Source: Bacteroidia bacterium
GTDB lineage: Bacteria; Bacteroidota; Ignavibacteria; SZUA-365
Assembly: GCA_027493955.1 (NCBI GenBank)
Contig: JAOSJT010000001.1
Coordinates: 3,397,131-3,461,130 of the forward strand
Length of the DNA stretch: 64,000 nt
Direction: 5' to 3'
This document shows positions 1-64,000 of the stretch, piece after piece. The notes under the pieces were generated by a model that ran no database searches, was not told the DNA's origin, and saw only the letters and a list, made by a program, of their open reading frames with translations. Each line of letters begins with the position of its first letter. Positions within the stretch are counted from its first letter, which is position 1. A program made the position numbers and the translations under genes.

Positions 1-12
1 TTTGGATGGATT

Positions 13-435
13 TCAGCTGTTGAGCGGGTTGAAGCTGCCGCAGTACGGCGGGCACGGAACCGCGCGCTCGCACACGAAGCCTTCGTAGAGATCCTTGCCG
101 TTCTCGTCGACGCCCACCACGATCAGCACCGGGCGATCGTTGTTCTCTTTCGCGTAGTAGTAGCGGATGCCCACAACACCTTCCTGCGAGAGCACCTGCT
201 CGATGGCCGCGCGGCCGAAGAATCCTCCCTTGATCGCGCCGGCGCCCGCCTGCATGCGATAGTTGCGCGTCAGAGCGCTCGCTTCTTCGATGGAAATGCT
301 GTGATCCTCCAGACCTGTGTATACCGGACGCGTGCGTTCGCGTACTTCCGGCTGCGCCGGGGCGACCGGGGCGTCCACATACAGCTTGTCAATGACCTGC
401 GAGGGGATGATCTGGGTAGCGGTTGGGTTTTTCAT
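13..435 (-). CDS. Conserved hypothetical protein, 140 aa
   Basis: Function unknown. The protein has no signal peptide or membrane segment and is probably cytoplasmic. The central part, about residues 45-110, reads as a compact domain: an 'ISIEEAS..TRNYR' helix, then 'GGFFGRAAIEQVLSQEGVVG', then a strand with 'IRYYYAKENNDRP' and 'LIVVGVDENGKDL'. Small proteins with this pattern (tripeptide FGR followed by a glycine and I-R-Y-Y) recur as uncharacterised proteins in Bacteroidota genomes, from memory. The C-terminus has the Cys-Pro-Pro-Tyr-Cys pair, which could bind a metal or form a disulfide. The start is the ATG preceded by AAGGAAC. It stands alone, with a promoter-like site about 70-95 bp upstream. 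Confidence 0.7.
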   Translation of the reverse strand: MKNPTATQIIPSQVIDKLYVDAPVAPAQPEVRERTRPVYTGLEDHSISIEEASALTRNYRMQAGAGAIKGGFFGRAAIEQVLSQEGVVGIRYYYAKENNDRPVLIVVGVDENGKDLYEGFVCERAVPCPPYCGSFNPLNS

Positions 436-502
436 ACCATGTTCCTTGTGATGAGTGGTAGATGTTGATAGTCGTTCATATCTGTCGCTTCGAAAACGCT
501 AA

Positions 503-533
503 CTTTAGTAAATACAATACGTTAAATTACAAA
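503..533 (-). promoter_or_regulatory. Candidate FCB-type promoter of the 140-aa gene
   Basis: On the minus strand TTTG (530-533) is followed after 19 nt by TACTAAAG (503-510). Spacing fits the Bacteroidota -33/-7 arrangement, but the -7 box lacks the usual TTTG end. The surrounding DNA is AT-rich. Confidence 0.35.
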
Positions 534-1081
534 AATACCGACCATTAATTCTGCAAATAGAATTTTACTTTCCGTTGCTCGGCTCCCACTTGCACCGCAA
601 CCGCATCCGAAGCGCGGCATATCAGGAGAGCAATATTTCTGTTATAGTGGTTGTTCGCTGAAACATATGCAGGCATACGCGAACGGTTACCCGTCCGCGC
701 AACAGTACTCTCTCTCCTGCGAACAGCGATGATGTACGATGTGACCAATGCGGAAATCACCCATTGCCGCCTCGCCAGGCGACGGGCTTCGTCCGGATGA
801 TCAATCCTCCTGCGATTGGTGATACAATAGAGACCGAATCGTCAGAATATTTCGAGCAAGACTCACAATCGGAGTTGGACAACCTCTGCTACACCGATTG
901 CCGAGAATATACTAAATTTTTTCTTACAACAACATTAAAAATAAGTAACATGGGCCATGATGCAGGGAGCCGACGCCTTATATCCGTTAGATTTCACTTT
1001 ATATTGTATTGATATAATACACTTGCGAGAAGGCCAAAAAACCTGCAAAGCATTGATATATACGATGTTACGAGAGACGTT

Positions 1082-1099
1082 TAAAGATGTACATCTTTA
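1082..1099. promoter_or_regulatory. Perfect 18-bp palindrome, possible operator
   Basis: TAAAGATGTACATCTTTA reads identically on both strands and has no loop, as expected for a dimeric regulator site rather than a terminator. It lies about 230 bp upstream of the T9SS plug gene. No adjacent regulator gene is present, so the binding protein is unknown. Confidence 0.35.
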
Positions 1100-1327
1100 G
1101 TACACCAATCAGAATTTTTCATATGGATCAGCCCTCCCTTGTTTGAAGATTTTTTTCCCTAAGTGGATACAAACGATCTACTTACCGCCTGAAGTGACGG
1201 ATAACGTGCTCTCCGGGCGCAGCGGACAGACGAAAGGGACCGTTGATACCGGTCAGGAGGGTGAGCCGCTCACGGGAAATATCCTTACGCATTGGAAGTT
1301 ATACCCTGCGGACGTAGTTTCATTTTT

Positions 1328-2617
1328 ATGAAAAGTATCGTGTTTCTGCTCCTCTCTTTTCAAGCGATAGCGTCGTTCGCGCAAGCGCAGCCGGATCCGT
1401 GCCCGACTCCGCCATTCATTCGGGGCCTTCGCGTGTTCGGCGGAAGCGATGAACGAAACCTACCCGTACTCGCGAAAGCGGACAGCGGAAGAACGACCGC
1501 CTCCTCAACCCTGCCTGATTTCATCACGATTCGATTCGATGTGGAGGAACAGGCACCACCACGATTGAAGATCCGCTTCCGGCATTGCGACAAGGATTGG
1601 AACATCGATACCGACCTGTTCGTCCGCGACGATTTTTTTACGTTCACGCGTACGCTGTTTTACGAGCCATCAATTGCCGGCGATAGAGGGTTTTCCTGGA
1701 GATTTGAGAATCGTTTCCCGAGCGTGGATCATCCTTTCGTCCGCTTTCTGTATTCGGGAAACTGGATCTTTGAGATCACGGATGAATTTGACGATTCACA
1801 GGTCTACGCCTCGGGGCGTTTCATTTGCGTCGAACCCATTGTTCGCTGCGGGCTGCAGGTCTACAACGATTTCTGGACGGACTTCGATTCGCCTCTGGAT
1901 CAGGTGCACCGGCTACGGCTCCACATCGATGTGCCGGACCGGTTATTTGCTGATTTTGTACGGACTGCGGATTTCTACAAGAATTTTAACCTGTTCGACG
2001 CCGAACGCGTGGACAGTTACGACTTCAAACCTCATACCTTCGTTGAAGGCCTCGGTCTGAAGCAAAAGGTGCTTACCCTGCGAAACATGTTGCCGGGCAA
2101 CAGCCCCCGCAATTTCGATTTCAGTCGTCCCGCCGTCTATCCCTCTTCAACAGTGATTACCCGCTTTGGTGGCCCCGACGTAACCCGATATCTTTTTTCC
2201 GCAGATCCCGCTGTGCATTTCGGATCTGCCATAACACCGCCGTTACGATCCTGGGATACCGAGTACCTGTGTGTGCGCTTTGAATTGGAACATCCGCGCA
2301 TTCGTGGGAGGGACGTGTTCGTCGCAGGGATTTTCAATAACTGGGATCCTCAGCCGGCGGACCGTATGACGTACGACGAAAGCTCCGGTCATTATTTGCT
2401 GGATCGTCGTCTGCTTCGCGGATCGTATGACTATCTGTATGTGCTCGGAAATTACGACGAGGAAGCACGTTACGTCCGCGATGCCGACTGGATCTCTCTG
2501 GAGGGCAATTCCTGGGCAGCACAGAACCTGTATTGGGCCGTCGTGTATTACGACGACGATCAGTTCGGTGGTGTAACCCGCGCGGTGGGATTTGCGCGGG
2601 TCATTTCAGGGCAATAA
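1328..2617 (+). CDS. Type IX secretion system plug protein (DUF5103 family)
   Basis: Predicted periplasmic/outer-membrane partner of the SprA translocon that closes the T9SS channel. The 429-aa product starts with a clean signal peptide (about residues 1-20, ending SFAQA). An N-terminal beta domain (about 60-180) has the family features 'RFRHCDKDW' and 'SGNWIFEI...RFICVEP'. A CBM48-like domain near 320-390 carries 'DVFVAGIFNNWDP' and 'GSYDYLYVLG', matching the C-terminal part of DUF5103 proteins. I chose the ATG at 1328 because it begins the signal peptide; an upstream in-frame ATG at 1292 would add 12 non-hydrophobic residues. The flippase gene begins 21 bp after its stop, so co-transcription is possible. 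Its presence fits the many T9SS cargo genes in this window. The family assignment rests on remembered motifs. Confidence 0.75.
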   Translation: MKSIVFLLLSFQAIASFAQAQPDPCPTPPFIRGLRVFGGSDERNLPVLAKADSGRTTASSTLPDFITIRFDVEEQAPPRLKIRFRHCDKDWNIDTDLFVRDDFFTFTRTLFYEPSIAGDRGFSWRFENRFPSVDHPFVRFLYSGNWIFEITDEFDDSQVYASGRFICVEPIVRCGLQVYNDFWTDFDSPLDQVHRLRLHIDVPDRLFADFVRTADFYKNFNLFDAERVDSYDFKPHTFVEGLGLKQKVLTLRNMLPGNSPRNFDFSRPAVYPSSTVITRFGGPDVTRYLFSADPAVHFGSAITPPLRSWDTEYLCVRFELEHPRIRGRDVFVAGIFNNWDPQPADRMTYDESSGHYLLDRRLLRGSYDYLYVLGNYDEEARYVRDADWISLEGNSWAAQNLYWAVVYYDDDQFGGVTRAVGFARVISGQ

Positions 2618-2638
2618 TCGAAGCGAAGGCACATCAGC

Positions 2639-4054
2639 ATGTCCGCCTACCCTATCAGTTCAAGCCGACAAGCGCTGGCACTCTCGGCGGGCGAGATAGT
2701 CGCCAGGATTCTCGGCTTCGCCGGTATGGTCGTGATTGCGCGCGCATTCGGTGCCGATGTCCTGGGCATCATCGCTCTTGGAAGCACGCTCTTGACGGTT
2801 TTCTCCGCGATCATTGTCTTCGGTCAGGACACGTACGGCATTCGGCGTGTCGCATCCGAGCCGGACAATGTACGCTTGATCACCTCAGAGGTCATCAGCA
2901 CCAAGCTGATGCTCTCGATTCCGGTCGTATTCCTGTATGTTGCGTTTGTCGCCATGTTGTTCGGTTCAACCGGCATTCATGACACAGTCTTGTATCTCTT
3001 CGGCCTTCCGCTGATTTTCAGCGTCTTCAGCCTCGATTTTCTCTTCATCGGACAGGAGAGGAATCATCTTATCGGCGCCCGCATGCTTGTGCAGGCTACG
3101 TGTTACTTCCTCTGTCTCGGCGCAATCTCCCTCTTGAGCGGCACCGTGGTCCTGATTCCTGTTTCGCTTGCCGGGGCAGTCCTGGCCGGCACGATATTCT
3201 CGCACAGCAGGGGACGTCCGGATTTGCACCTGCGGATAGCGGGGATTCTTCAACGGTCGCGACAAGCACTGAAAGCGTCGACGATACTCGGCATATCACA
3301 GATCTCCGTCATTCTCTATTTGCAGCTGAACGTCCTCGTTGTAGGTGCGATAGTCGCGGCGGAGCAACTCGGCATCTATGCGGCGGGGCAGCGGGTCACG
3401 GCTGCGCTGGCTTTCGTTCCGGGGATCCTTTTACAGGTACACATGGCGCGCATCGGCAGCGCCTCCTCCGCGGGAGAGCGCCGGCGTTGCATCGGCACAC
3501 TCTTGCAGTCCATGTCTTTCATCGGCGGCCTGCTCTGCGGGAACCTGTTTATACTCGCGCCTGTCGTACTGCCTGCCGTGTTCGGCCTGGCATACTCCGG
3601 CGGTATTGTACCTCTGAGGATCCTTTCTGTAGCGCTGTGGGTTGTGTTTTTCAACATGAGCTTCGCGAACCCCCTTCTTTTGTGGAACGAAGAGCGCAAG
3701 TATCTCACCATCGTGGTATCCGCCGGACTATTGAATCTTGCAGCAAGTGTTGTCCTGAGCCATCGATGGGGTATTACCGGCGCGGCAATCGCTACATTGA
3801 TCACTGAGACCTACGTTCTCGCCATGAGTGTCCGCGCGTATATGCGGGTCGTTGGTCGGCAATCTCCGGTCCAGTGGAAGGTTCTCCTCGCACCTGTCCT
3901 CTTTGCAGTGGCTCTCGCGTCGGGCAGCATGGCTCCTCCCGCATGGAGTTCAGGAGTAGCGGCTTCACTTTTCACAGCGGCAATGTTCTTATCCATATTT
4001 GTGTGGCGGCTTCCGATTCCCGGATTGCGCATTCCCGATGCCTCTCACGAATAG
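2639..4054 (+). CDS. Polysaccharide flippase, Wzx/MATE-like (MOP superfamily)
   Basis: A 471-aa integral inner-membrane protein with about 12-14 hydrophobic segments across its whole length, as expected for lipid-linked oligosaccharide flippases. The N-terminus 'GEIVARILGFAGMVVIARAFGADVLGI' is the typical polysaccharide-biosynthesis-protein signature (helix 1, then the 'R.LG...G' loop). It would move undecaprenyl-linked repeat units across the inner membrane. It is the first gene of a tight set with UDP-galactopyranose mutase, a GT2 and a methyltransferase, so the exported glycan probably contains galactofuranose. There is only a 14-bp gap to the next start. Confidence 0.85.
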   Translation: MSAYPISSSRQALALSAGEIVARILGFAGMVVIARAFGADVLGIIALGSTLLTVFSAIIVFGQDTYGIRRVASEPDNVRLITSEVISTKLMLSIPVVFLYVAFVAMLFGSTGIHDTVLYLFGLPLIFSVFSLDFLFIGQERNHLIGARMLVQATCYFLCLGAISLLSGTVVLIPVSLAGAVLAGTIFSHSRGRPDLHLRIAGILQRSRQALKASTILGISQISVILYLQLNVLVVGAIVAAEQLGIYAAGQRVTAALAFVPGILLQVHMARIGSASSAGERRRCIGTLLQSMSFIGGLLCGNLFILAPVVLPAVFGLAYSGGIVPLRILSVALWVVFFNMSFANPLLLWNEERKYLTIVVSAGLLNLAASVVLSHRWGITGAAIATLITETYVLAMSVRAYMRVVGRQSPVQWKVLLAPVLFAVALASGSMAPPAWSSGVAASLFTAAMFLSIFVWRLPIPGLRIPDASHE

Positions 4055-4068
4055 CGTTGTATCATAGT

Positions 4069-5160
4069 ATGGCCTACGATGTAGTAATTGTTGGTGCGGG
4101 ATTCGCCGGTGCGGTGCTGGCGGAACGGCTGGCATCACAGCTTGATAAGACGGTACTCATCATCGACAGACGCGATCATATCTGTGGTAATGCGTACGAT
4201 ACGACAGATGACATGGGTGTACGGATTCATGCGTATGGACCGCATCTCTTTCATACAAATGATTTGAATGTTGTCGAATACCTGTCACAATTCACCGCAT
4301 GGCGTCCGTACGAGCACAAGGTACTCTCCTCTGTTGACGGGAAACTCGTTCCCATGCCGGTCAACCGTACGACAATCAATACGCTCTTCGATCTCGATCT
4401 GCGATCCGAAGAAGAAATTTCTGCGTTCCTGGATCGTGAACGCGAGCACATCCCCCATATCCTCACTTCGGAAGACTTCGTGCTGGCCAAAGCCGGACGG
4501 CGCCTCTACGACAAATTATACCGTGGATATAGCCGTAAGCATTGGGGTGTGGATCCCGCGCACCTCTCCCCTCAGGTATGCGGCCGGCTTCCCATCCGCG
4601 CGAATGAGGACGACCGGTACTTTGACGATCGGTACCAGTGTATGCCGCGGGACGGGTATCACGTCCTGTTTCAAAACATGTTGGCCCATCCTCTGATCGA
4701 GGTGCAGACTGGTGTGGATTTTCGTTCTCTGAACGGAGTACGCTGGAAGCATCTCATCTATACAGGACCGATTGATGAATATTTCGATTACCGCTTCGGG
4801 AGGCTCCCGTACCGCTCTCTGTATTTCACCTACGAGTCTCATCGTGCACATCTGTTGCAGGAGGTTGCGCAGATAAACTATCCGAACGATTTCGATTATA
4901 CGCGGACGATCGAGTACAAGCATATCACCGGACAAACTGCCGACTTCACCACCATCGCCTTCGAGCATCCCTCGGAGGATGGCGAGCCGTTCTATCCTGT
5001 GCCTTCTTCCGAAAGCCGTTCGCTGTATGCGAAATACAAAGCGGCTGCCGAATCCGTCGCCTCTGTGACCTTCGCCGGCCGTCTCGGAACGTACAAATAC
5101 CTGAACATGGATCAGGTTGTCGCCCAGTCTCTGGCAATTTTCAACAGGGTGTTTCTGTAA
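4069..5160 (+). CDS. glf: UDP-galactopyranose mutase
   Basis: This flavoenzyme interconverts UDP-galactopyranose and UDP-galactofuranose in the cytoplasm. The 363-aa length is normal for bacterial Glf. The N-terminus 'YDVVIVGAGFAGAVLAERLA' is the FAD-binding dinucleotide fold, followed by 'IIDRRDHICGNAYD' and 'GPHLFHTND', both typical of the family. The segment 'YDKLYRGYSRKHWGVDP' and the C-terminal 'RLGTYKYLNMDQVV' are also diagnostic. The ATG at 4069 is chosen because the Rossmann motif begins three residues later; a longer reading frame overlaps the flippase. One base separates its stop from the next ATG, so it is translationally linked to the GT2. It implies a galactofuranose-containing glycan. 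Confidence 0.95.
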   Translation: MAYDVVIVGAGFAGAVLAERLASQLDKTVLIIDRRDHICGNAYDTTDDMGVRIHAYGPHLFHTNDLNVVEYLSQFTAWRPYEHKVLSSVDGKLVPMPVNRTTINTLFDLDLRSEEEISAFLDREREHIPHILTSEDFVLAKAGRRLYDKLYRGYSRKHWGVDPAHLSPQVCGRLPIRANEDDRYFDDRYQCMPRDGYHVLFQNMLAHPLIEVQTGVDFRSLNGVRWKHLIYTGPIDEYFDYRFGRLPYRSLYFTYESHRAHLLQEVAQINYPNDFDYTRTIEYKHITGQTADFTTIAFEHPSEDGEPFYPVPSSESRSLYAKYKAAAESVASVTFAGRLGTYKYLNMDQVVAQSLAIFNRVFL

Positions 5161-5161
5161 C

Positions 5162-6115
5162 ATGAATGACCCGCGTATCCGCGTATCCTGTATCATTCTC
5201 AGCTGGAACAGGAAGTCCGATCTCTCGCGCGTCCTTTCCAGGCTTACCGCTGCGTCGGCTTTGCCGATGCAGATCATCGTCGTGGACAATGCGTCCACCG
5301 ACGGCAGTATCAGCATGGTCGCACAGGAATTTCCGGCGGTCATGTGCATATCTCTGGAAAGCAATATCGGCATCGCGGGTTGGAATGCGGGTATGGCTGC
5401 GGCCTGCGGGGACTACATGCTTCTGCTCGACGACGACAGCTATCCGATTGATCCGGAATACGATAAGGCATTACGCTATCTCGATGAGCATGAGGAATGC
5501 GGTATTCTCGCGCTCCGCGTGTTCAATGAGCGGGACAATCGAGTGGAGACGGCCACTTTTCCCGAGGGGCCGGTGCTTTCTTTCGTTGGGTGCGGGGTCA
5601 TTATCCGTCGTTCGCTGTATCAGAAGATCGGCGGTTTTGATGAAGAGCTTTTCCTGTACGAGCATGAAATCGAATTCTCCATGCGTAGTTGGAACGCGGG
5701 GTATTCCACTCTGTACTATTCGGGCCTGACGGTGAATCACATCGCCTCCCCCATACACCGCAAACCTGCCGGGAGTACCGGGAGCGATTGCCGACGGATA
5801 TACTACACATCCCGAAATATTCTCTACATCCTTCTTACCAGATTCCCGCTCCGTCTGGTGCTGTTTCGGGCTATACGTATTGCGCTGGGCAGATCCATCG
5901 CCTCTGTGCTGCACGGGTGTGGTCTGAATGCTGTGAAAGGTTTTCTGCACGGGCTGCGCATCGGATGTTCCCGGAAAGATCACTCGGCAAGGCTTTCCGA
6001 AGCTGTTTGTCGCATGTACGGATATGGCAGCTACGCCGGAGGATTTTTCTTCGAAGACAGAACGTATACGCTCGCCAGGCCGTTTTTTTTACGGCGTCGC
6101 CCTGCGTCTGAATGA
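5162..6115 (+). CDS. Family 2 glycosyltransferase
   Basis: A 317-aa GT-A fold enzyme transferring a sugar from a nucleotide donor to a glycan acceptor, possibly the galactofuranosyl transfer enabled by Glf (inference). Visible GT2 features are the N-terminal 'SCIILSWNRKSDLSRVL', 'IIVVDNASTDGS', the metal-binding region 'LLLDDDSYP' and the downstream 'GGFDEELFLYEHEIEFSMR', which resembles the ED-D/E acceptor region of rhamnosyl/galactofuranosyl transferases. A hydrophobic patch near 220-250 may aid membrane association. The start follows the glf stop by one base. The stop overlaps the first possible ATG of the next gene (ATGA). Confidence 0.9.
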   Translation: MNDPRIRVSCIILSWNRKSDLSRVLSRLTAASALPMQIIVVDNASTDGSISMVAQEFPAVMCISLESNIGIAGWNAGMAAACGDYMLLLDDDSYPIDPEYDKALRYLDEHEECGILALRVFNERDNRVETATFPEGPVLSFVGCGVIIRRSLYQKIGGFDEELFLYEHEIEFSMRSWNAGYSTLYYSGLTVNHIASPIHRKPAGSTGSDCRRIYYTSRNILYILLTRFPLRLVLFRAIRIALGRSIASVLHGCGLNAVKGFLHGLRIGCSRKDHSARLSEAVCRMYGYGSYAGGFFFEDRTYTLARPFFLRRRPASE

Positions 6116-6147
6116 TGGATGAAATCGGACCAATCGAGGAATGCGCG

Positions 6148-6753
6148 ATGGATGAAGTGTTCTGGAATCAGCGATATGCGTCGCAGGAATTCGCCTACGG
6201 CATCGAGGCGAATTCCTACCTCACGTCAACGCTCACGTCATTGCCGGCAGGTCGCATTCTCTTGCCCGGAGACGGTGAAGGTCGCAATGCGGTGTTCGCC
6301 GCACGCCTGAACTGGGATGTGCTCGCTGTGGATCTCAGTGAAGAGGGTCGGAATAAAGCAATGCGACTGGCCTCACAGTACAAGGTTTCGCTGAAATACG
6401 TGGTTGATCGGCTGGAAAATTTCGAACCGGAGAAGGGGGCGTTCGATGTTGTCGGATTGATTTTTGTGCACCTCCCACCCGAATTTCGGGGCATGGTGCA
6501 TCAGCGCTGTGTCGACGCATTGCGACCCGGAGGATTGCTTGTGCTGGAGGCGTTCACACCCGCACAACGGAATTTTGCGAGCGGCGGACCGAAGGACGCA
6601 GAATTACTCTATTCGGCCGACATCGTACGACAGGATTTTTCTCGTCTGGAATTGGTGTCTCTGGAAGAAAAAACGGTGATTCTGAAAGAGGGCCCGTATC
6701 ACGATGGTGAAGCTGCCGTGGTCCGTATGCTGGCAAAAAAACCCTCTGCGTGA
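6148..6753 (+). CDS. Class I SAM-dependent methyltransferase (TehB-like)
   Basis: A cytoplasmic methyltransferase of about 201 aa. 'DEVFWNQRYASQEFAYG' is the usual N-terminal entry of this subfamily; SAM motif I is 'ILLPGDGEGRNAVFAA', with 'VLAVDLSEEG' as the acidic motif II and 'FDVVGLIFVHLPP' as motif IV. Related proteins are annotated as tellurite-resistance TehB-like or thiopurine-like methyltransferases, and the substrate cannot be read from sequence. Two starts are possible: ATG at 6112, overlapping the GT2 stop, or ATG at 6148, which has GAGGA about 7 bp upstream. I favour 6148. It is the last gene of the polysaccharide operon, so it may modify the glycan or simply be co-transcribed. 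Confidence 0.8.
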   Translation: MDEVFWNQRYASQEFAYGIEANSYLTSTLTSLPAGRILLPGDGEGRNAVFAARLNWDVLAVDLSEEGRNKAMRLASQYKVSLKYVVDRLENFEPEKGAFDVVGLIFVHLPPEFRGMVHQRCVDALRPGGLLVLEAFTPAQRNFASGGPKDAELLYSADIVRQDFSRLELVSLEEKTVILKEGPYHDGEAAVVRMLAKKPSA

Positions 6754-6889
6754 CAGCTTCCCTCTGTTGTGCTCCGGAAGATAGATGTCGAAACGGAAAT
6801 GCCACAACGCCGTAACGGAGCATCGCATTGACTTCTTGTCTGGTGATGGGCACGTAGGGTGCTTGCTGCGACAGAGGCTTTGAGCGTTC

Positions 6890-8050
6890 TCAGGTCATTC
6901 GTCTGCGCGAGCGTCTGGCTCCCCCGCCATTGCCGGTGAAGAGACTATCGAGATTCATGGCCTCGATCTGCATCAACAGCTCACGGTTGCTCCGGGAGCG
7001 CCGCATCAGATCCAGCAAACCCTGCATCGCCTCGCGATTGGTCCCTTCGAGGAGCGCACGACGAAGTTTGTAATGCGCCTCGAGATCAGCACCAAGGAGC
7101 AGCTCCTCTTTTCGGGTACCCGAAAGCTGAATGTTGATCGCGGGGAAAATTCTCTGATCGGCGAGCTCGCGCTCAAGCACGATTTCGGCGTTGCCTGTTC
7201 CCTTGAATTCCTGAAAAATCAGTTCATCCATGGCGGACCCGGTGTCCACGAGTATCGTGGCGAGTATCGTAAGCGATCCTCCATGCTCGATATTGCGTGA
7301 TGCACCGAAAATCCTTTTTGGTATTTCAAGTGCCCGGGCGTCGATGCCGCCGGACATGATTCGACCGCTGCCTTTAATCCCGGCATTGAACGCGCGTCCG
7401 AGGCGCGTAAGCGAATCGAGGAGGATGACGACGTCCTTCCCCACTTCCACCTGTCTCTTGGCGTATTCAAGCGTCAGATGTGCGATGCGTGCATGCGAAG
7501 CAAAATCCCTGTCGTTGCTGCTTGCGAAAACCCTTGCCCGCACAGCCCGCTCCATTTCCGTCACTTCCTCAGGTCGTTCGTCCACCAACAGAAGAAGGAG
7601 CTCCAGATCGCGATGATTCCGGGATATGGCCTCGGCAATTTTCTGCATCAGCACAGTTTTCCCGGCACGAGGCGGAGAGACGATCAATGCGCGCTGTCCA
7701 CGGCCTATCGGTGTGATGAGATCTATGACGCGCGTCGTAGTATCCCCGCACTCAAGGCGAATTCTTTTATCCGGTGCGATGGCGGTTTGCCGCGTCAGTT
7801 CCAAAACATGCTGATACTGCGTGGGGGGAATGCCATTGATGTCGTGAATGGACGCGAGTTGAACCTGATGGTTCTTCTCTCTCGCTATGCCGGTCACATA
7901 ACAACCCTCCCGCAAAGCGAACTCGCGGATCATCCCCGTAGAGACGTACGGGTCGTGTTGGGTACGGTAAAATTCCTTCGAGAACTGGCGCAGGAATCCG
8001 AACCCCTTTGATTCGATTTCGAGCACCCCTCGGCACTCACGTTCTCTCAT
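6890..8050 (-). CDS. rho: Transcription termination factor Rho (short form)
   Basis: Hexameric RNA-dependent ATPase that terminates transcription. The product is 386 aa from the ATG at 8050. An N-terminal RNA-binding domain holds 'GVLEIESKGFGFLR' and 'DPYVSTGMIREF'. The RecA-like core carries the P-loop 'SPPRAGKT' (usual form APPKAGKT), 'LLLVDERPEEV', the Q-loop region 'GSGRIMSGGIDARAL' and 'IFQEFKGTGNAEIVL'. The extended N-terminal region common in Bacteroidota Rho is missing, so this could be a compact or second Rho. An upstream GTG at 8101 is possible, but a promoter-like site ends just upstream of it, which favours 8050. A CCGTC/GACGG hairpin lies in the presumed leader. Confidence 0.9.
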   Translation of the reverse strand: MRERECRGVLEIESKGFGFLRQFSKEFYRTQHDPYVSTGMIREFALREGCYVTGIAREKNHQVQLASIHDINGIPPTQYQHVLELTRQTAIAPDKRIRLECGDTTTRVIDLITPIGRGQRALIVSPPRAGKTVLMQKIAEAISRNHRDLELLLLLVDERPEEVTEMERAVRARVFASSNDRDFASHARIAHLTLEYAKRQVEVGKDVVILLDSLTRLGRAFNAGIKGSGRIMSGGIDARALEIPKRIFGASRNIEHGGSLTILATILVDTGSAMDELIFQEFKGTGNAEIVLERELADQRIFPAINIQLSGTRKEELLLGADLEAHYKLRRALLEGTNREAMQGLLDLMRRSRSNRELLMQIEAMNLDSLFTGNGGGARRSRRRMT

Positions 8051-8102
8051 ACTTCCCTTAAGTACGAAATGGATGGGAGATAAGCCGTCCTTTGACGGCA
8101 CT

Positions 8103-8133
8103 TAAATATACGCCATTGTGCAGCGGCATCAAA
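8103..8133 (-). promoter_or_regulatory. Candidate FCB-type promoter of rho
   Basis: On the minus strand TTTG (8130-8133), 19 nt, then TATATTTA (8103-8110). This closely fits the Bacteroidota -33/-7 consensus TTTG and TAnnTTTG. The predicted start of transcription near 8095 lies downstream of the GTG at 8101 and so supports the ATG at 8050. Confidence 0.5.
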
Positions 8134-8680
8134 ACCATACCACGACTGTCATACGGATTGACTCGCTTCTCCTTTCTCCGGGATACACTCTACCGTATCC
8201 GAAGTACCTTCGCGCCCGGGATACCGATGCCTGGCTGAACGGTGCTTCTCAACTCCGACGATCAGCAGCGGAGGGATATTCGCGCCGTTACGAAAATCTG
8301 ATTTCATTGCTGATGAATCGGTCTCGGCACTCACCAGGCCGAACGTACCTCTGCGTATCCTCTTGACGCCGCTTGCTTTTACGACTGCGGCAAGCCGATG
8401 CAATTCAGCGATGATATACGATCCCGACGATATGAATGAGCCGACCCTGAACGGATGCGAAGGGTAAGCATTGTCCTACGCAGTCAATCCCGTGCATCAT
8501 TCCGCTACCCGCTTCCCCGGCTGAGACGAATCCGTTTTTACATTTTTTCGCTTCGCGCGTTCCTCCCCACGGGATCGAACGTCCTGTGATGGTTCGATCC
8601 TATGGGCGTGAGCGATACCGGGTGACCTTTGGCGTATCATGCGGTCGTTGTTTTTTTCTCACCTTCACAAGGACCTCTTC
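8134..8680. other. Intergenic region between rho and a TonB receptor
   Basis: Nothing convincing was found in this stretch. Short frames on both strands lack domains and mirror each other in length, as expected by chance in GC-rich DNA. Confidence 0.5.
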
Positions 8681-10990
8681 ATGTTTTCCACGCTTCGCAC
8701 CCTTCTCTATATCACCATTCTCCTTCTGTATTCGTTTACCGACTTCTCTCACGCGCAACAAAGCGCTCCGACAGGCTCCATTCATGGAACCGTTGCGGAT
8801 GCGTCCGGAGGAGCACCCCTGCCCGGCGCGAATATTCTTCTCATCAATAGCACGTTCGGCACCGCTACCGATGCCCAAGGCCGCTATAAGCTTGGCAACG
8901 TCCCGGTCGGGACCTGGTCGTTGCGTGTGACTTTCATGGGCTATGAAGCGGCGGTGATTACGGATGTGGTTGTGCGGCCGGGACGCGTCACGTTCGTGGA
9001 GGCACGACTCACCTCCGCTACCTTCGAAACCGATGAGGTGGAGGTGACGGCCGGATATTTCCGCAAGCGCGAGTCCGAGCCGGTGAGTCTGGCGGGCTTC
9101 TCGGGTGAAGAAATCCGTCGCTCACCCGGCTCCGCTGGCGATGTCAGCCGCATCATGATGGTGCTGCCCTCGGTGGCCAAGGTCAACGATCAGTCCAATA
9201 GCCTTATCGTTCGCGGAGGGAGTCCGTTGGAAAACGCCTTCTTCATCGATGGTATAGAAATACCGAACATCAACCATTTCCCCGCGCAGGGCAGTTCGGG
9301 CGGACCCCTCGGCATTCTGCCTGTGGATATGATCGGCGACGTGAGCTTCCTGGCCGGCGGCTTCCCCGCGCGTTTCGGCGACAAGCTCTCGGCTGTCATG
9401 GATATCACGCTGCGCGACGGTAACCGCGAAGCCACCGACGCGCAGCTTGATCTGAATTTCGCTGGCTTCGGTGCGCAAATCGAGGGTCCGCTCGGCAGCG
9501 GATCGTATCTGCTCTCGGCGCGGCGAAGCTATCTCGATCTTCTCGTAAAGGCTGTGGACGTCGGCAGCACCGTCGCTCCCTGGTATGGCGATGCGCATGC
9601 GAAAATCGTACTCAATCCCTCGGCCGCGCATCGGCTGAGCGTGCTTGGGCAGTTCAGCGACGATCACAACGATCCCGACGCGCAGGCGGCAGTGGACAAC
9701 GACATGCAGTATTACGGTCCGCAGAACATCTACAACGGCACTCTGGGCCTCTCCTGGCGCGCGATGTGGAGCGAAAGCGTGTATAGCACGAGTACACTGT
9801 CGTATACGGGCATGTGGTTCAGGGAGCGCTTCAGGAAGACGGGCTCGAACGAGGATGTGTTTTCTAACGACTCGCGGGAGAGCTGGCTCGCGCTGCGCAG
9901 CGCCACGCATGTGCGCCTGGGCGCCGCAGCGTCAATTGAAGCCGGCTTCGATGCAAAGGGATTGTGGAACAGCTATGAAAATCGCTACGCAGCCATACCC
10001 GATGCGCTTGGTATGTCGCAACCGGAGCGCCTGTTTGCGGAGGACGTTTCATCCACACTGCTGGGACTCCATGCTTCGATGAGCATCACACCGGCAGCGC
10101 CACTGAGCGTCACGTTCGGACTGCGAGCGGATCACAGCAGCTGGAACAGCAGCACGAAGCTGTCGCCGCGCGTGTCGGCGTCGTACCGTGTGGGTGCAAC
10201 CACGACGGTGAGCGCGGGTGCCGGCATATACACGCAGACTCTGCCGTTGTTGCTGCTTGCGCAGGACAGGAGCAACGAAAAACTTCGCAATCCGCGCTCC
10301 ACGCAGGCCGTGCTGGGCATCTCGCAGTTGCTTACCGAGAGCACGATGCTAACCGTGGAGGGCTATTACAAGAAGGGCGAGCGCTTCCCCATCGATCCAG
10401 CGCAGCCGGCGCTTTTTCTGGTGGATGAGCTGTCGTACCGCTACGGATTCTTCACGGGACACGGACCGCTCACGGACGTCGGTACGTCGCGCTCGTACGG
10501 CGGAGAGGTGATTCTGCAGAAAAAGCTGGCGCGAGATGTGTACGGTCTCGCCAGCGCCTCGCTCTCTCGCTCAGAATACACCGGTGCCGACGGCGCAACC
10601 TATGCGCGCGTGTACGACAACCGCGTGCAGTTCAATATCGAAGGCGGATACAAAATCGATGAGAATTGGGAGCTGAGTCTGCGCTGGATATTTGCCGGCG
10701 GCGTACCCTACACGCCGTTCGACATCGAGGCATCGCGTGCCAACGACACCGAGGTGCTGGATGAGGCGCGCATCAACAGCGAGCGGCATCCGGACTATCA
10801 TTCGATGAACCTGCGCGTGGACCATCGCTTCCACTTCGCCTCATCGAATCTCGTGCTCTACCTCAGCGTGTGGAATGTGTACAACCGCAAAAACGTTGCC
10901 GCATACATCTGGGACACGGTCAACAAGCAGCCCAAGCGCCTGTATCAATGGGGCGTGCTGCCGATCATTGGTGTGGAGTATGAGCTGTAA
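8681..10990 (+). CDS. TonB-dependent outer-membrane receptor with carboxypeptidase-like domain
   Basis: An outer-membrane transporter of 769 aa. The signal peptide spans about residues 1-26 ('...TDFSHAQQ'). A CarboxypepD_reg-like domain follows ('GSIHGTVADASGGAPLPGAN...GTATDAQGRYKL', about 30-115). Then comes the plug, with 'SNSLIVRGGSPLENAFFIDG', and a long 22-strand-type barrel ending in an alternating hydrophobic tail with 'GVEYEL'. The carboxypeptidase-like N-domain is typical of FCB TonB receptors. No SusD or DUF4249 partner lies downstream, so the substrate cannot be inferred. The ATG at 8681 is chosen for the signal peptide and AAGGA upstream; an in-frame ATG at 8639 is possible. Confidence 0.9.
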   Translation: MFSTLRTLLYITILLLYSFTDFSHAQQSAPTGSIHGTVADASGGAPLPGANILLINSTFGTATDAQGRYKLGNVPVGTWSLRVTFMGYEAAVITDVVVRPGRVTFVEARLTSATFETDEVEVTAGYFRKRESEPVSLAGFSGEEIRRSPGSAGDVSRIMMVLPSVAKVNDQSNSLIVRGGSPLENAFFIDGIEIPNINHFPAQGSSGGPLGILPVDMIGDVSFLAGGFPARFGDKLSAVMDITLRDGNREATDAQLDLNFAGFGAQIEGPLGSGSYLLSARRSYLDLLVKAVDVGSTVAPWYGDAHAKIVLNPSAAHRLSVLGQFSDDHNDPDAQAAVDNDMQYYGPQNIYNGTLGLSWRAMWSESVYSTSTLSYTGMWFRERFRKTGSNEDVFSNDSRESWLALRSATHVRLGAAASIEAGFDAKGLWNSYENRYAAIPDALGMSQPERLFAEDVSSTLLGLHASMSITPAAPLSVTFGLRADHSSWNSSTKLSPRVSASYRVGATTTVSAGAGIYTQTLPLLLLAQDRSNEKLRNPRSTQAVLGISQLLTESTMLTVEGYYKKGERFPIDPAQPALFLVDELSYRYGFFTGHGPLTDVGTSRSYGGEVILQKKLARDVYGLASASLSRSEYTGADGATYARVYDNRVQFNIEGGYKIDENWELSLRWIFAGGVPYTPFDIEASRANDTEVLDEARINSERHPDYHSMNLRVDHRFHFASSNLVLYLSVWNVYNRKNVAAYIWDTVNKQPKRLYQWGVLPIIGVEYEL

Positions 10991-11132
10991 GGTGGTGAAG
11001 GGTGAAGAGTAAAGGGTAAAGGGGTCGTGACAGGGTTAAGAGTAAAGAGTGAAGGGTAAAGGGCTCCTGTTTGCTGACATAGGTGCATATCGCCTCTTTG
11101 CTCTTCACTCTTTACTTTCACTCTTCACCAAT
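10991..11132. repeat. Purine-rich inverted repeat between convergent genes
   Basis: Several copies of a GTGAAGRGTAAAGGG-like word on the plus strand (10993-11060) face a complementary pyrimidine run at about 11093-11132 (CTCTTCACTCTTTACTTTC). The two sides could form one large imperfect hairpin at the junction of the convergent receptor and lipoprotein genes. It may act as a bidirectional transcription barrier, but no clear poly-T terminator is present. Confidence 0.55.
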
Positions 11133-11696
11133 TCACGGCGTCTCCATGATCACTCCGTTTGCGAGTCGGAGGCCGGGAGTGAGTGTGTCCGTGGCAAGGG
11201 CCTCGGGGTGAGGCGGGAGCCGGTGGTACAACTCCCTGAAATTCGAGAGGACGAAACTTGCCGAGCGCTGGGCGTTGACCGTGCGCTTGTGCCGCGTGTA
11301 CTCCGTTATCGGCAATGCGGCGAAAGTTTGCATGCTCATTGTTTCACCGATATCGCCGTCGGTGGTGAAAAAGGATCTTCCCAGCTTGTTCAGCATCGAG
11401 AGATGCGCATCCTGCATGCTTTTACGATCTCTCTGGTTTTCGAGAATCTCACCGACGGTGAGGTCAGGCATTGGTGGTTTCGAATCTTCGTTGTAGCCGT
11501 AACCGATCATCCACTCCTCGTGATATGCGAGGAGGTTGCGTTTCTCCATTTCGGAGAGATTCGAGGTTGCAATGTCCTGCACGACTTCGCGGAGGTTTTC
11601 GGAGGTGATTTTCACATCGTGGATATCTTGTGAGCAGGAAATTAATACACTCACAAGCAGGGAGAAGAGGATTCCGTTACGTCCGTTGCTGCTCAT
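11133..11696 (-). CDS. Hypothetical lipoprotein, 187 aa
   Basis: Function unknown. The N-terminus has a basic start, a hydrophobic run and a lipobox ending 'SVLISC' with Cys at about residue 22, so the mature protein is probably lipid-anchored in the envelope. The rest is mostly helical and charged, with 'LREVVQDIATSNLSEMEKRNLLAYHEEW' and a basic C-terminal half. No known domain is recognised. It begins 20 bp after rsmI and is the last gene of the leftward operon with the TonB receptor and DUF4249 protein. Confidence 0.7.
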   Translation of the reverse strand: MSSNGRNGILFSLLVSVLISCSQDIHDVKITSENLREVVQDIATSNLSEMEKRNLLAYHEEWMIGYGYNEDSKPPMPDLTVGEILENQRDRKSMQDAHLSMLNKLGRSFFTTDGDIGETMSMQTFAALPITEYTRHKRTVNAQRSASFVLSNFRELYHRLPPHPEALATDTLTPGLRLANGVIMETP

Positions 11697-11716
11697 CGGT
11701 CTTCCTTTTTCGATGG

Positions 11717-12445
11717 CTACCGCTGCTTTTGGTAATTTTCTTCAATGGCAATATCTCCCCCCTCCACCACAATCACGAACTCTCCGCGCGGGGGGTGCGC
11801 CTCGAAATGCGCGATGACTTCGGAGAAGCTGCCGCGCACTGTTTCCTCGAATTTTTTCGTGATTTCGCGGGAAACGGATACGCGGCGATCGCCCATTGCG
11901 GCGTGCAGCTCGCGCAGAGTTTTCAGCAGGCGGTGTACGGACTCGTAGAAAATGATGGTGCGTGCTTCGAGCGCGAGTTCGCGGATGCGCGTCTGCCGGC
12001 GTTTCTTGATTGGGAGAAAACCTTCGAAATGGAAGCGGTCCATGCGCAGTCCGCTCGACACAAGCGCGGCGAGAGCTGCCGACGCGCCGGGAATGGCGAT
12101 CACCTCCAGTCCCTCCTCGATCACGGCCGCAATGAGCAGCGCCGCGGGATCGGACAGTCCGGGCGTGCCCGCGTCGGACACCACCGCCAGCGTCCTCCCG
12201 CTGCGCAGATGCTCCAGCAACTGCGGTATGCGCTGACGCTCGTTGTGACTGAAGTAGCTCAGGCAAGGCGTGCCTATGCCGTGGTGCCGCAGCAGATTGC
12301 CGGTGGTGCGCGTGTCTTCAGCGGCGATCAGATCCACTGCACCGAGAATGCGCAGGGCGCGCAAGGTGATGTCGTCCATGTTGCCGATGGGCGTGGAGAC
12401 GACGTACAGCGTGGAGGGTGCGGGTTCGGGGCGTTGGTCACTCAT
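11717..12445 (-). CDS. rsmI: 16S rRNA (cytidine(1402)-2'-O)-methyltransferase RsmI
   Basis: This enzyme methylates the 2'-O of C1402 in the ribosomal decoding centre using SAM. The 242-aa product contains the tetrapyrrole-methylase fold signatures of RsmI: 'LYVVSTPIGNMDDITLRAL', 'LIAAEDTRTTGNLL', 'AVVSDAGTPGLSDPA' and 'VIAIPGASAALAAL', then 'FEGFLPIKKRRQTR' and 'IIFYESVHRLLKTL'. A short C-terminal extension seen in some homologues is missing, which is normal in many phyla. It lies 12 bp after the DUF4249 lipoprotein gene, an unusual setting for a ribosomal modification gene, so operon membership may be incidental. Confidence 0.95.
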   Translation of the reverse strand: MSDQRPEPAPSTLYVVSTPIGNMDDITLRALRILGAVDLIAAEDTRTTGNLLRHHGIGTPCLSYFSHNERQRIPQLLEHLRSGRTLAVVSDAGTPGLSDPAALLIAAVIEEGLEVIAIPGASAALAALVSSGLRMDRFHFEGFLPIKKRRQTRIRELALEARTIIFYESVHRLLKTLRELHAAMGDRRVSVSREITKKFEETVRGSFSEVIAHFEAHPPRGEFVIVVEGGDIAIEENYQKQR

Positions 12446-12457
12446 TGCAAAACCTGT

Positions 12458-13279
12458 TCAATAACGAAGCTCCACAGGCTCGCCCACCAGCTCATACCAG
12501 AAAAATCCTATACCGTCGCCGGTGATATTGAACGGCGGATTCTTGGCATCGGGTTCAAAGGGGGAACCGGAAGGATCAGAATTCCAGCGGGAATTTTCGT
12601 AATTGTTGTATTCGGGGGAACGCGCGGTGATGGTGTAACGACCCCGTATGCTGTTCAAATAGGAACCGTAGCGGAAGGACCCCGTCGTGGGATTGGTCCA
12701 CACGGCGTCGAGAAACGACCAGGGTCCCCACGGCACTTCGAGCCACACTCCGCTACCCATCCGCTCCTCGAGTACCATATCATAGCGGACGCGGTTCAGT
12801 GGCGTCCGTAAAACGTACTGCAGCTCCCGCTCCACCCAGGTGCCGAATTGCATACGCCGCACGATCACGGTGTCCATCGCGAGAGGGAGATCGGGAATAG
12901 TCAGCGTGGCACGCGCATAAAGCTCCCCGCGTCGCACGGTGAGCGTGTACTCGGTAAACGATCCCCGCGGGAACACCGCCACATAGTTCGCATCGCTTGT
13001 GAAGGGATCATAATTCTGCCGGTAGGGAATGGCACGCGCTTTCCCGTCATTGAGGATGTTCACCTCGGCATCGTTCACCATGGCGCGATCCATGCGGAAA
13101 TCCTCGCCCAATCCCATCGTCCGCGACACACGGCAAAAGACAAAGGCGGAATCCGTTGTCAGACGTACGCTTGCGGTGATGACGAGTTTGGGCTCATGAT
13201 CCGGCCAATCCGGATTGTTCACATCCGTTTCGCAGGAGATGAACAGCAACGCCATGAGGAGTATCGGTAGGTGTTTCAT
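12458..13279 (-). CDS. DUF4249 family lipoprotein, partner of TonB receptor
   Basis: A 273-aa envelope lipoprotein with lipobox 'ALLFISC' (Cys about residue 16). The mature part is beta-rich: 'EPKLVITASVRLTTDSAFVFCRVSRT' resembles the opening Ig-like strand pair of DUF4249, and 'AEVNILNDGKAR' and 'YTLTVRRGELYARATLTIP' match the family plan of a vestigial carboxypeptidase-like or SusD-accessory protein. DUF4249 genes commonly sit directly after a TonB-dependent receptor in Bacteroidota; here the gap is one base. It is probably a surface-exposed lid or ligand-binding partner of that receptor; the ligand is unknown. Confidence 0.8.
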   Translation of the reverse strand: MKHLPILLMALLFISCETDVNNPDWPDHEPKLVITASVRLTTDSAFVFCRVSRTMGLGEDFRMDRAMVNDAEVNILNDGKARAIPYRQNYDPFTSDANYVAVFPRGSFTEYTLTVRRGELYARATLTIPDLPLAMDTVIVRRMQFGTWVERELQYVLRTPLNRVRYDMVLEERMGSGVWLEVPWGPWSFLDAVWTNPTTGSFRYGSYLNSIRGRYTITARSPEYNNYENSRWNSDPSGSPFEPDAKNPPFNITGDGIGFFWYELVGEPVELRY

Positions 13280-13280
13280 A

Positions 13281-15536
13281 TCAGAACGTGAAGCTCAGTC
13301 CAAAGGTGGGGAGAATCGGGAAGAGTGTGATTTTTTTCATCTTGTAACCGCTGCTGTCATTGTCCCAATCGTAATCCCAATCCAGATATTGCGCGAAGGG
13401 ATTCATGCGATTATAGGCATTGTACAGGTTGATGCTCGCTTTCCAGGCCCAGCCGAACCAACTGAACGCATAGCTGAAATTCAGATCCAATCGGTGATAG
13501 GCATCCATGCGATAGCCGTTGCGTTCACTGTACAGAAACTTCACCGGGTCGTTCACATCCAGCTGATACTGCGCTACGGGGAAAGTGAAGGCCTGTCCCG
13601 TGCCGTACACCCACACACCGGTGAACTCCCAGCGCTCGCCGAGCCGATAATTCAGCACCAGAGAGATGTCGTGCCTTCGATCATACCGCGGCGGATAGGG
13701 CCTTCCGTCGTTCAGTTCCGGAAAAGTACGGTCTGTCCACGCCAGCGTATAGCCCAGCCAGCCGGTGAAACTCCCCTTGCGCTTCTGAATGAATAACTCC
13801 ATGCCATAACTTTCGCCGTCTCCACGGGTGAGCTCCTGCTCCAGCGGCGCGAATAAGGAGAAGTAGGCGTTGTCGCGAAACTCGAGCAGATTTTTCATGC
13901 TCTTGTAGTAACCCTCGATGGAGACATTGTACATCCCGTCGTAGAAATCGCGACCGGCGCCGAGCACATACTGCAGTGCGTACGACGGCGGCAGCGAAGC
14001 GGTGGAAGGGAACCACATGTCCGTAGGCAGCGAAATGTCGTTGCGGGTGACGAGATGCAGAAACTGATTCGCGCCGATGAATGCGGCCTTCAGCGTCACT
14101 TCATTGTCCAGCGTGTAAAATGCCGCCAGCCGCGGTTCGAAACGAAAATACGGACCGCGGTCGAAGTAAAACGCCCTGCCTCCGAGCTGCGCGGTGAGTC
14201 GCTCGTTCACCTGCCACTCGTCCTGCAGAAACAACGACAGCTCGGTGCCGCGATGCGTGGGCAGATGCGGATCGAATTCGTCGAATTCATTGTAATTCGA
14301 CGAGGCCTCGGATGTGAAGGTGTGCAGCGTCAGCTCGGCTCCTGCTTTGACCGTGTGATCCGCGGAATGAAAATATTCCAGCTCACCCCGGAGCGAATAG
14401 TCGAGTATGCCGCTCACCGCCTTGAAGCGCGTGTTGTCCCACTCCTCGAACTCTGAGCTGAAACGATAGTCGCTCACCACGGCGGAGACATTGGAGAACA
14501 GCTTGCTCCCGAAGATGTGTGTCCACCTCAGATTGCCCGAGCTGTTGCCCCAGGAGACGTTGAATTCGTCCTCGTCGTCGAACGGTTCTCCCATGACATC
14601 GCGCCCGAAGAAACCGGAGAAAAACAGACGGTCGTTTTCACCCAGACGGTAATTGCTCTTCGCGACAAAATCGTAGAAGTAGTAGTTCAACGATCCTTCG
14701 CTGCTCATCAGATCCACCAGCCAGTCCAGATAGACGCGCCGCCCTGAGAGCATAAACGTGGCATCTTCGTTGATCGGCCCGTCGATGGTGAGACGCGAAT
14801 CGATCATGCTGATGCCGCCCGCACCGCGAATGCGATCCTGCCCCCCCTCGCGCATGGAAATATCCACCACCGACGAGAGCCGTCCGCCATACTCCGCCGG
14901 CATGGCGCCCTTGATCAAGGTGACGTTGTTGATGGCGTCCGCATTGAAGGTGCTGAGGAAGCCGCCGAGATGCGAGGGATTGTACAGCACCATGCGATCA
15001 AGGAGAATCAGGTTCTGATCCGGACTGCCGCCTCTGATGTACAGACCGCTCGAGATTTCCGAAGCTGCCTTGACGCCGGGAAGCAATTGCAGAGCGCGAA
15101 ACACATCCACTTCGCCGCCCAGCGAGGGCAGCCGCAGAATCTGCTCGATGGGCAGGTTCACGGAACTGACACGACGCTCTTCGCCCGTCTGCCGCTCGGC
15201 CTCTATGCTCACTTCACCGAGTTCGATGACCGACGGTTCGAGAGCCACGCGCAGGCGCATTTCATCGGCATTGGTTATGACAACGTCCTTGGTCCAGAGC
15301 TTGTAGCCCACCGCGCTGATGCGCACGGTGTAGGTGGCGGGTGTCAGTCCGGCGATGGCGAAGTACCCATAGCGATTGGTCGCGGCGCCTTTGCCCGTAC
15401 CCGCCAGCACGACATTCGCACCTATCACGGCTTCGCCGGATCCCTGCTCCTGCACGGTACCCGAGATGACGCCTTGCGCCATGGCGTCGATTGTGGCTGT
15501 CAACAAAAGGGCGACGAAAAAGGTACGCGCAGACAT
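13281..15536 (-). CDS. TonB-dependent receptor with carboxypeptidase-like domain
   Basis: A 751-aa outer-membrane transporter. The signal peptide is about residues 1-20 ('...TIDAMAQ'). A CarboxypepD_reg-like domain covers about 22-110 ('GVISGTVQEQGSGEAVIGAN', 'GYFAIAGLTPATYTVRISAVG'). The plug domain includes 'LPSLGGEVDVFRALQLLPGV', 'GLYIRGGSPDQNLILLDRM' and 'FGG'-free 'GGRLSSVVDISMREG'; the barrel ends in 'PTFGLSFTF' with the terminal Phe typical of outer-membrane proteins. I chose the ATG at 15536, which begins the signal peptide; the frame stays open for 85 more codons upstream but without a better start. It is the first gene of the operon with DUF4249, rsmI and a lipoprotein. Confidence 0.92.
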   Translation of the reverse strand: MSARTFFVALLLTATIDAMAQGVISGTVQEQGSGEAVIGANVVLAGTGKGAATNRYGYFAIAGLTPATYTVRISAVGYKLWTKDVVITNADEMRLRVALEPSVIELGEVSIEAERQTGEERRVSSVNLPIEQILRLPSLGGEVDVFRALQLLPGVKAASEISSGLYIRGGSPDQNLILLDRMVLYNPSHLGGFLSTFNADAINNVTLIKGAMPAEYGGRLSSVVDISMREGGQDRIRGAGGISMIDSRLTIDGPINEDATFMLSGRRVYLDWLVDLMSSEGSLNYYFYDFVAKSNYRLGENDRLFFSGFFGRDVMGEPFDDEDEFNVSWGNSSGNLRWTHIFGSKLFSNVSAVVSDYRFSSEFEEWDNTRFKAVSGILDYSLRGELEYFHSADHTVKAGAELTLHTFTSEASSNYNEFDEFDPHLPTHRGTELSLFLQDEWQVNERLTAQLGGRAFYFDRGPYFRFEPRLAAFYTLDNEVTLKAAFIGANQFLHLVTRNDISLPTDMWFPSTASLPPSYALQYVLGAGRDFYDGMYNVSIEGYYKSMKNLLEFRDNAYFSLFAPLEQELTRGDGESYGMELFIQKRKGSFTGWLGYTLAWTDRTFPELNDGRPYPPRYDRRHDISLVLNYRLGERWEFTGVWVYGTGQAFTFPVAQYQLDVNDPVKFLYSERNGYRMDAYHRLDLNFSYAFSWFGWAWKASINLYNAYNRMNPFAQYLDWDYDWDNDSSGYKMKKITLFPILPTFGLSFTF

Positions 15537-15793
15537 GGTTTCTCTGTTACCGGCGAAGTTGTCACGACATCCGACAAGGATGCTGTTTCCTGAAACATGG
15601 AAATATGTAGGATTTTCTGATGGAAATAAAGGTACTTTCCGAACCCTCCCGATACCGTGCAAGCGTCTCCGCCTTGCCACCGGATTTCCCTGCCGCGCTG
15701 CACGCTTACTGCCGCACAGGACGGAATTCCCGCCCCATTTGACACTCCTGCGCGAGGAAGCACCTTGAATTTTCCCGGCGCATACCGGCACAG

Positions 15794-15824
15794 TTGTATT
15801 TCAGTCCCATGCTTGGTACTTTCA
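15794..15824 (+). promoter_or_regulatory. Candidate promoter of lysS
   Basis: TTG (15794-15796) is followed after 20 nt by TACTTTCA (15817-15824), near the FCB -7 form TAnnTTTG. The predicted leader to the lysS ATG is about 30 nt. Confidence 0.35.
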
Positions 15825-15861
15825 TGATCCGACGTATCCGAAACGTTTTCTACAAAACAAT

Positions 15862-17373
15862 ATGCAGCACGAGCTATACGACGATCTGAACGACCTGATG
15901 AAGCGGCGCCTGGAAGAGTACGAGGAGCTGCTCGCACGGGGCGTGCAACCTTATGCCTATGAGTTTCCGGTCAACGCCGGGGCAGCCGACATTCTCGACG
16001 CATTTTCCGATGATGCGCCGCCGCGCGAGGTTGCTATCGCCGGTCGGCTGATGACCATCCGCCGCATGGGCAAGGCCACCTTCGCCCATTTGCAGGATCA
16101 CACCGGCAAGATTCAGATTTACCTGAAAAAAGACGATCTCGGCGACGACACCTACGACACGATCAAGTTGCTCGACATCGGCGACATCGTAGGCGTGAGC
16201 GGTACGGTGTTCCGCACGCGCATGGGCGAGATTTCGGTGCACGCCTCCGCGCTGACGCTGCTCGCCAAGTCCCTGCGTCCTCTCCCCGTGCCAAAAGAGA
16301 AGACGGACGAGGACGGCAACAAGGTGGTGTTCGATCAGTTCGCGGATAAGGAACTTCGGTATCGCAAGCGTCCGCTGGACCTCATTCTCAATCCGGGCGT
16401 TAAGGAAACCTTCATCAAGCGCTCACTGCTCGTACGGGCGATGCGCAATTTTCTCGACAGCCGCGGGTACATCGAGGTGGAGACGCCCGTGCTGCAACCG
16501 CTCTACGGAGGAGCCGCCGCGCGTCCCTTCATCACGCATCACAACGCGCTGGACATGACGCTGTATCTGCGCATCGCGGACGAGCTGTATCTCAAGCGCC
16601 TCATCGTTGGCGGTTTCCACGGCGTGTATGAAATAAGCAAGGATTTCCGCAACGAGGGCATGGACCGCAACCACAATCCCGAATTCACCATGCTCGAGCT
16701 GTACGTGGCGTGGAAGGATTACCGCTGGATGATGGAACTCGTGGAGACCATGCTCGGCGACATCAACACAGCGGTGAACAACGCCGCCACGGCCACCGTC
16801 GGCGGGCAGGTGATTGACTTCACCCCTCCGTACCGCAGAGTGTCCATGTTCGAAGCCATTCTCGAGCATACCGGCGAGGATTTGCGCAGCAAGGACGAAG
16901 CGGGGCTGCGTGCCGCCGCGAAGCACCTGGGCGTGGAGTTGGAGGACAGTGATGGGCCCGGACGCATCATTGACGAAATCTTTTCGGAACGCGTCGAGCA
17001 CAAGCTCATTCAACCGACCTTTATCACCGACTATCCGCTTGAGCTCTCGCCACTGGCGAAGAAGCACCGCACCGAGCCGGGCCTGGTGGAGCGCTTCGAG
17101 CTGTACATCAACGGGCAGGAAATCGCCAACGCGTTTTCCGAGCTCAACGATCCCATCGATCAGAAGCAGCGCTTCATGGAGCAGGCCGCCCTGCGCGCGC
17201 GCGGCGACGAGGAGGCCATGACGTTCGACGAGGATTATGTGGAAACGCTGGAGTACGGCATGCCGCCGACCGCCGGGCTCGGCATCGGTGTGGACCGCCT
17301 TACCATGCTGCTCACCGGCGCAGAATCCATTCGCGACGTCATCCTCTTCCCGACCATGCGACCGGAGAAATAA
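15862..17373 (+). CDS. lysS: Lysyl-tRNA synthetase, class II
   Basis: This enzyme charges tRNA-Lys. The 503-aa length is normal. The N-terminal anticodon-binding OB fold spans about 50-150 ('[25 protein letters not shown]'). The class II catalytic core follows: '[23 protein letters not shown]' (motif 1 region), '[18 protein letters not shown]' (motif 2, about 262-280) and '[13 protein letters not shown]' (motif 3, about 472-484). The segment '[10 protein letters not shown]' is a LysRS-specific substrate-site block. It stands alone on the plus strand, with the helicase gene following at 17546. Confidence 0.97.
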
Positions 17374-17545
17374 GCCGGACGGAAATGTCGTTTTTTTTGT
17401 AGCACAGGGACGCAGTGTGCATTTGTCACGCGTCGAAACGGAAGTTGCCGATCGGCTCCCCGTTCTCGCGCAACTTTTGTCTCTGCATAGATTTTTCACG
17501 ATTACACAGGTCTCCGCCGCAACGCGGCGTAATACGGACGGACGG

Positions 17546-19744
17546 ATGTCGTTTCTCAGTCAGCTCAATCCGGTACAGAAGGACGCAGTCAAAACCATCG
17601 AAGGCCCGGTCATGATCGTGGCCGGAGCGGGCAGCGGCAAGACGCGCGTGCTCACCTATCGCATCGCCTATCTGCTGCAATGCGGCGTACCGGCATACAA
17701 CATTCTCGCGCTCACCTTCACCAACAAGGCCGCGCGTGAGATGCGCGAGCGCATCGGGACGGTGATTCACGGCGACGATGCAAGCCGACTCTGGATGGGC
17801 ACCTTTCACGCCACCTTCGCGCGTCTGCTGCGCAGGGACGCCGAGCATATCGGCTTCCACAGGAATTTCACGATATACGACACCGAGGACAGCCAGAGTC
17901 TGGTGAAAAACATCATGAACGACCTGGGCATCAATACGCAGCAAATCTCCGCGGCGGCGGTACGTCATGCCATCAGCTCGGCGAAGAACCGCATGAAAAC
18001 CGCCGAGGACCTCGCGCATGAGGCCACAGACATTTTCCAGAAGCGCGTGCATCAGGTGTTCGTCGAGTACGCGAGGCGGCTCCGCGCCAGCAACGCAATG
18101 GATTTCGACGATCTCATTCTGCATCCGATACGCCTCTTCGACGAACATCCCGAAGTTCTCGAGCGCTATCAGAAACAGTTCCGCTTCATTCTCATCGACG
18201 AGTATCAGGACACCAATCAGGCGCAATATCAGATCGTGCGGCGCCTGGCTTCGTCGCATCGCAACATCTGCGTGGTGGGCGACGACGCGCAGAGCATTTA
18301 CGGCTTCCGCGGAGCGGACATCAGCAATATTCTCAATTTCGAGAAGCATTTCGGCGATGCGAAAGTTTTCCGCCTCGAGCAGAACTACCGCTCCACGAAA
18401 ATGATACTCCAGGGCGCGGATTCTGTGATCAAGCGCAATCGCAAGCAAATTGAGAAAACGCTGTGGACGGACAATGATTCCGGCGACCTGATCACCGTGC
18501 TGGAAACGGCGGACGAGACTGAAGAGGCGATGCGCATCGTCTCCTTCATGCAGGAAGAGAGCCGGAAGCACAAGCTGCAGCTCAATGATTTCGCCGTGCT
18601 GTACCGTACCAACGCGCAGTCCCGCTCCATCGAGGATGCGCTCCGCCGCAGCGGCATTACCTACACCATTGTCGGCGGCGTGGAGTTTTATCGCCGTAAA
18701 GAAATCAAGGACGTGCTCGCGTATCTGCGCCTGATCGTCAATCCGGACGACGACGAGGCCTTCATGCGCGTGATCAACTATCCGACCAGAGGCATAGGCG
18801 CCACCTCGCTCACGCGGCTGCGCGACTATGCCGCCGCAGAAGAGGTCACCTTGTTCGAGGCGGCGATCAATGTGGCCCGCATTCCTTCGATGACACCCTC
18901 GGCGGTAAACCGCATACAGGACTTCGTGCGGTTGATTCAGAAGTACGCGACGCTGCGCCGGGAAATTTCCGCGGGCGAGCTGGGCAGTTCCCTTGTCGAC
19001 GAGCTGGGCATTGTGACGGCGTTCAAGACCGAGGGCACGATGGAGGCGCGCGGGAGAATGGAAAATGTGCAGGAGCTGCTTTCCGCCCTGGCGGACTTCG
19101 AGGGCGAGGACGGACAGAATTTGCTGGAGCAATTTCTCGAGCAGGCCTCGCTGGTTGCCGATGTGGATGCGCTGGACCAGAGCCGCAACGCCGTCACATT
19201 GATGACGCTGCACGCGGCCAAGGGGCTGGAGTTTCCGGTGGTGTTCATTGCCGGTATGGAGGAAGGCCTTTTTCCCTCGTCCATGGCCATCGATCGCGAC
19301 GAAGTGGAGGAGGAGCGCCGTCTGTGTTATGTGGGAATGACTCGCGCGATGCGCAAGCTGTACCTCATCCATGCAAAGTCCCGCCTGCGTTGGGGGGAGC
19401 GGCTGGAGCAGATGCCGTCACGTTTTCTGGAGGAAATAGATCCGGCGGTTGTGCAGCGCGACAGTACGCGCAGACGAGCCACAAACACGCCAGCAAGCAA
19501 TGGTGGTCACAAACGCAACACTAAGCCGAAGCAATCCGAATACAGTCAGGACCACGGTCATGATTCGTACTCACAGACGGATTCCGAACTGCACGTGGGT
19601 TCCACCGTCGTGCATGCCACCTTCGGCCGCGGCAAGCTGCTGGGCATACAGGGTTCGGGCGACATGGCCCGCGTTATGGTGCTTTTCGACTCCGTCGGCA
19701 AAAAAACGCTGATACTGAAATTCGCGGGACTGAAGGCGGGGTGA
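17546..19744 (+). CDS. pcrA: UvrD/PcrA-family DNA helicase
   Basis: A superfamily 1A 3'-5' DNA helicase of 732 aa, acting in nucleotide excision repair, mismatch repair and replication-fork maintenance. All motifs are visible: Q motif 'LNPVQKDAV', Walker A 'VAGAGSGKTRVL', Ia 'LTFTNKAAREMRER', Walker B 'IDEYQDTNQAQ', III 'VVGDDAQSIYGFRGAD', IV 'RLEQNYRS', V 'MTLHAAKGLEFPVVFI' and VI 'EERRLCYVGMTRA'. The C-terminal 45 residues ('GSTVVHATFGRGKLLGI') form the Tudor-like module that contacts RNA polymerase in PcrA. The ATG at 17546 follows GGACGG; the longer open frame overlaps lysS. The uvrD and pcrA names are used interchangeably for this group. Confidence 0.95.
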   Translation: MSFLSQLNPVQKDAVKTIEGPVMIVAGAGSGKTRVLTYRIAYLLQCGVPAYNILALTFTNKAAREMRERIGTVIHGDDASRLWMGTFHATFARLLRRDAEHIGFHRNFTIYDTEDSQSLVKNIMNDLGINTQQISAAAVRHAISSAKNRMKTAEDLAHEATDIFQKRVHQVFVEYARRLRASNAMDFDDLILHPIRLFDEHPEVLERYQKQFRFILIDEYQDTNQAQYQIVRRLASSHRNICVVGDDAQSIYGFRGADISNILNFEKHFGDAKVFRLEQNYRSTKMILQGADSVIKRNRKQIEKTLWTDNDSGDLITVLETADETEEAMRIVSFMQEESRKHKLQLNDFAVLYRTNAQSRSIEDALRRSGITYTIVGGVEFYRRKEIKDVLAYLRLIVNPDDDEAFMRVINYPTRGIGATSLTRLRDYAAAEEVTLFEAAINVARIPSMTPSAVNRIQDFVRLIQKYATLRREISAGELGSSLVDELGIVTAFKTEGTMEARGRMENVQELLSALADFEGEDGQNLLEQFLEQASLVADVDALDQSRNAVTLMTLHAAKGLEFPVVFIAGMEEGLFPSSMAIDRDEVEEERRLCYVGMTRAMRKLYLIHAKSRLRWGERLEQMPSRFLEEIDPAVVQRDSTRRRATNTPASNGGHKRNTKPKQSEYSQDHGHDSYSQTDSELHVGSTVVHATFGRGKLLGIQGSGDMARVMVLFDSVGKKTLILKFAGLKAG

Positions 19745-20107
19745 GGTATGCCAACAAGTCGGCCGGTCTGATCAGAGAGACACAAGATTCCATGCCTCAC
19801 AACTCTCGCCGTTTCGCCAAGACGGCGCACTGCGCTCCATTCTTCATGACAAGTAAAAGCGGTACCATTAGGAAAACCGGGGTAAGAGCATCCGGAAAAC
19901 CGTTGTTTCGCACGTCATCCGTCATCGCGCACTGCAAGCGTGTGGCGGCATCTCCTTGCAGTAGCCCCGCGCGACCCACCCCCATCGAACCGTGACTGCG
20001 TATGTGCAGGGCTGCATTCTGTGCGGCGCACACCACCGCAACTGTGACGGAAAAATGCTAGCTTACCGTGCGCAACGGAAACATCCACAACAGAAGCCGC
20101 ACCTCCC
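19745..20107. other. Intergenic region, nothing recognised
   Basis: About 360 bp between the helicase gene and the CoA-binding protein gene. No gene, tRNA-like fold or strong terminator was recognised. Confidence 0.5.
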
Positions 20108-20563
20108 ATGACAGAATCAGAACGCATTATCGCATTTACCGAACAGCGCACTCTCGCTCTTGCCGGCGCCTCGCGCAATGGAAAGAAGTTCGGCAACACG
20201 CTGCTCAAGGATCTCGCGAACAAGGGCTACACCGTGCATCCCGTTCATCCATCGGCGGAAAGCATCGATGGTGTCAGGGCGTTTCCTTCGCTCGCAGCGT
20301 TGCCGGAAGCGGTCGGAGGACTGGTGCTGGTGGTCCCGCCCGCTGAATCGGAAAAGCTGGTCCGCGAAGCAGCCGACGCGGGCATACCGCGCATCTGGAT
20401 GCAGCAGGGCGCCGAATCGCCGGAGGCCATTCGCCTGTGCGAAGAGCGCGGACTGGAATGCACGCACGGTTATTGCCTGCTCATGTTCGCCGATCCCGTC
20501 AACAGCATCCATCGCGTGCACCGATGGTTCGCGAAGGTGTTCGGCAAGCTGCCGAAGGAGTAA
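20108..20563 (+). CDS. CoA-binding domain protein (YccU-like)
   Basis: A 151-aa stand-alone Rossmann-fold protein of the CoA_binding_2 family. It resembles the N-terminal nucleotide-binding half of succinyl-CoA synthetase. The features are 'LALAGASRNGKKFGNTLLKDLANKGYTVHPVHPSAESIDG' read in parts, with the glycine-rich turn 'AGASRNGKKFG' near residues 18-28, then 'GLVLVVPPAESEKLVREA' and 'PRIWMQQGAESPEA', and a conserved Cys in 'HGYCLLMF'. The biochemical role of this family is not settled. It is monocistronic as far as can be seen. Confidence 0.88.
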   Translation: MTESERIIAFTEQRTLALAGASRNGKKFGNTLLKDLANKGYTVHPVHPSAESIDGVRAFPSLAALPEAVGGLVLVVPPAESEKLVREAADAGIPRIWMQQGAESPEAIRLCEERGLECTHGYCLLMFADPVNSIHRVHRWFAKVFGKLPKE

Positions 20564-20677
20564 GCACAGCACGCTCCGGGCAGCATCGTCCGCTACGCCT
20601 GACGCGTGTCGCGGATAACCTACAAAGCGACAGGGCTTCAAGTCTTCTCATTCACTGTTCCCCTCTGTGTGAAGTGT

Positions 20678-22207
20678 ATGCACGGCAACGATCCTCCATA
20701 CGCACGCATGCTTTTGCCGGCACTCGCGGGTGCGGCGGTACTGCTGCATATTTCCATCGAGCTGTTTGCGGGCTACGGGATGTTCCGCGATGAATTGTAT
20801 TACATCGCGTGCAGCAAGCGCCCGGCCCTCGGCTATGTGGATCATCCGCCGCTGTCCGTGTGGGTGCTCGCGTTGTGGCGGCAGATCGCGGGAGAATCAC
20901 AGTTCTCCATCGCCCTGCTCGCGGCGCTGTTTTCCGGCGCCGGAGTATGGGCGGCGGGATCGCTGACACGACGCCTCGGCGGCGGCACCACTGCAATACT
21001 GAGCGCATGTCTCCTCTTCCTGCTCGCTCCGATCAGCCTGGCCATGGGATCCTTCTGGTCCATGAACACTCTCGACGCGCTGTTCTGGCTTTTCGCCGCG
21101 CGCGCGGCCATCGACGCATTTGATACGGGAAGCGCACGCCACTGGCTGTTGCTCGGCGCGCTCACCGGCCTTGGCTGCATGAATAAAATCAGCATGGCGT
21201 GGTTCTGCCTCGGTGTCGTCGCCGCGCTCGTGAGCGGCGACGCGCGCGCGCAGTTGCGAACGCCCTGGCCCTGGCTGGCGGGCGGATTGACGCTGCTGCT
21301 TTTCCTCCCCTTCGTCCTGTGGAACGCCGCACACGATTTCGCGCACCTGGAATTTATCCGCAACGCGAGCGCCATGAAATACGGTGGTATCTCGCGGACG
21401 GATTTTCTTGGCGGCGCACTGCTCATTCACAATCCGCTGGCTGCGCTCGCACTTTTGGGTGGACTGTACTGGACGTTGCTTGGTAACGGACGGCGCTTTC
21501 GCCTGATCGGTATTATCTGGCTCTGCACGCTGCTCATTCTGCTGGTCAACGGACACAGTAAACCGGAGTACATCTCCGCCGCCACAGGTTCGCTATTCGC
21601 GGCCGGCGGCGTGTGGCTGGAGCAATGGCGCATGCGACGTTCGACACTATGGCGTCGGGGATACCTCGCGATGGTCTGTGCCTCGGCGATACTCCTGGCC
21701 CCCTTCGCCGCGCCGATTCTGCCCGTCGACACCTTCATCGCCTTGAATCGTGCAATCGCCCCACCTGTGAAGAACGCCGAGGGACATGCCATGGGCGACT
21801 TGCCGCAGTTTTTCGCCGATATGCACGGATGGGAGGAAATGGCCGACGCTGTGTCCACCGCGTACCTGTCACTTTCGTATGCGGAACGCGACGACGTCGT
21901 GGTCCTGGCGCAGAATTACGGTCAGGCCGCGGCGCTCGAGTATTACGCGAAAAGGTACCCGTTACCGCCGGTGATCAGCATGCACAATAACTATTGGCTG
22001 TGGGGCTACCCGCGAGGTATCGGGTCTGTCATCGTCATTGGCGGACGGAGGGAGGACCACGAAAGGGCCTGCGCACAGGTAACCGCGCTGGGTAATCACA
22101 GCCATCCCCATGCCATGCGGTATGAAAGCAATCTCACGATATGGCATTGCCGCGGCGTACGGATACCATTAACCGAAATCTGGAAGCGCGAGAAGCGCTA
22201 TATCTGA
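20678..22207 (+). CDS. GT39/ArnT-like membrane glycosyltransferase
   Basis: A polytopic inner-membrane enzyme of about 509 aa that probably uses a polyprenyl-phosphate sugar. Most of the first 370 residues are hydrophobic segments. The first periplasmic loop holds the catalytic Asp-Glu pair of the GT-C family in 'GMFRDELYYIACS', followed by 'GYVDHPPLSVW', a signature of PMT_2/ArnT-type proteins. The C-terminal part is a soluble periplasmic domain of about 120 residues with 'VVVLAQNYGQAAALEYYAK', which is usual in this subgroup. The acceptor (lipid A, protein or glycan) cannot be told. The start at 20678 is tentative; an in-frame ATG at 20606 exists, as does one at 20708. Confidence 0.85.
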   Translation: MHGNDPPYARMLLPALAGAAVLLHISIELFAGYGMFRDELYYIACSKRPALGYVDHPPLSVWVLALWRQIAGESQFSIALLAALFSGAGVWAAGSLTRRLGGGTTAILSACLLFLLAPISLAMGSFWSMNTLDALFWLFAARAAIDAFDTGSARHWLLLGALTGLGCMNKISMAWFCLGVVAALVSGDARAQLRTPWPWLAGGLTLLLFLPFVLWNAAHDFAHLEFIRNASAMKYGGISRTDFLGGALLIHNPLAALALLGGLYWTLLGNGRRFRLIGIIWLCTLLILLVNGHSKPEYISAATGSLFAAGGVWLEQWRMRRSTLWRRGYLAMVCASAILLAPFAAPILPVDTFIALNRAIAPPVKNAEGHAMGDLPQFFADMHGWEEMADAVSTAYLSLSYAERDDVVVLAQNYGQAAALEYYAKRYPLPPVISMHNNYWLWGYPRGIGSVIVIGGRREDHERACAQVTALGNHSHPHAMRYESNLTIWHCRGVRIPLTEIWKREKRYI

Positions 22208-22335
22208 CGTCCCACCCCATCTGAATCCCGCAGAGAGCGCCCCGTCTGTATCGGCGACAGCAGCCCCCGGATGAGGAAGGCCGCGGAATTTTCTATCTTA
22301 CAGGATGGAAAAACTGTTATGCTACTGGAGAAGCT

Positions 22336-23334
22336 ATGGAATACAGATTTCTCGGACGATCGGGACTGCGGGTGTCGGCCCTTTCCTTCGGTTCCTGGGT
22401 TACGTTTCATGATCAGATTGATGAAGACACCGCCTATGAATGCATGACGAGTGCCTGGGACGCGGGTGTCAACTTTTTCGACAACGCGGAGGCATACGCG
22501 CGCGGTGCGTCCGAAACGATGATGGGCGCGGTGATTCGTCGCGCCGGCTGGCGCCGTGAGGATCTCGTATTGTCCACGAAAATCTTCTGGGGAGGCGATG
22601 GGGTCAACGATTCGGGACTCTCGCGTAAACACATTTTCGAAGGAACGCACGCCGCGCTCAAACGGCTCGGTACCGACTATGTTGATCTACTTTTCTGTCA
22701 CCGGCCCGATCTCCACACACCGATAGAGGAAACCGTGTGGGCGATGAATCTGCTGATTCAGCAGGGCAAGGCATTGTACTGGGGCAGCAGCGAATGGAGT
22801 GCCGAGCAGATCCGCGAAGCGTATCACATCGCGCGGCGCGAGCATCTTATACCGCCTCTGATGGAGCAGCCCGAATACAACATGTTCAAACGCGACCGAG
22901 TCGAGCGCGAATACACCGCGTTGTATCGCGACATCGGTCTCGGTACGACGATCTGGAGTCCGCTCGCCAGTGGCATACTCACCGGCAAGTACGCCGAGGG
23001 CATCCCTGATGGCAGCCGGCTCTCTCTGCCTTCCTACGATTGGCTGCGCAAGCGCATCATGAGCGCCGACGGCCAGGCAAAGATCGCAAAAACGAAGAAG
23101 TTGACACCGATAGCCGACGAGCTCGGAGCAACGCTCTCCCAACTTGCCCTCGCCTGGTGTCTGAAAAATCCCAACGTCAGCACCGTGATCACGGGCGCAT
23201 CCAGGGCAGCCCAGGTGCGGGAGAATATGTCCGCGCTTGACATCGTCCCGAAGCTGACGGACGAGATCATGCAGCGAATCGAAGATATACTCGATAACAG
23301 GCCCGCTTCTCCGCCGGACTGGCGCAGACTGTAA
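22336..23334 (+). CDS. Aldo/keto reductase, Kv-beta-like
   Basis: A cytoplasmic NADPH-dependent oxidoreductase with a TIM-barrel fold, 332 aa. The N-terminus '[19 protein letters not shown]' is typical of the Kv-channel beta-subunit/YghZ branch. Catalytic residues are visible: Asp and Tyr in '[11 protein letters not shown]', Lys in '[10 protein letters not shown]' and His in 'LLFCHRPD'. Cofactor binding is shown by '[13 protein letters not shown]' and the C-terminal '[15 protein letters not shown]'. The substrate is unknown. The next gene starts 12 bp after its stop and is probably co-transcribed. Confidence 0.92.
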
Positions 23335-23346
23335 TTTACCTTGCCC

Positions 23347-24567
23347 ATGTACGAATACCAGAAAAATCGTCGTTTTTTCGCGCAAGCCCCCGGGCAGATG
23401 GAGGCGTTGTGCGCTGAGGAGTTGAAGGAACTCGGCGCCACCAACATTGAACTCGCGTATCGCGGTGTGTACTTCGATGCGGACAATGAAGCGCTGTACC
23501 GCATAAACTACACCTCGCGTCTGCTCTCCCGTGTTCTCGCTCCGCTCATGACATTTCGCTGCACCGATGCACGGCTCCTGACAAGCACGGCGAGAAAGAC
23601 TGCGTGGGAAAAGCTGTTCCGCGTGGATCAGACGTTTTCCATCACCGCATCGGTAGCGAAAAGCAGCATCACCAATTCGCTGTATGCGGCGCAATGCCTC
23701 AAGGACGGCATCGCCGATCACTTCCGCGATGTGAGTCGCGGTCGCAGGCCTTCGGTGGATACAGTCAATCCCGACATTCGACTGAATCTCCGCATCGAGA
23801 AAGACCTTGCCGTGCTCAGCCTCGATACTTCCGGCGAATCGCTGCATAAACGCGGTTACCGCCTCCTGGCCGGCGAGGCACCAATGCAGGAAACCCTTGC
23901 CGCGGCAATTATCCGGCTTACCGGCTGGGATGGTGAGAAACCTCTGTGGGACTGCATGTGCGGATCGGGTACACTTCTCGCTGAGGCGCTCATGCATTAT
24001 TGCCGCATGCCGGCTCAGATGCTTCGGGAGAATTTCGGCTTCTATCACATGCCGGACTTCGATGCGGCTCTCTGGAAAAACGTGAAGGCCGCATGCGATG
24101 CACAGATCCGTCCGTTGCCAGAAGGTCTGATCAGCGGAAGCGATATTTCACAGCGGGCGTTGAATGTGGCGCAGGAAAATCTCTCCCGTCTCCCGTACTC
24201 CGATGCCGTCGCGTTGTTCGCCCGCGACTTCCGGCATGTGAAGCATTTCGAAAACGGTGTGCTGCTTGCCAATCCCCCGTACGGTATACGCATGGGCGAG
24301 TACGAAGCGGTGAAGGAACTGTATCGCGATCTTGGGGATTTCCTGAAACAGCGCTGCACCGGAAGCACCGCATTTATTTACACCGGCGATCCCGCGCTGC
24401 GTAAGGAAATCGGTCTGAGGACCAGCCGCAGAATTCCGCTTGTGAACGGCAAACTGGAAGGCGTCCTCGTGCGAATCGACAGCTACGAAGGCAGTAAAAA
24501 GCGCTACTATGCCGAGTACAAGGCCGCCGAACAGGAGCAAGGGAAAGCGGAAGAAACTCCGGAGTGA
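23347..24567 (+). CDS. THUMP-domain RNA methyltransferase (RlmL N-half-like)
   Basis: A 406-aa SAM-dependent N2-guanine methyltransferase predicted to act on 23S rRNA. An N-terminal ferredoxin-like plus THUMP domain (about 8-160) contains '[20 protein letters not shown]' and '[14 protein letters not shown]'. The methyltransferase domain has motif I '[16 protein letters not shown]' and the catalytic '[13 protein letters not shown]' (NPPY), with '[17 protein letters not shown]' between. It corresponds to the N-terminal module of RlmL (m2G2445); the RlmK half is missing, as in many Bacteroidota and Firmicutes homologues (YpsC type). The start may be the ATG at 23347 or a TTG at 23341; no ribosome binding site decides it. 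Confidence 0.9.
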
Positions 24568-24710
24568 ACCTCCTCGACGCAGGTGAAAAAGACGTCTGAC
24601 GCCTTTCGCGTTGTGGCTGTTGGAACCGCCATTGGCGCTTGAGCATTCTTGATGTCGGACAGGGCGTGGAGCGCGGAGGGGGCAGGGTGTTCGCGACACC
24701 GCACGCACGT

Positions 24711-24900
24711 GTAGGTCGGAGGCCGCAGGTCGGAGACTCGTTTCGACGAGATCAGTAGAAGTGTCGTCCCTGAGGGACTGAGAGGGTTGGGGGGAGCGCG
24801 TGAGTCCCACACACTCACGTGTGGGGTAGGAGGCCGCAGGCCGGAGACTCGCCGCGGCGAGATAACGGAAGTGTCGTCACTGCGGGACTGAGTGAGGGGC
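24711..24900. repeat. Two degenerate copies of a palindrome-rich repeat
   Basis: Anchors GGCCGCAGG at 24721 and 24832 lie 111 bp apart. Both are followed by CGGAGACTCG, a small hairpin (CTCGTTTCGACGAG in copy 1, CTCGCCGCGGCGAG in copy 2), then GAAGTGTCGTC and a second hairpin (GTCCCTGAGGGAC in copy 1, decayed in copy 2). A further stem CCCACAC/GTGTGGG lies between them. The layout resembles dispersed REP-like elements. No gene occupies 24568-25079. Confidence 0.65.
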
Positions 24901-25079
24901 AAGTCAGTCATGTCAGAGACGGTCTTGGCTGCTTCCTGGGAGAATGATTCTGGGTGAAACTGCTTGTTGAAAAATAATTTGATAATCTTACCACTGGCTA
25001 TTGCATCATTTTCTTTTGTATAATATTATGTGATATTTTGCTCTTTTTTTGAGGCGCGGCGTACTTGTTGACTTTGATC

Positions 25080-25400
25080 ATGAAGAATCGCAGGAGAAGT
25101 ATTATGTTAATGCTCAGAGTGCTTTGCAATGCAATATTGGTGATTTTCGTGAGTGCGTACACAGGGCAGGTGCTGATCGCGCAAAGCGTAGTTACCAATG
25201 TATTACCGATCCCGTTTGTGAATCTTACAGACCAGGAATGCGTAACAAATATATTGCATCAAATAGAAAATGCTGTTCATCAGCACGATACAAAGTCCTT
25301 GCAAGGATTATTCGACACATTTTGTTCGAGAAGTGAGGATGGATTACCGCCTGGTCATAAGGAAAAAATCCAAAGATTTCAGTTTGTAACTACTCAGTGA
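25080..25400 (+). CDS. Hypothetical small secreted protein in AT-rich island
   Basis: A predicted 106-aa protein. It has a basic N-terminus followed by a hydrophobic stretch (about residues 9-32), consistent with a signal peptide ending near 'QVLIAQS'. The mature part has 'CVTNILHQIENAVHQHDTKS', a helix faintly like the first helix of NTF2/SnoaL-like domains, but the protein is far too short for that fold, so it may be a truncated copy. Base composition is clearly more AT-rich than the flanks. The longer frame starts at 25065. Coding status is only moderately supported. Confidence 0.45.
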   Translation: MKNRRRSIMLMLRVLCNAILVIFVSAYTGQVLIAQSVVTNVLPIPFVNLTDQECVTNILHQIENAVHQHDTKSLQGLFDTFCSRSEDGLPPGHKEKIQRFQFVTTQ

Positions 25401-25416
25401 TAAGGGGGATCCCGAA

Positions 25417-26274
25417 ATGATTGCAATAATCTTTCTTTTGATTGTAATTGACTTTACTGGACATACTAAGTGCACCATACACGCTGACGACGCAATATCG
25501 ATTTCCGAGTATAGCGTGCCATATATAATCATCGAAGTGAAATACTTCTCTGATGACACCTTGTTTGTTTGGACTGTATCTGGTTATTTGGAAAAATGGA
25601 GCGGTAACGGATTTATACGAGTGAGCGATACTCTCTATGATACACATCTCACTGAAAGAGTACTTCTGAGAGTCGCTCCCAAAACGAAGCGTATATCAAT
25701 GCAAGATATTGCTGCCTCTGGCTTGAGCGAGTATTGGGATAAAGTAATAAATCGACCAAGGTTACCTGCTGGGAGATATCGTATCAACATACTATATGGT
25801 ATATCGGAGAACCAACCACCGGATAAAAAATGGGATGATTTAGTGCATATTGAGAAAGAACTTAATGTATATGAAGTTTCAGAGACATGTAGATCTGCGA
25901 TCAACGATATACGCGAGCTGTTCATGAGTAATTCAAGAGATACATTAATGCAAAGATATTTTTCTCATATCGATAACATCTCGGATTGCGCTGCGGAGTA
26001 TTATTTTCTTGCGATACGTCGTGCTTGGTTGGCAGCAGAACGAAACAGCAGCGAAGCGAACAATTTTATGCGAAGAGTTGGTAGTGACGTAATACGTAAA
26101 ATACCGGAAAGCTACGCTGCAGTATTTTTCTTGAGAAATATGAATATCGCAGAAAAGATTGAGACAAATAATATTGAGTTCAGTCGCGAGAGGGTAGAGA
26201 GAAATAGATTTATCGATAGCTTAGGAGAAAGAAACGTGTTGCGAAGAGTCTCGAAAAATGAACGAACTGAATAG
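25417..26274 (+). CDS. Hypothetical secreted protein, 285 aa, AT-rich
   Basis: Function unknown. The ATG is preceded by AAGGGGGAT at good spacing. The first 14 residues are hydrophobic ('IAIIFLLIVIDFTG'), a short signal peptide. The middle (30-150) looks beta-rich, with 'PYIIIEVKYFSDDTLFVW' and 'AGRYRINILYGISENQP'; the end (160-285) is helical, with 'AAEYYFLAIRRAWLAAERNSSEAN'. Codon use (AAT, ATA, GAT rich) differs strongly from neighbouring genes, suggesting horizontal acquisition. It follows the 106-aa gene by 16 bp and probably forms a two-gene unit with it. Confidence 0.65.
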   Translation: MIAIIFLLIVIDFTGHTKCTIHADDAISISEYSVPYIIIEVKYFSDDTLFVWTVSGYLEKWSGNGFIRVSDTLYDTHLTERVLLRVAPKTKRISMQDIAASGLSEYWDKVINRPRLPAGRYRINILYGISENQPPDKKWDDLVHIEKELNVYEVSETCRSAINDIRELFMSNSRDTLMQRYFSHIDNISDCAAEYYFLAIRRAWLAAERNSSEANNFMRRVGSDVIRKIPESYAAVFFLRNMNIAEKIETNNIEFSRERVERNRFIDSLGERNVLRRVSKNERTE

Positions 26275-26568
26275 TGTTTGATTGTGTTACGTCACAGCTC
26301 GGAGTACCGTTTCGATTGCGCATGTATTCCCTCTCCTCATTCCGTGGATTCTTACCTATTGACCAACGCATTGATGCTCGGATACTCGTTCTGCTGAGCT
26401 GGCAGACAGAAACGGACCTCGGCAAGCTGGAGATTACCTACCCTGTATAAATATGAATTTTGGGATTTATCATCAGTGATTTATAATCTCACGGCTCACT
26501 GTTTTATTCTGCCGTTTTGTGTGTTTTCCATAAATGAAAATGGGAATTTTCAGCTTGTGTAAAGAACT
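26275..26568. other. Intergenic region downstream of the AT-rich island
   Basis: No gene is recognised. A plus-strand stretch near 26310-26448 reads in one frame without stops but has no start or known domain, so it might be a gene remnant; support is too weak to call one. Confidence 0.3.
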
Positions 26569-26596
26569 GCACGGACGGGAAATATCCCGTCCGTGC
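26569..26596 (-). terminator. Strong hairpin after the calcium-binding-repeat gene
   Basis: A perfect 12-bp stem GCACGGACGGGA / TCCCGTCCGTGC with loop AATA lies 45 bp past the stop of the leftward gene. On the minus strand it is followed only by a weak T run (TTCTTT), so it may be a terminator or an mRNA-stabilising structure. Confidence 0.6.
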
Positions 26597-26641
26597 TGCT
26601 CTTTGGAGGATCGATCCGGTGCGTATCCGGAGGCGATATTC

Positions 26642-27079
26642 TTATTTGCCGCGCCGACCATTTCCGGCTTTGCTGCCGCTACCGTCCTGCAGCGGGGCGG
26701 GGCCGCCGGTTGCGCCATTGCCGCGAAGAGCCTTGCCTGCGGGTGAACCATTACCGGAGCTGCGCACAAAGTCTGGGTCCTGTCCGTTGGGAATGCCGTC
26801 GCCGTCGGCATCGGGCGCGTTGTCGTTTATGCCGTCGCCGTTTTCATCGACAAAACCGCGTCCGTTCGTGCCGAGCTTCGTACCGGTGTAGTCGGAATCT
26901 TTGCCGTTGGGAATGCCGTCGCCGTCATCATCGGCGGCATTGTCGTTGATGCCATCACCATTGAGATCGATGAAACCGCGATTGTCGGGACGGTTCTGCG
27001 CCGAAGCGCTGTCCGCATTCACGAAAGTAATGATCAGTGCGAAAGCGAGCAGTGATGCGAGAGAAATGAGGTGTTTCAT
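26642..27079 (-). CDS. Secreted protein with thrombospondin type 3-like calcium repeats
   Basis: A 145-aa exported protein. Residues 1-26 form a signal peptide ('...FVNADSASAQ'). The centre has four Asp/Asn-rich calcium-binding loops: 'DLNGDGINDN', 'DDDGDGIPNG', 'DENGDGINDN' and 'DADGDGIPNG', arranged as a duplicated unit of about 37 residues. Such loops usually bind calcium and stiffen extracellular proteins. The C-terminal 40 residues are glycine-rich and basic ('GNGATGG', 'GNGRRGK'). No sorting domain is seen. The role is unknown; it may be a small matrix or surface component. Confidence 0.75.
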   Translation of the reverse strand: MKHLISLASLLAFALIITFVNADSASAQNRPDNRGFIDLNGDGINDNAADDDGDGIPNGKDSDYTGTKLGTNGRGFVDENGDGINDNAPDADGDGIPNGQDPDFVRSSGNGSPAGKALRGNGATGGPAPLQDGSGSKAGNGRRGK

Positions 27080-27670
27080 GGTAGCTCCTGTTGAGATGAG
27101 TGAGGTTTCGATTCTGTCAAAGGAGCATCCACTATCGTGCCAAAACGAAAATCACCGAATCCGGAGCAGAACCGCAGGAGTACACTGCACGGAATACTTG
27201 CTAGTGGCAAATATCGTCGAAGGTTGGAAAAATTTGTCGATACAGGCGGATGCAACGCTGATTATCACTGTGACCGTGCGATCCTACTCCTCGCAGCACC
27301 TCTGCATATAATACACACGTCGAGGGTCACGGATTGCTGCGGATTTTCACTGCGCGAATTGGACGCTTCCTACCGTCGGACACTCAAAAATGGGTGATTC
27401 ATGAATCGCCCATTTTCGTTCCATCAATCGTTCGACTCAATCGAATCCGACCAGAGCTTCTCCACTCGCCACCGGGATCTGACAGGAGCGTCTCGAAGAT
27501 GTCCTTCGCGATTCCCTTCGCCGATGCGGGTGGCTGTCGCACAAATATGTGCGGAAAATCGTCAAAAACGGCCCATTTTCAACGGTGACGAAATAGAGAC
27601 CTCAAAATTTTTCTTTTTTTTTTAAGACATTTTCAGCAACTGGAGCGAGTGGCTCTATATATAGGATACA
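27080..27670. other. Intergenic region with a solo copy of a palindromic repeat
   Basis: No gene is supported. At 27381-27416 the sequence ACTCAAAAATGGGTGATT, continuing to CATGAATCGCCC, matches the palindromic part of the tandem array at 37.7-38.6 kb, showing the element is dispersed. A poly-T run lies at 27607-27623. Confidence 0.5.
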
Positions 27671-27759
27671 GGGCCTGCGGCGATCTTCGATAGGGAGGTG
27701 GCGCGTGAGGGTATGAGCCAGAAAGATGCCATGACGCCGCAGGCCCCCCTCTTTTTTTT
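27671..27759 (+). ncRNA. Candidate structured small RNA upstream of purE
   Basis: A perfect 12-bp outer stem, GGGCCTGCGGCG (27671-27682) with CGCCGCAGGCCC (27735-27746), encloses an inner ATCTT/AAGAT pairing and a TGGC/GCCA hairpin, and is followed by eight T at 27752-27759. A TATATATA box sits 7 bp upstream of the first stem base. This layout suits an independent RNA of about 90 nt with its own terminator, or a purE leader element. It lacks the GGAAG/GCAGC signature of SRP RNA and the conserved CCGCCUGGGC of the ZTP riboswitch, so no known class is assigned. Confidence 0.5.
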
Positions 27760-27865
27760 CTCATCAATACAACCATTGGCGACCTCATGAGGCCGGTGCG
27801 GAAGATTTTTCCATGCTCCTCCCGTTTCGTAATTTACGTTGGTCCATCATCACATTGGAGATTTC

Positions 27866-28354
27866 ATGTCCGACAGCAATCCTCTCGTCATCGTCCTCAT
27901 GGGCAGTACGTCCGACTGGGACGTCATGCAGCACACCGACGCTACGCTTACCTCCTTCGGCATTCCGCATATCTGCCGGGCTCTTTCAGCGCACAGAACT
28001 CCATCGCATGTCATTGAACTGATTTCCAAGGCAGAGGAAGACGGTGCAGAGGTGGTCATAGCCGCAGCCGGTGGCGCGGCGCATCTCGCCGGCGTCGTAG
28101 CCGCGCATACCCTGTTGCCCGTACTCGGCGTACCCATGGGCAGCGTGCTGAACGGGCTGGATTCTCTGCTCTCCACCGTGCAGATGCCCGGCGGTATACC
28201 GGTGGGCACGCTTGCTATCGGCAAGGCCGGCGCGGTCAATGCGGCGCTGCTTGCTGTGGCAATACTGGCCAACAAGCGCCCTGAATTGCGCGAAAAGCTC
28301 CGTGATTTCCGGAAAGAACAGGAGGATAAAGTCCTCAGTTCGACACTCCCGTAG
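27866..28354 (+). CDS. purE: N5-carboxyaminoimidazole ribonucleotide mutase PurE
   Basis: This enzyme converts N5-CAIR to CAIR in de novo purine synthesis. At 162 aa it is the size of class I PurE, which forms an octamer. Signatures are 'VLMGSTSDWDVMQ', the active-site 'ALSAHRTPSHV', 'VIAAAGGAAHLAGVVAAHT' and 'PVLGVPMGSVLNGLDSLLS'. The purK gene, usually next to it, is absent here. The ATG at 27866 is chosen because the fold begins just after it. A strong terminator follows. Confidence 0.96.
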   Translation: MSDSNPLVIVLMGSTSDWDVMQHTDATLTSFGIPHICRALSAHRTPSHVIELISKAEEDGAEVVIAAAGGAAHLAGVVAAHTLLPVLGVPMGSVLNGLDSLLSTVQMPGGIPVGTLAIGKAGAVNAALLAVAILANKRPELREKLRDFRKEQEDKVLSSTLP

Positions 28355-28377
28355 AGGAAGCGGGACGTCTTCTTTTC

Positions 28378-28411
28378 AACGGCCCGGAGCGCATGATCCG
28401 GGCCGTTTATT
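28378..28411 (+). terminator. Rho-independent terminator after purE
   Basis: Stem AACGGCCCGGA / TCCGGGCCGTT with an 8-nt loop lies 24 bp after the purE stop and is followed by a short T-rich tail (TTTATT). Confidence 0.75.
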
Positions 28412-28451
28412 GTGCTTCGAATGATGCTGGTCGCTTCCTCCAGTTCGCCCG

Positions 28452-28643
28452 CTATCTCCCCAGTTCCCTCGCCGTTTTTCCTCCTATCCCGTAGTCATCT
28501 TTGTCCATGGTCGAGATAATCACCCGCACGGACTCCCCGGGCACGTGCAGCGTTTTCACCGCTGCTTCAGTGAGCGCGTGAATCAGTGCCTTTTTTTGCT
28601 CCACGGATCGTCCTTCAAGAATAAACGCTGTAATTATCGGCAT
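28452..28643 (-). CDS. 4-oxalocrotonate tautomerase family protein
   Basis: A 63-aa tautomerase-fold protein. After removal of Met the N-terminus is Pro ('PIITAFILEGRS'), the catalytic base of the family. The segment 'EQKKALIHALTEAAVKTLHVPGESVRVIISTMDKDDYGIGG' read in parts follows the usual helix-strand pattern, with 'DDYGIGG' near the end matching the 'NWGIGG' family position. The family catalyses keto-enol tautomerisation; the substrate here is unknown. The ATG at 28643 is chosen over one two codons upstream because it puts Pro second. Confidence 0.9.
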   Translation of the reverse strand: MPIITAFILEGRSVEQKKALIHALTEAAVKTLHVPGESVRVIISTMDKDDYGIGGKTARELGR

Positions 28644-28743
28644 GATCAACTTCCATTGTGCTACATTACGCTTGAATATAGGTAAATTGTGTTGTACAAT
28701 TGAAGTGTTACTTTAAGTCCGGACACAGCGCGAAAGAGGCACA

Positions 28744-31700
28744 ATGAAATCACCGATCAGCTTTCTTCCCGTCCTGCTCATCGTGCTTACGACGGCTCAT
28801 GCCCAGCCTCAGCTTTCCGTCTCCATACACATCCCTGCTTTGAGTGTCGATCCCGGCGGTCAATCGTACTCTCCGATCCCCCTTCCGGTTCAGGCGACCA
28901 TTTACAACACGGGCAATGTCGCTTCGGCGCAACTCTCCGCGCGCATCAGTTTCACCGCTGATCTTTCTCTCGACGCATCGGAACAGGGTGCGGTGATAAA
29001 GATACCGACACCTTCCGCAGTTGCGCCCAACGATTCGGCGAAGGTGGAATGGCTTCTGTACCATCCACCTTCCTTCGCTGCGAAAAATTATCGCATTCGG
29101 ATCTGGCTGCTGACCTCGGCGGTGGATTCTTTCGAGACGCAAAAACTCTTCACGCTTCCCGCCATGGCGCCACCGGATTTCAAGTTTTCGCTTGGTCCCA
29201 TACCAGCGTTGCAAGTGCGCGCGGATTCACTCGGGTACGAAATGAATCCCTTCACCATCGCCTTGCGCCTCTCGAACCAGGGCGGCACCACGATTGACAC
29301 CGTCTCCGTTCAGTTTCACCTGCCGACCGATTACATACTCGACCCGTCCACGCAAGCGAATCCCTACATTGTATCCATCCCCATGCCGCCGCCGACGGCG
29401 GGCAATCCGCGAGTTGACATTCTGTGGAATGTACGGTATTTCGGTGCCACGATTCAGGCGCGCAGCGATACCTTCCGCATTGTCGCACGGGGAAAGGATA
29501 TCGCAGGGAACTGGCGGGAAGAAGACACGTTGTTCATTGTTCAGGTGGACGGCATGTCGCCGGCCGTTGAATGCACTCTCCCGGGGACGAATGCCTTGCA
29601 GTACGACGCGGCAAGCATCTACTCCCCCCAACCCTATCGGCTCACGGCGCGCATTGAAAATATCGGCGAGCAATGGGCACAACTTCTCAGCTTGAAAGCC
29701 ATGCTCATTGGTGACGACGTTTCGCTGCTCGGTGCCGCCGTCAAACCCGCGGGTCCTTCGCTGCTGCCAGGGAACATTGTGACCGAAACCTGGGACATCG
29801 CCGTGCAGCGCAGGGCAGCTACGCGACAGTTCACCGCTGTGGTGGAGCTCACCGATCTCAACGGGCGGAAACGACGCGTTGAGAAGATCATACAAGTCCC
29901 GGGCAAACCGTATCACCTGACTGTGGAAAACCTGACCGCAGCGGATACACTTGCGCGTAACGCCGAAGGAACGAATTTTGTAACACCGGATATCCCAATC
30001 CGCTACTCTGTCGGGAACCGCACGTGGTACAACAGTACCGTGCAGTACGTTCGAGTGCAGTCGCAGGGTGTCGGTATCGTGGCTCCGCCATACCACGAAC
30101 ATCAGCCGATGACCCTCCTGGCACCGGACGAAGTCAGTCCGCAACGGGAGGATGTATTTTCCGTGGAAGGCCAGGTACAGGGACGCATCGTCAATTTCCA
30201 TGTGCTGGCGGTAAGCGACAGGGGCGACACCGCACGGGGCACCAGACCCGTGTTCGTGCCGGGATTGCGCCCCATTCTTACGCTGCAACGCAACGGGACG
30301 GATGCCCTGCGTTACGATAGAGCGAACGACTACGCACCGAATCCCTTTTATCAGGAGTATGTGCTCCGCAATGTTGGTCACGTCACGGTACGTGTAGATT
30401 CGCTGCGGCTCTCGTACACCGCGGACGGTGTCACCACGCCCGACCCGTTGTTCCGCACCGTGGGCTGGAATCTGAATCCGGGCGATTCACTTGTGACGCG
30501 GTGGAATTTCCTCGCCTATAAACGCAGTGTGGATCGCGCTCTCGATTTCAACATATCCGCCTGGACCTCGGGCGAGCAGCATCTCACCCTCGCACACACA
30601 CTCAGCATCCCCGGACTGTACCCCGTGCCGGAACTTGTCTTCAGCGGTGACGATACGCTGACCTATGATCCCGTGCGTGTGTACACCCCTAATCCCTTCA
30701 CACGCACACTGACCGTACGCAACATCGGCACCGATGACCTCGGTTGCGATTCCGTGCGTCTGTTCTTCGATGATACGCGCGTTCTGCTCAACGACAGCGA
30801 CCTATGGAGCGCCGGAGCCCTCCTGGAAGTGGACAGCGCGCTCGAACTGTCGTGGCGCTTCACCGCGCTGGAGCGTGATGTGTCCGTCCTTCTTCCGGTG
30901 ACGGCAACACTGTACCACGCACAAGGCAGCAGCGAACGTACCGGGTACGTGTTCATACCGGCGCTCACGCCGGGGCTCGAGATCTCTTTCCTGGGTGATT
31001 CCTTTCTGTCCATGGACGCCGATAATGTGTACACACCCAATCCCTTTGCGAGAGGCGTGCGTGTCACCAACAACGGTACGGGTATGCTGCGCCTGGATTC
31101 CATTCGTCTGAAGAGCAACGATCCCGATATTCGCTTCGACGAAGCGCCGACACAGCATATCAATCAGGTGTTGCAGCCCGGAAATTCCGCTACAGCGACC
31201 TGGCATGGGCGCAGCAATCCGCGCTTCATAGCGGGAAATGTGCTTCTTGAATTCGATGTTCATCACAGCGGCGGAGAAGTCCTTCCCACCGCGACGGACA
31301 TACGTATCCCGGGAAGAGCACATTATTTCAACATTGTCGATATGGATGCCCCGGCACGACTCACGCTTGATCCGAGCGGCTATGCCTATAGCAGCGAGGG
31401 CTTCGGGTTGCGCTTCCGTGTCCATAACGACTGCTGGGCGAAAACAGTGTTCACACGCGCAAACATCGAAGCCGACGTACTGGACGGCATCGTCCGCGTC
31501 GGAGCCACCGGCGACATTCTGCCCAATGAGCCTTTGGCTCCCATGGCAACGTCGCAGTTCGTCGTCGACAGCTTTGTCGTGCTTCCACGGACCACCGAGC
31601 GCTTCGTCACATTGGACATCACGGTGTATGACGGTTTTATGCGCAAGGGTACAGCGAAAACTACCGTATACATTCCCGCCGCCCTGGCGACATCGGTGTC

Positions 31701-31986
31701 GGAAATTCCTTCCCGCAGCGATTTCCACATTGCTGCCTTGTATCCCATGCCTGTGGCGGCAGAGGCACGTGCGGAGGTGAGCGTGTTGCTTCAGGGTTTG
31801 CGCATCGGAAACGTCACCCTCGAACTGCGCGATATGCTCGGTCGGCTCGTTTCCCGCATGCACATTGAAAGCGACGGAGGAACGGGGCTGTACCGTTTGC
31901 CTATCGATCCGGTGAGCAGTGGTACCTATCTCCTCCGTGCAATCAACAACAACCGTGCTGCCACCCGACTGCTGCAGATACGTTGA
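28744..31986 (+). CDS. Large T9SS-exported protein with repeated Ig-like/CARDB-like domains
   Basis: A 1080-aa secreted protein. Residues 1-20 are a signal peptide ending 'TTAHAQ'. The body consists of at least five related beta units of about 115-120 residues, each opening with a Tyr-Asp/Asn-Pro-Phe motif such as 'YDPVRVYTPNPF', 'YDRANDYAPNPF' and 'MDADNVYTPNPF', followed by 'LTVRNIGTDD'-like strands. This resembles CARDB-type Ig folds that bind cell-surface ligands. The last ~85 residues are a T9SS type A sorting domain ('LYPMPVAAEARAEVSVLL', 'LELRDMLGRLVSRM', 'GTYLLRAINNNRA'). It is probably surface-attached or released through T9SS. The function of the repeats is unknown. Confidence 0.85.
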   Translation: MKSPISFLPVLLIVLTTAHAQPQLSVSIHIPALSVDPGGQSYSPIPLPVQATIYNTGNVASAQLSARISFTADLSLDASEQGAVIKIPTPSAVAPNDSAKVEWLLYHPPSFAAKNYRIRIWLLTSAVDSFETQKLFTLPAMAPPDFKFSLGPIPALQVRADSLGYEMNPFTIALRLSNQGGTTIDTVSVQFHLPTDYILDPSTQANPYIVSIPMPPPTAGNPRVDILWNVRYFGATIQARSDTFRIVARGKDIAGNWREEDTLFIVQVDGMSPAVECTLPGTNALQYDAASIYSPQPYRLTARIENIGEQWAQLLSLKAMLIGDDVSLLGAAVKPAGPSLLPGNIVTETWDIAVQRRAATRQFTAVVELTDLNGRKRRVEKIIQVPGKPYHLTVENLTAADTLARNAEGTNFVTPDIPIRYSVGNRTWYNSTVQYVRVQSQGVGIVAPPYHEHQPMTLLAPDEVSPQREDVFSVEGQVQGRIVNFHVLAVSDRGDTARGTRPVFVPGLRPILTLQRNGTDALRYDRANDYAPNPFYQEYVLRNVGHVTVRVDSLRLSYTADGVTTPDPLFRTVGWNLNPGDSLVTRWNFLAYKRSVDRALDFNISAWTSGEQHLTLAHTLSIPGLYPVPELVFSGDDTLTYDPVRVYTPNPFTRTLTVRNIGTDDLGCDSVRLFFDDTRVLLNDSDLWSAGALLEVDSALELSWRFTALERDVSVLLPVTATLYHAQGSSERTGYVFIPALTPGLEISFLGDSFLSMDADNVYTPNPFARGVRVTNNGTGMLRLDSIRLKSNDPDIRFDEAPTQHINQVLQPGNSATATWHGRSNPRFIAGNVLLEFDVHHSGGEVLPTATDIRIPGRAHYFNIVDMDAPARLTLDPSGYAYSSEGFGLRFRVHNDCWAKTVFTRANIEADVLDGIVRVGATGDILPNEPLAPMATSQFVVDSFVVLPRTTERFVTLDITVYDGFMRKGTAKTTVYIPAALATSVSEIPSRSDFHIAALYPMPVAAEARAEVSVLLQGLRIGNVTLELRDMLGRLVSRMHIESDGGTGLYRLPIDPVSSGTYLLRAINNNRAATRLLQIR

Positions 31987-32284
31987 TGTCCGCTGCTTGG
32001 GAGTCTTGACGCGCTGGTGCTGCGGACGTGCTTCCAGAGACCGGAGTCAGATCCCGGTATTGTTCCGCCCCGCTACTGACAGACGCATCCGGCGCGCTGT
32101 CCACCGTTGCTGTTCCGTCCGTGCGTGCCGATGAACGGCGTCCGACTTGATTTCCTGTCTAAATCGTACATTACCATTATCATACATGTACCTGCATGTG
32201 TGGTGCATCCAGCCCGCACCGGGAAAGGAGTGTCCTCCCCTCCGCCTTGCGGGCGATACCGCTGATTCACGAGTGCTCCGAAGG

Positions 32285-35209
32285 ATGATTCGAATTCTCC
32301 GACAACTCCTGCTCCTTCTCCTGCTGCCGGTCATGCAATCCTGCGGAATCGTGGAGAGTATCCTTCCCTGGCGCGACACGAACACCGCAGAAGAACCAGC
32401 CTTGGTCGCACCCACACAGCCCCCTGTCCATGTGGCGTTGGTGGAATACGACAGTCTTCTTGCGGATTTCGATATTGCCGGCTACCCGCGGCTCCATTCC
32501 GCCTGGGTGGACAGTGTGTACGAAACACTCTCTCCACGGGGTCGCCTTGGTCAGCTCATCACAGAATTCTCCTTCAGCGAAGCCAACGGCCGCACGCTCA
32601 CAAAGCTGCTCGCGAGTGTGCGGAGGGACAGCATCGGCGGAGTTATTTTCTCACGCGGCAGCAGCGCATCACTGCGAAAGATCATCGACACCCTGAGCGT
32701 CGTGGCACGCGTGCCTCTGCTTTTTTCCGCCGATTTCGAATATGGACCCGGCATGCGTCTGACGGACGGATACCGCCTCCCCTCGATGATGGCTATTGCG
32801 GCGACGCGATCGCCGGATCTCGCCTACCGTGCCGGAACTGCGGTGGCGAAGGAATCCCGTGCACTCGGCATTGGTCAGAACTACGCGCCGGTTTGCGATA
32901 TCAACAGCAACCCGCAGAATCCCATCATCAATACGCGCTCATTCGGTGAAGACAGAGAATTGGTGGCGGAAATGGCTGAAGCCTACATGCGCGGCATGCA
33001 GGATGCGGGGTTGATCGCTACCGCAAAGCATTTCCCGGGTCATGGCGATACGCAAACGGATTCTCACACAAAACTTCCGTTGCTGCGCATAGACAGGCAA
33101 CGCCTCGATTCCCTCGAGCTCTATCCCTTCCGGCGGCTGGTGGATGCGGGCGTCATGTCCGTGATGCCGGGACACCTTGCTGTACCTTCCCTGTCTGGTG
33201 ATTCATCTCTCCCTGCGACACTTTCGCGTGTCATCCTCGATTCGCTTCTGCGGGACGAATTGGGTTTCCGTGGACTGGTGGTCAGTGACGCGATGAACAT
33301 GAAGGCGCTGACCCGAAGCCGGGTGCGCAATATTCCCGCGACGGCACTTGCCGCCGGCATCGACGTGTTACTCATGCCGGAAGACGCGTCGACAGCGGTG
33401 GATTCGCTGGAAGCAGCGATGCGGCGCGGCGAACTTGACAGCGCCGCAGTGGCGCGATCAGTCAAAAGAGTCCTCGCCATGAAAGAGTGGAGCATCGACC
33501 AAAAGGCGCTGCATGACTCTTCGGAACATCGCCTCGATCAAACCCAGAGACACAGACAGCTTGCACGGCATATCGCCGCGCGGGCTGTGACTTTGCTCGG
33601 AAATCAAGACGGCCTGCTGCCGCTGACACTTGAGGGAAAGCGCATCGGAGTACTTTCGTTGAGCAGGGATGAGCGCACACCCGCTGTCGCGGAATTTGCC
33701 GAGGCGCTGCGCGCAACGGGTGCGGTCGTGCGTCATGTATCCGTGGATGCCACCTCGCGCAATCACGGCAGCGCGGTACGGGATTCTCTCGCCCGAAGCG
33801 ACGTTCTGTTTATTGCAGGTTTTCTCCCTGTCATAAACGGTACGGGAAGCATCGGATTAACCACCGTGCAGAGAGCGGCTCTGGAGCAAGCGGCGGAACT
33901 TCGCAAGCCCGCTGTCGCCCTTGCGTTCGGTAGCCCCTATTTCTGCGCCGCATATCCGCAAGCGAAAGCATGGGTGTGCAGCTATAGCGATGATGAGGCG
34001 TCCGTGCTTGCGACCGTCGACATGCTGAAAGGCGACATCCCCGCTTCCGGACGCCTTCCCGTAAGCATTCCGGGAATCGCGCATTTCGGTGCGGGCGTGC
34101 AAACAGCCGACGGCGACGAGCGGGTGTCTATACAACTCGCAGCGCAGTTCCGGGGTGTGGACAGCTTGATACACGAGAAAATCCGCGACAGGGCCTTTCC
34201 CGGTGCGCAGCTTTTGGTTCGTCTGCCCAATGGCAGTATCTACCGCGCGAATTATGGCCGGCACAGCTACGACTCGGATGCTTGGGATGTATCGGACAGT
34301 ACGCTGTACGACATCGCGTCGCTCACAAAGGTGGTCGCCACAACAAGCGCCGTTATGCGTTTGTTCGAGGATGGTCGCTTGCATTTGGACAGCTCCGCTG
34401 CATCCTATCTTCCCGAATTCGGCGAAAACGGTAAAGACGTGGTCACCATACGGCAGCTGCTGCAGCACCGCGGTGGACTGGAGGCCTTCCGGCAGTTCCA
34501 TCCTTCCATGAGCACCGAGAGCGAGGTTCTCCATGCAATTTATGCCTCGCAGCTCCAGGCACCTGCCGGGAGCCGCACGCTGTATTCCGATTTCGGCATG
34601 ATTGTATTGGGAAAAATCGTCGAGCGCGTCACGGGAATGCGGCTCGATGAATTTCTGTCCGACATACTGTTAAAGCCTCTGGGCATGCGTAACACCATGT
34701 TCACTCCTCCGGATTCGCTCCGCCACCGTATCGCCCCAACTGAAGTGGACACATCGTGGAGAAGACGCCTGATACACGGCGAGGTCCATGACGAAACAGC
34801 AAGTCTGCTCAGCGGTGTCGCCGGACACGCGGGCCTGTTCGCCAACGCCGACGATCTTGGCCGCTTCGCAGAAATGCTGCTGCACCTGGGAGGAGGTATC
34901 GATTCACAACTCTTCAAGCCGTCCACCGTGCTACAATTCACAAGCCGGGAACGCCCGCGTGACACTCGCGCACTGGGATGGGATATGCGTTCGGTGACGG
35001 GTTCTTCGGCCGGACATTATTTCTCTCTGCGCTCTTATGGGCATACAGGATTCACGGGCACATCCATCTGGATTGACCCTTCAGCAGATATATACGTCAT
35101 TTTTCTGACAAACCGCGTGCACCCCACGCGCGCCAATCAGGCCTTGCCGCGCTTCCGCGCCACGCTGCATGATGCCATTCGCGAGGCGATCTCCGCCCTG
35201 CCGCTCTGA
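32285..35209 (+). CDS. GH3 beta-N-acetylhexosaminidase fused to class C beta-lactamase-like domain (lipoprotein)
   Basis: A 974-aa envelope lipoprotein; the lipobox is 'LPVMQSC' after a leucine-rich stretch. Residues about 60-600 form a GH3 domain of the NagZ branch: the His-Asp dyad in 'KHFPGHGDTQTDSH' (K248, H253, D255) and the nucleophile Asp335 in 'VVSDAMNMKAL'. Residues about 620-970 form a serine hydrolase: Ser679-x-x-Lys682 in 'ASLTKV', Tyr-Ser-Asp in 'LYSDFGMIVLG', and His-Thr-Gly in 'GHTGFTGTSIW'. This combination occurs in Bacteroidota. It suggests coupled cleavage of muropeptide sugars and peptide or ester bonds in the envelope. The start at 32285 is chosen for the lipobox; the frame is open further upstream. 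Confidence 0.9.
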   Translation: MIRILRQLLLLLLLPVMQSCGIVESILPWRDTNTAEEPALVAPTQPPVHVALVEYDSLLADFDIAGYPRLHSAWVDSVYETLSPRGRLGQLITEFSFSEANGRTLTKLLASVRRDSIGGVIFSRGSSASLRKIIDTLSVVARVPLLFSADFEYGPGMRLTDGYRLPSMMAIAATRSPDLAYRAGTAVAKESRALGIGQNYAPVCDINSNPQNPIINTRSFGEDRELVAEMAEAYMRGMQDAGLIATAKHFPGHGDTQTDSHTKLPLLRIDRQRLDSLELYPFRRLVDAGVMSVMPGHLAVPSLSGDSSLPATLSRVILDSLLRDELGFRGLVVSDAMNMKALTRSRVRNIPATALAAGIDVLLMPEDASTAVDSLEAAMRRGELDSAAVARSVKRVLAMKEWSIDQKALHDSSEHRLDQTQRHRQLARHIAARAVTLLGNQDGLLPLTLEGKRIGVLSLSRDERTPAVAEFAEALRATGAVVRHVSVDATSRNHGSAVRDSLARSDVLFIAGFLPVINGTGSIGLTTVQRAALEQAAELRKPAVALAFGSPYFCAAYPQAKAWVCSYSDDEASVLATVDMLKGDIPASGRLPVSIPGIAHFGAGVQTADGDERVSIQLAAQFRGVDSLIHEKIRDRAFPGAQLLVRLPNGSIYRANYGRHSYDSDAWDVSDSTLYDIASLTKVVATTSAVMRLFEDGRLHLDSSAASYLPEFGENGKDVVTIRQLLQHRGGLEAFRQFHPSMSTESEVLHAIYASQLQAPAGSRTLYSDFGMIVLGKIVERVTGMRLDEFLSDILLKPLGMRNTMFTPPDSLRHRIAPTEVDTSWRRRLIHGEVHDETASLLSGVAGHAGLFANADDLGRFAEMLLHLGGGIDSQLFKPSTVLQFTSRERPRDTRALGWDMRSVTGSSAGHYFSLRSYGHTGFTGTSIWIDPSADIYVIFLTNRVHPTRANQALPRFRATLHDAIREAISALPL

Positions 35210-35428
35210 ACCATTGCTCCATTTGATCCACTGCGCGGATGGTATGGATTGACGCACATCAGGAGCGAGGAAGGACGTGCAGGGATTCTCTTGACAGATT
35301 TTCCTTACCTGCCGCACAATAATCTTCCCTGCGGTTCTAAAGGAAATCTGCGGAATACGAGTAGGTAACAATGCGTTCGCTGTTTGCACGGGGATGGCTT
35401 TCGGCATTGCCCGAAGCACTGATCCCGG

Positions 35429-36640
35429 CTACCAGCCCGCTCCGATGCCCCAAGTGCTGTTGATGCCGGCAAATATCCGTCCTTCCGTCGTGACCGTTAT
35501 GAAGCAGCCGGGAGAAATGCCGCCGATCCTGAACACACCGGGATACACATTCGCCGTCAAGAGGTTCGACGAAATTCCGCTCAGTACGAACGAGGCGAGC
35601 AGTGATCCCTCACGATCCCAGTACAATCCTCCGCTCCAGGTGAGATCCGCGGTCACACGCAAAGGATTCTCTGTTTCCGCGTGGAGCTGCTTCGTCCGAA
35701 GTCCAGCGGCCAGTGAGATGGCGTCCCCGTTATCAAGCCGTACGCTCGCCCCCAGCAATCCATTCAATCCGAACACATACAGCAGAGACCAGCGTTCGCT
35801 CCCCGGAATTCCCAGTCGCACCGAGAAGTACTGCCCCGCATTGTGCACATGTCCATTCGACAGGAGCAGAGCCGGCTGCAGCGACCAGTCGGCGAGGTGC
35901 AAGGACTCCCCGAAGAACCGGCGAACATCTTCGCTCGAAAACAGCGCTATACCTCCAAGATCGAAGAGATATATGTCCGCTATCGGATCAATGAGCCGTC
36001 CTTTGACGGCATTGTTCTCCATCACCTCATTGAGCAGATGCCCCGCCATGACCGTTCCCGCTGCCCACCAGCCGGGAGCGGACACACCGCGCGCATCGAA
36101 CCATTCCGCGAGTCGGGCCCAACTCGCGCCGCCACCGATAAGGTGCAGCTGGTAATTCGGCCACCAGCTTGCTCCCGTGTTGAATTCCAACGGCAGCACC
36201 TCATGTCGCAAGAAGCGCCAGAAGCCGTATTCTCTGACAAGCGAAGCCGGACGTACAAGATTTCCGAATACGGTCGACGCCGCGGGAGCATACGGATACG
36301 TCAGAATATCTTTCCGGTATCGATCAAGCTGCGTAATGTCGTATCCCATATTCAGAATGACCGACAGAGGATGTATCTGTGCATGACTCCCTATACCGGG
36401 ATTACGGTGAAAGACATAGCGAAGCGAATCGGGATTCGCCAGCATGACGCCACTCGTCGCGAAATGCATGATGGACGCGCTGAAGATAATTTTCCACAGA
36501 ACCAGTAATCCCGCGATACGGCCACGGCGAAAAACCGACAGCAGTTCCCGGCCGTCGCTGCCAGCGCTGCGTTCCGCGCTCCCTCGCACGTCGTCACCCT
36601 GGCAAAGCGCTCCACGGCCAGGGAAGTGGCTCATCCTCAT
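35429..36640 (-). CDS. Hypothetical membrane or envelope protein, about 403 aa
   Basis: Function unknown. A hydrophobic segment lies at about 45-75 ('GLLVLWKIIFSASIMHFATSGV'), then a largely soluble region with many aromatic residues, 'ASWWPNYQLHLIGGGASWARLAEWF', 'GWWAAGTVMAGHLLNEVMENN' and 'LIDPIADIYLFDLGGI'. The C-terminal third alternates polar and hydrophobic residues in barrel-like strands, ending 'WGIGAGW'. It loosely recalls DUF3943-type outer-membrane proteins, a weak resemblance from memory. The start is uncertain: ATGs at 36640 and 36634 are both usable and the frame extends to 36814. It is divergent from the TonB-domain gene. Confidence 0.6.
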   Translation of the reverse strand: MRMSHFPGRGALCQGDDVRGSAERSAGSDGRELLSVFRRGRIAGLLVLWKIIFSASIMHFATSGVMLANPDSLRYVFHRNPGIGSHAQIHPLSVILNMGYDITQLDRYRKDILTYPYAPAASTVFGNLVRPASLVREYGFWRFLRHEVLPLEFNTGASWWPNYQLHLIGGGASWARLAEWFDARGVSAPGWWAAGTVMAGHLLNEVMENNAVKGRLIDPIADIYLFDLGGIALFSSEDVRRFFGESLHLADWSLQPALLLSNGHVHNAGQYFSVRLGIPGSERWSLLYVFGLNGLLGASVRLDNGDAISLAAGLRTKQLHAETENPLRVTADLTWSGGLYWDREGSLLASFVLSGISSNLLTANVYPGVFRIGGISPGCFITVTTEGRIFAGINSTWGIGAGW

Positions 36641-36757
36641 ACGCTCTTGCGGCAAACGAGGGTATCGAGATTGTTGCTGAAGGAAAATGTGGTACAATGG
36701 TGGAATCATAGAAGACAATGTCGATGAGCGGGAGGTTACAAACACGCTAATTTTTTC

Positions 36758-36789
36758 TTTGGATTTTATTTTCTTTCCCCGTAATGTTA
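36758..36789 (+). promoter_or_regulatory. Candidate promoter of the TonB-domain gene
   Basis: TTTG (36758-36761), 20 nt, then TAATGTTA (36782-36789), about 70 bp upstream of the ATG at 36859, in an AT-rich stretch. The -7 box fits only partly. Confidence 0.3.
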
Positions 36790-36858
36790 CAGGACTGATC
36801 AAGCAGAATCCCATTCTGCATATCCCGGACTCACATATATTCTCTCGAAGAGGTAAAC

Positions 36859-37689
36859 ATGCATCGTACCGTCTTCACTGTCCTCATCTTGCTTTTGCTT
36901 TGCGCCTCCGTGAGCGCACAGCCGGTCAAGTCACGCGGATTTATCCCCCCGCTCTTTACGCTGCCGAAAGCACAGGACGAAGTACGGTTCACCGGTTCAG
37001 CGCAACCTCGTTTCCAGCTTCCCGATTATCCCGCCGCGCAGCTCAACGCCGGTACGGAAGGCGCAGTCGAAGCAACATTGTATGTTACCGCGGAAGGAGA
37101 AATTGTTTATTCGGAGATCAGCGTCAGTTCGGGAGTCAAGGAATTCGATAATGCCGTGCTCGAAAGCTGTATGAAGTCGCGCTTCCCCGCCGGCTTCGCA
37201 ACAGTGAAAGGGCTTCCTCATGATTTTAAAATTTCCGTCCCCTTTTATTTTCTCGTGGCCTCCGACCCCGAACAGTACTGGCATTCCCGCCTCGAACTCG
37301 CCCGCATTCAGAACGAATATGAATCCGTAATGAAGAAATTCGAGGACATTGTCATGTCCCGTACAACCGCCTCCGACGCACGCAAACGTGAAATTCAGCG
37401 GCAGATGGAAGGCACAGTGGCTGCCGCGAAAAGCGTCCACCGCATTCTCGCGGAAAAAAAGGAAAAGGCGATCATCCGCCTCCGTGGCATGATTGATGCA
37501 TCGCGCTCCGAAGGCACGCCGCTTGCGGACACCCACGACGCCAGCTGGCGCTCACAGAGTCTGGATCCCGCCCAGGCAACGGTGCAATCCGGTGCCACAG
37601 GCGTCGGCGTCATCAGCATACATGAGATGTCCGGAAGTGAATCCGAACGACTCGCGCAGGAACTCGAATTAAAGAAAGCATACATGTAA
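36859..37689 (+). CDS. TonB C-terminal domain protein
   Basis: A 276-aa exported protein. It begins with a signal peptide (about 1-20, 'CASVSAQP'). A TonB_C domain covers about 55-130: 'PDYPAAQLNAGTEGAVEATLYVTAEGEIVYSEISVSSG' read in parts, with the typical 'YP..A...G.EG.V...V...G'. The remainder is a helical, charged region (about 140-215), probably coiled coil. Unlike canonical TonB it has no N-terminal transmembrane anchor or Pro-rich spacer and appears free in the periplasm. The order of domains is unusual, with TonB_C at the N-side and a helical tail after it. It might act in surface or sensor functions rather than energy transfer. Confidence 0.75.
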   Translation: MHRTVFTVLILLLLCASVSAQPVKSRGFIPPLFTLPKAQDEVRFTGSAQPRFQLPDYPAAQLNAGTEGAVEATLYVTAEGEIVYSEISVSSGVKEFDNAVLESCMKSRFPAGFATVKGLPHDFKISVPFYFLVASDPEQYWHSRLELARIQNEYESVMKKFEDIVMSRTTASDARKREIQRQMEGTVAAAKSVHRILAEKKEKAIIRLRGMIDASRSEGTPLADTHDASWRSQSLDPAQATVQSGATGVGVISIHEMSGSESERLAQELELKKAYM

Positions 37690-37712
37690 TCTTTCTCTGC
37701 ATGACATGAAAG

Positions 37713-37735
37713 ATCCGCTTCGGCGGATTTTTTTT
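37713..37735 (+). terminator. Rho-independent terminator after the TonB-domain gene
   Basis: Stem ATCCGC / GCGGAT with a TTCG tetraloop, then eight T, beginning 24 bp past the stop. Confidence 0.85.
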
Positions 37736-37737
37736 GC

Positions 37738-38605
37738 CCGCAATGTTTGGGCAAATCATGTATCGCCACGTTTTTACCGTATCGCCCGGTGTGGGAATAG
37801 GTGCGCGGATCACACGGATGAACACGGATTTTCGCGGCGCTTTTTTTGGAGACACATGCCGGGTGTTGGTAGGGGATTCTAATATGGGCGATTCATGTAT
37901 CGCCACGTTTTTACCGTATCGCCCGGTGTGGGAATAGGTGCGCGGATTACACGGATGGAAGCGGATTCTCGCGGCGCATTTTTTGGAGACACATGCCGGG
38001 TGTTGGTACGGGATTCTAAAATGGGCGATTCATGTATCGCCACGTTTTTACCGTATCGTCCGGTGTGGGAATAGGTGCGCGGATCACACGGATGGAAGCG
38101 GATTCTCGCGGCGCATTTTTTGGAGACACATGCCGGGTGTTGGTACGGGATTCTAAAATGGGCGATTCATGTATCGCCACGTTTTTACCACATCGCCCGG
38201 TGTGGGAATAGGTGCGCGGATTGCACGGATGGAAACGGATTCTCGCGGCGCTTTTTCTTGGAGACACATGCCGGGCGCCGCTGCGGGACTCTAAAATGGG
38301 CGATTCATGTACCGCCACGTTTTTACCGTATCGCCCGGTGTGGGAATAGGTGCGCGGATCACACGGATGAACACGGATTTTCGCGGCGCTTTTTCTTGGA
38401 GACACATGCCGGGTGTTGGTACGGGATTCTAAAATGGGCGATTCATGTATCGCCACGTTTTTACCGTATCGCCCGGTGTGGGAATAGGTGCGCGGATTAC
38501 ACGGATGGAAGCGGATTCTCGCGGCGCTTTTTCTTGGAGACAAATGCCGGGCGCCGCTGCGGGACTCTAAAATGGGCGATTCATGTATCGCTACATGATG
38601 GAACA
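37738..38605. repeat. Tandem array of 137/138-bp units with palindromic core
   Basis: Seven anchors reading CATGTATCGCC (one CATGTACCGCC) start at 37757, 37894, 38031, 38168, 38306, 38444 and 38582, giving spacings of 137, 137, 137, 138, 138 and 138 bp. Each unit carries a near-perfect palindrome GGCGATTCATGTATCGCC, a GTATCGCCCGGTGTGGGAAT block and a TGGAGACACATGCCGGG block. Units differ in a few places, in two variant classes (GGGTGTTGGTACGGG or GGGCGCCGCTGCGGG). The 137-bp periods are not multiples of three, so frame shifts between those copies; the minus-strand open frame is not a real protein. A solo palindrome copy lies near 27.39 kb. Confidence 0.9.
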
Positions 38606-38651
38606 CCGTGTCCATGCGATGCAGACACCTCGCCAAGGAGTCGCTCGCACG

Positions 38652-38680
38652 AAAAAAAATCCCCGCCATGTGGCGGGGAT
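38652..38680 (-). terminator. Rho-independent terminator of the Asp-box protein gene
   Basis: On the minus strand a TCCCCGCCACATGGCGGGGA hairpin is followed by eight T (A run at 38652-38659). It lies 25 bp past the stop of the leftward gene. Confidence 0.85.
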
Positions 38681-38704
38681 GTGAATGAGCGAGGCGCGAT
38701 ATTC

Positions 38705-41314
38705 TCAGTTCAGCACGACCATTTTCTTCATGCTGCGCTGTCTGCCATCACTGATCGTGTAGAAGTACACGCCGTTGCGCAACTCCGACGTGTTCACGGA
38801 AACACTGTGGCTTCCGCCGGACAGACGCCCCTGGTGCAACGTGCGCAGCGTGCGACCGGTGGCGTCGTGCAGTGTCAGCATCACGTCGGATGCCTCCGGA
38901 AGTGTGAAGCGTATCGTCGTACCCTGCGCCGAGGCGAAGGGATTCGGATAATTCTGCGCCAGCGCGAAAGCCGTCGGAGCCGTCGCCGGCACCGAGTTGA
39001 TGACGGCGGATGCTATCCACATGCCGCGACCAAAGGTGGCGGCGATAAGGCGGTTCTGATTGTCAATGTCCACATCGTACACGACCACGTTCGGCAATCC
39101 CACGCCAAAACGTGACCAATTCTGACCGCCGTCACGCGTATACCACACGCCGATGTCGCTGCCGATGAACAGCGTGTTGTCCGGATCGTCGCGCGAAATG
39201 ACGATGCCGTTCACAGGAACATTGGGGAGGTTGCCTGAAATATCCGTCCAGTTCTGCCCGAAATTCGTGGTCTTGTAGACATGCGGTGTATTGATTCCGG
39301 AGAATACCACGTACGCAATAGCGGGATTGCGCCGGTCGATCTTTATCCTGCTCACCCAGCGATTGGGGAGCCCGTTGGTGATGTTCGTCCACTCCACATC
39401 GGCCGCCGTGATGTTGCTGCTGTACTGCACCGTACCGTCGCCGCAACCGACATACATCGTCGTGGGTGATGACTGACTGACGTCGATGGTGGAGATGACC
39501 GAGCTGATGGAGTTGCGCGCGGTCAGATCCGGGCTGATGGCGCGGAAGGTGGGTGTGCCGCTGTCCACGGGTTTTGCTGAGTAGACGAACTGCGTGGCGG
39601 TGTACATGCGCGTGCGATCGTTCGGAGCGAGCATCATCGGTGTGAGCCAGTTGAAACGATCACCCGAAAAACCGTTTTCGAGACGCGTCCAGCTCTGTCC
39701 GCCGTTAATACTGCGCGCGGGGACAGGATTGCCGGAACCCTCGATCATCAACCGGCTGTAAAGGATGTTCGGATTGCTGGGATCAACCAACACATACCCG
39801 CCGTCGCCGCCTCGCCGAATTCTCCACTCTTTGTTGTCGATGTTGGAGGATTGAAATACGCCATGATCCTGAACCCCGCCATAAAAGCGGTCGGCGTTGT
39901 TGGGATCCCAGGCGAGCGTATAGAACTGAATGGTTTCCAGGGTTCTTTCCAGCGGGGTCCATGTAGTGCCCTTGTTGAGAGAGCGATACACGCCGCCGTC
40001 GTTGCCGAGAAAGAGGTACTTATTGTCGGGAGAATACTCGAGCACGTGTTGATCCACATGCACAGGAGATCCGTTACTCGAGATCTGCGTCCAGCTCGAG
40101 CCACCATTGACGGAGCGCCAAAGTTCCAGTCCTCCTACATGAACGGTATCCGCGCTCGTCGGCGCGATACTCAAGCAGAGGTCATAGAAACCCTGCCCGG
40201 AAGTCATGGTCGAAGGCAGATTGCTGTTCTGCCGAACCCAGTTTTCTCCGCCATCCGTGCTCATCATCATCGCGAGAAAATCATTGTTGCCGATGTAAAA
40301 GCCCTTGCGCACAACAGCGGCCATGAGCAGATCCGGATTCGCCGCAGACACCGCAAGTTCGATGCGCCCGAGCGAGTCATTGGACGGAAAGTTGTTCGAG
40401 AGTTTCGTCCAGGTAAAGGGCTTGCCTCCATCAGTCGAACGGTACACACCGTTGACCAGCGCACCGTCGTCCTTGCCGATGGCAAGATACACGATGTCGG
40501 GATTGCCGGGCTTGAATTCAATGTCCGTGATAACGCCGCCCTGTGCGCGGGTCCAATTCTGGCCTCCGTCTTCGGAGCGGTACATGTTCGCCCGCGACGC
40601 CACGAGTATGACATTCGGATTTCTGGGATCGATCAGGATGCGATGTATCGCGCTCGTGGCCTGCGGCCAGGGCAAACGTGTCCAGCTCTCACCCGCATCC
40701 GTGGATTTGAAAACGCCAACCCCGCTGAACGAAGGACCGGAGTTCACCTTGTACAGATCAGCCGTGGGCTCGCCCGTGCCTGCGTACATGATGTCCGGAT
40801 TCACGGGATCGATGGCGATGGCGCCGACTGGGATGGCATCGGTGAAATCCATGACGGGACGCCAGTCGTTCTGCCCTCCGTTGGTGGATTTGAAAATGCC
40901 GCCGCTCGCACCGCCGGCGAAAACGACGTTCGGATCATCGGGACGAAACGCGATGGCGCGCACGCGGCCGGCAATATTGCCCGGACCCAGCGAACGCCAG
41001 ATGTTGCTTTCCGTAACCTTGTCAAAGCCCTTGTTCAGCCGATTTTCCACCTCCTGCAGCGCCTTGTAACGCTCCAGTTCGACGTTGACGCCGGGATTCC
41101 CATACCAGCGCGAAAGGTAATAAAACTCAATGGCGGGAATATGCTTCCGCACACCCTTCGCGCCCTGAAATTTTTCCATCCTGCGCTCATTCATCTTCGA
41201 CATCACAGTATCCCACCCTGGAGGGGTTTCCGGAAGAACGAGCATCACGACCAGCGCCACGGCGCTTATCGTTGCTAACCCAGGGAGCCAATTCGTACTA
41301 CGCAGGTGCATCAC
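38705..41314 (-). CDS. Asp-box (BNR/sortilin-like) repeat protein with T9SS sorting domain
   Basis: An 869-aa exported protein. An N-terminal hydrophobic anchor or signal (about 10-30, 'ATISAVALVVMLVLPE') precedes a charged segment and a beta-propeller region of about 660 residues. About ten Asp-box motifs are visible, for example 'STDAGESW', 'SEDGGQNW', 'STDGGENW', 'SINGGQSW' and 'TRDGGQNW', alternating with 'DPxNPDxxYAGTGE'-like strands, as in sortilin/Vps10-type propellers. No catalytic sialidase residues were identified. The last ~80 residues form a T9SS type A sorting domain ('FALAQNYPNPFASAQGTTI', 'LHDATGRTLRTLHQG', 'NGVYFYTI'). It is probably exported; the ligand is unknown. Confidence 0.88.
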   Translation of the reverse strand: MMHLRSTNWLPGLATISAVALVVMLVLPETPPGWDTVMSKMNERRMEKFQGAKGVRKHIPAIEFYYLSRWYGNPGVNVELERYKALQEVENRLNKGFDKVTESNIWRSLGPGNIAGRVRAIAFRPDDPNVVFAGGASGGIFKSTNGGQNDWRPVMDFTDAIPVGAIAIDPVNPDIMYAGTGEPTADLYKVNSGPSFSGVGVFKSTDAGESWTRLPWPQATSAIHRILIDPRNPNVILVASRANMYRSEDGGQNWTRAQGGVITDIEFKPGNPDIVYLAIGKDDGALVNGVYRSTDGGKPFTWTKLSNNFPSNDSLGRIELAVSAANPDLLMAAVVRKGFYIGNNDFLAMMMSTDGGENWVRQNSNLPSTMTSGQGFYDLCLSIAPTSADTVHVGGLELWRSVNGGSSWTQISSNGSPVHVDQHVLEYSPDNKYLFLGNDGGVYRSLNKGTTWTPLERTLETIQFYTLAWDPNNADRFYGGVQDHGVFQSSNIDNKEWRIRRGGDGGYVLVDPSNPNILYSRLMIEGSGNPVPARSINGGQSWTRLENGFSGDRFNWLTPMMLAPNDRTRMYTATQFVYSAKPVDSGTPTFRAISPDLTARNSISSVISTIDVSQSSPTTMYVGCGDGTVQYSSNITAADVEWTNITNGLPNRWVSRIKIDRRNPAIAYVVFSGINTPHVYKTTNFGQNWTDISGNLPNVPVNGIVISRDDPDNTLFIGSDIGVWYTRDGGQNWSRFGVGLPNVVVYDVDIDNQNRLIAATFGRGMWIASAVINSVPATAPTAFALAQNYPNPFASAQGTTIRFTLPEASDVMLTLHDATGRTLRTLHQGRLSGGSHSVSVNTSELRNGVYFYTISDGRQRSMKKMVVLN

Positions 41315-41606
41315 ACAACCTCAATAAACCAATGAAACAAAGCAGATTCGTATTGCGGACAATACGCCAGTCAACTAATCTAGGGTTTTTCTGCACGTAA
41401 GTCCATGAAAAACGCCATGCCCTCGTACAACCGCACGGCGACGGCACAACTGCTCATCAACGGTTACCATAACTCCTTACAATTCAATGGGTTACGATAG
41501 CCCTATTTCTCCCGCTCCCGCACGGTCCCCATGCTACCGTCGATTTGCCCTATTCGGATAAGAGTTGTCGCATTATCACAAGCGGGGTCATCCTCGATTT
41601 CGCAAA

Positions 41607-43286
41607 TCACAGGCGTACGTCCAGAAGCAACGACAGATAATGATCCGACCGTTTTCCCGACACGTCTGAATCCCGATCGCGAAAACGATACGTCCCCTTC
41701 ACGAAAATATCGCGCCATGGCTCCCACACCCCCGTCACCGTCAGCAGGGTGCTGTTGTCCCGCACACCGGCGAGGAAAGGCGCGATATCGGAGTCACGCC
41801 CATCAATCATGGAATGGTATATATCGCCGCCATGATTGACGATGATGGCTCCCTCGGAGTCCACCTCGTTTGCGCCATGCCTTCGCAATTGAAGCGCGGC
41901 ACCGAGACGCAGATCCGCACCGGCCCAGTAATCCAGGCCGAAATACAATTCGTCGCTGTTGGGGGCCAGCTCAAATCCCAGCGCCGCGCGATCATGTGTG
42001 TACTGATTCCCCATGTAACGATGTGTGTAGACATAGGGATCGATGCGCGAATACTCGACGGTGATGTCACACTCCGGCAACAAGGAGGAAAGGGTCGTAC
42101 CCGCCTGGAGAATAAACTTGTTTCCCCACCAGCTCTTTCCCAAAAGACTGAAATCAACATCGTCTATCAGCCAGCTTCCGTAGAGCTCAAGGCCGTCAAT
42201 GCCCAATGTGGACAGCTCGAAGCCGAGCATCGGATTGTCCCTGTCGCCGCCCGCGTGCTCGGCCGATTTATAGAAATTGACGGGATTGAGATACGCCAGA
42301 TCCATTTCACGGCCTGAATAGATGACCGCTTCGAACACCCCCAGACGCAACAAATCCAACAGATCGGCTTCGAGGCGGTGCATGGACACATATTTGGCGT
42401 CGTAATACGGTTTGCCCTCCGGCAGACGTGTGAATTCCGAAAGCAGTGCCCCATGCAGAAAACTGAAACGCACCGCGCCGAAGCGCGCATCCACGTGCAC
42501 CGCGTCGAACGGTGCCGCATTGTTGCTCAGCAGCAGTTGATTCGAGCGGCCGGTGCCGGAAAAACGCGTCTCCTTCCCGAGCGAAGCCGATCCCCAGTCC
42601 CAGCTCATGGACAGCACGGCTTCCGTCAGATCGAAGTATTCCTTGTCCAGAGCGCCAAAGTTGAAGTTCTTCCGCAGTTGCGGATCGGACAAAGCCAGCG
42701 AGCGGTTCCCGGAGGCCATGCCGTTGGTGGCAGTCAGGGAGTAACCCAGCAATCCGCCCAGCGTCCCCCGGAAACGCCCGCCAATTTGTCCCAGCGTGAC
42801 ATTCGTGTTACCCTGATCGGATAACATCGTCCTGTATTCGAGTGACGCCAGCGCTTCCATGAACATGGTAGATTCTCCAGTAGCCGAGCGCCAGGCATAG
42901 AAATGCGTGGTGGAATCGGAAAACACCGCCGCCGCCATGCCGGGGATGGAGGCCTGCGCTATGCTGCGCGGAGGAGGAGCGTCCAGTGCGCCGGCAAAAA
43001 ATTCGTCCTCATAGCGTGCGAGTATCCGGCGCTCGGTGTCGGACAGCAGGTCGCCGCGCTTGCGCAGCTCGAGCAGAAAAGTACGCACCTGTTTCAGTTC
43101 CATCGGAAGCCAGGCGCGGGAGTAGCCCTCCACATTTCCTTGTACATGCTGCCTGTTGAGAAACTGATACACGGGATGCGCGGCGGGAACATGCTCCGCC
43201 TGCGCATGAAGCCGTTCCGCCGTGAAGGAGAGGACAAACAACGCGAGCATCGCGCCGCCTGTGAAATGCTTCAGTCTCGCTTTCAT
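41607..43286 (-). CDS. Capsule assembly Wzi-like outer-membrane protein
   Basis: A 559-aa outer-membrane beta-barrel protein with a signal peptide of about 28 residues ('...FTAERLHAQA'). After the leader, 'VYQFLNRQHVQGNVEGYSRAWLPMELKQVRTFL' read in parts resembles the N-terminal helix region of Wzi-family proteins. The barrel strands contain 'GKETRFSGTGRSNQLLLSNNAAPFDAV' in parts and end in 'HYLSLLLDVRL'. Wzi proteins attach or organise capsule at the cell surface. The ATG overlaps the stop of the GT39-like gene (ATGA), supporting operon membership with the WcaJ-like initiator and glycosyltransferase. The family match is from memory. Confidence 0.75.
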   Translation of the reverse strand: MKARLKHFTGGAMLALFVLSFTAERLHAQAEHVPAAHPVYQFLNRQHVQGNVEGYSRAWLPMELKQVRTFLLELRKRGDLLSDTERRILARYEDEFFAGALDAPPPRSIAQASIPGMAAAVFSDSTTHFYAWRSATGESTMFMEALASLEYRTMLSDQGNTNVTLGQIGGRFRGTLGGLLGYSLTATNGMASGNRSLALSDPQLRKNFNFGALDKEYFDLTEAVLSMSWDWGSASLGKETRFSGTGRSNQLLLSNNAAPFDAVHVDARFGAVRFSFLHGALLSEFTRLPEGKPYYDAKYVSMHRLEADLLDLLRLGVFEAVIYSGREMDLAYLNPVNFYKSAEHAGGDRDNPMLGFELSTLGIDGLELYGSWLIDDVDFSLLGKSWWGNKFILQAGTTLSSLLPECDITVEYSRIDPYVYTHRYMGNQYTHDRAALGFELAPNSDELYFGLDYWAGADLRLGAALQLRRHGANEVDSEGAIIVNHGGDIYHSMIDGRDSDIAPFLAGVRDNSTLLTVTGVWEPWRDIFVKGTYRFRDRDSDVSGKRSDHYLSLLLDVRL

Positions 43287-44596
43287 GCCTGAATACCTTT
43301 CATTGTCGTTCCGTTCGCGGGGGTATCCTCTGTCTGTTGCCGAAACCATGTGTGAACGGCATACGCGCAGGGAATGATGTACAAGGGCGCCAGTACCATC
43401 TGATAGCGGCTCTCGATATGCAGCGCGGATACCACGACGGCATTGAGGCCGATTATGAGCAGTAGCGGAAGCGCGTCGATACGCCGACGGAACAACAGCC
43501 ACGCTCCGATGCATGCGCCGATGGAGAGCAATGCGTGCGGCACCCAGTACAGCGGCGACCGCGCCCGCTTGTCCGACCAGTCTATGCTCAAAAACATGAG
43601 CAGCTTGCGCGCATACAGACCGGTCGCCCGCAGCGGATCAGCTTTGATAAAATTCAGCGTTTCCCGGCGATATACATCCATCACGGCGAGTTCATAACCG
43701 CGATCGCGGGGCAACGCTTCGATTTCGCTACGCAATTCCGGCGTCAGCCAGTTTGCGCCGCCCGTCGCCTTGAAACTGCCGCCGCTCGCTTCCGGATGAT
43801 TGCCGCGCCAGGCGTTCAGCCAGACATTGGTGGTAAAAGGAACAAAACTGCCGAGCGCGGCGGTGTTGCGCAGCGCCCAGGGCGCGCAGACGACGATGAG
43901 CATCGCAAACGCTATCGCGCTCCGCCTCCATTCGCTTCTCCAACCCAGCCAGAACAGCAGCAATATGGACGCGGCGAAACCCTCGGCGCGAAACATCGTC
44001 CACATTCCGGCGGCCAAACCCGCAAGTACCGCGGCACCGGTACCGGAGGAGTTACGCGGCACGCGGACAAACATCCAGAGGGCAAGACCCATCGTCAGGT
44101 GATACCAGGGTGTGCCCCCGAAGGTGGCCACGGACACTACCACTCCGGGATAAAGCGCGGTCAACACCGCGGTCCAGCGTGCCACACCCTCGCCAAGCAG
44201 CACACCGGCCGCGCGCGAAATAAAAACCACCGCGAGCAGTCCGGCGGTAACATTCAACAGGTACAGCAGCACGTACGCAATGCTGTTTTCCCCGACAAGG
44301 TAAAACACACCAGCCGCGACGAGCACAAATCCGGGCAGAGTGAAGGCCGATGGCGTAGCGTCCTCATACACACGCGGCACATGTCCATAATCGGCGTGCA
44401 GAATCGGAAACACCGTACTGTAGCCCTTGCCCGCCACGAGGTGACGCGCAATACCGCCCGTTTCGTAGAGCTGCGGACTGCGCAGATCACCAAAGTACAG
44501 CACTGCCCCGAGTCGCAGCAGAAGCCCCGTCCCGAGTACCAGCATCCAGAACTTCCTTGCGGGGATTGTGCTCACCAACGCCGCCATCGCCCTCAT
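43283..44596 (-). CDS. GT39-like membrane glycosyltransferase or polymerase
   Basis: A 437-aa polytopic inner-membrane protein with about 10-11 hydrophobic segments. The family placement comes from overall layout and first-loop sequence 'YETGGIARHLVAGKGYSTVF', a typical opening of PMT_2/GT39-like proteins, though the usual Asp-Glu pair is not clear. Soluble loops include 'FTTNVWLNAWRGNHPEASGG' and 'IESRYQMVLAPLYIIP'; the latter is conserved in this group. It lies 73 bp after the WcaJ-like gene and overlaps the Wzi-like gene by four bases. It probably adds a sugar to, or modifies, the exopolysaccharide built by this operon. Confidence 0.8.
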   Translation of the reverse strand: MRAMAALVSTIPARKFWMLVLGTGLLLRLGAVLYFGDLRSPQLYETGGIARHLVAGKGYSTVFPILHADYGHVPRVYEDATPSAFTLPGFVLVAAGVFYLVGENSIAYVLLYLLNVTAGLLAVVFISRAAGVLLGEGVARWTAVLTALYPGVVVSVATFGGTPWYHLTMGLALWMFVRVPRNSSGTGAAVLAGLAAGMWTMFRAEGFAASILLLFWLGWRSEWRRSAIAFAMLIVVCAPWALRNTAALGSFVPFTTNVWLNAWRGNHPEASGGSFKATGGANWLTPELRSEIEALPRDRGYELAVMDVYRRETLNFIKADPLRATGLYARKLLMFLSIDWSDKRARSPLYWVPHALLSIGACIGAWLLFRRRIDALPLLLIIGLNAVVVSALHIESRYQMVLAPLYIIPCAYAVHTWFRQQTEDTPANGTTMKGIQA

Positions 44597-44669
44597 GAAC
44601 TCGTCTCCGCTTCGGGATAGGATGGAAGCGCCTCGCTGGCCGGCGAACGTCCGCTGAGTCGCAGCGGCC

Positions 44670-46064
44670 TCACGCTTGTCCCTTCGCGGTGATCATGCGG
44701 AAAAAGGTGTGAATCAGGATTTTCACATCCATGCGCACCGACATGTTTTCTATGTAAAACAGATCGAAGCGCAGCTTGGTGCGCACATCCTCCATCGAAG
44801 CGTCGTACTTGTGCTTGACCTGCGCCCAACCCGTCAGACCCGGCCGCACATTCAGACGCCTGCGGTACAGCGGGATTTCACGTATGAACTGCTCCACGAA
44901 AAACGGACGCTCCGGGCGCGGCCCCACGAGACTCATACTCCCTTCCAGGATATTGATGAATTGCGGAATCTCGTCCAGATGCATACGGCGCAATACACGA
45001 CCCACCGGCGTCACACGTGGGTCGTCGCGATCAGCCCAGCGTGGCCCGCTTTTACTCTCGGCATCCTGAAACATCGAACGGAACTTGACGATGCGGAATA
45101 TCTTTCCGTTTTTACCGACACGATCCTGAAGGTAAAACACCGGTCCTCTCGATGTGAATTTGATCAGCGCGGACAGCAGCAGCCACAGCGGAAGTCCGAT
45201 CAATAGCACGAGCAGCGACACCACGATATCCATCAGACGCTTCACCACGCGCTCCCACGGCTGCATGAGCTGCGGGGTGATTTCGATGAGCGGGAAGCCG
45301 TAAATCTGATTTGTTCGCGCCTGTCCGGAGATGATATCGTACATGTCCGGACGAATCTTGATTTTCACATTGTGATTGCTGCATCGGCCGATGATGTCGA
45401 TCAGAGCCTCGTGCTCGGTGGAGGGCAGCGCGACTAACACCTCCTGCACGGGGTGTTGCCGGAGCACATCGTCAAGTTGCTCCGCATTGCCGAGCAAGGG
45501 AACGCGGGTGGGCTGCGTAATCTCTCCCGTGCTCACGTAGCCGATCACCTTGAAGCCCAGCGAAGGATACTCCAGCACCTGGTCGAACAGCTCGCGGGAC
45601 TGCTCATACGAGCCGACAATGAGCGTGTCCCGCGTTATCATACCGGCGAGAGTCATGCGCTTCAATATGGTGCGGTAGAGCAGGCGGCCTGTGCTCGTGA
45701 GGCCAATCATGAGCACGAGGTAAATGAGGATCAACAGGCGCGAGGTGGCGGGATCGTTGGTCAGCGTATCGTCAATGAAGATGAGGAAAAACAACACCAC
45801 CGTTCCGGCGGTGATGGTTTTTGCGACGGTAATCAGCTCATCGAAGCGCGATTCCGCGTACCAGGGCCGGTATAAACCGAAAAAGAGGAAAAGCAGCAGC
45901 CAGAACAGCCCGATGGCGACCATCGGCGTCCAGAACATCGGCTGTATGGGCGTGGCGAAAATGTCCGACGAAACGCGCACATAGTAATACAACGCCCAGG
46001 CCAGGTTCACCATGAACCCGTCGATGATCAGAAGTATGACTGTTTCGATTCTGCGTGACAGCAC
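44670..46064 (-). CDS. Undecaprenyl-phosphate sugar phosphotransferase (WcaJ/PssY-like)
   Basis: A polyprenyl glycosylphosphotransferase that starts exopolysaccharide assembly by moving a hexose-1-phosphate onto undecaprenyl phosphate. The N-terminal half has four or five transmembrane helices ('[20 protein letters not shown]'...), then a nucleotide-fold CoA-binding-like domain ('[19 protein letters not shown]'). The C-terminal catalytic domain has '[22 protein letters not shown]', '[16 protein letters not shown]', '[30 protein letters not shown]' and '[16 protein letters not shown]', which are diagnostic. I favour a GTG start at 46064 (464 aa, normal length); the frame stays open to 46400 with no good start. 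It is the first gene of the operon with GT39 and Wzi. Confidence 0.92.
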
Positions 46065-46137
46065 GTGGAGTTTGAACGCCCAATGTTCGCAACCTGTAAA
46101 GGTAGAGAGAAAAAGCGAGAAATGACAGTTGGACGAA

Positions 46138-46177
46138 TTCCTGACCGATCCTGCCCGATCCTGACCGGACCTGACCA
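46138..46177. repeat. Four tandem 10-bp repeats upstream of the WcaJ-like gene
   Basis: TCCTGACCGA, TCCTGCCCGA, TCCTGACCGG and ACCTGACCAA follow one another, about 75 bp upstream of the favoured start. The 10-bp period equals about one DNA turn, so all copies lie on one face of the helix. They may be a regulator-binding array or chance slippage. Confidence 0.5.
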
Positions 46178-46356
46178 AGCCGCGCAGATACAAAGTGATG
46201 GAGACGACGGAACATGGATATCGCCGGTTACGCGAGTTCCGCACCATCCCGCAAGCAAGCGTTTGATTTTTCGCCCTGCGCGTCTGCATTGTCACGTTGT
46301 CGACTGCAGATTGCCTCAGACACTCTCCGTGTCGCGCCGCGCCTGTGTTCGCCGCC

Positions 46357-47268
46357 TTACCCCCGCTTCGCGAAGTGATTCCCCGCCACGCTCTGAACAC
46401 TCACCTCGATTTCGATATAGCGATTGTCGCCTATGCCCTGCACCATGCGACCGTTCGGGCCGCGCTTGACCAGCATGCGGAAATAGATGTCGCCGCCGGG
46501 ACGCAGCAGTTTTCCGAAGTACACACGCCCCTTCGGATACGTGCCGTTCGGAAGCGTGATGAATGTCGCGGTGTAGGCGGCTGTGTCGGGAGGAGAGGAG
46601 GCGAGCTGCTCGTTGAGACTGTTGGCCTCGGCCGCATACGCGCTGTTCGTCCAATCCGCGAAGCGAGTACGGGGACCGGGATCGAAGGCGAGCTCGGGAC
46701 TGCGGATGATAAGAGCTGAGCCGATGCCAATCGTATGGACGTACAAGCTCGCGCGTTCGCGGAAGGCAGGGGTATTCAGGTGAAGAAGTTCGGTGCCGTA
46801 ATCCGGCGTCCACAGGTCCACCGCCGCAGGATACCCGGTGGCCGTGACGGCATACACGCGGAGCGGCTGATTTGCCGCGTCTTGTGCACGCCGCTCGGCG
46901 GGTGCCCACTCGATAGAAGCATATGTGGCGCTGAGCGTCCCTGCCATCGTCCGAGCAAATACGTCGACCGTATACAACTTTCCGTTCGTCAATCCAGTGA
47001 CGAGAACGCTGCTGTCCTTGTCAAGATCGAGCTGTTGTCGGACGCTGTCCCCAGACAACCGTACAGCGACGCGATACCCGGCAAATTCGGGATGGTCCAC
47101 ATCCGATGAATGTTTCCAGGAAAGGAACAAGGCGGCACTTCCTGACGCGGCACGAAGTTCGGCAGGGGCGGATGGTTGCAACGGGAAAGGAGTATTTACC
47201 TCGCCGCTGTCGCAGGCGGCAATGGTGAACACGAGCAAAGCGAAAAGAGGAGTAGTGAAAAAATTCAT
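46357..47268 (-). CDS. Lipoprotein with fibronectin type III domain
   Basis: A 303-aa envelope lipoprotein. Lipobox 'VFTIAAC' puts the anchored Cys at about residue 19. An Fn3-like domain covers about 30-115 ('APAELRAASGSAALFLSWKHSSD', 'LVTGLTNGKLYTVDVFAR'). The rest ('GYPAAVDLWTPDYGTELLHLN' ... 'YIEIEVSVQS') shows no domain I recognise; it looks like a beta-rich ligand-binding module, with many aromatic and acidic residues. The start is the ATG at 47268, preceded by AAAGAGATTCCC. A promoter-like site lies just upstream. Confidence 0.8.
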   Translation of the reverse strand: MNFFTTPLFALLVFTIAACDSGEVNTPFPLQPSAPAELRAASGSAALFLSWKHSSDVDHPEFAGYRVAVRLSGDSVRQQLDLDKDSSVLVTGLTNGKLYTVDVFARTMAGTLSATYASIEWAPAERRAQDAANQPLRVYAVTATGYPAAVDLWTPDYGTELLHLNTPAFRERASLYVHTIGIGSALIIRSPELAFDPGPRTRFADWTNSAYAAEANSLNEQLASSPPDTAAYTATFITLPNGTYPKGRVYFGKLLRPGGDIYFRMLVKRGPNGRMVQGIGDNRYIEIEVSVQSVAGNHFAKRG

Positions 47269-47290
47269 GGGAATCTCTTTACTGTGGAGT

Positions 47291-47320
47291 GTATTATACC
47301 ATAATAGATAATCGGGCAAA
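47291..47320 (-). promoter_or_regulatory. Candidate promoter of the Fn3 lipoprotein gene
   Basis: On the minus strand TTTG (47317-47320), 18 nt, then TATAATAC (47291-47298), about 25 bp upstream of the ATG at 47268. Confidence 0.4.
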
Positions 47321-47366
47321 TCGACGAGCGCTCTCACTTTTTCGCTTCATACTATTTTAGGCCACC

Positions 47367-48271
47367 CTAAAAATTACCGAAATCTCCTGCGGCCTCCGGA
47401 TGCAGTATGATTCGCTGGCCGCTGAGAGCCGTGAGCATTCCCCAGTCGGTGAAGGCGAGATATGGCAGGGTTGCGTTTTGGCTGATTCCAAGCGCGGTAT
47501 TGGGCTCGGGCAGGGCGAAATCGCCATGGACGTGAATGCTGGCCAGATTGAGGCCGAGCGCTCTGGCGGAGTCGAATTGCACGCTGCTCAGATGATGGAG
47601 GCGCTGATAGGCGGGAGCGGGGTTGGCGGGCTCCAATCCCTGTACACCGACATCTCGCGTATACGGTCGAGGGTGATGCCGTTGACCACACTGCCGCTTT
47701 GACCCATGCGTACGCAGTTCATTGCGTCACCTGAGCGCTGCAACAGCGTTGTGGACCAAGGGTTGCCAATGAACTCCCTATCTCGGAATTCCGTCTCGTT
47801 AGACAAGAGGATTGAACTTCGATTGTCGAAATCGTCCGCCGACTCGGGATGGAGCATGATGCGTTCGCCTTTGAAGCGCTCGCTCAACCGGCCGTCGTAG
47901 ATGGAGGAGCGCAGGTCGTTGGCGGCCGCCGCTTCAACAACGTCGAGGACGGCATTATTGCCCCATGGATTACGCGCACGCTCAACATGATCCACCGCTG
48001 CCAATTCCGTTTCAATGGAAACACCGATGAGGTTGAGCCCAAGCGTGCGAGCGAGACCTATGGTGTTGGTTGTCAGACAGTTCCGCACTGTCGGAGGAGG
48101 CGCTTCCGGAGGAGGTTGTGGAGTGACCGGTAGTACGCCTCGGACTGAGTTGCAATTCCTGGTCATCGGATTCCAATGCGGCGAAACTCCGTACGCGCCG
48201 ATCCAGAAATCCGGATCCTGTGCATGCGCGCATGTGCAGCACGCAAAAAGGAGAAACACGAGGTACTTCAT
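47367..48271 (-). pseudogene. Frameshifted and truncated secreted-protein gene
   Basis: The 227-aa frame starting at 48271 has a signal peptide ('FLLFACCTCAHAQ') and a domain with 'LARTLGLNLIGVSIETE' and 'GERIMLHPESADDFDNR'. It stops at 47588. A second frame beginning at 47636 encodes an 89-aa piece with the paralogous 'ARALGLNLASIHVHGD' and 'GQRIILHPEAAGDFGNF'. The two frames are shifted by one base relative to each other, and the second ends abruptly where the first repeat would continue. The simplest reading is an internally repeated secreted protein broken by a frameshift and C-terminal loss. A sequencing error cannot be excluded. The function is unknown. Confidence 0.6.
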
Positions 48272-48290
48272 AACTTTGCTCCGGGTGGTA

Positions 48291-50027
48291 TTACAGAACA
48301 GTGAAGGTACGGTGTGTCAGGTTGTTGCCCTGGCGTAATGAGAGTTGATAGTTGCCGGGCACGAGGCCGGCTATGGGCAGGAGATAGGTTTGCGTCGAGC
48401 CGTCGGACAGAAACTCATGCGTCGCCAAAACGCGGCCGAGCATGTCGCGGATTTCCAGATACAATGGCGCCTCAGCGCCGCCGGATACGGTGACGTTTAT
48501 CGCACCCGCAGCAAGCGTCACCGGATTCGGGTACAGCGTCAGATCGAGCTGCGTAGGTCGTGGCACCGCCGCAACTTCGGTGAGCAACTTCCTGGTGCCG
48601 AGGTAGATCTGGAATTTATGGTCCAGAAATAGTGGTCCTTGGCTCCCCCCTTTTCCCAGCACTATGATATCGTCGATTCCGTCTCCGTTGACATCACCAA
48701 TGTCGTAGGCGCCACCTTGCATATTATCGAGTGATACTATGGTGCCGAAGTGTCCCGTCGGTTGTCGGATGAGACCCGCGTTGGACATGGGGAAAAGGTA
48801 GTACAGAAGGCCATCGGGAACCGGAAGGGTGGCCCAGCTTATGAACAGATCGCGCGTGCCGTCGCCGTTCATGTCGCCGACGGGATGGATGCTCATGGGA
48901 CTGATCAAACCGTTGACATCCGTCCACGGATTGCGTATCGAGTCGTTGGGCAGTATTGTTTCCGGGAGCTCGGCCGAGCCGAGAAAGACCAGAGGGTCGC
49001 CGTACTTGCGATGCGCGTTGCCATCCACGATATCATCACAGCCGTCACCGTTCACGTCATAAATCGCGCTCCAGAGCATTTTCGGAACCCAGCCGCTGTC
49101 CGAGCGCAGCACGCGTGATGGCGTAGTGGCCAGACCCGAGCGGTTGCCGAGATAAAGATCCCAGACATACGCGCGTTTCATGGCGTCAATACTGAAGCTG
49201 ACTTGCACCATGAAATCGTCGCAGCCGTCTCCATTGATATCGCCCGTCATGACGTCCAATGGCGAGTCGGTATCCGTGTAGGTCGATGCGTGGATACAAT
49301 CTATCCGTACCGACGGCTCCGCCGGAAAGGTAGGGCCGCCAAGAAAGAGGAGCATCCGTCTGCGCGGGAATTGCTGTCCGGTATTTTCCGTCGTCAACAG
49401 ATCCATCCATCCGTCTCCATTGTAATCCAGCGCCTGCAGGGAAGGGCGCCATGGTTGGCCATCCTGATGGCTCCAGGATCCCCAGTACTTGCCGGAGTCG
49501 CCGCGCAACAGCACGTCGGGCTCGGCCGCGAACCACGGCTCCTCCGCGCGTTGGTAATAGATACGGATACAACCGCGGCGGTCGGGATCCATTTCGCGGT
49601 TGGCATAGCGCACCGCATTGGCGATATCCATACGCCCGTCGTTGTTAAAATCCGCCGATATCTGCGCGCTGCCCCCGCCGGGGAGCATCAGCACCGGGTC
49701 CTTGCTCAACGGGTCTCCGCCGAGAAAAATGAACGTCGTGTCCGCCTTCGAGGATACAGCGAAATCGTCATACCCGTCGCCGTTGATATCGCCCAGCGCG
49801 CAGCTCCAGGCCGAGAAACCAGGATTCTGCGTCTTGTACAACGTGAGCCAGATCTGGATTTGATAGGTGTCGGGAGCATCCGCTATCGAACTCCATCCGC
49901 CACCGGCGTCGGAGGGAATCTGCGCCGTAACGGACCACAACGGCTGTAACAGTAAAAAGCAGAACATGAGCATCGCGACGCGGCGGCATGGAGCCCCGCG
50001 CGCGACCGCGAAAGGAAGCAGTACCAT
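48291..50027 (-). CDS. FG-GAP/VCBS repeat protein with T9SS sorting domain
   Basis: A 578-aa secreted protein. The ATG at 50027 is preceded by a perfect Shine-Dalgarno AAGGAGG about 6 bp upstream, which fixes the start. The signal peptide is about 1-35 ('LWSVTAQ'). The body is a probable seven-bladed beta-propeller with seven calcium loops: 'GDINGDGYDD', 'ADFNNDGRMD', 'LDYNGDGWMD', 'GDINGDGCDD', 'YDVNGDGCDD', 'GDMNGDGTRD' and 'GDVNGDGIDD'. The C-terminal ~80 residues are a T9SS type A sorting domain ('LTLYPNPVTLAAGAINVTV', 'LEIRDMLGRVLATHEFL', 'LVPGNYQLSL'). Such proteins act in adhesion or surface binding. Confidence 0.9.
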   Translation of the reverse strand: MVLLPFAVARGAPCRRVAMLMFCFLLLQPLWSVTAQIPSDAGGGWSSIADAPDTYQIQIWLTLYKTQNPGFSAWSCALGDINGDGYDDFAVSSKADTTFIFLGGDPLSKDPVLMLPGGGSAQISADFNNDGRMDIANAVRYANREMDPDRRGCIRIYYQRAEEPWFAAEPDVLLRGDSGKYWGSWSHQDGQPWRPSLQALDYNGDGWMDLLTTENTGQQFPRRRMLLFLGGPTFPAEPSVRIDCIHASTYTDTDSPLDVMTGDINGDGCDDFMVQVSFSIDAMKRAYVWDLYLGNRSGLATTPSRVLRSDSGWVPKMLWSAIYDVNGDGCDDIVDGNAHRKYGDPLVFLGSAELPETILPNDSIRNPWTDVNGLISPMSIHPVGDMNGDGTRDLFISWATLPVPDGLLYYLFPMSNAGLIRQPTGHFGTIVSLDNMQGGAYDIGDVNGDGIDDIIVLGKGGSQGPLFLDHKFQIYLGTRKLLTEVAAVPRPTQLDLTLYPNPVTLAAGAINVTVSGGAEAPLYLEIRDMLGRVLATHEFLSDGSTQTYLLPIAGLVPGNYQLSLRQGNNLTHRTFTVL

Positions 50028-50253
50028 GAGTACCTCCTTATTGTGTTTGAAAATATCCGCCATTCCGGGCGGTGCGGCATATTGCGAATAGTCCATCATA
50101 CATACGGATGACACATCAAACAGGAAATAATTCCCATCAATAAACAATTTGCACCCTCCTGTGAGGACGAGACGCACGGCACGAGAAGGATAAGACCAAA
50201 GTCTTTCCGGAGTAAGAATAACACATGAGACACCGAAAAGTTACTGGGAGGTT

Positions 50254-50288
50254 AAACGTGAAACGTGAAACGTGAAACGTTAAACGAG
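50254..50288. repeat. Five heptad repeats AAACGTG-like
   Basis: Three AAACGTG units are followed by AAACGTT and AAACGAG, starting at 50254, 50261, 50268, 50275 and 50282. They lie in the intergenic region upstream of the GH20 gene. The heptad period does not match the helix turn, so slippage is as likely as regulation. Confidence 0.6.
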
Positions 50289-50655
50289 AGAGGCGTACTG
50301 TTTCAGGAGGCGGGCGCTACGTAGTCGGTTGGTGAAAGGTAAGCAGGAGAAGGATTGGCAATCATTCCATCCTCAAAATCGCATTCCTTGCGGCTTGGGT
50401 TGTTGCGATGACCTCATGGAAACATATACTGATGAATTCAACGCGGAGAGCCCGGCGGAATAAAGCGATGGACATCACCGATATATATGCCGCCTCGGGA
50501 TGCCGACGCTTCGCACCATTGGTTCCGCTCTCCATTCGCTCCGTGCCCGGCACCCCGTCAGTAAGTAATTTTCTTTCCGCTCCCGGGAATGAAAAGCAAC
50601 GCTGGCGTGTCATCCATAGGAGAAAAACCGCTACCTTCATTGTACAAATTCCGGG
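50289..50655. other. Intergenic region before the GH20 gene
   Basis: About 370 bp where I see no convincing gene, RNA or terminator. A short plus-strand frame near 50408-50659 lacks any domain. Confidence 0.45.
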
Positions 50656-52827
50656 ATGATCCGCTGTATGCAATCTCAACCTGTTCGCGTCACGCCATTG
50701 ATACTCCCACGCATCGTTTTTCTCCTGTGCCTGTCGCTGTGGGGCCTTCCTGTCGATGCGCAACCACTTCCCGTGATCCCGCTGCCCGTGTCCGCCGATA
50801 CGCTTCCCGGGTACTTTCTGCTGCATGCCGACTGTGTCATACTCGCGCATCCCGCCATGGAACAACAGGCGCGACTGCTTCCCGCATGGACCGGCATGCC
50901 GCTGTCCGTCCATATCGACACCGACGAGGCCAACACCCGTGCGGGCAACGCGATACGCTTCGTACTGGACACGAGCGTCTCCCATCGTGATGGGTATGAG
51001 CTCCGTATCGAGCCGCAAGGTCTGCGCATTCACGCGCGGAGCGATACCGGTGCCTTCTACGCCCTTCAGACGTTGAGGCAACTCCTGCCCGCCTCACTGA
51101 TGGGCGGCTACCGCTTCGCGGCGATCCCTGTGCAGTGCGCGATAATACGCGATGAACCCCGTTTCGAATGGCGCGGCTTCATGCTCGATTGCAGCAGACA
51201 CTTCTTTTCCGTGGATTTCGTCAAACGCATGCTCGACCGCATGGCACTGTTGAAACTCAACCGCTTTCATTGGCATTTGACGGACGATCAGGGTTGGCGA
51301 CCGGAGATCACCCGTTTTCCGAAGCTCATTGAAGTCGGCGCATGGCGCGACCGCGGCAGCGATATGTACGGCGGGTATTACACGAAAGACGACATGCGCG
51401 ACATCATTGCCTACGCGGCGGAGCGCTTCATCATGGTGATACCGGAGATAGACATGCCCGGGCACAGCACCGCCGCGCTCGTTTCCTATCCCGTACTGGG
51501 ATGCACGCAGCTTCCCGTCCCAGTTTCCAACACCTGGGGAATACACGGCACCGTACTCTGCGCCGGACGCGAGTCCACGTTCGATTTCGTCGACGGCGTT
51601 ATTCAGGAAATCGCGGAGCTCTTTCCCGGTCCCTACATTCACCTCGGCGGAGACGAGGTTTTATACGAGGCCTGGAACAATTGCGACGCGTGCAAACAGC
51701 GGAGGGTCGCCGAAGGCCTCGCCAATGAGCATGAGCTGCAGAGCTGGTTCATGCATCGGGCGGCGGCCATCGTCCAGCGGTATGGAAAAAAGGTGATCGG
51801 GTGGAACGAAATGATGATCGCCGGAGGTCCTCCCGGTGCCATCATACAGATCTGGCAGGATATGAACCTCGCCGAACAAGCGCTGCTCGCGAGTCATAAA
51901 ACCATCATTTCACACTATCGTTACACCTACTTCGACTACGGCCACGATGTGACACCCGGCCTAAAAACCTATTTCTTCGATCCCGCACCGGCGCAGCTTC
52001 TGAACATCGATCCCGATGGCGTACTCGGTGTGGAGGCCTGTTTGTGGTCGGAGTCGTCACCCTCACCCGAAACCGCGTACGAAAACACGCTGCCGCGGCT
52101 CGCCTATTTCGCGGAGACGGCATGGACTCCATTTAATTTGCGCGACACCGTGAGCATACAGCGGCGTGTCGCCGCGTTTGGCGGAATGTGGACCATGAAT
52201 GACGATGTGTTCTGGCGCGATCCAGCAATCATGTGGGATGACGGACGTCCCCTGACCGTGCTTTCCGCTGAACAGATGGACGAAAAGCGTTTCCTCGTCA
52301 CGTTTTCCGACAGTGTCCGCTCCTTTGCCGAGATCCTCCACGCGGAGATTACTCCCCCGCCTCTCATAATTCCCCCTGTCGCGATGACGGCGCCCAATGC
52401 TGTCGTGGTCGATCTCGGAGCAATACCGAACGGAATCCCATTTTCACTGGGGCTCTCCGCCTTCAGAAAATCGACAAACCCCTGGGTGTTCGCAATAGAT
52501 TCCGGCAGGGTCGAGGGAAGCCCTGTCTTGTCTGTTCTGAGAGGTCCCGCGGTTGCAGACACCTTTTTCACTTTCCCTAATCCGGTGTCCAAAGCCGCAC
52601 AAGCCGGCAGCATCTCGATGTTTCTCAAATTGTCCTTCGGTGGACAGATCCTCGTGACCCTGCACGACATGCTGGGCAGAGAAATTCGTGTCCTCGCCAG
52701 GGGTGAAATGTTTTCAGGTCTCCGTCTTTTGCACCTGGATATACGTGATTTGAGCGCTGGATCCTGGTATATACGTGTTGCCGGCACGAATTCGTCCACG
52801 GTGACGCGCTTCATCGTTCTGCGTTAA
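50656..52827 (+). CDS. GH20 beta-N-acetylhexosaminidase with T9SS sorting domain
   Basis: A secreted hydrolase of 723 aa that removes terminal N-acetylglucosamine or N-acetylgalactosamine by substrate-assisted catalysis. The signal peptide ends near 'LPVDAQP' (about residue 35). A GH20b-like N-domain covers about 40-170. The TIM barrel carries 'FEWRGFMLDCSRHFF', 'LNRFHWHLTDDQGWR', the catalytic pair Asp333-Glu334 in 'HLGGDEV', 'VIGWNEM' and 'ACLWSE'. The last ~80 residues match a T9SS type A sorting domain ('FFTFPNPVSKAAQAG', 'LHDMLGREIRVLARG'). It probably acts outside the cell on chitin- or glycan-derived sugars. The first ATG is 50656; 50668 is an alternative. Confidence 0.95.
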   Translation: MIRCMQSQPVRVTPLILPRIVFLLCLSLWGLPVDAQPLPVIPLPVSADTLPGYFLLHADCVILAHPAMEQQARLLPAWTGMPLSVHIDTDEANTRAGNAIRFVLDTSVSHRDGYELRIEPQGLRIHARSDTGAFYALQTLRQLLPASLMGGYRFAAIPVQCAIIRDEPRFEWRGFMLDCSRHFFSVDFVKRMLDRMALLKLNRFHWHLTDDQGWRPEITRFPKLIEVGAWRDRGSDMYGGYYTKDDMRDIIAYAAERFIMVIPEIDMPGHSTAALVSYPVLGCTQLPVPVSNTWGIHGTVLCAGRESTFDFVDGVIQEIAELFPGPYIHLGGDEVLYEAWNNCDACKQRRVAEGLANEHELQSWFMHRAAAIVQRYGKKVIGWNEMMIAGGPPGAIIQIWQDMNLAEQALLASHKTIISHYRYTYFDYGHDVTPGLKTYFFDPAPAQLLNIDPDGVLGVEACLWSESSPSPETAYENTLPRLAYFAETAWTPFNLRDTVSIQRRVAAFGGMWTMNDDVFWRDPAIMWDDGRPLTVLSAEQMDEKRFLVTFSDSVRSFAEILHAEITPPPLIIPPVAMTAPNAVVVDLGAIPNGIPFSLGLSAFRKSTNPWVFAIDSGRVEGSPVLSVLRGPAVADTFFTFPNPVSKAAQAGSISMFLKLSFGGQILVTLHDMLGREIRVLARGEMFSGLRLLHLDIRDLSAGSWYIRVAGTNSSTVTRFIVLR

Positions 52828-52978
52828 TGTCGCCCCATTGGAATAAACCTAAATTCAGGGATTCAGCAGGCATCTAGGCTGCATGAAATGGGGAGGGAGT
52901 CGGAACTTGTCAAAATCGAAGCGCAGAGTCTCGAAAAACACCTCAGTTTTACCATTTCTCAAAAAAAAAGTATGGCGG

Positions 52979-53010
52979 CTGTAACCTTCGGCCCCTTCAT
53001 GTGTTATTCA
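52979..53010 (+). promoter_or_regulatory. Candidate ECF sigma-dependent promoter
   Basis: CTGTAACCTT (52979-52988), resembling the AAC-containing -35 of ECF promoters, is followed after about 16 bp by GTTATTC (53003-53009). It sits 60-90 bp upstream of the ECF sigma gene, where autoregulation would be expected. No other copy was found nearby to confirm it. Confidence 0.4.
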
Positions 53011-53071
53011 TAGGTGACTTCAAGGCGGACGGCACCCTGCAACCGCCCCACGCATACAGAGAACCTGCACG

Positions 53072-53635
53072 ATGTCCGGAAAAAAAACGGCCAACATACC
53101 GGACGTGGACCTGTTCTTCAGCCTGGCAGGAGACAAAAAGGTTGCGGAAGAGGCCTTCGCCGAGCTGTACGCCCGGTACGCGGGACGCGTGTATGCCTAC
53201 TGTTACCGATGCACCTCCGACCCGGACGAAGCACAGGATATTTTCCAGGAAACCTTTCTCAGGTTCTATGAAAGCGCCAAACGCGTGGATTCGATGAGCA
53301 ATGTGATCGGTTTCATTCTGAAAATCTCCAGGAATCTGATACTGAATCACCGGCGCAACAAAAAACATGCTATCGACATCGAAAGTATCGAATTACTTGC
53401 CGGACCCGGTGCACTGGATGGCTCGGAGCTGCTCGGCATGCTCACCACCGCGCTCGAAATGCTGCCCGACGACTACCGCGAAGCCTTCGTGCTCCGTGAA
53501 TACGAAGGCCTCTCCTACAATCAGATCGCTGAAATTCTCGATACATCGCTTACCAATGTCAAGGTCCGCATTTTCCGGGCCAAACAGCGTCTGCGCAAGA
53601 TACTCTCCCCGTACCTTGCCGATGCCGCGCACTGA
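53072..53635 (+). CDS. ECF-family RNA polymerase sigma factor
   Basis: A 187-aa alternative sigma factor. Region 2 covers about 22-95: 'FAELYARYAGRVYAYCYRCTSDPDEAQDIFQETFLRFYE' read in parts, including the DNA-melting segment. Region 4 covers about 125-180 with 'LPDDYREAFVLREYEGLSYNQIAEIL' in parts and the helix-turn-helix 'TNVKVRIFRAKQRLRK'. It has no extra C-terminal domain. Its gene is followed 35 bp later by a predicted membrane anti-sigma protein, the usual ECF arrangement, then by two vWA genes that are likely part of its regulon. It probably responds to an envelope signal. Confidence 0.93.
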   Translation: MSGKKTANIPDVDLFFSLAGDKKVAEEAFAELYARYAGRVYAYCYRCTSDPDEAQDIFQETFLRFYESAKRVDSMSNVIGFILKISRNLILNHRRNKKHAIDIESIELLAGPGALDGSELLGMLTTALEMLPDDYREAFVLREYEGLSYNQIAEILDTSLTNVKVRIFRAKQRLRKILSPYLADAAH

Positions 53636-53670
53636 CCAACGAATGAAACATCAGGAATAGAGACGAAGAA

Positions 53671-54810
53671 ATGACAGAGCCCACGGATTTTATGGAATCG
53701 CGCATGCTGCATGCCTACCTCGACGGCGAGCTGGACGGCCCGCATGAAGAGGCGCTTTTTCGCATGCTCTCCGAGGACGGTGCGCTCCGGGCCGAGATGC
53801 AGGATCATCTCGCCATTCGTAAAGCTGTGCAGCATGATACGCAGGCCTTTACTCCTCCCGCCGCGGCAACAGCGGCCATATTCGGCGCACTCGGCTTCAG
53901 CATCCCTGCAGCCACTACCGCTGCCGCCTCCGGTGCGGGAAAGATCTGGTTCGCCTCCGGATCGGCCATACTCGCGGTCGTGACCTCGATGCTCCTTTCC
54001 ACACTTTTCACGAGTACGGATCAGCAGATCTACGCCGACGCCGGCGTACCCGCTGCGCCCGTCATGACGCTGAACATCGAGGAATCCGCGCCACTCGGCG
54101 ATATTGTTTCGTCAGCTCCAGCCGACACACGCCAAGGAAGGTCCGTATCCGACTCCCAACCAGTCCTGGAGGAGTTGCCAAAGCCCACCGCGTTCGAAGA
54201 GCAGCCGGAACAACTCGTCGAAATCGAATGTCTGCCTCCCGCTGCCTTTGGCGAACGCGGCGAGCCGGACCTGCGCGGCCTGCGAGCGCCTTTCATCCCC
54301 TACGTCAGTTTCCTGCGCATGCCGGTGGATGGAATGATGTTCTACCTGCGTAACACAGCATCGCAGTCCAGTCCCGCAGGCACCTTCGGAGCGTCCTCCG
54401 AGCTGCTCATGAACAACCTGCATATCGGCGCATTGTACCCGCTCTCGCGGTATCACGCCCTCGGTGTGGAATTCGGAAGGGAAATCTTCCCGCAAAGCTT
54501 CGATGGCACGCTGCGCGGCGCTGTCGTGCGCTACGAACAAAGCCCCGTGGTGTATTGCGCCACAGCGGTGTATCAGCTCACTGCGGGAGAAGTGCTGCCT
54601 CTCATGCATCCCTACGCACAGATTCAAGCCGGCGCGGCGTTCAATCTCGGACCCCTTGCACGAGCCGGCCTGGGCGTAGCGGTAAAACCCTTCGAGAAGA
54701 TTTCTTTGCTCATCGGTGCCGAGGGTTCCATACTCGCATACAAGTTCCAGAATAAATGGTTTGACACGAAAAAACTCGGGCTTACCTACGGTCTCCGCTA
54801 TGAATTCTAG
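53671..54810 (+). CDS. Predicted anti-sigma factor with C-terminal barrel-like domain
   Basis: A 379-aa protein with an unusual layout. Residues 1-55 ('RMLHAYLDGELDGPHEEALF') look like a cytoplasmic anti-sigma domain without the zinc-binding His/Cys set. One transmembrane helix covers about 90-112 ('FASGSAILAVVTSMLLSTLF'). A Pro/Glu-rich linker spans about 125-205. The final ~170 residues alternate in strand-like fashion and end 'LTYGLRYEF', the C-terminal Phe pattern of outer-membrane barrels. Its position right after the ECF sigma gene supports the anti-sigma role. How one protein could span both membranes is unclear; the C-domain may be a periplasmic beta domain or be released by proteolysis. 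The next gene starts inside its last codons. Confidence 0.75.
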   Translation: MTEPTDFMESRMLHAYLDGELDGPHEEALFRMLSEDGALRAEMQDHLAIRKAVQHDTQAFTPPAAATAAIFGALGFSIPAATTAAASGAGKIWFASGSAILAVVTSMLLSTLFTSTDQQIYADAGVPAAPVMTLNIEESAPLGDIVSSAPADTRQGRSVSDSQPVLEELPKPTAFEEQPEQLVEIECLPPAAFGERGEPDLRGLRAPFIPYVSFLRMPVDGMMFYLRNTASQSSPAGTFGASSELLMNNLHIGALYPLSRYHALGVEFGREIFPQSFDGTLRGAVVRYEQSPVVYCATAVYQLTAGEVLPLMHPYAQIQAGAAFNLGPLARAGLGVAVKPFEKISLLIGAEGSILAYKFQNKWFDTKKLGLTYGLRYEF

Positions 54811-55531
54811 GCTACGCCGCTTCCTTGTCGTCCTTCTTTCCGCATGGGCGGTTGCGAGCACCAGTGCCTGTGATTCACCCTTGGGTATCGATACCCCGCG
54901 GAAGGAGTATATCGACAAGGTATCGGAAGCCGTAGCGGTGCAGTTGTGTGATCCCGTGTCCGTCGTGCTCCCCGTCGACACCGGAGTAGCAGCGACGCAC
55001 TTCTCCGCCGTGCTTGTCTTCGACGGCAGCGGCAGCATTTCCCCGCAGTTGAATCAGACGATGAAAGATGCCGGCCAGGCCTTTCTGGATTCGCTCGACG
55101 GGCAGTCGGATGAAAGCGCCGTGGTCTTTTTCAATTCCGTGGTAACCGTCTTTCAACGGATGACCACGAACGTCCCGACGCTGCGCACAGCCGTCAACGC
55201 GCTGCCGATACTCGGTGCCACCGCCATGTGGGATGGAATTTTCACGGGTTTGCTGGAACTGCAGGCACGCGGAACACATGAGCGACAGGCGCTCATCGTC
55301 ATCACCGAAACGCGCGACAACAGCAGCAGCACCGGCACGCCAACGAAAATCATCTCCCTTGCGCAGTCCATGGGCGTTCCGATATACACAATTTCGATGG
55401 CCATCAGCATAGACGAAGCAAAGCTGGCGGAGATCGCCATGGAGAGCGGAGGCCAGCATTACCGCCTGCCTTCGCATGGCAGCGTGAGCGATGTATACCG
55501 CGAAATCGTTCATCGCTTGAAGACACCCTGA
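54800..55531 (+). CDS. von Willebrand A domain lipoprotein
   Basis: A 243-aa envelope lipoprotein; lipobox 'VASTSAC' with Cys about residue 24. The vWA domain covers about 65-235. The metal site (MIDAS) has its first block 'VFDGSGSIS' (Asp-x-Ser-x-Ser) and a Thr near 'GATAMWDG', but the usual 'TDG.DN' block is 'TETRDN', so one metal ligand is altered. The start overlaps the anti-sigma stop by 11 bases, so it is translationally coupled. It and the next gene are paralogous (shared 'VFQRMTT' / 'LYQQMTT', 'GATAMWDG' / 'GATAVWDG'). It may bind protein partners at the envelope and respond to the ECF system. Confidence 0.88.
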   Translation: MNSRLRRFLVVLLSAWAVASTSACDSPLGIDTPRKEYIDKVSEAVAVQLCDPVSVVLPVDTGVAATHFSAVLVFDGSGSISPQLNQTMKDAGQAFLDSLDGQSDESAVVFFNSVVTVFQRMTTNVPTLRTAVNALPILGATAMWDGIFTGLLELQARGTHERQALIVITETRDNSSSTGTPTKIISLAQSMGVPIYTISMAISIDEAKLAEIAMESGGQHYRLPSHGSVSDVYREIVHRLKTP

Positions 55532-55597
55532 CCTTTATCTGTGAAGACGTGAACGGCTACCGGAAGTTCGGATCACAACAATACAGGAAGCACCGTC

Positions 55598-56803
55598 ATG
55601 AAACGCATTATCGCACTTTTCCTCATTCTGTTCGCGTCAGGAATACTGAACGCACAGGATCAGGTACTCCTCACTACTGCGCGAATGCAGGCCGGTACAG
55701 ATGAGGTGCAATTCACCTTGCGTATTCACTGTAACGGTGAGCCTCTCTATACCTTGTCCCCTTCGCAACTGCAGATCGCGGAAAACAGTACGCCGGTGGA
55801 GGAATTCTCCATTATCGAGCATGCCTCGCCCACCGCACGCTATCCCATCTCCGTGGCGCTGGTGATGGATGCCAGCGGCAGCATGGTGGGCGCCGGTAAT
55901 GCAGGAGCAAGGAGCGCCGGACACGATTTCGTGGATCTCATGGATGGCGTGCTCGATGAAATGACGGTGTTGTTCTTTACGAACACCGTCACCCTCTATC
56001 AGCAGATGACAACGATCAAACCAATGCTGCACGCGGCGGTGGACGCACTCTACGCGAGCGGCGCGACGGCAGTGTGGGACGGTGCGTACGCAGGACTGAC
56101 GGAGGTAGCGCAAAATGGTGTCAATCCCAAACGCGCGGTGGTGCTGCTTACCGACGGTGGGGACAATTCCAGCACGTCTTCCCCTGCGAGTGTCATCGCC
56201 AAAGCAAATCAGAGCGGAATCCGGGTATTCACTGTAGGTCTGGGCACCTCGATAAACGAATCCGAACTCAAGCTGATAGCCCAGCTTACCGGCGGATTGT
56301 ATTTCCAGACGCCGGATCCAACACAACTGCGGCTTATTTTCTCGACCATAGCAAATTTTATCGGTCGCGGCTTCGACGAATACACCATCAGCTACAAGAC
56401 TCCCGATCCTGCGGCAGCACAGCGGCAACTGACCATCGCCGTCAATGCCTGCAATCAGTCGCTGCCCGCGCAGGGGTACGTTCTGCAATACGGAACCTTG
56501 TCCACACCACCGCTTGCTTCAGCGCTTCCCTTTACGTTGCGTCTCGATCAGAATGTCCCGAATCCGGCGTCTACCTCGACGATCTTTCGCTTCTCTCTTA
56601 AAAGCACGGGTTCCCCGCAGCCCGTACGGCTCGAGCTTTTCGATGTGCTTGGGCGGCGCATCGCCACCATTTTCGATGCGTCCATCTCTGCGGGTAGTTA
56701 CAGCGTTCCCTTCGAAACGAATCAATTGTCGCAGGGTATGTATGTGATGCGGCTCAGCAGCGGTGCCGCGGTACAGTACCGCACCATGCTGTTGCAACGG
56801 TAG
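55598..56803 (+). CDS. von Willebrand A domain protein with T9SS sorting domain
   Basis: A 401-aa secreted protein. The signal peptide ends near 'GILNAQD' (about residue 19). The vWA domain covers about 85-270 with an intact MIDAS: 'LVMDASGSMVG', Thr in 'GATAVWDG' and 'LLTDGGDNSS'. A short Ig-like stretch precedes it (about 25-80). The last ~85 residues are a T9SS type A sorting domain ('LDQNVPNPASTSTIFRFSL', 'LELFDVLGRRIATIFDA', 'GMYVMRLSSGA'). It is likely displayed on or released from the surface, in contrast to its lipoprotein paralogue next door. It is the last gene of the ECF operon and is followed by a terminator. Confidence 0.92.
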   Translation: MKRIIALFLILFASGILNAQDQVLLTTARMQAGTDEVQFTLRIHCNGEPLYTLSPSQLQIAENSTPVEEFSIIEHASPTARYPISVALVMDASGSMVGAGNAGARSAGHDFVDLMDGVLDEMTVLFFTNTVTLYQQMTTIKPMLHAAVDALYASGATAVWDGAYAGLTEVAQNGVNPKRAVVLLTDGGDNSSTSSPASVIAKANQSGIRVFTVGLGTSINESELKLIAQLTGGLYFQTPDPTQLRLIFSTIANFIGRGFDEYTISYKTPDPAAAQRQLTIAVNACNQSLPAQGYVLQYGTLSTPPLASALPFTLRLDQNVPNPASTSTIFRFSLKSTGSPQPVRLELFDVLGRRIATIFDASISAGSYSVPFETNQLSQGMYVMRLSSGAAVQYRTMLLQR

Positions 56804-56822
56804 CCCCGGGCTCCGTTGATTA

Positions 56823-56863
56823 CGAAGCACCCCCCGATTCGCCTCCGGGGGGTGTTTCGTTTC
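56823..56863. terminator. Bidirectional terminator between vWA gene and htpG
   Basis: A strong stem of C6/G6 (CACCCCCC with GGGGGGTG) extended by CGAA/TTCG, with an 11-nt loop. It has a T-rich side on the plus strand (TTTCGTTTCT) and an imperfect one on the minus strand. It separates the convergent vWA and htpG genes. Confidence 0.75.
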
Positions 56864-56884
56864 TGATCTCTCTGCAATCGTCCG

Positions 56885-58759
56885 TCAGCTCTCCGCGCGC
56901 GTTGCGCGCTCCATGAAATCCGTCATTCGGCGCACGAAGTCCATCGGATTCTCCAGATTATTTTCCACCAGTAATGCCGCGGCGTAGATCTGCTCCACGG
57001 CATCGGTGAGAACAGGATCGTCCTGTTGTTGCTGATGAATGCGGGCAAGATTGCGCACCAGGGGATGCGCCAGATTCACTTCCAGCATTTTTTTCCCGGC
57101 ACTGAAATTCTTGTCCATCATGCGCATCATGCGCTCGGTTTGCGCATCGAGTCCCTGTTTACCGACGACCAATGTCGCCACACTGTCCACCAGGCGCCGC
57201 GATTCGATGACGTCTTCGACGCGATTTCCAAGAATTTCCTTGAAGCGCAACAGCAGATCTTTCGCGGTACGGCCTTTGACCGCGTCTTCCGCCTGTTCTG
57301 TATCTTTCCCGATGCTGATATCCGCTTTCTCGATGGAGACGAGCTTTTTCCCCTCGAATTCGTCCAGACTGGTGACGGTGAAAATATCCACCGGATCGAT
57401 GAAGAACAGCACTTCGATGGCGTATTTGCGGAAGTACTCCAGGTTGGGATGCTTGACGGCAATGTCACGGCTTTCGGCGGTCAGGAAGTAGATCTCCTTC
57501 TGATCCTCGCCCATGGCTGCTACATAATCGCGGAGCGAGGTGTACTTGCCCGCATCGGTTTTCGATGTTTCGAAACGCAAAAGTTTGCTGATGCGCTCCC
57601 GGTTTGCGTAATCTTCGTTGATGCCGAGCTTGAGGTAGTTGCCAAAATTCTTGAAGAAGGTAGCGTATTTCTCAGGATCGGTGTTGCTCCAGTCTTCGAG
57701 CATACCGAGCATGCGGTTCGTGAGCACTTCACGAATCTTGGCGGTTACGGGGCTGGACTGCGTTACCTCACGCGAGACGTTGAGCGGCAGATCCTCGGTA
57801 TCCACAACACCGCGGGCGAAGCGCAGATACTCTGGCAGCAACTCCTTGCAATCGTCCTGAACGAAAACGCGATGGATGTACAGATGCAACGATTTCTCTT
57901 CGCGCGGATCGAAGTAGCCGAACGGTGAAGCGGAGGGGACGAAAATCAGTGCCTTGAAGTTGACTCGGCCTTCGATGTTCAGATGCAGTGAATCCATCGG
58001 TTCACGAAAATCGGCCGCGATGAATTTGTAGAATTCATCCCGTTCCTCTTTCGTGACATCGTCTTTCTTTTTCTGCCACAGTGCGCTCACGGAGTTCACG
58101 CGCTCTGTGCCGATGTAAATCGTGAAATCCACGAAATTCGAATATTTCTTGATCACGGAGCGAAGGCGATAGTCCTCGGCCAGATCATGCGCGTCTTCTT
58201 TCAGAGTGAAGGAAATGCGTGTCCCACGTTCCGGCTTTTCGATTTCCTCGATGGTGAACGTCCCTTCACCCTTCGATTTCCAGCGATAGCCCTTCGAATC
58301 CGGATCCGCGTGCCTGGTTTCTATGGTGACTTCATCGGTGACCATGAACACCGAGTAAAAACCCACACCGAACTGACCAATCAGTTCTCCGCCGTCCACA
58401 CTGCCGCCGGCGGTCTTCACGGTCCGGAGGAAGTCCAGCGTGCCCGAGCTGGCGACCGTACCGATGCGATCGATCAGCTCGTCGCGGGTCATGCCGATAC
58501 CGCTGTCCTCGATGCTGATGGTGTGCTGTGTCGTATCGACGTTTATGCTGATTTTCAGCTCGGTGTCCGGATGCAACACCGGCGTATTGGTGACCTGCAT
58601 GAAGCGGACCTTGTTCAACGCGTCGGAGGCGTTGGACACAAGCTCGCGTAAAAACACCTCGGGGTGTGTATAGAGCGAATGGATGATAAGGTGGAGAAGC
58701 TGCTTCATCTCCGCCTTGTACTCGAATTCCTGCGGCGCAGGATGTTGTTCATCAGACAT
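56885..58759 (-). CDS. htpG: Molecular chaperone HtpG (Hsp90)
   Basis: An ATP-dependent cytoplasmic chaperone of 624 aa, a normal length. The N-terminal GHKL ATPase has 'FLRELVSNASDALNKVRF', 'IEDSGIGMTRDEL', 'IGQFGVGFYSVFMV' and 'GTRISFTLKED'. The middle domain has 'YIHRVFVQDDCKELLPEYLRF' and 'DLPLNVSREVTQSSPV' in parts. The C-terminal dimer domain ends without the eukaryotic MEEVD tail. It is single and has its own promoter-like site; no CIRCE heat-shock operator is seen upstream. Confidence 0.97.
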   Translation of the reverse strand: MSDEQHPAPQEFEYKAEMKQLLHLIIHSLYTHPEVFLRELVSNASDALNKVRFMQVTNTPVLHPDTELKISINVDTTQHTISIEDSGIGMTRDELIDRIGTVASSGTLDFLRTVKTAGGSVDGGELIGQFGVGFYSVFMVTDEVTIETRHADPDSKGYRWKSKGEGTFTIEEIEKPERGTRISFTLKEDAHDLAEDYRLRSVIKKYSNFVDFTIYIGTERVNSVSALWQKKKDDVTKEERDEFYKFIAADFREPMDSLHLNIEGRVNFKALIFVPSASPFGYFDPREEKSLHLYIHRVFVQDDCKELLPEYLRFARGVVDTEDLPLNVSREVTQSSPVTAKIREVLTNRMLGMLEDWSNTDPEKYATFFKNFGNYLKLGINEDYANRERISKLLRFETSKTDAGKYTSLRDYVAAMGEDQKEIYFLTAESRDIAVKHPNLEYFRKYAIEVLFFIDPVDIFTVTSLDEFEGKKLVSIEKADISIGKDTEQAEDAVKGRTAKDLLLRFKEILGNRVEDVIESRRLVDSVATLVVGKQGLDAQTERMMRMMDKNFSAGKKMLEVNLAHPLVRNLARIHQQQQDDPVLTDAVEQIYAAALLVENNLENPMDFVRRMTDFMERATRAES

Positions 58760-58796
58760 GGCGCTTCCCGAATGTTGATATAAAAAACCTCAATTA

Positions 58797-58829
58797 CAAA
58801 GGTAGCAACTGCACACACGACGAGGCAAA
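58797..58829 (-). promoter_or_regulatory. Candidate FCB-type promoter of htpG
   Basis: On the minus strand TTTG (58826-58829), 21 nt, then TACCTTTG (58797-58804), an exact TAnnTTTG match. The start of transcription would fall about 30 nt before the htpG ATG. Confidence 0.55.
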
Positions 58830-59220
58830 TTCGGCCGGGTCCTCACCGGAGTCTCGGCCACGTTCAGGGGCCGGCATTTCGAAACTCACGGGGCACTTTC
58901 CTGTGGTTTCGGCTCGGTCCCTCAGCTTGGCCGATGGCAAGCACCGGAAAAGGTTCTGTGATCAGCGGAGTGCCGGACCCTGAGCGGAGAATGGCGACGC
59001 TCAACTATCGCCGAAGGGACTGGTGACAGGCTTGCCAAGGCTGCTCTTCGCGACGCAGACCACCCGATCGTCTGACGATGTTTTTCTCCTGCGTCCCAGG
59101 AATTTTTTTTTATCGTCCGTCGTTGTACTATGCTGGATATAGTGGATATAGTATGTCCTCTATGCACCGTACCTTGGATCCATCACATCCACCACCATAG
59201 AACACTCAGAGGAGAGCACA
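58830..59220. other. Intergenic region between htpG and ahpC
   Basis: No gene is seen. A direct repeat GGATATAGT, GGATATAGT lies at 59136-59153, about 70 bp upstream of the peroxiredoxin gene and may belong to its promoter. A poly-T run lies at 59103-59112. Confidence 0.4.
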
Positions 59221-59757
59221 ATGCTTACTGTAGGAGACAAGTTTCCCGCCTTTACGCTTCAGGCCTGCGTCAGCCGCGATCACGGGAAGGAATTCACCGA
59301 GATCACGGATCAGACCTACGCCGGCAAATGGCAGGTGATTTTCTTCTGGCCCTTGGACTTTACTTTCGTCTGTCCCACCGAAATCGCCGAATTCGGTCAT
59401 CGCCACGACGACTTTGCTTCGCGCGACGCCGTCGTGCTCGGCGCCAGTGTGGACAGCCATTACGTGCACCTTGCCTGGCGCAACGATCATCCCGAGCTTA
59501 AAGATCTGCCTTTCCCTATGCTGGCGGATATCAAGCGGGAGCTCTCGTCGTCACTGGGCATTCTTGAAAAAAATGCCGGCGTGGATCTCCGCGCTACCTT
59601 CATCGTCGATCCCGATGGTATCATCCGCTGGGTAAACGTCAACGACCTCAGTGTCGGCCGCAACATCCCCGAAACGCTGCGTGTGCTCGACGCTCTGCAG
59701 ACCGGTGAACTCACGCCCTGCAACTGGGAAGCCGGTCAGGAAACCCTGCACGTGTAA
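59221..59757 (+). CDS. ahpC: Peroxiredoxin, AhpC family
   Basis: A cytoplasmic thiol peroxidase of 178 aa that reduces hydrogen peroxide and organic hydroperoxides. The peroxidatic Cys51 lies in 'FTFVCPTE' and the resolving Cys167 in 'TPCNW', so it is a typical two-cysteine enzyme. 'FFWPLDFTFVCPTEIAEF', 'LPFPMLADIKRELS' and 'SVGRNIPETLRVLDALQ' resemble the mycobacterial AhpC branch more than the enterobacterial one. No ahpD or ahpF lies alongside, so the reductant must come from elsewhere. A strong terminator follows. Confidence 0.95.
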   Translation: MLTVGDKFPAFTLQACVSRDHGKEFTEITDQTYAGKWQVIFFWPLDFTFVCPTEIAEFGHRHDDFASRDAVVLGASVDSHYVHLAWRNDHPELKDLPFPMLADIKRELSSSLGILEKNAGVDLRATFIVDPDGIIRWVNVNDLSVGRNIPETLRVLDALQTGELTPCNWEAGQETLHV

Positions 59758-59763
59758 ACTGCT

Positions 59764-60014
59764 TCAACGCAGGTCACGAAGAACGAGAGGAAACGCGCCC
59801 CCGGAAACGGGGGCGTTTTTTTTGCAATCCAGGATATGCCACATCCGAAATATTTTCTTCGCGACGCAACCCGTAGGGCATTTTTCCGTACCCTGTTGGT
59901 AACCGGAACGGAGAGCGGGTGTCGCTTTCACAGGTCAGCCCGAACAACCGGACCGGGAGTTTCCGATCAACGCAGGTCAGAAACGAGAGAGGAAGCCGCG
60001 CCCCCGTACGGGGG
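59764..60014. repeat. Duplicated terminator-like element, copies 203 bp apart
   Basis: TCAACGCAGGTC at 59764 and again at 59967 are each followed by an AACGAGAG-like word and a C5/G5 hairpin (CCCCCGGAAACGGGGG; CCCCCGTACGGGGG at 60001-60014). Only the first copy has a T tract. The 329-bp region 59758-60086 holds no gene. Confidence 0.7.
59796..59823 (+). terminator. Rho-independent terminator of ahpC
   Basis: Stem CGCCCCCG / CGGGGGCG with a GAAA loop and eight T, 38 bp past the stop. Confidence 0.92.
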
Positions 60015-60030
60015 TGTCGGCATGTGGAGT

Positions 60031-60063
60031 AAAAACGAACGGCGATCAGTGACGATCGCCGTT
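60031..60063 (-). terminator. Rho-independent terminator of the CBM48 protein gene
   Basis: A perfect 10-bp stem AACGGCGATC / GATCGCCGTT with loop AGTGAC; on the minus strand it is followed by CGTTTTT. It lies 23 bp past the stop. Confidence 0.85.
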
Positions 60064-60086
60064 GCCATTCAGACCATATTGCGGAA

Positions 60087-60383
60087 TCAGACGGTAATGA
60101 GCGAGTCGTCCGTCCCATGGTCGTTTGGAACGTAGCTTTCCGCTTCCCAGTCATTCTCCCAACGTGCGCCATCCAGCAAAAAACGGTAGCGGTACGTTTG
60201 CCCGCTCTCGAGATACGCCGAGGCATACAAAACGCCGTCCTTGCGCGTCTTCATGGGAAGGGCAGCCGGATTCCAGTCATTGAATTCACCGCACACAGCA
60301 GCGGACTTCGCCTCAACCTCGGCCGGCAGGTAAAACGTCACCTTGCAGCTACGGCCGGATTTCATGTAACTCTTCTTTGGCAT
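60087..60383 (-). CDS. Stand-alone CBM48/isoamylase N-terminal domain protein
   Basis: A 98-aa cytoplasmic protein made of a single glycogen-binding-type beta domain. 'CKVTFYLPAEVEAKSAAVCGEFNDWNP' in parts carries the conserved Asn-Asp-Trp, and 'LESGQTYRYRFLLDGARWENDW' contains the Arg-Phe and Trp positions expected to contact alpha-glucan. It resembles the AMPK-beta/isoamylase early-set domain and has no catalytic partner here. It may bind glycogen or act as an accessory subunit. The start at 60383 is used because no better one exists upstream. Confidence 0.88.
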   Translation of the reverse strand: MPKKSYMKSGRSCKVTFYLPAEVEAKSAAVCGEFNDWNPAALPMKTRKDGVLYASAYLESGQTYRYRFLLDGARWENDWEAESYVPNDHGTDDSLITV

Positions 60384-60605
60384 CGGATCAGATGTGATAC
60401 AATGTGGCACAAAATGTAAGCAGACTTATAATATACGCAGAATACCGGCGCAATCAAATAGCTGAAAAAAGCGTATAGATCGTGTCCTTGTTCGCATTCG
60501 CGAGACAGGCCGCAACACAAGAACGCCCTTTGCGTACACCTTGTGTTCCCGTGTCGTGAACCGTTGCTCTCCGTCATGAAATCCCCGGGTAATGCAGGTG
60601 CCTCC

Positions 60606-62807
60606 ATGAATGCCGTATTCACCTTCGTTCTCATGTTTGGCATTGCGATCTCCGTTCCGGCCGCAGAGCTGCTTGCGCAGATCGCAACCACTCCGCGTGT
60701 GCTGCAGCTGCGAAATGCATCGGCGCTTCTCCGTATCGACGGTGTGATTGACGATGCGTGGTCGGAAGCCGACTCCACCTCCGCCTTCGTGCAGCACAGT
60801 CCTTCTCACAATCAGTCGCCCTCGCGGAAAACCATCGCCAAAGTACTGACCAACGGGAATTCCCTGTATTGCCTCATGATCTGCATGGACGATGCCGCCG
60901 ACATCGAAGCTCACAATGGCATACTCGACGATGGCGGCGGGGATTTCGTCTCTCTGATGATCGACACGTTTGGTGACGGCAAAAGCGCCTACAAATTTGC
61001 CGTGTCCGCCGGTGGTGTGCGTACCGATGCCAGACTCCTGGACGATGCGCGCAATCGGGATTACAATTGGGACGGCGTCTGGTTTGCCGACGCCCTGGTG
61101 TATGATTGGGGCTATGTGGTGGAAATGGAGATACCGTTTCGATCCATACAGTACGATCCGGCCCTTGAGAGCTGGGGACTGGATTTCGATCGATGGATTC
61201 CAGGCCTTGCTGAGGATATTTACTGGTGTCCGTACAACGAAAGCGAAGGGCAGCGAATCTCAAAATTCGGTCGTCTGCAATTCAACGGTGTGCGTCCCTC
61301 GATCCAGGGATTATCGTTGGAATTCTATCCCGTCGCTATCGGAAGACTGGAATACCTTCGCGAGGGCACGTACACGCACAGACCGGATGCCGGTCTGGAT
61401 ATGTTTTACAATCCCTCCCCGGTCCTCACACTTCAGGCGACGGTAAATCCCGATTTCGCGCAGATCGAAGCTGATCCCTTCTCTTTCAACATTTCCCGTT
61501 ACGAGACATACTTCTCCGAACGCCGCCCCTTTTTCACCGAAGGAAATGAAATTTTCATGGCTGCTGGCAAACAGCATAACTCCGGTTTCTACAAACCACT
61601 TGAGCTTTTCTATTCCCGCCGCATCGGGCGCAAGCTCGCCGATGGCGGCGAGGTCCCGTTATTGGCCGGAGCGAAGGCCTTCGGCCGCGTCGGGGATTGG
61701 GAATACGGCGGCTTTACGGCAAGGACGGGAGAGACACAATACACGATGGATGGTGACAGCCGTACCGAGGAGGCGGCCTCGTTCGCGGCGGGGCGGATGA
61801 AGCACCGGCTATTGGAAAACTCCGATGTCGGTATGCTCCTCGTCGGCCGCTGGTCCGAACAGCGACACTCCGGCGTCCTGGACGTGGACGGCGCTCTCCG
61901 GGAATCCTCCTGGCAGCTCGCCTGGCAACTTGCCCGCTCCTTCAACAGCGCTGCCGAAGGCGGGTATGCGGCCTCCGCCGGCTTCACGATGCCCACGGAG
62001 CACTGGCTTGTGCTCGTTCGTGGGCGTGCCGTCGATACGCGATTCGACGTAGCGGATGTCGGCTATGTACCGTGGCGCGGCACCGCGGAGCTCGTCGCCC
62101 TGACGGGGCCCACCTGGTATTTGAAGGATAATCCGATACGCTATATCTCTCTCTACGGGGGCGGCGCGTTAGGGTATGAGGATGCCGATCTGTTTACCGA
62201 CCTTATCGCGCTATTGGGGGGAAACCTCTCCTTTCGTGCAAATCATGGCGGAGAGATCAACCTCAGCTACGGCCGCGCGAAGGACGGAGGACAAGAGTAC
62301 ACTTCCTACGAAGCGAATTTTTCCACCTGGTTCAATATCCATCCCCGCTGGAGCGCCAATGTTTGGGGCGGCTACAGCCGGGGTTGGAACTTCGCGAGGG
62401 ACTGGCTCGGCTTTTACACCTGGGCGGGGATGTCCTTCTCATGCAAACCCACCACGGGAATCTCTTTTGAAGTGGACCTGAATACCCATTGCGAGGGTAA
62501 TCCCGATAATGAGATTGTGGACGTCATTGTCAATTCTCGTCCCGGCTTCACCATTGTACCGGTAAACGATCTCAGCATACGCCTGTACGTGGACAATACC
62601 TACAGATCATCGTCCGATCGCATCGAGCAGTGGATCACTGGTCTGCTCTTCAGCTGGAATTTCCTGCCAAAAAGCTGGGTGTATTTCGCCATCAACGATC
62701 TGCGCGATATCCATCACCCGGGAGGCTCAACACCCGCAGAGCGGGCGGTTATGCGTGTCCGTGACCAGGCCGCCGTACTGAAACTGAAGTACCTCTATTA
62801 TCTCTGA
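60606..62807 (+). CDS. DUF5916 protein with CBM9-like N-terminal domain
   Basis: An exported protein of 733 aa. The signal peptide is about 1-24 ('...VPAAELLAQ'). A carbohydrate-binding family 9-like domain covers about 35-220: 'LLRIDGVIDDAWSEADSTSAFVQHSP' in parts, 'DFVSLMIDTFGDGKSAYKFAVSAGG' and 'WGYVVEMEIPFRSIQYD'. A DUF5916 beta-barrel-like region follows, with 'ATVNPDFAQIEADPFSFNISRYETYFSERRPFFTEGNEIF' in parts, a strong family signature, and ends in 'LKLKYLYYL'. It is probably an outer-membrane protein of unknown substrate. The start may be 60606 or 60576. Confidence 0.9.
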   Translation: MNAVFTFVLMFGIAISVPAAELLAQIATTPRVLQLRNASALLRIDGVIDDAWSEADSTSAFVQHSPSHNQSPSRKTIAKVLTNGNSLYCLMICMDDAADIEAHNGILDDGGGDFVSLMIDTFGDGKSAYKFAVSAGGVRTDARLLDDARNRDYNWDGVWFADALVYDWGYVVEMEIPFRSIQYDPALESWGLDFDRWIPGLAEDIYWCPYNESEGQRISKFGRLQFNGVRPSIQGLSLEFYPVAIGRLEYLREGTYTHRPDAGLDMFYNPSPVLTLQATVNPDFAQIEADPFSFNISRYETYFSERRPFFTEGNEIFMAAGKQHNSGFYKPLELFYSRRIGRKLADGGEVPLLAGAKAFGRVGDWEYGGFTARTGETQYTMDGDSRTEEAASFAAGRMKHRLLENSDVGMLLVGRWSEQRHSGVLDVDGALRESSWQLAWQLARSFNSAAEGGYAASAGFTMPTEHWLVLVRGRAVDTRFDVADVGYVPWRGTAELVALTGPTWYLKDNPIRYISLYGGGALGYEDADLFTDLIALLGGNLSFRANHGGEINLSYGRAKDGGQEYTSYEANFSTWFNIHPRWSANVWGGYSRGWNFARDWLGFYTWAGMSFSCKPTTGISFEVDLNTHCEGNPDNEIVDVIVNSRPGFTIVPVNDLSIRLYVDNTYRSSSDRIEQWITGLLFSWNFLPKSWVYFAINDLRDIHHPGGSTPAERAVMRVRDQAAVLKLKYLYYL

Positions 62808-62939
62808 CCGGGTCGCGTCCCATTCAGCTGCGATACCCGGCGCCTGCGCACTGCGGAAGTCCGGATAACGCATCCTTCGATACCACGGGACACGACGCGA
62901 TGTGAAACTTCTTCCACAATCTTCGGAATACTTTCGACC

Positions 62940-63761
62940 ATGACCATACACAGAAATCTTCGACACGAATTCCCGGATACGCGGGAGGCTGAAAGAGTGG
63001 AGGCGGAGGGCTGGTCTGCCGTGTACGCTGCAGCTCCGCCGGAACTCGCGTTGAAAACATCCGAAATCGCCGGAGCCACCTTGCTCATCGCCCCTTCCAT
63101 TGATATCCTTGCCTATAACCGTGTGCTGAGTTTCGGCCTGAATGAGGTGCCGCATCAAAAGGATTTGCAGGAGATAATCCAAACCTACGCTTCCGCAGGT
63201 GTCGGACGTTTTTTTCTGCAACTGCCTCCTGAAGCGGATCGCGACGGGATATCGGAGATGCTCTATGCGCAGGGTTTTCGTCCGTATAACGACTGGGCGA
63301 AACTGCGACGCGGTGTTGCGGATATTCCGGAGTTTGCAGTCTGTGCCGATATCCGTCATGCCACACCCGCGGATGGCCCGGTGTATGCGGAAATTCTCAT
63401 CGAGGCCTTCGACTGGACACCGGAACTCTCCGGCCTCCTGTCCTGCACCATCGGCAAGAATGGCTGGTCGCATTACCTTGCGCTGGTCGACGGGGAGGCG
63501 GCTGCCTGTGCCGCACTGTACAGGACCGGGACGACGGCGGCGCTGGCCATGGCGGGCACACGCCCGCGCTTCCGCGGGTCGGGTTTGCAACCCGCGCTGA
63601 TCCGCCGACGATTGCTGGACTGCGCGGGAGCCGGCGTGCAGACGGTTGTTACGGAAACCGGTGTTGACGGACCCGACCATCCGTCGCCGTCATTCCGCAA
63701 CATGCGCAAGGCCGGATTTGAACTCGCGTATTTGCGACGGAACTGGCTCTTCGAGGGATAA
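62940..63761 (+). CDS. GNAT family N-acetyltransferase
   Basis: A 273-aa cytoplasmic acetyltransferase of the GNAT fold. The C-terminal half (about 135-270) has the GNAT domain: 'IRHATPADGPVYAEIL', 'YLALVDGEAAACAALYRTGTTAALAMAGTRPRFRGSGL' in parts with the acetyl-CoA loop 'RFRGSGLQPALIRRRL'. The first 130 residues form a second, degenerate GNAT-like half, as in two-domain acetyltransferases. The substrate is unknown. The TetR-type gene begins 99 bp after it. Confidence 0.85.
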   Translation: MTIHRNLRHEFPDTREAERVEAEGWSAVYAAAPPELALKTSEIAGATLLIAPSIDILAYNRVLSFGLNEVPHQKDLQEIIQTYASAGVGRFFLQLPPEADRDGISEMLYAQGFRPYNDWAKLRRGVADIPEFAVCADIRHATPADGPVYAEILIEAFDWTPELSGLLSCTIGKNGWSHYLALVDGEAAACAALYRTGTTAALAMAGTRPRFRGSGLQPALIRRRLLDCAGAGVQTVVTETGVDGPDHPSPSFRNMRKAGFELAYLRRNWLFEG

Positions 63762-63859
63762 TCCCGCTTTGTCGCAGACAGATTGCGTCTCGTCTCCTTG
63801 TCCCGAAACTCCACCGCATGTACCTTTGAATCACGGTTCAGGAATATTCGCGGTAGCAC

Positions 63860-64000
63860 ATGCGTCGACGCAGCGGGAATAAATCACAGGATATCACAGA
63901 CGCGGCGGTCAAGGTGTTTGCCCGCGACGGCTTCCACGGGGCGAAAATCACACGCATCGCTCAGGAGGCCGGCGTCGCGACGGGGAGTGTCTATCTGTAT
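63860..64000 (+). CDS. TetR family transcriptional regulator, 5' part only
   Basis: The first 47 codons are present; the gene runs off the window. 'DITDAAVKVFARDGFHGAKI' is the TetR helix 1 region and 'TRIAQEAGVATGSVYLY' contains the DNA-recognition helix-turn-helix. The ligand-binding domain lies outside. Regulators of this type usually repress efflux or metabolic genes, often next door; the target here cannot be seen. Confidence 0.88.
   Translation, partial: MRRRSGNKSQDITDAAVKVFARDGFHGAKITRIAQEAGVATGSVYLY

Follow-up and report, generated by a model that had tools for sequence, protein, structure and literature searches.

A conserved four-gene operon predicted to encode a Dma-like sigma switch for surface vWA and type IX proteins in a Bacteroidota lineage

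The DNA that we analysed (the window, 64,000 nucleotides in length) comes from a complete genome of 5.24 Mb and contains four genes on the positive strand that form an operon (Table 1). The first encodes an ECF sigma factor in which sigma-70 regions 2 and 4 are both present (TIGR02937, 94.9 bits against a cut-off of 42.9), and it is followed by genes for a membrane anti-sigma factor, a vWA lipoprotein, and a secreted vWA protein with a type IX sorting tail. The ATG of the lipoprotein gene, at position 54800, gives an 11 bp overlap with the anti-sigma gene, and gaps of 35 bp and 66 bp separate the ECF gene from the anti-sigma gene and the vWA lipoprotein gene from the vWA-type IX gene, respectively. 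Both vWA proteins score above the cut-off of PF00092 and carry a MIDAS motif of the form DxSxS (DGSGS and DASGS in the two proteins), and the tail of the secreted protein contains a type A sorting domain (TIGR04183, 30.9 bits against a cut-off of 23, 2e-7). A previous sequence-only reading of this DNA had described a four-gene operon in this order, with genes that overlap or lie 35-67 bp apart, a strong terminator after the set, an intact MIDAS and a type IX tail, all of which the open reading frames (53072-56803), the Pfam and NCBIfam domains and the folding energy of the hairpin bear out; the start coordinate that it gave, 52979, is the base just before the promoter pattern described below. 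Searches of the window found no Rfam families, and the phage and defence libraries gave no useful matches.

Table 1 Features of the operon and of a predicted regulon member within the window.
Feature	Position	Strand	Basis
FG-GAP repeat/type IX tail surface protein, predicted regulon member	48291..50177	-	Pfam FG-GAP, TIGR04183
Second predicted promoter site, AGTAACTTT-N12-GTGTTAT	50218..50245	-	E 0.06, operon-only model
Predicted autoregulatory ECF promoter, C-TGTAACCTT-N12-GTGTTAT	52979..53007	+	Footprint, exact genome-scan match
ECF sigma factor, 187 aa	53072..53635	+	Pfam Sigma70_r2 2e-15, r4_2 1e-19
Dma-like anti-sigma factor, 379 aa	53671..54810	+	Pfam, alignment, AlphaFold
vWA lipoprotein, 243 aa, lipobox Cys24	54800..55531	+	Pfam VWA 1e-13
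Secreted vWA protein with type IX sorting tail, 401 aa	55598..56803	+	VWA 2e-13, Por_Secre_tail 5e-6
Intrinsic terminator-like hairpin	56818..56868	+	-30.7 kcal/mol, z = -6.1

We used the anti-sigma factor as the query in a search of 61 related genomes and read the flanks of the matches. Seven further genomes of the family have all four genes in unchanged order at 41-62% identity (59-62% for the ECF orthologues, in 7 genomes, and 45-54% for those of the vWA-type IX protein), and the conserved operon spans three genera, that of the window included. Since the cassette recurs across genomes, the concern voiced in the sequence-only reading that this gene order might be unique to one genome falls away. 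The htpG gene lies alongside the conserved operon except at L052, where the contig ends, and is slightly further off at L054; in one genome of the same order (L057), the ECF and anti-sigma genes and one for a vWA lipoprotein are kept. A diverged form of the four-gene cassette occurs in an eighth genome of the family, G001. The ECF/anti-sigma/lipoprotein/vWA theme occurs twice in the host genome, as separately conserved cassettes: the second (L017) encodes an ECF sigma factor, an anti-sigma factor, a lipoprotein that is not a vWA protein, and a vWA/type IX protein, and seven genomes conserve this cassette, although in two of them a contig end truncates it. Besides the window operon, at least three operons of the host genome pair an ECF gene with a Dma-like gene (that is, one with the layout of the Bacteroides Dma proteins discussed below). 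A third, family-conserved type of Dma-like cassette (L018, L148, L151, L154, L155) encodes a repeat lipoprotein of ~390 aa that starts CxSPTDPDTPRRR or similar. At L019 (G000:C1:2483000-2495500) a predicted ~408-aa lipoprotein, serpin-like by eye, is encoded directly 3′ of the Dma-like gene (7855-9246, negative strand) of another ECF/Dma-like pair; if this by-eye reading is right, a protease inhibitor adjoining an anti-sigma factor would be unusual.

The pattern TGTAACYTT-N12-GTGTTAY is common to 8 orthologous operons, in which it lies 5′ of the ECF gene within otherwise poorly alignable DNA, and a ninth operon (L106), whose ECF start had been placed too far 5′, also has it. At the window operon it occupies 52980-53007 and comprises a -35 element TGTAAC and a -10 element GTGTTA with a 15-bp spacer. 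A scan of the host genome gave 7 exact and 13 near matches (up to 2 mismatches) versus 7 for a reversed control; when at most 1 mismatch is allowed the counts are 12 and 1. The position of this promoter upstream of the sigma factor's own operon suggests positive feedback. What the sequence establishes is the operon and its conservation, the footprint of the promoter, the sites of the regulon described below and the specificity of the lipoprotein motif; the pairing of sigma with anti-sigma factor, autoregulation, and membership of the regulon are strongly implied.

Candidate promoters across the host genome were ranked with a sequence model built from the 8 operon promoters alone. The top site is that of the operon, followed by sites before a vWA giant, a secreted 245-aa protein and FG-GAP proteins, with further sites before a CotH protein, a BNR/sortilin-like protein and more vWA giants; in this genome the sites mainly precede secreted or surface genes. 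One of them lies within the window, 40 bp upstream of the start of the FG-GAP/type IX open reading frame (Table 1), and is one of three FG-GAP promoters that are recent near-copies and that we therefore count once. Of the 27 vWA genes outside the cassette, 7 have such a site in the 450 bp that precede them, where 0.02 would be expected (P~5e-16); with only 7 carrying it, most of the 27 are not predicted to be regulon members. The presence of this promoter before scattered large surface proteins suggests that the switch probably controls surface display. The sequence-only reading had proposed that envelope sensing is coupled to a surface vWA module and had counted it as a point against this if the vWA genes did not respond to the sigma factor; the promoter sites indicate that they are likely to be under its control, and the proposal fits except that the predicted output is far wider than the operon's own pair. 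A GH20 hexosaminidase gene with a weak type IX tail lies just upstream of the operon (50656-52827), and the genome scan placed no site of the TGTAACYTT-N12-GTGTTAY type before it.

Comparable sites are found in sister genomes, before vWA giants or homologues of giant parts (G002, G003, G006, G007, G010 and G012), before CarboxypepD_reg-type lipoproteins (G003, G005, G006, G008 and G010), and before homologues of the host-genome targets L204 and L206. The lipoproteins of these five sister genomes (L102, L103, L209, L216, L218) are related and all have a site, with CarboxypepD_reg repeats in the one that was scanned, and no counterpart of them is found among the host-genome targets. G001 and G004 have vWA giants, with 22 and 12 vWA matches, yet both lack the orthologous operon and any site, and the -10 element of the diverged G001 operon differs, reading GAGTTGT; we take this to indicate that the site tracks the operon's sigma factor, not vWA genes as such. 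Sites are present in G007 and G008, where no operon was detected, an absence that is uncertain because both assemblies exceed 400 contigs. In another family, L099 (G051) has an exact copy of the site before a vWA lipoprotein gene, and sites that end in GTGTTCT occur in genomes of that family too. Matches to vWA number 7-22 per genome in the order to which the host belongs versus 0-2 in other families of the class.

The anti-sigma factor has the four-part layout of the Dma type: sigma-binding helices (residues ~4-59), a transmembrane (TM) segment (92-114), a tether of ~100 residues (~115-210) and a barrel-like C-terminal beta domain (~212-379). The earlier description of it as a membrane anti-sigma factor is correct as regards the TM segment and incomplete in that a long tether and a ~170-residue beta domain come after the TM helix. 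In an alignment of 20 homologues the sigma-binding N-terminus and the C-terminal domain are conserved and the tether varies in length and sequence; most members of the class end in Phe, the window protein in ...TYGLRYEF. The N-terminal region gives below-cut-off matches to RseA_N in 5 of the 20 members and to zf-HC2 in 10, AlphaFold predicts helices at residues 4-73, and the gene lies beside an ECF gene at every locus that was read. A hydrophobic 19-mer occupies residues 92-110, with an equivalent TM segment in all 20 homologues, no secondary structure is predicted for residues ~115-188, and toward the C-terminus hydrophobicity alternates strongly every two residues. AlphaFold modelling of the full protein (7 sequences, very low confidence) gave helices, the TM segment, an unstructured stretch and then ~10 strands, and modelling of the C-terminal domain alone gave a beta meander that is better but still weak (pLDDT 51, pTM 0.52). 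Foldseek searches with the latter model returned mostly outer-membrane barrels as top matches (best E 0.15, none significant), no Pfam barrel family scored above its cut-off for this domain, and a PDB sequence search with the domain profile gave nothing significant. We consider it likely that the C-terminal domain is an outer-membrane beta-barrel, in which case the anti-sigma factor probably spans both membranes.

In a search of the phylum, full-length matches to the anti-sigma factor fall inside the class of the window and matches elsewhere cover the N-terminal domain only; the four inspected outside the class are other anti-sigma types, one of them apparently fused to a protease domain. Contigs were scanned with 8 close members, because the 20-member alignment is too diverse for this purpose. 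At L257 (G074, another class), an anti-sigma-like protein encoded after an ECF gene (982-2079) has a C-terminal region that resembles a trypsin-like/DegP protease domain.

The vWA lipoprotein starts, from its lipobox cysteine, with C24-D-S-P-L-G-I-D-T-P-R34, which fits C-x-S-P-L-x-x-D-T-P-R. Lipoproteins encoded directly 3′ of Dma-like genes often start C-x-S-P-[LIT]-x-x-[DE]-[TS]-P-R, and the bodies behind this shared anchor are unrelated, being vWA domains, repeats of ~390 residues or domains of ~175 residues. A DNA pattern for the anchor peptide has 37 matches in the 61 genomes; of the 30 that were examined, the 12 in genuine lipoproteins all come after a Dma-like gene, whereas the remaining 18 never do. 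Looser anchors (CTSPLDADAPRK, CASPLDSDAPRK, CKSPLELDVDRS and others) occur after about half of 20 further Dma-like genes from other families. The specificity of the motif argues for a working link between anti-sigma factor and lipoprotein, and we infer that the lipoprotein docks on the anti-sigma factor via its anchor peptide. We regard the vWA lipoprotein as more likely the accessory partner of the anti-sigma factor than one half of an adhesin or assembly pair, as had been suggested from sequence. The two vWA proteins had also been called paralogous. They are related (37-39% identity to each other), but certain vWA giants of the genome resemble each of them more closely, at 54% for the vWA-type IX protein and 48% for the lipoprotein; the two are thus no simple tandem duplicates, and an origin by tandem duplication is not favoured. 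The host genome also encodes, at L196-L202 and L208, a secreted family of 660-1325 aa with an N-terminal vWA domain, several of whose members have a type IX tail and one a cohesin-like domain.

The view that no system of this content has been described needs qualification, as the Dma/Das systems of Bacteroides are the same kind of switch. Dma1, Dma2 and Dma3 of Bacteroides thetaiotaomicron are dual-membrane-spanning anti-sigma factors; the Dma2 operon holds a third gene, BT_1557, and loss of Dma2 raises expression of its own operon and of neighbours (PMC13088901). All Dma proteins characterised in that study are from Bacteroides, and what they sense is unknown. The window operon likewise belongs to a member of the Bacteroidota and sets an ECF gene beside one for an anti-sigma factor with a cytoplasmic domain, a TM helix, a disordered tether and a C-terminal beta domain, a likeness to the Bacteroides proteins that rests on layout, not sequence (PMC13088901). 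By analogy of layout, it would work like Dma/Das. It differs in lying in another Bacteroidota lineage, in adding a vWA lipoprotein with a fixed anchor and a vWA type IX protein, and in its predicted regulon, where vWA and FG-GAP surface proteins take the place of vesiculation genes or PULs. The PorA/PorXY-SigP system of Porphyromonas gingivalis similarly has a type IX tail surface protein that feeds into an autoregulated ECF sigma factor with type IX-related targets, but it uses a two-component system and no envelope-spanning anti-sigma factor, and the domain of PorA is FimH-like, not vWA (PMC7712824). Cell-surface signalling, in which a TonB-dependent transducer acts through a FecR-type protein on a FecI-type sigma factor, also runs from an outer-membrane barrel through the periplasm to a sigma-binding protein of the inner membrane; there barrel and anti-sigma factor are separate proteins (PMC11637429), whereas those of the window appear to be fused, in an operon with no TonB receptor.

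We think it probable that this operon specifies a sigma switch which works across the envelope, has a lipoprotein docked to it and governs a regulon of surface vWA and type IX proteins. While the switch is off, the N-terminal cytoplasmic domain of the anti-sigma factor would hold the ECF sigma factor. The anti-sigma factor would pass through the inner membrane, cross the periplasm as a flexible tether and end in a small beta-barrel inserted in the outer membrane. The anchor peptide C-x-S-P-L-x-x-D-T-P-R would dock the lipoprotein on this protein, leaving its vWA domain to sense. A change at the surface or outer membrane, sensed by way of the barrel together with the docked vWA lipoprotein, would free the sigma factor, which would then transcribe from TGTAACYTT-N12-GTGTTAY. 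This would raise its own operon, in a positive feedback that takes in the vWA-type IX protein, and also scattered genes for large vWA proteins, FG-GAP proteins and further secreted or type IX surface proteins. The vWA/type IX protein of the operon may in turn signal to the switch, in the way that PorA acts on SigP (PMC7712824). The best candidate for the sensed signal, itself a doubtful one, is the supply or engagement of vWA surface proteins, supply being a guess.

Anti-sigma factors of class I with periplasmic sensors are the commonest kind, and the absence of a significant match to barrel families or folds, together with the weak resemblance of the anti-sigma domain to RseA/RsiW, would suit an ordinary single-membrane protein whose beta domain is a soluble periplasmic sensor, the vWA proteins being ordinary regulon members that share the operon by chance. 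We consider this unlikely in view of the ~10-strand meander, the two-residue alternation, the terminal Phe, the ~100-residue tether, the Dma layout and the preponderance of outer-membrane barrels among the Foldseek matches; moreover, a lipoprotein with the same anchor follows Dma-like genes in several families of the class. It is similarly improbable that the lipoprotein motif is a sorting signal for surface export and not a docking peptide. It does immediately follow the lipid-modified Cys, the usual place of sorting signals in lipoproteins, and acidic residues after the Cys are known in Bacteroidota export signals; a general signal would, however, occur in many lipoproteins per genome, whereas the strict pattern is as rare as noted above, and every genuine lipoprotein examined that bears it follows a Dma-like gene.

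The preferred reading, that of a trans-envelope switch, also assigns the regulon sites to the operon's own sigma factor. A TGTAAC-like -35 element is common to related ECF operons (L019, L055), so a paralogous ECF could be the one that uses them, but we find this harder still to credit: the -10 element GTGTTAY matches that of the operon's orthologues, whereas L019 has GTGTCTA and the diverged G001 operon GAGTTGT, and the two genomes with vWA giants and no orthologous operon (G001 and G004) have no sites. On another view, which takes up the adhesin or assembly module of the sequence-only reading, both vWA proteins are structural components of a single adhesive filament or surface layer that the sigma pair merely co-regulates. 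In its favour, the giants combine vWA with cohesin-like or Ig-like domains, and type IX-secreted vWA tip proteins exist, such as Mfa5 of type V fimbriae, which is likewise a vWA surface protein of the Bacteroidota but is encoded in a fimbrial operon with no sigma switch (PMC7835359). That the second cassette keeps the vWA-type IX gene next to a lipoprotein that is not a vWA protein, and that in other cassettes the same anchor bears unrelated bodies with no vWA partner, makes a joint filament improbable.

A wider interpretation, which we offer tentatively and as a rather unlikely one, is a class-wide family of switches in which the anchor C-x-S-P-L-D-x-D-x-P-R plugs interchangeable lipoprotein sensors (vWA, repeat or small beta domain) into Dma-like anti-sigma factors; here the switch would be a homeostat, the sensor vWA measuring the surface vWA supply and the sigma factor restoring it. 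The locus extends the Dma layout to another Bacteroidota lineage and offers a predicted partner lipoprotein with a short, mutable motif, together with a defined promoter and a set of targets open to testing, and it provides a candidate regulator for large vWA surface proteins, which are poorly understood.
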